From a virus: 21,060 nucleotides of DNA. Numbering within the stretch: position 1 is the first letter of the stretch; the number at the start of each line of letters is the position of its first letter. Under the pieces are notes generated by a model. It had not been told where the DNA came from and ran no database searches. It saw only the letters and a program-made list of their open reading frames with translations. This document shows, one piece after another, positions 1 to 21,060 of this stretch. The DNA lies in the IMG/VR virus record IMGVR_UViG_3300042549_004129, positions 1-21,060 of that record; one strand, given 5' to 3'. Made by a program: the position numbers and the translations under genes.

Positions 1-23
1 GTGCGATCTAATCAGGTGCTCAC

Positions 24-359
24 ATGGCTTTCGATGTAATCACACCCACTAAACTCGGCCAAGCCGCCATCACGACTGGCGTCACCACGCTGTACACCGT
101 CCCGGCCAGCACTCGCACGCTGCTCAAAGAATTCAGCATCGCCAACACAACAGGCGCGGCCATCAATGTGCGCGTTTTCTTGGTGCCGTCGGCAGGATCA
201 GCAGGCACTGGCAATGCGTTTCTTTATGACGTTTCCGTTCCTGCAAACAACACCCTGCAGTACAACGGCATCGAGGTGTTGAACGCAGGCGACACTATTC
301 AAATCCAGGCTGCATCCGCAGGCCTGACCATCATCGCCAGCGGCGCAGAAGCCACTTAA
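24..359 (+). CDS. Small virion (decoration/minor structural) protein, copy 1
   Basis: The 111-residue product has no Cys, is rich in Thr/Ala/Val, and alternates short hydrophobic stretches in the manner of a small beta-sandwich. It carries TTLYTVPASTRTLLKEFSI near the N-terminus and ends in a glycine-bounded strand (IIASGAEAT). This matches a widespread family of small phage structural proteins in which an N-terminal YTVPAG-type strand and a C-terminal 'xxASG' strand recur. It is followed 10 bases later by a paralogue with the same pattern (TTQYTA..., TIRASGREIT). Its position just before the ejection genes suggests a head decoration or head-tail joining role, which is inference. The start is preceded by a weak AGGTG at about 5 bases. 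No enzymatic motif is visible. Confidence 0.72.
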   Translation: MAFDVITPTKLGQAAITTGVTTLYTVPASTRTLLKEFSIANTTGAAINVRVFLVPSAGSAGTGNAFLYDVSVPANNTLQYNGIEVLNAGDTIQIQAASAGLTIIASGAEAT

Positions 360-369
360 GGAGAACGAC

Positions 370-702
370 ATGGCAGTCACAGCAAAACCCCTCATTGGCT
401 CCAAGCAGATGGAAGCCGCGCAGACCACGCAATACACGGCGACCAATTGCACGGCCATCATTGATAAATTCACGGCCACCAACACCAGCGCCAGCAATGC
501 GCTGATCAGCGTCAACTTGGTGAGCGTTGGCGGCACCGCAGGCGCGACCAACTTGGTCGTGGACAGCCGCGCAATTGCACCAGACGAGACCTACACCTTC
601 CCCGAGCTGGTTGGCCAAGTGCTGGCCTCTGGTGGATTCATCTCTACCACCGGCACAGCCACTGCGCTGACCATCCGCGCATCTGGCCGCGAAATCACAT
701 AA
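370..702 (+). CDS. Small virion protein, copy 2 (paralogue of the preceding gene)
   Basis: The 110-residue product has a strong AAGGAGAACGAC ribosome site. It aligns along its length with the preceding protein: TTQYTATNCTAIIDKFTATNT matches the first copy's TTLYTVP...LLKEFSIANT, and both finish with an xxxASGxE tail. Two Thr/Ala-rich all-beta copies in tandem suggest duplication and then divergence. Two forms may decorate the same lattice or form a hetero-complex, but which they do cannot be told from sequence. Structural membership is inferred from family resemblance and context. Confidence 0.72.
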   Translation: MAVTAKPLIGSKQMEAAQTTQYTATNCTAIIDKFTATNTSASNALISVNLVSVGGTAGATNLVVDSRAIAPDETYTFPELVGQVLASGGFISTTGTATALTIRASGREIT

Positions 703-712
703 GGAGATCGAA

Positions 713-1111
713 ATGGACATGCCCAAAATCATGCTCGCAGGCTTTGGTGGCCTGCCTGAATCAATGCCGTTTATCACGACAGCCGAGAACAAAAAGAACA
801 CCCAGGTGGTGATCGACGACTGGATGCTTGGCCCGGAAAACCCAAGCAACGAGCCAACGGCCAACAAGGTCTACTGGGTTGCACTTGGCAAGGCCATGCA
901 GGTTGACGAGAAAGAGGCTCGTCGTCGTCGCTGCTCGAATTGCGAGTATTACGACAACAGCACCTACAAGCAGGCCTTGATGGAGCGCATTCCGCGCAAC
1001 GATTGGGACACCGACGCTGGTTTTCGTGGCTACTGCCACAAGTTTGACTTCATCTGCCACGACTTGCGCAGCTGCCAAGCCTGGGAAGAACGCGAATTTG
1101 AGATGGATTGA
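713..1111 (+). CDS. Cys-rich HiPIP-like phage protein of unknown function
   Basis: The 132-residue product starts after AAGGAGATCGAA. The N-terminal half (about 1-70) is a plain soluble segment with no motif I recognise. The C-terminal half has a Cys signature: CSNCEYYDN, then 30 residues, then GYCHKFDFICHDLRSCQAW. The C-x2-C-x30-C-x12-C spacing, the aromatic after the second Cys and the final C-x-A-W resemble the iron-sulfur ligand layout of high-potential iron-sulfur proteins (C-x2-C-x16-C-x13-C in the classical family), with a longer middle loop and one extra Cys. A four-Arg run lies directly before the first Cys. No export signal is visible, whereas classical HiPIPs are periplasmic, so a zinc-binding fold is the main alternative. 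The gene sits within structural genes, so virion association is possible. Confidence 0.65.
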   Translation: MDMPKIMLAGFGGLPESMPFITTAENKKNTQVVIDDWMLGPENPSNEPTANKVYWVALGKAMQVDEKEARRRRCSNCEYYDNSTYKQALMERIPRNDWDTDAGFRGYCHKFDFICHDLRSCQAWEEREFEMD

Positions 1112-1123
1112 CAGGGAATGCAA

Positions 1124-1651
1124 ATGTGGGACAATAGCTGCACTGAGCCGTCCGAGCAGCCAGTAGCTCACTCGTCCAAGGATGAAGAAACGATGCTGAC
1201 TGTCTCGGAAAATCACGAAGCCAAAGCGCTTGACGCTATGGCACCAACTCGTGAAAAAATCCAAAAGCTGCAAGAGGCCATGTTGCCCATGCAGTCAAAG
1301 CAGCCAGAACCCCGTCATTTCTTTGCACCAGGCATGTACCTTCGTGAGTTGGTCGTGCCTGCTGGCATGCTTATGGTCGGCAAAATCCACAAGCACGAGC
1401 ATTTCTTGCTGGTGCTCAAAGGCAGAGCCGAAGTCATCAGTGAGTTTGGACGAATGGTGGTGGAGGCTGGACACATTTCAATTTCCCCCGCTGGCGTCAA
1501 GCGAGTTGTGCTTGCATTGGAGGACACGCAGTTTGTGACTGTCCACGTCAACAAAGATGATTCGCAAGATTTAGCGGTGATTGAAGCTGAGCACATTGAT
1601 CCAGAAATTCTGGGCCTTACTGCTCCAACTCAACAGGAGGTACTGAAATGA
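1124..1651 (+). CDS. Cupin-fold protein with degenerate metal motif
   Basis: The product is about 175 residues. I chose the ATG at 1124 because AGGGA at 1113-1117 is then 6 bases away; the in-frame ATG at 1118 would touch it. Another ATG at 1193 has AAGGA upstream. The first ~60 residues are polar and probably helical. From about residue 75 a single cupin-like beta-barrel follows: VGKIHKHEHFLLVLKGRAEV, then EAGHISISPAGVKRVV. This matches cupin motifs 1 (G-x5-H-x-H...G) and 2 (G-x5-P-x-G). The usual motif-1 Glu is Leu here, and the motif-2 His is Arg, so the classical four-ligand metal site looks incomplete. It may be structural or bind a ligand rather than catalyse. It overlaps the next gene by ATGA. 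Confidence 0.72.
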   Translation: MWDNSCTEPSEQPVAHSSKDEETMLTVSENHEAKALDAMAPTREKIQKLQEAMLPMQSKQPEPRHFFAPGMYLRELVVPAGMLMVGKIHKHEHFLLVLKGRAEVISEFGRMVVEAGHISISPAGVKRVVLALEDTQFVTVHVNKDDSQDLAVIEAEHIDPEILGLTAPTQQEVLK

Positions 1652-2355
1652 CATGGGGTTTAGTTGCAGTGGCTGGTGCCACACTCGTCACAGGTTACAT
1701 GGGCGCAGAGGCCGCAGGTGATGCCGCTTCTGCACAGGCCGGATCGGCTGAAGCAGGTATTGCAGAGCAGCGTCGCCAGTTCGACAAAATCCAAGAGTTG
1801 CTCAAGCCTTACGTTGCTGTCGGTGAGCCAGCATTAACTCAGCAGCAGGCGTTTCTTGGTATGCAAGGCCCAGAGGCCGAGCGTGCAGCCATTGATCGAA
1901 TTCGAGGCGGCGAAACATTCCAAGCGCTTGCGCGTCAAGGCGAAGAGGCAATTCTGCAAAGAGCATCGGCCACTGGTGGCCTGCGTGGCGGAAATGTCCA
2001 GGCAGCGCTCGCTCAGTTCCGTCCTCAGCTTTTGTCCGGCCTGATCGAACAGCAATACAGCCGCCTTGGTGGCTTGACCTCACTTGGCCAGCAATCTGCT
2101 GCCGGTGTTGGTACTGCTGGCCAGGCTATGGGCACAAACATCGCAAACCTGCTTGGACAACAAGGCGCTGCGCAAGCTGCTGGCGCTCTTGGCCAGGCTC
2201 AGGCTTATGGCGGAACGATCTCAGGTCTGGCAAACATTGGGGGCCAGTACTTTGGACGACAAGCCTTGCAAAATCAAAACATAGCATCCCAGTTTGGCAC
2301 GACACCAGGTTCGCAGCAAACCTCGATGCTACAAGCACAACAGGCAGGGTTCTGA
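1648..2355 (+). CDS. DNA-ejection / internal virion protein (P22 gp7-type)
   Basis: The 235-residue product begins with a hydrophobic Gly/Ala segment (about residues 3-25, VAVAGATLVTGYMGAEAAG). A coiled-coil-like stretch follows (EQRRQFDKIQELLKPYV), then the conserved core RGGETFQALARQGEEAILQR and ATGGLRGGNVQAALAQF. The tail is Gln/Gly/Ala-rich and low in complexity. This architecture is typical of the small ejected 'DNA transfer' proteins of short-tailed phages, which help carry DNA across the cell envelope. It is the first of three consecutive ejection-type genes of increasing size, the usual order in P22-like genomes. The ATG overlaps the cupin stop (ATGA), implying translational coupling. 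Confidence 0.75.
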   Translation: MTWGLVAVAGATLVTGYMGAEAAGDAASAQAGSAEAGIAEQRRQFDKIQELLKPYVAVGEPALTQQQAFLGMQGPEAERAAIDRIRGGETFQALARQGEEAILQRASATGGLRGGNVQAALAQFRPQLLSGLIEQQYSRLGGLTSLGQQSAAGVGTAGQAMGTNIANLLGQQGAAQAAGALGQAQAYGGTISGLANIGGQYFGRQALQNQNIASQFGTTPGSQQTSMLQAQQAGF

Positions 2356-2356
2356 C

Positions 2357-3766
2357 ATGGCCACACTTCCAGATTATTCGATTAACGTTGCGCAGCCGTT
2401 TGTTGAGGCCTTGCGAGGCTATCAGCTCGGCATGAGCACAGAGGCTTTGAAGCAGGAACAAATTGCAAAGCAGCAGGCCGCGCAGCAGACTATGCAGCGC
2501 CAGGAAATGCTGAACCAGGGCTACAAGTCCCTGATCAACAATCCAAACCCGACTGCTCGTGATTTCACCAATCTGGCCATGCTGCTTCCTGAAAAAGAAG
2601 CCGCAAGCATCCGCGCAAACTGGGACACGCTAAACAAAGACCAGCAAGACTCTGAGCTGCGCTTTGGTGCTCAAGTTGTTTCGGCCTTCAATTCAGGTGC
2701 ACCTCAAATAGGCATCGACCTGTTAAATCAACGGGCAGAAGCTGAGCGCAATGCAGGACGTCCTGACAAGGCAAAAACATTTGAGACCTATGCAAAACTG
2801 GCGGAGATCAATCCAAAGTTTTCAGAGGTCAACATGGGAACAATGCTCGGTGCTATTCCTGGCGGCGACAAAGTTTTAGAAGCATCAATCAAGGCTCGAA
2901 AGGCCCCGGCAGAAATTCGCACAGGCGTTGCAGGCGCAACAAAAGAAGAGCTCATCACTGCCAACACCCCGACCCGCTTGGCTTTGGAAAACACCAACAC
3001 CGCTGCACAAATCAAAAACATCGACAGCCAGATCGCAGACCGTTCTGGCCGCTTGGCGCTTGACCGCGACAAGTTGCAGACCGATGTGGAGTTGAAGCTG
3101 TTTGAACTTGGCCAAGCTGGCACAAAGCTCACACCAGACGCAAACAAGATCGTGAACGACGCGACCATTGCTGCCGTTGGTGCAGAGCAATCCGCAGGCC
3201 GCATGCTTGACCTGGCTGGCCGCATTGAATCCGCACAGGGCGGCAAAGGCTTGGGCACCAAGGCCACAGAGTGGTTCGCAGGCGCTACTGGCCGACAGGA
3301 CGAGTGGACGCAGATGCGCCAGGAATACACCCGGCTGCGCAACACCCAGGCGATCAAGTCCCTGCCACCTGGCCCTGCGACCGACAAAGACATTCAGATG
3401 GCCCTTAAGGGTTTTCCCGAAGAAACTGCCAACGCGCAGACCATCGGCTCGTTCTTGCGTGGCATGGCCAAGCTGCAGCAGTATGAAGGCGCGGCAAAAG
3501 CTGCCGAGGCTGAGTGGGTCAACTCGACCGGCTCCCTTGGCCGTGCCAAGACCGACATCAACATCGGCGGCATCCAGATTCCTGCTGGCACGACCTTCGT
3601 GGACTTTATGCGCCAGTACGGCGAGCAACGCGCACAAGGCCTGGCAGCACAGCAAGCCAACGTGGCCACACAGCAGCGCAGCTACATGCGCTGGATGAAC
3701 CCACAAACCGGCCAAGTGCCCACCCCTGGCACGCTTGGCAGCGGTACTTTCCAGCCTGGCCGCTAA
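2357..3766 (+). CDS. Internal virion / DNA-ejection protein
   Basis: The product is 469 residues. I chose the ATG at 2357, one base after the previous stop (TGACATGG), because the earlier in-frame ATG lies well inside the upstream gene. The N-terminus reads MATLPDYSINVAQPFVEALRGYQLG, then a long Gln/Lys/Glu/Ala-rich helical region (about 30-230) likely to form coiled coil. The C-terminal part is helical and ends in a Gly/Pro/Thr-rich tail. There are no Cys residues, catalytic motifs or signal peptide. The composition, length and place between the small ejection protein and the transglycosylase fit the middle ejection protein of a P22-like set, proteins held inside the capsid and released into the host envelope. 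The family assignment rests on context and style, not on a diagnostic motif. Confidence 0.72.
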   Translation: MATLPDYSINVAQPFVEALRGYQLGMSTEALKQEQIAKQQAAQQTMQRQEMLNQGYKSLINNPNPTARDFTNLAMLLPEKEAASIRANWDTLNKDQQDSELRFGAQVVSAFNSGAPQIGIDLLNQRAEAERNAGRPDKAKTFETYAKLAEINPKFSEVNMGTMLGAIPGGDKVLEASIKARKAPAEIRTGVAGATKEELITANTPTRLALENTNTAAQIKNIDSQIADRSGRLALDRDKLQTDVELKLFELGQAGTKLTPDANKIVNDATIAAVGAEQSAGRMLDLAGRIESAQGGKGLGTKATEWFAGATGRQDEWTQMRQEYTRLRNTQAIKSLPPGPATDKDIQMALKGFPEETANAQTIGSFLRGMAKLQQYEGAAKAAEAEWVNSTGSLGRAKTDINIGGIQIPAGTTFVDFMRQYGEQRAQGLAAQQANVATQQRSYMRWMNPQTGQVPTPGTLGSGTFQPGR

Positions 3767-3775
3767 GGACAAACG

Positions 3776-6700
3776 ATGGCGACACAAGCCCCAAACAGCT
3801 ACAAAGACCCGTTCTGGTCTGACCTGGCCGCTGGCACTGAGCAAAAGCTCGGCCTGCCTTCTGGCCTGCTGAAGTCTGTCTTGCTTTACGGCGAGCGCAG
3901 CAATGCTGACCAGGTGTCCGAGGCCAACGCCAAGACCCCGTTCCAGATCATCCCTGCCACGCGCAAGGCTGTGCTGGACAAGTACGGCGTCGATGCTTAC
4001 CTCAGCCCACAGAACGCAGCCGAGGCTGCTGGCCTGCTGCTCAAGGAATCGCTGCAGCGCAACAAGGGCGACATCAAGCTGGCCGCTGCCGAATATCACG
4101 GCGGCACCAACCCCAAAAACTGGGGGCCTCGCACGAAGTCTTACATCGAGCGCGTGAGTTCCGGTGTTGGCCAAGAGCAAGCCGCCACGCCTGCCACGCT
4201 CCCAGGAGGTGGCGACAGTACCTTTCAGCGCGTTATGGCAGCCCGAGGTGGTGCTGGCGCTGTTGCTGGTGGTTCTGCTATGGCCCCTGGCTCGATTCAA
4301 AACATCTTCAATGCCTACAGCTCCGGCCAGATGACGCCTGAAGAGGCGGCAGACTTTGAGGCCGACGTCAAGTCTGGCGTGCTCATGCTGCCCCGCGGCG
4401 CTGCTTTGCGTGGCCAACAGCCTGCGCCAGCTCAAGGCACGGCTGCCAGCACGCAGGTTGCCGAGCTGCCACCGACTGTGGTGGAGGCATACAACACAGG
4501 CCGCATGACCCGTCAGGAAATGATGGACTTGGAGGCCGACGTCAAGAATGGCATGGTGCGTGCACCTGCTGGCATGCAGATCAAGGGCACCGAGTCCTTG
4601 GGCGTTTTGGGTGGCATCCGTGAGGCCTTCACTGGTGCTGAGCGCCAAACGCCCACCACCCAAGCGCTGCCGGACTATGCAGGCATGCCGGAGCTCAACA
4701 CCTTCAGCATGTCCAGCTTCAAGTCGGCCCTGGGCACCATGATGACCAACCCACAGGAAACTGTGCAGGTCATCCAGTCCAACTTTCCCGGCGTGCAAGT
4801 CAGCCAGGACGAGAAGGGCAACTTCGTGCTGCAGTCGTCGATCGACGGCCAGATGTACGCCATCAAGCCCGGCTTCCAGGTGAGCGACATTCCCCGTGCT
4901 GCTGGCGCTTTGGCTGCCTTCACACCTGCTGGCCGCGCAGCAACGCTGCCAGGCATGGCTTTGGCTGCTGGTGGCACCCAGGCTGCCATCGAGGCCACAC
5001 AAGCTGCAACTGGCGGTAGGTTTGACACTGGCGAGGTGGCCACGACTGCCGTGCTTGCTCCCGTCCTGCCTGCCGCTGTTCGCGGCGTTCAGGCCGTCCG
5101 TGCTGCCCGTGCGCCCGTTACCCCTGCCGCTGGCCCTACGGCCCCGGCTGGCGCTCCTATGGGCACGGCAATGGCACCGTCTGCGCCTGCTGCGCCTGTC
5201 CGTGCTGCAGCACCAGAAGTTCCGCCAGTCCCACAAAGCAAGACAGGTACTCTGTTGGATGACTGGATTCAGAAAAGCCGTGTGCAAGCGCCCGAGACAA
5301 AGGACGTTTTCACAGCAATCAGCCGACGCGCCCAAGCAGCACCGGATGTTGATTTTGAGCTGCGTATGGTCAAAACCTCTGACGTCATTCCGACGCAGGT
5401 TGGCGACGACTACCTGAATGCTTCTTCCACATTCACAGCCGAGCAGATCGCAAAATCCCAATCGATTCAAGACATCCGTCGAGTCGAGGATGTTTTGCCG
5501 ATTCGTCTGGATGATGGCATGCGAGTGATCGATGGCAACCACCGCCATGCAGCCGCTGTCCTCAATAAAGACGAGTTCATTCCTGCCTTGGTTCCTGTTG
5601 GAAAAGGCACTGGCAAGGTTGTGAACCTGGAGTCCATCAAGCAAGGCGCACCAATCAGCTCAGCCATGCCTGCGCGTTCCGCTCAGGCTGCGCCTACAGC
5701 GCAGCCACAAGTTGCTGCCGTTCCGCCAACTGCTGCCATGACACCGCAAGAGCTGGCCACGACCGCACGCACCGCAGCCGAGGGTGGCATGGGCGCAACC
5801 CGAGCCACTTCTGTGCTGGCTGGCCAAGCCGCACCCGATCCAAAGGTGCTGGAGGCTGCCCGACGCCTTGGCATCGACGAATATTTACAGCCCGATCACC
5901 TGACCTCAAACCAGGCTTACCGTGAGCTGGCCCAAGCCGTGAAGTCCATCCCCGGCAGCCAGGCTCGCGCATCCGAGATCAAGGGCCTGGAGCAAGTTGG
6001 CCAGCGTGCCGACAACCTGATCACCGAGATCGGTGGCACCACAGACCTGAGCAGGCTCAACCAGTCCGTGCGCACGCAGCTCGACCAGACGGTGACCAAC
6101 CTGTCCAACCAAGCCGACGATGCCTACAAGGCACTGCGCACGCAGATTCCATCTCAGACTCGTGGCCAGGCTGACAACGTGCTGAACTTTGTGCAAAAGC
6201 GTGCCGACGATCTGGATGGCCCAGAAAACCTGTCCGCGCTCGAAAAAATGGTGCGCAGCAAGCTCACGCCCAAGCCCATCAAAGACGATGCAGGCAACGT
6301 CATCGGCACCCGTGCCCCGACTTATGCCCTGATCGACGACGTTCGGCGCGACGTTGGTGCTGCTGCACGCCAGGCTGGCCCATTTGCTGATGCTGACACC
6401 GGCCTTGCAAAGCAGCTTTATCGCCTGATCGACGATGACCAGTTTGCGCTGGCGCAGACCGCTGGCCAAGGCGAGAGCTATCGACTGGCCAAGAGCCTGG
6501 TGCAGATGCGCAAAGGCTTTGAAGATGACATGACTTCCTTATTTGGCCGACAGCTCGATCAGAGCCTTGTCAGCAAGCTGGAATCGGCCACCATGTCCTT
6601 ATCAAAAGGCGACGCCGACAAGCTGGCCAAGATTCTGACCGCCATCCCCAAGGACATGCGCCAGGCAGTCACAGCCTCGTCGCTGAACACCGCATTCGGC

Positions 6701-7183
6701 AAAGCCACCCAAAATGGCACGCTGAACTTCAACACCTATGCCAAGTGGTACGAGGGCCTGCTGGCCAACAAGCAGGCTTATGCTGCGCTGATGGCCAACC
6801 TGCCACAGCCTGCACGCAAGCAGCTGTCCGACCTGTACCGTGTGTCCAGCAACGTGAGCAAGGCCACCCGCGAGCGCATTACCACTGGACGCATTCAAGC
6901 CGTCCAGCAGGAGCTGCAGGGCGCTGACAACATGCTGTCGAACATCTACGGCCTGGCCAAGCGTGCAGCCGTCGGTGTGCCAATTGAGGCAGCCACAAGC
7001 CTTGTCGGCCTGCCTGGTGCTGGTATTGCGTCCGGTTTGACCGCTGCATTGACCAAGGGCAAGACAAACGCCCTCAAGGCTGCCGACGATCTGATCGCCT
7101 CGCCTGAGTTCCAGCGCCTGGCTGTTGAGGCCGTTTCCACCAACAGCAACCCATCAAGGGCTACCGTAAAAGTTTGCCGATGA
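3776..7183 (+). CDS. Large ejection protein: lytic transglycosylase + 40-residue repeats + ParB-like box (3' end frameshifted)
   Basis: The product is 1135 residues as read. Residues ~27-115 form an SLT-type lytic transglycosylase domain: LLKSVLLYGE places the catalytic Glu at E40, followed by TPFQIIPATRKAV and AAAEYHGG. It would open peptidoglycan during DNA entry. Residues ~176-215 and ~235-275 are two copies of a repeat (AYSSGQMTPEEAADFEADVK and AYNTGRMTRQEMMDLEADVK). An Ala/Pro linker follows. Residues ~525-605 resemble a ParB/sulfiredoxin-like fold, with the box VIDGNHRHAAAVL at D586-H591. The remainder is long, helical and Ala/Gln-rich, with a hydrophobic segment at ~1063-1090 (IEAATSLVGLPGAGIASGL). 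The reading frame stops early; removing one A from AAAA at 7168-7171 continues it to TAA 7272-7274, overlapping the tailspike ATG. Confidence 0.85.
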   Translation: MATQAPNSYKDPFWSDLAAGTEQKLGLPSGLLKSVLLYGERSNADQVSEANAKTPFQIIPATRKAVLDKYGVDAYLSPQNAAEAAGLLLKESLQRNKGDIKLAAAEYHGGTNPKNWGPRTKSYIERVSSGVGQEQAATPATLPGGGDSTFQRVMAARGGAGAVAGGSAMAPGSIQNIFNAYSSGQMTPEEAADFEADVKSGVLMLPRGAALRGQQPAPAQGTAASTQVAELPPTVVEAYNTGRMTRQEMMDLEADVKNGMVRAPAGMQIKGTESLGVLGGIREAFTGAERQTPTTQALPDYAGMPELNTFSMSSFKSALGTMMTNPQETVQVIQSNFPGVQVSQDEKGNFVLQSSIDGQMYAIKPGFQVSDIPRAAGALAAFTPAGRAATLPGMALAAGGTQAAIEATQAATGGRFDTGEVATTAVLAPVLPAAVRGVQAVRAARAPVTPAAGPTAPAGAPMGTAMAPSAPAAPVRAAAPEVPPVPQSKTGTLLDDWIQKSRVQAPETKDVFTAISRRAQAAPDVDFELRMVKTSDVIPTQVGDDYLNASSTFTAEQIAKSQSIQDIRRVEDVLPIRLDDGMRVIDGNHRHAAAVLNKDEFIPALVPVGKGTGKVVNLESIKQGAPISSAMPARSAQAAPTAQPQVAAVPPTAAMTPQELATTARTAAEGGMGATRATSVLAGQAAPDPKVLEAARRLGIDEYLQPDHLTSNQAYRELAQAVKSIPGSQARASEIKGLEQVGQRADNLITEIGGTTDLSRLNQSVRTQLDQTVTNLSNQADDAYKALRTQIPSQTRGQADNVLNFVQKRADDLDGPENLSALEKMVRSKLTPKPIKDDAGNVIGTRAPTYALIDDVRRDVGAAARQAGPFADADTGLAKQLYRLIDDDQFALAQTAGQGESYRLAKSLVQMRKGFEDDMTSLFGRQLDQSLVSKLESATMSLSKGDADKLAKILTAIPKDMRQAVTASSLNTAFGKATQNGTLNFNTYAKWYEGLLANKQAYAALMANLPQPARKQLSDLYRVSSNVSKATRERITTGRIQAVQQELQGADNMLSNIYGLAKRAAVGVPIEAATSLVGLPGAGIASGLTAALTKGKTNALKAADDLIASPEFQRLAVEAVSTNSNPSRATVKVCR

Positions 7184-7274
7184 GGTGAAACTCCCACGTG
7201 AAATGAGTGCGCGTGAGAAATTCATTGTTCAATCGCTGCAGGCCCAGGAGCAATTTGAACAGGAGAACCAGTAA
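7166..7274 (+). other. Out-of-frame 3' extension of the large ejection gene
   Basis: Past the AAAA run at 7168-7171 the frame offset by one base stays open, reading KFADEVKLPREMSAREKF then a Gln/Glu-rich tail ending ENQ and TAA. The TAA (7272-7274) shares its last A with the tailspike ATG, the tight junction seen elsewhere in this genome. The Lys/Glu/Gln-rich helix-like composition also fits the ejection protein better than the 11-residue tail in the annotated frame (SNPSRATVKVCR). This indicates a one-base insertion, which could be a sequencing or assembly error at the homopolymer, a natural mutation, or a +1 recoding site (AAA followed by GTT, stop five codons on). Confidence 0.7.
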
Positions 7275-9169
7275 TGTCCGCACTCTCGATCCAACCCACC
7301 TATCCGATCTTTACGGACATCGATGGCCAGCCTCTTGAGGCAGGTTATGTCTGGATTGGTCAGGCAAATCTTGACCCACAGGTCAACCCGATCAATGTGT
7401 ATTGGGACGATGCGCTGACCATCCTTGCGCCTCAACCCATCCGCACACTTGGCGGCTATCCATCACGCAATGGCACGCCTGCTCGTTTGTACGTCAATAG
7501 CGACTACAGCATCCGAGTAATGAACAGGAACGGCAGTACAGTCTACAGCGCACCATCTGCGACAGAGCGATACAGCGATGTTGTTTTAAGCAGCGTTGAT
7601 TCTTCAGATGTCACATTTTTACAAGCAGGCTCCGGAGCAATTCCGCGATCTGTCCAGTCACGCCTGCGTGACACCGTGAGCGTTTTTGATTTCATGACGG
7701 CAGCAGAAATTGCAGATGTCAAATCAGGAACGCCAGTCATTGATGTGCAGCCAAAGATTCAAGCCGCCTTGACTCAAGGCAAATTCGTGTTTCTTCCCCA
7801 AGGAACTTACCTGATCAACACCCCCATTGATCTTGCATCGTTTCCGCAGGCAGGCTTGATTGGCGAATCTTTCATGCTCACCAGCATCAAGGCTGGTGCA
7901 TCAATGACGTCTGTCATTGATCTTTACGACACAATCGACATTTATGCTGGCATTGCCGAGTACAAGATTCACGACATTAAGTTGGATGGCAATTCCCTGG
8001 CAACCTATGGAATGCACATTCGATATCGCCATCAGATTGATGCGCGAGGCATTTACGTCCAAGGATGCGATACTGCTTTCTGGATGGCAGACAGTTGGAT
8101 GTGCAACTTCTGGGATTGCTACAGCCACTTCAACGTGAATGGCGGCTTCCATCTTGAGGGCGCAAACCACAGCAGCACGTACAACGAGTGCCATGTTACT
8201 GGCGCAAACACAGGCCCAGCCATTTATGTTGGCGGCACAAACCGCATCGACGGCAACAGCGACATTACGTTCAATAGCTTGTTGATTGATGCTTGTGATT
8301 TCACACAGATCGTTGTTGAAATGGGCGTCAACACCAACGTGGTCACATTCAACAGCGGCTACATGGGCGAGTACGCTGCAAACAGCCTTGGCACTTCTGC
8401 ATTCGTGAAAGTTATTTCAGGAAAAGCTGTGTTCAATGGGTGTGAAATTTTTTGCCAAGACACATCAGTGCCACCAGAAACTGGTGGCGGCATGGCGCTG
8501 TTTTGGCGTGCCAATGGCGAGGCGATTTTTCAGAATTGCAGCATCGCTTTGTATTCGTATGAGTACCTGTATCACCCAAGTTCAAACAATGTTGGTGCGC
8601 TGACCATTCAAGATTCCACAGTCATCAATGGAGCCTCATACGGCACAGAATTAATCTCTGGCCTGTACAACTTGTTTCCAGTCAAAGACTACGCTTACAA
8701 AATCACTCCAGATCATTTTGGACGTGATATGGCGTATAACACTTTCACACCTTCTGGTTCATTTGCCAGAACATTTCCAGACACTGAAGCGCAAAAAGTT
8801 GAAGCGTTGACAACTGGAGGTTTTGCAAGTTTGTCAATGGTTCCAAACACCATTCCAAACAATACCAATTTTTATTTGGTGTTTCTTGAGTACAGCAGCA
8901 ACATGAACACCACGTTGCAATTTAGTGATGCAGCATTAGGGGCGGCTATATGGACAGCGGTTTCTATTGTGCCAACTACAATTAATACAAGATCAACATT
9001 TGTGGGGCTATTAGTAAGCCCTGGCACATTTTCTAATACCCCGCCAATAGTGGAATTGTTTAAGCAAGCGGGTACGGCGTGGTCTGCTGGGGACTACATC
9101 CATGTTTGGAAGTTTTCGATTCTTCCAATCAATGAGATCAATTACTCAACATTGAATTTTGAATTTTAA
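7274..9169 (+). CDS. Tailspike: P22-like head-binding N-terminus with right-handed beta-helix
   Basis: The 631-residue product starts after AGGAG, 9 bases upstream. Residues ~1-110 match the head-binding domain of P22-type tailspikes: an N-terminal PTYPIFTDIDGQPLEAGYVW followed by IGQANLDPQVNPINVYWD, with further match to ~residue 105. Residues ~125-190 hold the neck that precedes pectate-lyase-like beta-helices (SRLRDTVSVFDFMTA, then KFVFLPQGTYLINTPI). Residues ~190-480 show repeated Asn/Gly/Cys-rich rungs typical of a parallel beta-helix trimer that binds or cleaves surface polysaccharide. Residues ~480-631 form a separate C-terminal domain. The N-terminus should anchor to the tail and the helix decide host specificity. 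Active-site acids cannot be assigned by eye. The last third is visibly AT-richer, with codons such as TTA, CTA and AGA that are rare upstream. Confidence 0.88.
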   Translation: MSALSIQPTYPIFTDIDGQPLEAGYVWIGQANLDPQVNPINVYWDDALTILAPQPIRTLGGYPSRNGTPARLYVNSDYSIRVMNRNGSTVYSAPSATERYSDVVLSSVDSSDVTFLQAGSGAIPRSVQSRLRDTVSVFDFMTAAEIADVKSGTPVIDVQPKIQAALTQGKFVFLPQGTYLINTPIDLASFPQAGLIGESFMLTSIKAGASMTSVIDLYDTIDIYAGIAEYKIHDIKLDGNSLATYGMHIRYRHQIDARGIYVQGCDTAFWMADSWMCNFWDCYSHFNVNGGFHLEGANHSSTYNECHVTGANTGPAIYVGGTNRIDGNSDITFNSLLIDACDFTQIVVEMGVNTNVVTFNSGYMGEYAANSLGTSAFVKVISGKAVFNGCEIFCQDTSVPPETGGGMALFWRANGEAIFQNCSIALYSYEYLYHPSSNNVGALTIQDSTVINGASYGTELISGLYNLFPVKDYAYKITPDHFGRDMAYNTFTPSGSFARTFPDTEAQKVEALTTGGFASLSMVPNTIPNNTNFYLVFLEYSSNMNTTLQFSDAALGAAIWTAVSIVPTTINTRSTFVGLLVSPGTFSNTPPIVELFKQAGTAWSAGDYIHVWKFSILPINEINYSTLNFEF

Positions 9170-9179
9170 GGAGATTGAA

Positions 9180-9500
9180 ATGGCACTTAGAAAAACTTGG
9201 ACAATTCCAGCTGGCAAGATTGTAAAAACATCTGTGCTTGGTGGCTCTGCTTCACAAATTGCGAGCAAGTTTGTTCCTCTTGCAAGCGAGCTAACTGTTC
9301 AAAATGCGTACATCAAGATCACCAACATACACGGTGGGAAAGACCAACTTCTTGTCAAGTACACGGTAATGATTGAGTCCGATGAAGTTGACAGCGGACA
9401 CGCATCATTTACTCCATCGCTTGATGGAAAAAACTTCATCGCTCAAGGCTACGAATATATGAAAACCTTGCCTGAGTTCATCAACACACAGGATTGCTGA
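9180..9500 (+). CDS. Small tail-region structural protein
   Basis: The product is 106 residues. I chose the ATG at 9180, with AAGGAGATTGAA upstream starting at the tailspike stop; the earlier ATG lies inside the tailspike gene. The sequence opens MALRKTWTIPAGKIV, has a central strand-rich part, and closes LDGKNFIAQGYEYMKTLPEF. The ending NFIAQ.Y.(Y/H)(M/L)KTLPEF...DC recurs in small proteins beside tail-fibre genes in many phages. The beta-rich character and position suggest a fibre-associated or tail-tip part. No catalytic motif is seen, and codon use is AT-richer than in the ejection genes. Confidence 0.7.
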   Translation: MALRKTWTIPAGKIVKTSVLGGSASQIASKFVPLASELTVQNAYIKITNIHGGKDQLLVKYTVMIESDEVDSGHASFTPSLDGKNFIAQGYEYMKTLPEFINTQDC

Positions 9501-9502
9501 TC

Positions 9503-9991
9503 ATGCTCAAAACAGTTGGAAATCCATCTACACGCTTTGGCGATCAGACCATCATTGATGGGAATCTCGTCATTGGCACAAGTGGCAAAGGCATCGACTT
9601 TTCTGCCACGCCAGGCACAGGCACAAGTGAGCTGCTAAGTGATTACGAAGAAGGCACATTCAACGCCACGATCACTTCTAGCGCAGGCACAATCACCTCG
9701 TACACCGCACCAGGAACCTATGTAAAAATTGGAAAAACTGTCACGGTGCAGATAACAATCAACATTACAGATCCTGGCTCTGCAAGCGGTTTGCTGTTTT
9801 TTGCGAATCTTCCATTTACATCGCAAAACGTGTTGAATTACGTTTACGCCGGAAGGACACGCGAGAACAATGTCAGTGGCGCACTTCAAGATTTTCTTGT
9901 TACGGCAAACAACACAACAGGTCTTATCTTTGCGGCAGCGTGGGCGTCGAATCAGTCCTACTCTCTGACTGCAACATATATCACCGCATAA
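9503..9991 (+). CDS. Tail fibre-like protein
   Basis: The product is 162 residues. I chose the ATG at 9503, with AGGAT about 9 bases upstream; the TTG at 9494 overlaps the previous gene. The N-terminus resembles a fibre shaft (DGNLVIGTSGKGIDFSATPG), then SDYEEGTFNATITSS. The 'GIDFSATPGTGTSELLSDYEEGTF' style motif is common at the shaft/tip junction of fibre and spike proteins, especially in aquatic phages. The C-terminal ~100 residues are Thr/Ser/Asn-rich beta strands, likely a receptor-binding tip. It could work with the tailspike as a second adsorption protein. The role is inferred from motif style and position. Confidence 0.75.
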   Translation: MLKTVGNPSTRFGDQTIIDGNLVIGTSGKGIDFSATPGTGTSELLSDYEEGTFNATITSSAGTITSYTAPGTYVKIGKTVTVQITINITDPGSASGLLFFANLPFTSQNVLNYVYAGRTRENNVSGALQDFLVTANNTTGLIFAAAWASNQSYSLTATYITA

Positions 9992-10001
9992 GGAGAAGAA
10001 C

Positions 10002-10253
10002 GTGGAAAAACAAATTAGCGTTGATCAGATTGAAGTTGTGCCTAACGGAACTTTACAGATTCGCTTTCGCGTTGACGTTATTCAGGATGATGCTGTTATC
10101 TCTTCATCGTTTGAAAGAAAAGTCATTGTTCCTGGTCAGCCATACGGTGATGAAGATCAAAAAGTAAAAGACGTGTGTTCTTCTGTTCACACGCCAGAAG
10201 TGATTGCGGCCTTTGAAGCCTCAGTCGTTGCAAACAAAGGCAAAGGAGTTTGA
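10002..10253 (+). CDS. Hypothetical protein in the tail-fibre cluster (GTG start)
   Basis: The product is 83 residues, with a GTG start backed by AAGGAGAAGAAC immediately upstream, so the start is well supported despite the rarer codon. The first half is a beta hairpin-like run (DQIEVVPNGTLQIRFRVDV), and the second half is polar and helical (TPEVIAAFEASVVANKGKG). One Cys, no TM segment, no signal peptide. Small size and place after a fibre gene would suit a fibre chaperone or accessory protein, but I recognise no family. It ends one base before the next ATG. Confidence 0.65.
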   Translation: MEKQISVDQIEVVPNGTLQIRFRVDVIQDDAVISSSFERKVIVPGQPYGDEDQKVKDVCSSVHTPEVIAAFEASVVANKGKGV

Positions 10254-10254
10254 C

Positions 10255-10608
10255 ATGTCCACCAATTCACAAATTGCATTTACCCCTCTTGGCAAGACCG
10301 TGGTCGTTGCTGCCGCAGGCACTGCGCCCACCGGCGTGCAGGCTCCTGTTTCCGAAAAGTTCAACCCTCAGAACGCAGGCCAGTACCGTTTTGTGAACGC
10401 AGGCTCGAACACCGTTTTCCTGGGCACTGGCCCGACAGCTGCACTGGCCCAGGCTGCTTCGGTGGCTCCAGTCGCTGGGACGCCTTCGGACGCCATCGTG
10501 CTGGTTCCAGGCGCTGTTGAAATCTTGCGCTTCAACAAGGACACCTTTTTCAGCGGTCTGGCCTCTGGCGCGACCACCATCTACGTCACGCCCGGCCAGG
10601 GCATCTAA
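10255..10608 (+). CDS. Small beta-rich structural-type protein
   Basis: The product is 117 residues, starting at 10255 after AAGGAGTTTGAC; the longer in-frame form lies inside the previous gene without a ribosome site. It is Ala/Gly/Thr/Val-rich, with QNAGQYRFVNAGSNTVFLG and a C-terminal FFSGLASGATTIYVTPGQGI. The overall look (all-beta, about 110 residues, ends in an 'ASGxTxI.V' strand) recalls the two small proteins at 24-702, though I cannot show homology by eye. Codon use returns to the GC-rich pattern of the early part of the window, so it likely marks the right edge of the AT-richer fibre module. Probably virion-associated. Confidence 0.68.
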   Translation: MSTNSQIAFTPLGKTVVVAAAGTAPTGVQAPVSEKFNPQNAGQYRFVNAGSNTVFLGTGPTAALAQAASVAPVAGTPSDAIVLVPGAVEILRFNKDTFFSGLASGATTIYVTPGQGI

Positions 10609-10626
10609 ATGCTGGAGGCCGACATC

Positions 10627-10842
10627 ATGGCGGATGGGAACGAGATCGACCTGGTCAAGTACGGCGTGCTTTGGCAGAAAGTCCAGGACATGGACAAGAA
10701 GGTAGACAAGATGGAACGCAACGTCGAGGAGCTGCTTGCGCTGGCCAACAAAGGGCGCGGCGGCTTCTGGATGGGCATGACCATCGCGTCATCAGTTGGC
10801 GCTGCTGTGGCCTGGATTGCTGGCCACATGAAGGGTGGATAA
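10627..10842 (+). CDS. Putative holin-like membrane protein (coiled coil + single TM, XhlA-like)
   Basis: The product is 71 residues. I chose the ATG at 10627 because GGAGG lies 8-9 bases upstream; an in-frame ATG at 10609 directly abuts the previous stop and lacks a site. An N-terminal heptad pattern (KYGVLWQKVQDMDKKVDKME then RNVEELLALANK) is followed by one hydrophobic segment near the C-terminus (WMGMTIASSVGAAVAWIAGH) and a short positive tail. This layout fits XhlA/hemolysin-type small membrane proteins that accompany holins. It is the first of three membrane proteins before the endolysin. Coupled to the next gene by a one-base gap. Confidence 0.7.
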   Translation: MADGNEIDLVKYGVLWQKVQDMDKKVDKMERNVEELLALANKGRGGFWMGMTIASSVGAAVAWIAGHMKGG

Positions 10843-10843
10843 G

Positions 10844-11263
10844 ATGAACGAGCAACTGCACCAGATTGAATTGATCAAAGCCCAGGCTCGGGTCGAGCTG
10901 AACAAGCTGGAAGCCAACTCTCCAGCCAAGGACGTTGCAGGCCGCGCAATCGGCAAGCACGGCCTGTTCTACATCACCCTGATCGTCACCATCGGCGTGG
11001 CTTCCAGCCTGGTGCTGGACAAGGACAAGATCGCGGCTGTTATGGGCTTGCTTGGCGCATCTCTCACCGCTTTGATCTCCATGCTGAACGGCATCGCTGG
11101 TGCAAACGCCAAGCAAGAGAAACCCGAGTTTGAGGTCATGAAGCAATTGATCGACAAGCTGGACAAGCTCGACCGCAAAGAGCAGCCCATGCGGGTCACG
11201 GTCGAAGGCGAGAAGGTCACCGTCAGCAAGGGCGACGACCAGATCACCACATCGAAAGGTTGA
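10844..11263 (+). CDS. Two-TM membrane protein of the lysis cassette (possible holin/antiholin)
   Basis: The 139-residue product starts two bases after the previous stop. The N-terminus is an amphipathic helix (QIELIKAQARVELNKLEA). Two hydrophobic segments follow at about residues 41-60 (GLFYITLIVTIGVASSLVL) and 64-88 (IAAVMGLLGASLTALISMLN). The charged C-terminal tail is rich in Lys/Asp/Glu (KQLIDKLDKLDRKEQ). Size, topology and position between other small membrane proteins and an endolysin support a lysis role. Which member of the cassette is the timer and which are regulators cannot be decided from sequence. Confidence 0.65.
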   Translation: MNEQLHQIELIKAQARVELNKLEANSPAKDVAGRAIGKHGLFYITLIVTIGVASSLVLDKDKIAAVMGLLGASLTALISMLNGIAGANAKQEKPEFEVMKQLIDKLDKLDRKEQPMRVTVEGEKVTVSKGDDQITTSKG

Positions 11264-11266
11264 TCC

Positions 11267-11677
11267 ATGTTCCCATTGACTGCCCTGCTTGATGTCGGCG
11301 GCAAGCTGATCGACAAGCTGATTCCAGACCCCGAGGCCAAGGCCAAGGCTCAGCTAGACCTGGCCAAGATGGCCCAGGACGGCGAACTGGCCAAGATGGC
11401 CAACGAGACCGACCTGTACAAGTCCGAGCAGGCTGGTGTGTCCGACCGCTGGAAGGCCGACATGGCGTCGGACTCCTGGCTGTCCAAGAACATCCGGCCC
11501 ATGACCCTGGCTTACATCCTGAGCGCATACCTGGCGCTGGCTGTGCTCGATGGCTTTGGGTTTCGTGTGGCCGAGGCCTATGTCACCCTGCTTGGCCAAT
11601 GGGGCATGCTGGTGATGTCCGCATACTTTGGTGGCCGCACGCTTGAGAAGATCATGGATTCACGAGGTAAAAAATGA
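11267..11677 (+). CDS. 3-TM holin (gene-transfer-release holin family)
   Basis: The product is 136 residues, with AAAGG 8 bases before the ATG. The N-terminal signature GGKLIDKLIPDPEAKAKAQL is characteristic of the 3-TM holin family associated with phage and gene-transfer-agent release (PF11351-like). A helical cytoplasmic part follows (LAKMAQDGELAKMANETDLY). SKNIRPMTLAYILSAYLALA and a second hydrophobic stretch (LLGQWGMLVMSAYFGGRTLE) form the membrane portion. It would make inner-membrane lesions that let the adjacent endolysin reach the cell wall. Its stop overlaps the endolysin ATG (ATGA). Confidence 0.82.
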   Translation: MFPLTALLDVGGKLIDKLIPDPEAKAKAQLDLAKMAQDGELAKMANETDLYKSEQAGVSDRWKADMASDSWLSKNIRPMTLAYILSAYLALAVLDGFGFRVAEAYVTLLGQWGMLVMSAYFGGRTLEKIMDSRGKK

Positions 11678-12111
11678 ACCTGACACCGCATTTCACCCTG
11701 GAAGAACTGACGGCCAGCGAGACCGCAGAGCGCAATGGATGGGACAACAGCCCCAACGATCAGGAGCTTGCCAACCTCACGCGCCTGGCCGACTTTCTGG
11801 AGCAGGTCAAGGTTGTGCTGAACGGCAAGCCCATCATCATCAGCTCAGGCCTGCGCACCAAGAAGGTCAACGACGCAGTGGGCAGCAAAGACACCAGTCA
11901 GCACCGCCTTGGCTGCGCTGCCGACTTCCGTGTGCCTGGCATGACTCCAGACCAAGTGGTGAAGGCCATCGTGGCCAGCGGCATCGGCTACGACCAGGTC
12001 ATCCGCGAGTTTGACCGTTGGACTCACATCAGTGTGCCAAACAGCGAGGACACCAGCCCACGCAAGCAGGCGCTGATCATCGACAAGGCTGGAACCAGGC
12101 CTTATGCCTGA
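11674..12111 (+). CDS. Peptidase M15-family endolysin (zinc D-Ala-D-Ala carboxypeptidase-like)
   Basis: The product is 145 residues, with GAGG 7 bases upstream. It opens LTPHFTLEELTASETAERNG, the usual beginning of phage M15A peptidases. The zinc signature is complete: ISSGLRTKKVNDAVG, then SQHRLGCAADFRVPG with ligands H77 and D84, and DRWTHIS with H118; E112 is a candidate catalytic base. It would cut peptide cross-links of peptidoglycan. There is no signal peptide, so export should depend on the upstream holin. It is the last gene of the + strand late operon, directly before a terminator. No Rz/Rz1 spanin pair follows it. Confidence 0.88.
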   Translation: MNLTPHFTLEELTASETAERNGWDNSPNDQELANLTRLADFLEQVKVVLNGKPIIISSGLRTKKVNDAVGSKDTSQHRLGCAADFRVPGMTPDQVVKAIVASGIGYDQVIREFDRWTHISVPNSEDTSPRKQALIIDKAGTRPYA

Positions 12112-12113
12112 CC

Positions 12114-12146
12114 AAAAAAAAGCCCGGTGATTCGGGCTTTTTGTTT
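12114..12146. terminator. Bidirectional rho-independent terminator
   Basis: A 10-bp stem AAAAAGCCCG (12117-12126) / CGGGCTTTTT (12133-12142) with a 6-base loop GTGATT has A-runs on the left and T-runs on the right. It can therefore terminate the late + operon and the convergent - operon. The stop codon of the minus-strand Zn-ribbon gene lies in its edge. Confidence 0.9.
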
Positions 12147-12264
12147 ACCTGCTGCGCCTTTGCAATATCAGCGTCCAGCACCTTGCGCACACCCATCTGG
12201 TCGGTGTCAGCCTGATGCCACCATCTGGCAGCCTTTCGCGTTTGCAGTCGTCGCAGTGGGTCAT
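12145..12264 (-). CDS. Zinc-ribbon microprotein
   Basis: The product is 39 residues. The start at 12264 overlaps the stop of the upstream gene (ATGA), giving a well-placed coupled start; a longer in-frame reading runs through that gene with no site of its own. MTHCDDCKRE and WVCARCW give a C4-x2-C7-x18-C26-x2-C29 pair, a classic zinc-ribbon spacing, followed by a basic tail (LILQRRSR). It may bind nucleic acid or a protein partner. It is the last gene of the minus-strand operon and ends inside the shared terminator. Confidence 0.68.
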   Translation of the reverse strand: MTHCDDCKRERLPDGGIRLTPTRWVCARCWTLILQRRSR

Positions 12265-12485
12265 TGCATGCCTGCCTTGATCTCTTCGGCGTCGACCTTC
12301 ATCATCTGCTGAAAGTAAATGGCAAAGCTGGCCTTGGTGTCTTTGCCAAATGGCATGGTCTGCACACGCTTCATGGCCTCTTGCATGGCGCTGTTCCAGC
12401 CGGAGATAAAGACCCACTTGGCTGCGTCGTTTGGTGACAGGCCCAAGTCACCATAAAGCTGGTCGTAATGTTCGAGCGCGTCCAT
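12261..12485 (-). CDS. Hypothetical phage protein
   Basis: The product is 74 residues and acidic to neutral. It opens MDALEHYDQLYGDLGLSPND, followed by KWVFISGWNSAMQEAMKRVQ and a helical C-terminus. The 'FISGWNSAMQEA' helix resembles a motif in small phage proteins of unknown function. No metal ligands or TM segments. Translationally coupled on both sides (TGATG to the upstream gene, ATGA to the zinc-ribbon gene). Confidence 0.68.
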   Translation of the reverse strand: MDALEHYDQLYGDLGLSPNDAAKWVFISGWNSAMQEAMKRVQTMPFGKDTKASFAIYFQQMMKVDAEEIKAGMQ

Positions 12486-12745
12486 CAGTACGAATCCTCG
12501 GTCATGGCTTCCTCGATCTCACGCTCGATGCGGCTGCGATCTGCGTCCGTGAGCTTGCGCTCCAGCCAGGCAGCCGGACGGCCACGTCGGTCTAGAACGT
12601 CCCACCCGCTTTCGCTGTACCCGTAATAATCCATGTCGCTTGGCGCGTTGTAGCTGTACGAGCCACTCACGCTGCTGAACTCCGTCACGCCAATCAGGCA
12701 AGGGATGCCGGAGACGGTGCTTTCGATTTCAGCTAGGTATGTCAT
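12485..12745 (-). CDS. Conserved small phage protein (RRGRPAxWLERKLTDADR motif)
   Basis: The product is 86 residues. The N-terminus is a beta-rich run (YLAEIESTVSGIPCLIGVTE) with a Ser/Tyr/Asp-rich middle. The C-terminus DRRGRPAAWLERKLTDADRS then an acidic helix is familiar from small genes in many Proteobacteria phages, none with a known job as far as I know. The basic motif next to an amphipathic helix might bind DNA, RNA or a host protein. Start overlaps the previous stop (ATGA). Confidence 0.72.
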   Translation of the reverse strand: MTYLAEIESTVSGIPCLIGVTEFSSVSGSYSYNAPSDMDYYGYSESGWDVLDRRGRPAAWLERKLTDADRSRIEREIEEAMTEDSY

Positions 12746-12930
12746 GCGGTCACCTTCAATGCTGTGTCTTCGTCTTCGCTGTGGCTGTAAAGCTCCAGCG
12801 TGTGGCTGTGGCCATCTTCGTCGGTTACTGTGATGCTACGGCACCAGAATGGGCTTGTCGAGCTGGCGTGGAACCGGCGCTCGCCAATCTCAATCTTGGC
12901 CACCCGGTGGATGCTGGTCTCAGTCTTCAT
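12742..12930 (-). CDS. Small hypothetical protein, beta-rich
   Basis: The product is 62 residues. I chose the ATG at 12930 because it overlaps the upstream stop as ATGA; the ATG at 12936 is two codons earlier and lies within the upstream gene. The sequence alternates strands (HRVAKIEIGERRFHASSTS, RSITVTDEDGHSHTLELYSH) and is His-rich, with HSHTLELYSHSEDED. The His/acidic cluster could bind a metal, but there is no recognisable family. Confidence 0.65.
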   Translation of the reverse strand: MKTETSIHRVAKIEIGERRFHASSTSPFWCRSITVTDEDGHSHTLELYSHSEDEDTALKVTA

Positions 12931-13115
12931 TTGCACACCCCTTCACCGTTGTAGGCTGGCCAACCGGCCTGGCCTTTGGTCTGCTTCCAGAGCTTGACCA
13001 TTTCGCAGTATTGCTCTGCCTGGGCCTGCTCGTCCTCGAAGTCGCTCTGGCCAACAATGCCCATGGCTGCGATCAGGGCGATGATGGCCAGGATGAGGTG
13101 GTAGCGTTTGATCAT
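12927..13115 (-). CDS. Small membrane-anchored or exported phage protein
   Basis: The product is 62 residues. I chose the start at 13115 because TAAGGAG lies 7 bases upstream; the longer reading begins in the neighbouring gene. Residues ~5-20 (YHLILAIIALIAAMGIVG) make one TM helix or signal anchor after a short basic N-terminus. The exposed part carries QYCEMVKLWKQTKGQAGWP and ends GEGVCK. An 'YCxMVxxWxxTxGxxGWPxYxG' pattern with two flanking Cys appears in small phage proteins of unknown function. The two Cys could form a disulfide if periplasmic, and a role at the envelope such as superinfection exclusion is possible but unsupported. Confidence 0.7.
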   Translation of the reverse strand: MIKRYHLILAIIALIAAMGIVGQSDFEDEQAQAEQYCEMVKLWKQTKGQAGWPAYNGEGVCK

Positions 13116-13125
13116 GGTGGTCTCC

Positions 13126-13293
13126 TTAAAGTGTTGTAAGGCTGCCAAGCACTTCGGCAAAATTTGTGGGCTTGTTCAGTCTGTCGTATGCAGGCAGTTC
13201 GTCTGGCCATTGCATGGCTCGCTCAAGCTCAAGATATTCCTCCCTGGTCAGCTTGATCGTTTTGCCATCTTTGCATTTTGTTTCTTCATCCAT
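13126..13293 (-). CDS. Hypothetical phage protein, first gene of the short minus operon
   Basis: The product is 55 residues. The ATG at 13293 is preferred because CGGAG then sits 8 bases upstream; an in-frame ATG at 13299 would touch the site. The content is polar (KDGKTIKLTREEYLELERAM) with a short proline-bounded tail. No recognisable family. It follows an extended -10 promoter centred on 13324-13332, so it is probably the promoter-proximal gene of a six-gene unit. Confidence 0.6.
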   Translation of the reverse strand: MDEETKCKDGKTIKLTREEYLELERAMQWPDELPAYDRLNKPTNFAEVLGSLTTL

Positions 13294-13309
13294 GGTCATC
13301 TCCGTTTGT

Positions 13310-13350
13310 GTTGCGATGCTTTGATTATAGCACAAACACCCACAAACGCA
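13310..13350 (-). promoter_or_regulatory. Extended -10 promoter with three 10-bp-phased TTGTG repeats
   Basis: On the minus strand TGCTATAAT gives a consensus -10 (13324-13329) with the extended TGn (13330-13332). No good -35 lies at 16-18 bp. Directly upstream and running into the promoter, TTGTG occurs three times at exact 10-bp steps (TTGTGTGCGT, TTGTGGGTGT, TTGTGCTATA), i.e. on one face of the helix. The likely start site is near 13317, some 24 bases before the gene at 13293. The repeats could be an activator or repressor array. Confidence 0.65.
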
Positions 13351-13374
13351 CACAAGGAATAGAAGATTATTTTC

Positions 13375-13389
13375 TAGGGGATTTCCCTA
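13375..13389. repeat. 15-bp inverted repeat TAGGG-N5-CCCTA
   Basis: TAGGGGATTTCCCTA is a perfect 5-bp-arm inverted repeat. It overlaps the stop codon of the gene ending at 13387 and lies about 58-72 bases upstream of the start site inferred for the short minus operon. There is no T-tract, so it is a weak candidate terminator; an operator is possible. Confidence 0.4.
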
Positions 13390-13869
13390 ATCCATCAGCT
13401 CAATGTCATGCGGCCCACGCTTGCCGTCCAGGATTTCATGCAGGCGCTTTTCGGTCAGCCTGTGGCAGCGCACCATCACCCTGGCTGGCAGCACGTCGAT
13501 CAGCTCGGCATAGTCGCTCAGGATTGAGCGCACGGCCACGATGCCTTCACCGTCCAGGCGCAGGCTTTGCCCTGCCTTGCTGCGCTTGCCTGCCTTGGCC
13601 ATGGCGGTGATGGCGTCCATGAGCAGGCCGCTGCCGTCCTCGCAGACTTTCATCTCCTGCACCAGCGTCTCCACCAGGTTGATGGCGTCCGACACCAGCC
13701 GCCAGTCGTTTGGCTGCGGGTCTTCGCCTTGCTCTAGTTGGTGCAGGCCTTGGTACATCTTGGTGAGCTGGTGCGTCCGCCAAGCCTGTGGCAAAGGCTC
13801 GGTCGGACTTGCGGTCATCTCGTCGAGCAAGGTGTACCGCTTCGGGCGTGGCTGGCGCTTTTTCTTCAC
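13387..13869 (-). CDS. Conserved phage hypothetical protein (GTG start), last gene of the early operon
   Basis: The product is 160 residues. I chose the GTG at 13869 because it overlaps the upstream stop as GTGA; the longer reading frame (to 14151) is an out-of-frame shadow of the MazG-like gene. The N-terminus is highly basic (KKKRQPRPKRYTLLDEMTAS), followed by helical segments (WRLVSDAINLVETLVQEMKV). A Lys/Arg cluster AGKRSKAGQSLRLDGEG then leads into IVAVRSILSDYAELIDVLP and a basic C-terminus. The two-part layout (basic tail plus all-helical core) recurs in small phage and plasmid proteins of unknown role. Nucleic-acid contact is plausible but inferred. Confidence 0.7.
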   Translation of the reverse strand: MKKKRQPRPKRYTLLDEMTASPTEPLPQAWRTHQLTKMYQGLHQLEQGEDPQPNDWRLVSDAINLVETLVQEMKVCEDGSGLLMDAITAMAKAGKRSKAGQSLRLDGEGIVAVRSILSDYAELIDVLPARVMVRCHRLTEKRLHEILDGKRGPHDIELMD

Positions 13870-14414
13870 ACAAACCCCGACAGGTCTGGAGCCTTCCAGC
13901 CCTCTGGTTTGCCGATCTTGCCGCCTGGCAGGATTACCGGCTTGCCGTCCACCAGCTTGGCGTCGTTGCTGGCCAGCACGGCCTGGTCGGCTCCACGCTT
14001 GTCGAAGCCTGCCAGGTATGCCACACCGTTGCCTGTGACCTCGATGTCGCACAAGGCATCCAGTGCATCGACCCGGTCGCTTGGGTTGACAAATCCCATC
14101 ACAAGACCTTTTTTGAGTGCCGTGGCCACCAGCATCAAATCGTCCGAGCAAGATTCCACGTTTCCCAAGTCCCTGGCTGAATCAAAATCCAGGCAATTCA
14201 AGAACTCACAGAACTCCTCGATCTGGCAGCCGATCTGCACCGACAGCGCAGCAGCCCCAGGAACCTTGCCGCAGGCCTTCAGCCAGGCCGCTGTGCGCTC
14301 AAAGTTGCTGGCTTGGGCCTCTGCCATCAAGCGCTCGTTTCTGGCTCTCAAAAGCCGGTTTTCCTGCTCCAGCTCTGCAACGAGCATGTCCAGGTTCATT
14401 TCGTCTTCGGTCAT
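13866..14414 (-). CDS. MazG-like all-alpha NTP pyrophosphatase with N-terminal coiled coil
   Basis: The product is 182 residues. Residues ~7-33 form a leucine-rich coiled coil (LVAELEQENRLLRARNERLM). From ~40 the fold looks like a MazG/HisE-type all-alpha NTP pyrophosphohydrolase: the metal motif EEFCE (E66, E67, E70) and the second acidic helix RVDALDALCDIEVTGNGVAY (D116, D119, D123). The C-terminal segment NDAKLVDGKPVILPGGKIGK, then PEGWKAPDLSGF, is a recurrent ending of phage enzymes of this family. It would hydrolyse an NTP or nucleotide signal to the monophosphate plus pyrophosphate; the substrate is unknown. Possible roles are nucleotide-pool cleaning or counteracting a host alarmone or defence signal. 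Coupled by overlaps on both sides. Confidence 0.8.
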   Translation of the reverse strand: MTEDEMNLDMLVAELEQENRLLRARNERLMAEAQASNFERTAAWLKACGKVPGAAALSVQIGCQIEEFCEFLNCLDFDSARDLGNVESCSDDLMLVATALKKGLVMGFVNPSDRVDALDALCDIEVTGNGVAYLAGFDKRGADQAVLASNDAKLVDGKPVILPGGKIGKPEGWKAPDLSGFV

Positions 14415-14563
14415 GGTTTGAACTCCAAAATGCTGAAGGTCTTGTCGACCCGGTCAAAGAACACCGACAGGCCTGGCCGCGACCCGCACCGCAGGGCACG
14501 GCAGGCAGCCAGGTGGATGGTGGATGGCCGAAGCATGGCCATCAGGATGTAACGCTTGTCCAT
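14411..14563 (-). CDS. Basic microprotein of unknown function
   Basis: The product is 50 residues, too short for many gene finders. GAGG stands 6 bases before the ATG at 14563, which overlaps the upstream stop as TGATG, and its own stop overlaps the MazG-like ATG (ATGA). The sequence opens MDKRYILMAMLRPSTIHLA, has a Cys/Arg-rich centre (CRALRCGSRPG), and closes SVFFDRVDKTFSILEFKP. Net basic, two Cys, no TM segment. Coupling on both sides makes it very likely to be a real gene. Family not recognised. Confidence 0.6.
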   Translation of the reverse strand: MDKRYILMAMLRPSTIHLAACRALRCGSRPGLSVFFDRVDKTFSILEFKP

Positions 14564-14694
14564 CAGTAACCTCGCCAGACGCGCAGGTCAACGATCCACA
14601 AAGACAGGAAGAACTCGCCATGGGCAAAACCAACAGCGAACACCGGCCACTTGTGCATCCACAGCTCAATGCTGACCTTGATCTCCTTCTTCAT
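14563..14694 (-). CDS. Aromatic-rich microprotein of unknown function
   Basis: The product is 43 residues. The start at 14694 overlaps the stop of the ribbon-helix-helix gene (ATGA) and the stop overlaps the next start (TGATG). It reads MKKEIKVSIELWMHKWPVF, then AVGFAHGEFFLSLWIVDLR, with four Trp and six Phe/Tyr in 43 residues. It could be a small membrane-associated or beta-rich peptide; the central part is moderately hydrophobic but broken by His and Glu. No known family. Confidence 0.55.
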   Translation of the reverse strand: MKKEIKVSIELWMHKWPVFAVGFAHGEFFLSLWIVDLRVWRGY

Positions 14695-14843
14695 GCTTTG
14701 ACCTTGTCCAGCTCCAGCCGAATGTAGTGCAGCACCTGGGCGCTCAGGCTGCGCGTGTTGCGCTCGGCCTCGGCCTTGAGCTTGGCCATGACCTCGTCCG
14801 ACAGGCGGACGGTCACATATTGGGTCTTGTTCTTGGTGGTCAT
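14691..14843 (-). CDS. Ribbon-helix-helix (Arc/MetJ-like) DNA-binding protein
   Basis: The product is 50 residues, with AGGAG 8 bases before the ATG. A beta strand with alternating contacts (QYVTVRLSDEV, about residues 8-18) is followed by helix 1 (MAKLKAEAERN) and helix 2 (SLSAQVLHYIRLELDKV). That strand-helix-helix order and length match Arc-type repressors, which act as dimers on operator repeats. Coupled to the RyR-domain gene upstream by ATGA. It may regulate this operon; candidates for its operator are the repeats at 13333-13350 and 17661-17700. It could also be an antitoxin, but no toxin is recognisable beside it. Confidence 0.8.
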   Translation of the reverse strand: MTTKNKTQYVTVRLSDEVMAKLKAEAERNTRSLSAQVLHYIRLELDKVKA

Positions 14844-15205
14844 TCTGCATCTCCTGTTGATGGCGCAGTTTGCCGAAGAGCATGCACCACAGCTCGGAAA
14901 ATAAAATCCTTGGCCTGCTGCTCGCGTGGCAGCATGTCAAATGGCACGATGCAATGATGGGTCTTGGCATCTGGGTTTTTCTCTGGCCCGTACACCCAGC
15001 CATCTGCAACCTTCTGGGCCATCCAGCTTTCGTGGCTCGCTTCAGGCCCGACATTGTTTTCGGTGTGCAGCTTGACGCCAAGCATGGCGCTGTCCTTTTG
15101 CCACTGAGGTGCGTCCTCCCATGTTGGCTGGCTCATGTCGCCAAGTGCTTGGCAATATGCGCGATTCACCTCATGGCATACACGTGCGATCAGTTCGTTG
15201 CTCAT
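14840..15205 (-). CDS. RyR-domain protein
   Basis: The product is 121 residues. The N-terminal ~45 (IARVCHEVNRAYCQALGD, then PTWEDAPQWQKDSAMLGV) is a helical region common ahead of phage RyR domains. Residues ~57-100 match the RyR repeat fold: ASHESWMAQKVADGWVYGPE, a Lys/Asn/Asp loop, then HHCIVPFDMLPREQQAKD. RyR repeats occur four times in ryanodine receptors and singly in many phages and bacterial genes, where a ligand-sensing (possibly nucleotide) role has been proposed. No catalytic residues are evident. The gene lies between SSB-side genes and a RHH/microprotein/MazG-like set in one coupled operon. Confidence 0.8.
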   Translation of the reverse strand: MSNELIARVCHEVNRAYCQALGDMSQPTWEDAPQWQKDSAMLGVKLHTENNVGPEASHESWMAQKVADGWVYGPEKNPDAKTHHCIVPFDMLPREQQAKDFIFRAVVHALRQTAPSTGDAE

Positions 15206-15429
15206 GCTGTCTCCTTTGCTTCTTCAAACATATCTGCCGTCGCAGGCCCACCGGCCAGCTCGATTGGGATGCCACCAGTCAGCAGGCTGACCAGATCGTC
15301 TTGGCCGGCCACCTCAATGTCAAAGCGGGTCTGGGCTGCGTGCCGGATGGCCTGGGCCTGGTTGCCTGCGCGAATCAGGCGGTGCTTGTTGGTCTCCACG
15401 TCGGTGACCAGGTAAATGCGTGTGCTCAT
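15202..15429 (-). CDS. Conserved small phage protein of unknown function
   Basis: The product is 75 residues. I chose the ATG at 15429 for its GGAG site 6 bases upstream; a start 18 bases earlier lacks one. It opens MSTRIYLVTDVETNKHRLIR then AGNQAQAIRHAAQTRFDIEV, followed by a short acidic tail. Small proteins with this 'IYLVTD..T...RLIRA.....QAIRH.A' beginning recur next to SSB and recombinase genes in phages, with no established role. It has a 14-base gap from the SSB stop, the only non-overlapping junction in this operon, and overlaps the RyR gene by ATGA. Confidence 0.72.
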   Translation of the reverse strand: MSTRIYLVTDVETNKHRLIRAGNQAQAIRHAAQTRFDIEVAGQDDLVSLLTGGIPIELAGGPATADMFEEAKETA

Positions 15430-15443
15430 AGTTGCTCCAGTTT

Positions 15444-15860
15444 TCAAAAGGGAATATCGTCGTCCATGTCGTCAAAGCCTGAGCCGTGCGACTGTGGTGC
15501 TGCCTGTGGTCTTGGCTGCGGCTTTGGTTGGCTGCTTGCCTGCTCGCCACCGGCCACAAACTCTAGGTCGACCAAGCGTGCCACCATCTTGGTGGCCTGC
15601 GTGCCGTCGCCTTTGGTGAATGTCTGGATGCTCACATCCTCAAGGTATGCCACGATCTGGCCACCCTTCTTGATGTACGGTGCCAGTGACTCTGCGCGTT
15701 GGCCCCACAGCGAGGCATCGACCCACTGCGTTGGGCGCTTGCCGTCGTCGCCTTTTTTGCCATAAGTGAATGCCAGAGAGACGTTGGCCACCGCTGCCCC
15801 GCCTGGTGTGTATCGCACCTCGGCGTCTTTTCCGATGCGTGCCAGTCCGTTTGCTTTCAT
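15444..15860 (-). CDS. ssb: Single-stranded DNA-binding protein (SSB)
   Basis: The product is 138 residues. I chose the start at 15860, with GAAGGAGCAAGC upstream and overlap with the previous stop. The OB fold spans ~1-105: LARIGKDAEVRYTPGGAAVA and FTYGKKGDDGKRPTQWVDAS, then GQIVAYLEDVSIQTF. A Gln/Pro-rich linker leads to an acidic tip DMDDDIPF, the classic C-terminal peptide that recruits partner proteins. It should coat ssDNA in replication and in ERF/exonuclease recombination. It sits downstream of that recombinase pair in the same unit. Confidence 0.93.
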   Translation of the reverse strand: MKANGLARIGKDAEVRYTPGGAAVANVSLAFTYGKKGDDGKRPTQWVDASLWGQRAESLAPYIKKGGQIVAYLEDVSIQTFTKGDGTQATKMVARLVDLEFVAGGEQASSQPKPQPRPQAAPQSHGSGFDDMDDDIPF

Positions 15861-16144
15861 GCTTGCTCCTTCAGTTTGTAAACCCGAACGACCCGAGCGT
15901 GGGCTGATGGGTGGGTTGCTTGACAATATCCAATCGGCTCGAAGGCGTCACCCTTAAAAACCGCACCCCAGGTGTTGGGGTGGTAATCGGCAGGCAGCTC
16001 CACACGCTCCCTGACCTCATTGATGGTGACTTGGCCAGTTGCCTCGGCAACCTCGATCGCAACCGACCTGGCATAAGCCAGCCAGTCCTCTCGGCCCCGA
16101 GCAACCAGGGCCAAGCCAGCGTCGCGCAGGTCGCGCCCGTTCAT
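15857..16144 (-). CDS. Conserved phage protein, possible winged-helix fold
   Basis: The product is 95 residues. N-terminal helices (GRDLRDAGLALVARGREDWL, AYARSVAIEVAEATGQVTIN) lead to EVRERVELPADYHPNTWGAV and FKGDAFEPIGYCQATHPSAH, then a basic tail. The segment 'T.NEVRE.......P..WGAVFK...F..IG..Q...P.AHAR' recurs in small phage proteins adjacent to recombination or replication genes; helix-turn-strand order suggests a winged-helix DNA-binding fold, which is inference. Overlaps both neighbours by ATGA. Confidence 0.72.
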   Translation of the reverse strand: MNGRDLRDAGLALVARGREDWLAYARSVAIEVAEATGQVTINEVRERVELPADYHPNTWGAVFKGDAFEPIGYCQATHPSAHARVVRVYKLKEQA

Positions 16145-16410
16145 GGCTTTTCTCCGATTGCTTTAGCAATGACTTCGTCAATCCGGCTGACTGACCATCC
16201 AATCGGTGTTCCATCTTCAACAATCATGTGCCGCGCTACTTTTAACGCCTCCAGCAAATCAGGTGCTGCGGCGATCAGGATGGCGTCTGAGCGGTTTCTG
16301 CAGTCGACAATTTCACCGACTGCACCGTTGGTGGTATTGGAGTCAATCAACACCACATTGCTGGATACCCCTGAGTCTAGAACCCATGGCCCCGGTGTGT
16401 GCTTGTTCAT
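16141..16410 (-). CDS. Conserved small phage protein (HTPGPW...LIAAAPDLLEAL family)
   Basis: The product is 89 residues. It begins MNKHTPGPWVLDSG and has RSDAILIAAAPDLLEALKVA in the middle, the hallmark of a very widespread small phage protein of unknown function found in early regions. It ends in a short helix. No metal ligands or membrane segments. It lies between the exonuclease and the SSB side of the operon, coupled by ATGA at both ends, so an auxiliary recombination or nucleotide role is possible but untested. Confidence 0.78.
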   Translation of the reverse strand: MNKHTPGPWVLDSGVSSNVVLIDSNTTNGAVGEIVDCRNRSDAILIAAAPDLLEALKVARHMIVEDGTPIGWSVSRIDEVIAKAIGEKP

Positions 16411-17027
16411 AAGCCCCTCCGCAGGTGAATCAGCTTGTCGACCGTTTCCTGCACCTCAGCCAGGAACTTGATCACCTCGGCCTCGTACTCAGCGATCAAG
16501 GCTTCGTCGCGTGGCACTCGTTTGATGAACAGCTGCATGTCGTCTGGCATCCGTGGGTCAAAGCTCACGAAGTCGCACCAGGCTCGGCCCGTGCAAGCCA
16601 TTTGCCACTGCATCTGGGCCATGTACCCGCTGGGCGCTTTGTCGGCCAACAGCGTGGCAATGTGCGTGCTGGTGTTAGGGCACTTGATCTCGACCAGTCC
16701 ATCCTCGCCAACCAATCCGTCCGGCGAGGCTCCCGACATTTCAATGGTCGGGTGGGTGATCATGGAAACTTCGCCAACGATCTGGCCAGTCTCGGCCTCG
16801 TACACCATCCGAGCTTGTGGCTCTGTCTCGGTGCCGTGCTGCATAGCACCGCTTTTAAAGGTGTCGGCGCTTTGGCCAGTCAGGCGCTCGGCCACCAGCT
16901 GCGCCAGGTAGTTGCCCCGGCTGGCTGCAACTCCTGTCTTGGTCTTGGCCATGATGTCGGCCACACGGCTTGCGGTGACCTTGCCCAAGCGCTGGGCGAA
17001 CCATTCAGGTGTCCCTTGCTCGATCAT
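16407..17027 (-). CDS. YqaJ-family (lambda Exo-like) recombination exonuclease
   Basis: The product is 206 residues. It begins EQGTPEWFAQRLGKVTASRV, the typical substrate-arch helix of YqaJ/lambda-Exo nucleases. Then come GAMQHGTETEPQARMVYEAE with acidic residues E67/E69, the core SGASPDGLVGEDGLVEIKCP giving D103 and the E113-x-K115 pair, and YMAQMQWQMA with the motif-III Gln. These form the PD-(D/E)xK centre that digests one strand of dsDNA to leave 3' overhangs. Its partner, the ERF annealase, is immediately upstream, overlapping by ATGA; together they make a Red-like recombination pair. Confidence 0.92.
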   Translation of the reverse strand: MIEQGTPEWFAQRLGKVTASRVADIMAKTKTGVAASRGNYLAQLVAERLTGQSADTFKSGAMQHGTETEPQARMVYEAETGQIVGEVSMITHPTIEMSGASPDGLVGEDGLVEIKCPNTSTHIATLLADKAPSGYMAQMQWQMACTGRAWCDFVSFDPRMPDDMQLFIKRVPRDEALIAEYEAEVIKFLAEVQETVDKLIHLRRGL

Positions 17028-17611
17028 TCTGCAGCTCCCTGTGTGTCGGCTGTCTTGGCTGCCTTCTTGAGGGCAGGGCCTTGGGCTTGCCAGAAGGCTG
17101 CCTTGTGGGCTGACTTGGGCAGGGCCATGAACGCATCGGACAAAGCCTTCTCGCCTTGCATGGCAGCCTCGCGCATGGCTGGCAGGGTGGCTTTCTCAAA
17201 CTCGGCGTAACCGTCCAGCACCGCAGGCGTGCGCTTGCTGGCTGCGTTGCCGTCGTCGTCCTCTGGTGCAATGCCACAGGCTGCCATCAGGCTGTAGCGG
17301 CGTGCATAGGTCAGTGCGCTGCCGTACCCCTGGGCGTCGTGCTTGACCGCTGGCACGTGCAGCTTGCCTGCGCTGTAGGTCTCACCGGACTCGTGCACAA
17401 AGACCGTTTCAACAATCACCCCGGCCTCGCACTCGTGGGTTTGTTGCACCAGGGCAATGCCGTTGTTGTTGAGGCCATCCATCACCGCCTCGACGCAGGC
17501 CGCAAGGTCTGCATACCGGCTTTTGAAGTGTGGGTTGCTGCTGGACTTCAGGGCTGGCCCGAACTCGCGCTGGGCTTTCACCAGGGCTGCTGCTATCTGC
17601 TTGATTTCCAT
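17024..17611 (-). CDS. erf: ERF-family single-strand annealing recombinase
   Basis: The product is 195 residues. I chose the start at 17611, with AAAGG about 9 bases upstream and after the inferred promoter; an earlier in-frame ATG would overlap that promoter. ERF signatures are clear: VKAQREFGPALKSSSNPHFK, SRYADLAACVEAVMDGLNN, and QGYGSALTYARRYSLMAACG followed by the acidic EDDDGNAA. C-terminal residues ~125-195 are an Ala/Lys-rich helical tail. It pairs homologous ssDNA, replacing lambda Bet. First gene of the twelve-gene early operon, with exonuclease next and SSB three genes on. Confidence 0.92.
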   Translation of the reverse strand: MEIKQIAAALVKAQREFGPALKSSSNPHFKSRYADLAACVEAVMDGLNNNGIALVQQTHECEAGVIVETVFVHESGETYSAGKLHVPAVKHDAQGYGSALTYARRYSLMAACGIAPEDDDGNAASKRTPAVLDGYAEFEKATLPAMREAAMQGEKALSDAFMALPKSAHKAAFWQAQGPALKKAAKTADTQGAAE

Positions 17612-17639
17612 CGTGTTTACCTTTCGTGGGTGGTTGTTG

Positions 17640-17657
17640 GTGAAACGAATCATAACA
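17640..17657 (-). promoter_or_regulatory. Extended -10 promoter for the leftward early operon
   Basis: On the minus strand TGTTATGAT gives an extended -10 (TATGAT at 17649-17654, TGn at 17655-17657), with a predicted start near 17642 and a 30-base leader to the ERF ATG. No good -35 at 16-18 bp; a TTGTAT lies at 20 bp. The upstream DNA is strongly AT-rich. Confidence 0.6.
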
Positions 17658-17660
17658 CAG

Positions 17661-17700
17661 TAAAAGATAAATTTATACAACCACAATAAAAAATCTTTTA
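17661..17700. promoter_or_regulatory. Candidate operator: split inverted repeat TAAAAGAT ... ATCTTTTA
   Basis: Perfect 8-bp arms at 17661-17668 and 17693-17700 have centres 32 bp apart, about three helical turns. They are placed between the leftward -10 (17649-17654) and the rightward -10 (17721-17726). One factor bound cooperatively to both arms could control both promoters. The Cro-like protein encoded next door and the RHH protein are the obvious candidates. Confidence 0.5.
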
Positions 17701-17717
17701 TTTTTTTGTTGGATGTG

Positions 17718-17734
17718 TGCTACAGTTACGGACA
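17718..17734 (+). promoter_or_regulatory. Candidate extended -10 promoter giving a leaderless mRNA
   Basis: TGCTACAGT (17718-17726) supplies an extended -10 with hexamer TACAGT. The expected start point falls at about 17732-17734, on the ATG of the Cro-like gene, which has no ribosome site. No convincing -35 is present; upstream is a T-tract. Confidence 0.5.
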
Positions 17735-17946
17735 TGAACAAAGACGACCAATACTATGCACAGGTCTTGGCCTTTGCCCGAAAGAGCCTCGGCTCCTACA
17801 AGGCAGTGGCCAAGGCCATCGGTGCCCCAAGTGGCCCGGCTGTCCAGGCCTGGCTGATCAATGGCGTGGCCTTCCGGTGGCGTCCAGCCCTTGATAAAAG
17901 GTTTGGTGCCATGTACCGCAAGAGCTTGAATGAGCCTGCGGCCTGA
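17734..17946 (+). CDS. Cro/YdaS-like helix-turn-helix regulator
   Basis: The product is 70 residues. I chose the ATG at 17734 over an in-frame ATG at 17713, which lies inside the likely promoter; neither has a Shine-Dalgarno, and 17734 fits a leaderless transcript. Residues ~20-43 read GSYKAVAKAIGAPSGPAVQA then WLINGVAF: a helix, a turn and a recognition helix of the kind seen in Cro/YdaS-type small phage regulators. The C-terminus is basic (RWRPALDKRFGAMYRKS). Divergent to the ERF operon and first on the replication side, exactly where lambdoid phages encode Cro. No companion CI repressor is in the window. Confidence 0.72.
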   Translation: MNKDDQYYAQVLAFARKSLGSYKAVAKAIGAPSGPAVQAWLINGVAFRWRPALDKRFGAMYRKSLNEPAA

Positions 17947-18052
17947 GGTAAAGTGAATGTTGAACACGGCTAGGGTAGCTCCCGAAAAGACGATTCTTCA
18001 CCGTCCTGCCGCTGTTTCTTTTGTGAAGCGAACCGACGAAGTAAGGTAAAAA
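17947..18052 (+). ncRNA. Structured-looking leader before the replication genes
   Basis: This 106-base stretch between the Cro-like and replication genes is long for such a compact genome. It can form GCTA-GGG-TAGC (17969-17979) and a larger hairpin CTTCAC (17996-18001) / GTGAAG (18023-18028) with a 21-base pyrimidine-rich loop. An alternative GACG/CGTC pairing overlaps the left arm. A good AAGG site follows (18043-18046). No open frame of note fills it. It may be a regulatory leader, an anti-terminator site or a small RNA. Confidence 0.4.
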
Positions 18053-18745
18053 ATGCACTATTACCAGTTCAATATTGGCGACTACAAAAGCCACACCGAA
18101 CACCTCTCAGACCTTGAAGACCTGGCCTACCGGCGAATGCTGGATTGGTACTACCTTCACGAGACCCCTTTGCCTTTGGAAACCAGCGAGATCGCACGCC
18201 TGATTAGGATGCGAACGCATACCGACTGCATTGCGGTCGTTTTGCAAGAGTTCTTCATTCGCAATGAGAACGGATGGACAAACCACCGGGCAGACCAAGA
18301 GATTTCCAGGGCTGGCGAGAAGTCGACCAAGGCCAGCGAGAGCGCCAAGGCCAGGTGGAGCAAGCAAAAAGATGCGGACGCAATGCGAACGCATAGCGAA
18401 AGCAATGCTACACAAGACACAAGACACATAACACAAGACCCAGAACACAAGAAAACAAAGACGCAGCGCGGCACGCGCCTGCCAACAGGTTTTGAATTGC
18501 CAGACGAGTGGATTGGGTTTTGCAGGCAAGAACGCGCAGACCTTGACCCGCAGACGGTGTTTGCTGAGTTTCTGGATTACTGGATTGCACAGCCTGGCCA
18601 GAAGGGCGTCAAAACCGACTGGCCAGCCACCTGGCGCAACTGGGTGCGCAGGCAGACCGCAACGCGCAGCGCACAAGGGCGAAACGAGCACAAACACGCT
18701 GCAGCCTCCCGAGCCATTTTTGATGGGGTGTTCGACAATGAATAA
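18053..18745 (+). CDS. DUF1376 / lambda O-like replication initiation protein
   Basis: The 230-residue product starts after AAGGTAAAAA. Residues ~1-85 are a DUF1376 domain: MHYYQFNIGDYKSHTEHLSD, LEDLAYRRMLDWYYLHETPL, then FFIRNENGWTNHRADQEISR, a winged-helix-type replication domain. Residues ~88-140 are a charged, repetitive linker (TKASESAKARWSKQKD, then TQDTRHITQDPEHKK). Residues ~145-200 are a DnaT-like C-terminal domain (VFAEFLDYWIAQPGQKGVKT followed by DWPATWRNWVRR). It should bind the origin and bring in helicase with the next gene's product. The linker DNA holds a 7-base tandem repeat that may be the origin. The stop overlaps the next start by 8 bases. Confidence 0.87.
   Translation: MHYYQFNIGDYKSHTEHLSDLEDLAYRRMLDWYYLHETPLPLETSEIARLIRMRTHTDCIAVVLQEFFIRNENGWTNHRADQEISRAGEKSTKASESAKARWSKQKDADAMRTHSESNATQDTRHITQDPEHKKTKTQRGTRLPTGFELPDEWIGFCRQERADLDPQTVFAEFLDYWIAQPGQKGVKTDWPATWRNWVRRQTATRSAQGRNEHKHAAASRAIFDGVFDNE
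18410..18465 (+). repeat. Heptanucleotide tandem repeat ACACAAG inside the O-like gene
   Basis: Exact ACACAAGA begins at 18410, 18417, 18431 and 18445, i.e. at steps of 7, 14 and 14. The in-between positions hold imperfect units (ACACATA, ACCCAGA), giving about six 7-mers. Because 7 is not a multiple of 3 the translation repeats every 7 residues (TQDTRHI, TQDPEHK). Candidate iterons or a slippage-prone tract. Confidence 0.75.
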
Positions 18746-19268
18746 CCTCGCTGAAATGGCAAGCCAGGCCATCCAGAACGCTGGCCAACAACCCGCACCC
18801 CGTGGAGACAACCCGACGATCCGCAAGCTGTTCATCGTCTTGCACGGGTCTTACGGCAGCCTGTTCACCACCAAGTTTTCCACCGGCGAGCGCGACGCCA
18901 ACGGTAAGGACAAGGGCATCCGTGCCGCCATGCTGGTCTGGGAGGCAGGCTTGGCCAAGTATTCACCGGACACCATCGAGACGGCAGCCAAGCGCCTGGC
19001 CGACGAGTGCCCTGCCTTCCCGCCAAACCTTCCGCAGTTCGAGGCGATCTGCAAGGCTGTGATGCCGCGCAAGACTTTCAGCGACGGCCAACCGCGCAGG
19101 CTGCCACCGCCAGAAGCCAAGCCCATCGGCCCGGTGGAGTTTGAGGTCATGAACGACGGGCGCGACTGGGCACGCAAGCTGCTGGCCAGACAGGCCGCTG
19201 GCGACCGAGTGAACATCGGCAGCCTGGAGTGCGCAAAGAAGGCGCTCAAAATTCAGGAGGGCGAATGA
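18738..19268 (+). CDS. Lambda P-like helicase loader
   Basis: The product is 176 residues. I chose the ATG at 18738, overlapping the O-like stop by 8 bases, with GGGGTG upstream. The N-terminal ~25 residues are polar; then IRKLFIVLHGSYGSLFTTKF, and KGIRAAMLVWEAGLAKYSPD with TIETAAKRLADECPAFPPNL. The segment 'AFPPNLPQFEAICKA' is a hallmark of lambda P-type replication proteins, which load the host DnaB helicase. The C-terminal third is Arg/Pro/Glu-rich and ends in a helix (SLECAKKALKIQEGE). Gene order O-like then P-like matches lambdoid replication modules. Confidence 0.83.
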   Translation: MNNLAEMASQAIQNAGQQPAPRGDNPTIRKLFIVLHGSYGSLFTTKFSTGERDANGKDKGIRAAMLVWEAGLAKYSPDTIETAAKRLADECPAFPPNLPQFEAICKAVMPRKTFSDGQPRRLPPPEAKPIGPVEFEVMNDGRDWARKLLARQAAGDRVNIGSLECAKKALKIQEGE

Positions 19269-19519
19269 CATGCACAGCCTGCCAAGCTCACGCCACGAAC
19301 CCGCTGTCCGGCCAGTATCACTTTGGGTGCCTGTCGTGCTGCACCCGGTTGGTGATCAGCACCAGGCCGAACAAACAAGCAGCAGCAGGGATGCTGGCAG
19401 CGATTGCCCGATACCCGCAGAACCCTGGCCGGGAGCGCATCTTGGCATCCGTCGCCCAGGCATTGACGAAACCCCCCTCAGCCTCGACGAGTGCTGGATC
19501 GCAGTCCGGGAGTGCCTGA
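19265..19519 (+). CDS. Zinc-ribbon phage protein with probable 3' frameshift
   Basis: The product is 84 residues as read; the start overlaps the previous stop (ATGA). MTCTACQAHATNPLSGQYHF and GCLSCCTRL give a C3-x2-C6-x15-C22-x2-C25 zinc-ribbon spacing, followed by PNKQAAAGMLAAIARYPQNP and a helical part. Small phage proteins with 'C..C..A.ANPLSG.Y...C..C' at the start are familiar in nin-like regions. After C6 at 19472-19477 the read frame becomes Ser/Ala/Gly-rich with mixed third bases. One additional C would continue TKPPLSLDECWIAVRECLT and end at 19524, overlapping the NinB ATG as ATGA. The annotated C-terminus is therefore doubtful. Confidence 0.72.
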   Translation: MTCTACQAHATNPLSGQYHFGCLSCCTRLVISTRPNKQAAAGMLAAIARYPQNPGRERILASVAQALTKPPSASTSAGSQSGSA

Positions 19520-19520
19520 C

Positions 19521-19958
19521 ATGACCGAACGCCAACGATTCACCCTTTGGGAGCCGGTGCAGGCCCACAAGATCATCACCCTGCAGCTTTGGCCGCTGCT
19601 CAAGTCCATGCTGATGGCTGGCCAGCGGGTGGTGGTCGAGATCAAGCCGGAAACCCGAACGCTTGCACAAAATGCGCGTTTGTGGGCGATGTTGACCGAC
19701 GTCAGCAAGCAGGTGAACTGGTATGGCCGCAAGCTGTCGGAAGAGGAATGGAAGCACGTGTTCACCGCCAGCTTGGCCAAGCAGGACGTCGTGCCTGGCA
19801 TCGATGGCGGCTTTGTGGTGCTCGGCAAGTCCACCAGCAAGATGACCAAGCCCGAGATGAGCGAGCTGCAGCAATTGATCGAGGCCTTTGGTGCGCAGCA
19901 GGGTGTGCGCTTCACCGCGCCTGAGTACGTTGACCCAGAGACCGGAGAGATCACATGA
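19521..19958 (+). CDS. ninB: NinB recombination protein
   Basis: The product is 145 residues. I chose the ATG at 19521, directly after the upstream stop; the longer form lies in the previous gene. The family core is complete: KPETRTLAQNARLWAMLTDV, then NWYGRKLSEEEWKHVFTASL, VPGIDGGFVVLGKSTSKMTK and EMSELQQLIEAFGAQQGVRF. NinB (lambda Orf) binds SSB and ssDNA and stands in for RecFOR mediators. The phage SSB encoded on the other arm with its acidic tip could be a partner. Overlaps the next gene by ATGA. Confidence 0.9.
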   Translation: MTERQRFTLWEPVQAHKIITLQLWPLLKSMLMAGQRVVVEIKPETRTLAQNARLWAMLTDVSKQVNWYGRKLSEEEWKHVFTASLAKQDVVPGIDGGFVVLGKSTSKMTKPEMSELQQLIEAFGAQQGVRFTAPEYVDPETGEIT

Positions 19959-20209
19959 GCAACATCACGCCATTGCGCGGCGCGTCCGTGCCAACCAACG
20001 AGCCGAACGCGGCCTTGGTCGCTGCGCTCAAAGACATCCTGGCCGACGCTGAATCTGGCCGACTGCAGTCATTCTTTGCTGCAGGCTTCCTGGCCGATGG
20101 CCTGCGAATGTCCTGCGTGCTCGGTGACCATTCCAACGTCTACGAGGTGATCGGCTCCATCGAGATGCTGAAGCACCACTACATCACCAACCACACGGAG
20201 AGGCTATGA
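19955..20209 (+). CDS. Hypothetical nin-region protein
   Basis: The product is 84 residues. A proline/Asn-rich start (NITPLRGASVPTNEPN) leads to helices (AALVAALKDILADAESGRLQ, SFFAAGFLADGLRMSCVLGD) and a C-terminal amphipathic segment (EVIGSIEMLKHHYITNHTER). One Cys, no TM segment. I do not recognise a family. Coupled by ATGA to NinB and to the following gene, so co-expressed with them. Confidence 0.68.
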   Translation: MSNITPLRGASVPTNEPNAALVAALKDILADAESGRLQSFFAAGFLADGLRMSCVLGDHSNVYEVIGSIEMLKHHYITNHTERL

Positions 20210-20907
20210 CAACAGCACATGTTCGCTCCATCATGAAGTCGGTCATTGCATCCGGCTTTGACCCGACCGAAATGCAGTGGTTTGACATTTCAGGCGCTGA
20301 CCTGTCCACCGGCATCAAGATCGACAACCTGACGAGCCACCGGCCACCGTTTGAGAAAAGCCTGGTGCTCTGGGCTGGCCAAACATCAAGCCACGAGCGT
20401 TACGAGATGATGATGCTGGCTGCCGGAGATGATCCAGAGGAAGGCATCGTGCTCGACTTGAGCAAGGGACAGCCTGGAAAATACACCACCTTTCCGCCGA
20501 TGGTTTACGCCATCGTGGATGGCCAGATCAAGTACGGCCCGGTCGATGAAGGCCAAGACCTGCCAAGAGATGTGGCCGAGATCATGCTGGCCACCATGTC
20601 CAAGTGGCTGGAAAGCATGGACACCGGCTGTGAGTGCTATCAGCCAGTGATAACCGACACCTTCACGAACAGGCGCAAAATCGCTGCAGGCAAAACGCCG
20701 ACCTACGACTGGCGCACCGTCAAGATCGGCCCAAAGACCGCCAGAGGCGAATCGAAAGGCGGCACGCACGCATCCCCCAGGCTGCACGACCGTCGCGGCC
20801 ACATTCGCAGACTTGCCAGCGGAAAAAACGTCTGGGTCAAGGCTTGCAAGGTTGGCGATGCCAGCCTGGGCACCGTGTTCCACGATTACAAAATAGAGGC
20901 GAAATGA
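20206..20907 (+). CDS. Conserved phage protein with C-terminal basic RRGHxR motif
   Basis: The product is 233 residues. The N-terminal ~150 residues are a mixed alpha/beta domain (VIASGFDPTEMQWFDISGAD, ..., RYEMMMLAAGDDPEEGIVLD, then FPPMVYAIVDGQIKYGPVDE), followed by an acidic helix and two Cys (GCECY). A Lys/Arg/Gly-rich linker leads to the C-terminal block PRLHDRRGHIRRLASGKNVW then VKACKVGDASLGTVFHDYKI. A 'H.RRGHIRRL.SGK..WV..C.VG' ending recurs in phage proteins of unknown function; its basic residues suggest nucleic-acid binding. Coupled by ATGA to both the preceding gene and NinG. No catalytic motif recognised. Confidence 0.72.
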   Translation: MTTAHVRSIMKSVIASGFDPTEMQWFDISGADLSTGIKIDNLTSHRPPFEKSLVLWAGQTSSHERYEMMMLAAGDDPEEGIVLDLSKGQPGKYTTFPPMVYAIVDGQIKYGPVDEGQDLPRDVAEIMLATMSKWLESMDTGCECYQPVITDTFTNRRKIAAGKTPTYDWRTVKIGPKTARGESKGGTHASPRLHDRRGHIRRLASGKNVWVKACKVGDASLGTVFHDYKIEAK

Positions 20908-21060
20908 CCACAAACGCAGAACGGCAGCACAAGTGCAAGGTTTGCTCCTGCGTCTACACCAAGACCAGACCCCTGCAAACCGTGTGCAGCCCAACTTGCG
21001 CCTTGACGATGGCCAGGAAAACAACCGAGAAAGCCCAGGCCAAAGCAGCCGCAGCCGACC
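20904..21060 (+). CDS. ninG: NinG (Rap) recombination protein, truncated by window end
   Basis: Only the first 52 residues are present and the gene runs off the window edge. The N-terminus is diagnostic: QHKCKVCSCVYTKTRPLQTV then CSPTCALTMARKTTEKAQAK, with C11-x2-C14 and C28-x3-C32 in the NinG zinc finger, followed by the start of the family's long basic coiled coil. NinG/Rap is a Holliday-junction-directed endonuclease that resolves recombination intermediates. The start overlaps the upstream stop (ATGA). It closes a nin-like block with NinB. Confidence 0.82.
   Translation, partial: MTTNAERQHKCKVCSCVYTKTRPLQTVCSPTCALTMARKTTEKAQAKAAAAD

Follow-up and report, generated by a model that had tools for sequence, protein, structure and literature searches.

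An apparent one-base frameshift in a phage ejection-protein gene is a 29-base deletion edged by AAA

Ejection proteins of the T7 gp16 type carry an N-terminal transglycosylase domain followed by a long, mostly helical C-terminal part, and their genes adjoin those of other ejection proteins. T7 gp16 is reported to require its last five residues for infectivity, and T7 relatives are described as having a positively charged tail (review of T7-like ejection proteins, PMC8954989). Among described phages, Pseudomonas phage PfAn1 encodes a putative peptidoglycan transglycosylase (XRX11820.1) with an intact C-terminal tail, whose gene lies directly ahead of a tail gene, terminates with TAG and is separated from that gene by 10 nt. 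Deletions between short direct repeats, which arise by replication slippage or microhomology-mediated joining and remove one repeat copy together with the intervening sequence, are already known, as is prfB-like programmed +1 frameshifting, in which a TGA stands just behind the slip site. Here we analysed a viral DNA stretch of 21,060 nucleotides (IMG/VR record IMGVR_UViG_3300042549_004129, positions 1 to 21,060; hereafter the window), in which the gene of a gp16-like ejection protein is truncated.

The truncated gene for this ejection (internal virion) protein occupies 3776..7183 of the plus strand and comprises 1135 codons. Its product resembles the gp16 type in an N-terminal SLT transglycosylase domain at residues 22-120 (Pfam PF01464, E 5.4e-05; 23.2 bits, above the cut-off of 21.3), in a C-terminal part that is long and mostly helical, and in a match to the internal virion protein family PHROG 342 (1.6e-16), which covers residues 16-198 only. 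The C-terminal part of the window protein appears to differ from gp16, as it matches PHROG 6704 instead (4.6e-145; annotated as of unknown function), and the end of its family is not basic, in contrast to the charged tail of the T7 relatives. The gene follows two others assigned to PHROG DNA ejection (1648-2355) and to PHROG 917, released upon infection (2294-3766), and precedes a tailspike gene at 7274..9169 on the same strand (Pfam Pect-lyase_RHGA_epim, 6.3e-07; PHROG tail spike, 1.1e-04). This order, ejection proteins and then a tail spike or fibre, is the one expected of gp16-like ejection proteins. XRX11820.1 is 49% identical to the window protein over the C-terminal third, and its gene holds the same place ahead of the tail gene and lacks the deletion described below. 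The C-terminal tail is still recognisable both in this PfAn1 protein and in that of MW202867 (33% identity).

The 3' end of the ejection-protein frame reads GCT ACC GTA AAA GTT TGC CGA TGA (...ATVKVCR*), in which GTT TGC CGA (V C R, 7172..7180) leads to a TGA at 7181..7183 that is in frame in none of the intact relatives. The frame entered at 7170 remains open for 34 codons, encoding KFADEVKLPREMSAREKFIVQSLQAQEQFEQENQ, and closes with a TAA at 7272-7274 that overlaps the tailspike ATG (7274-7276) by one A. A sequence-only reading had noticed that leaving out one A of the run at 7168-7171 opens the frame up to the tailspike start and had held this to be no accident. Both points stand: the 34 codons were confirmed, intact relatives encode the same residues, and the 90-nt gap between the ejection and tailspike genes departs from the tight packing of the rightward cluster, where gaps are otherwise -8 to +10 nt. 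The plus-strand segment 7170..7274 is hence a remnant of the genuine ejection-protein C-terminus, which is uninterrupted in the relatives and here lies out of frame. The accompanying statement that contact of stop and start is the rule in this genome was slightly overstated; about half of the junctions overlap or touch, and the rest have 3-10 nt. Right behind the premature TGA, a GTG at 7185-7187 lies in the ancestral frame, and re-initiation of a short peptide there is possible in principle.

Relatives were collected by scanning IMG/VR with the C-terminal third of the ejection protein, which yielded 39 loci with 73-99% amino-acid identity; a second scan with the C-terminal alignment as the query enlarged the set to about 60 contigs. 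No relative emerged from a search of a collection of bacterial and archaeal genomes. The frame is continuous in 56 of 60 relatives, with its stop at or close to the start of the tail gene; in three more it stays open to the contig end, and the remaining one has a different deletion. As the sequence-only reading had argued, an uninterrupted frame in the relatives points to error or mutation, and this proved the right class; homologues that end at the in-frame TGA, which would have spoken for a natural terminus, were found in no relative. In nucleotide alignments of the closely related loci, the sole feature at the site is a stretch of 29 nt absent from the window at 7168-7171. These relatives carry the 29 additional bases exactly at the A run, in the order GTAAA, GGCCGTCTTGATGTCACAATCTTTCCA and AAAGTTT. 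The site reads CCGTAAAGGCCGTCTTGATGTCACAATCTTTCCAAAAGTTTGCCGATG in the relative L004 and CCGTAAAAGTTTGCCGATG in the window. Distant loci of about 75% nucleotide identity align less tidily here, and their protein still passes through the site in frame.

Scripted removal of the 29 nt from L004 yielded the CCGTAAAAGTTTGCCGA of the window with a 3-nt microhomology. The sequence between the repeats and one AAA copy were lost exactly, leaving the AAAA joint at 7168..7171 (plus strand) and the junction AAAAGTTT; the breakpoint is fixed only to within the AAA repeat. Because the missing stretch has AAA on either side, a single loss of 29 bases between 3-base repeats creates the A4 run and the frameshift together. 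The apparent one-base frameshift is therefore a 29-base deletion, whether it is a loss mutation of the ordinary kind or an error made locally in sequencing or assembly. We put the probability that the ejection-protein gene suffered a single out-of-frame 29-bp deletion, flanked by AAA and close to its 3' end, at about 94%. Between 3776 and 7270, comparison with L004 or L006 revealed no further uncompensated frame-changing indel.

The deletion thus resembles known short direct-repeat deletions in the loss of one AAA copy plus the intervening sequence in a single out-of-frame event. It differs in that the repeat is just 3 nt and no hairpin beyond chance occurs at the site; the folding energy equals that of shuffled sequences (z about 0), on which ground a hairpin-promoted deletion was rejected. 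A microhomology of at least 3 nt is found in only 2.1% of the possible 29-nt deletions of the ejection gene; as evidence for a mechanism, a repeat of 3 nt is weak. We infer that slipped mispairing or microhomology joining at AAA may have removed the 29 bp, presumably not long ago, be it within the phage population or during amplification of the library or assembly. The deletion turns the remainder of the gene into the 90-nt spacer ahead of the tailspike, which should still be startable from its own AGGAG.

The lesion had been described as one surplus A, and here the sequence-only reading was wrong, for the window lacks 29 bases and owes its A4 run to the joining of the two edges. A base-call or assembly error of one base in this run would agree with the frame that opens once an A is omitted, but the alignment requires 29 nt rather than one, and the protein so restored would still lack residues present in all intact relatives, so that such an error is very improbable. 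An in-frame 30-nt deletion combined with a separate extra base was also rejected; a degenerate search for it matched only six unrelated contigs and no relative. The same reading had alternatively proposed +1 recoding, in which a programmed ribosomal shift at AAA GTT, just before CGA TGA, would yield the protein in two forms, one long and one short. The post-shift frame is indeed genuinely coding, and the nearby TGA recalls prfB. A programmed shift, however, requires a conserved site and a homologous product. A break at the window's site occurs in none of the 60 relatives, whose frame is uninterrupted and which neither carry the site nor need the shift; the shifted product is still about 9 conserved residues (AVLMSQSFQ) short of its homologues; and searches of viral contigs with the junction, in exact and degenerate form, found no second contig with it. 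Since the supposed slip site, A4 run and TGA context alike, exists only through the deletion, recoding is rejected and appears hardly tenable. This keeps a phage structural gene from being wrongly credited with programmed recoding, and the case illustrates that an apparent homopolymer slip may be the scar of a larger deletion.

Within the 29-base deletion, the cause may lie in the phage or in its sequencing. The gap stands in either case; what differs is whether the 29 nt were lost from the phage genome or were present there and dropped from the contig by a microhomology jump or a local mis-join at the variable boundary. The lost tail was under constraint, with a pooled pN/pS of 0.07 against 0.12 in the 110 upstream codons (12 relatives). 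The remnant in the window differs from L004 and L005 by three synonymous changes and one non-synonymous change, and the E gained by the latter also occurs in L008 and L009. The remnant therefore remained under coding constraint up to a very recent time, and the deletion is either young or later than the sampling; judged from these substitutions, it appears to be very recent or to come from the sample, library or assembly. The undecayed remnant is what an artefact would leave, as is a deletion unique among about 60 contigs. Several contigs, moreover, stop at the ejection/tailspike boundary, and L027, the other deletion carrier, ends about 150 nt on. Against an artefact, both flanks derive from one lineage, the joint is a clean microhomology, and no other uncompensated frame-breaking indel was found in the coding stretches compared with L045-L048. 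Standard assemblers are not known to join through a 3-base overlap without a spanning read. A chimeric contig is not supported, given that L004 and L005 match the window about equally well to either side of the joint (90-96% identity just left and 96% just right), and the comparison with L045-L048 likewise speaks against a generally error-rich contig. With one contig carrying the deletion, we lean modestly towards a mutation that is real in the phage, and regard loss in the library or assembly as a serious but somewhat less likely origin.

The relative with a different deletion (L027, the same contig as L106) has lost 22 bp from this gene in an independent out-of-frame event on a GGCA repeat (L027:3910-3950), upstream of the site in the window by about 50 nt. 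Taking these bases out of an L018-like parent reproduces the deletion exactly, and the contig stops about 150 nt past it. It is mildly surprising that a gene longer than 3 kb should show two such deletions so close together. They might suggest that deletions recur at the 3' end of the ejection gene and that truncated proteins are tolerated or favoured in some phages, the window (29 bp, AAA) and L027 (22 bp, GGCA) being two independent cases within about 50 bp beside an exchangeable tailspike module. We regard both the recurrence and this account of the pair as improbable. Because breaks at the C-terminus are the most tolerable and L027 ends soon after its deletion, the pair permits no strong conclusion.

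The 29-base deletion replaces 43 conserved C-terminal residues by VCR in the window protein. When the C-terminal 367 residues of the L004 protein were modelled, the structure was of low overall confidence (mean pLDDT 53) and gave no confident fold; residues 301-350 of this fragment alone reach block mean pLDDT values of 69-84, as short helices. The deletion takes away the modelled short helices beyond residue 324 of the fragment. Should the phage itself carry the deletion, the truncated protein, predicted to have lost roughly half of a small C-terminal unit of helices, would probably be impaired; the essential end of T7 gp16 is a parallel here and not a homology. A real deletion would mean either that the genome may be defective or that the protein can do without its conserved last 43 residues. 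In annotation, the window protein should be marked as truncated relative to its about 60 intact homologues. Further upstream in the gene, about 500 nt (window 5182-5730) are missing in most relatives and present in L004. The encoded stretch contains a DGNHRHAAAV motif, which we take to resemble ParB-type nuclease motifs, and has no Pfam, PDB or phage-record match.

On the other side of the gene boundary, similarity to all close relatives falls sharply past about 7500-7590 (window 7520-9169), such that the first 80-100 or so residues of the tailspike are conserved and the remainder is exchanged. Contigs L012, L013, L018 and L027 have their 3' ends close to the end of the ejection gene, at distances from a few nt up to about 150 nt. 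Such contig ends probably result from assembly breaking at the variable tailspike, and assembly is probably fragile there. The boundary itself (QENQ stop, TAATGTCCGC) and the tail gene start are conserved at the DNA level with MW202867 (window 7224-7482; L003:3001-3259), despite an ejection protein there that is just 33% identical. This pattern of conservation suggests that the ejection/tail boundary is possibly a joint for module exchange.
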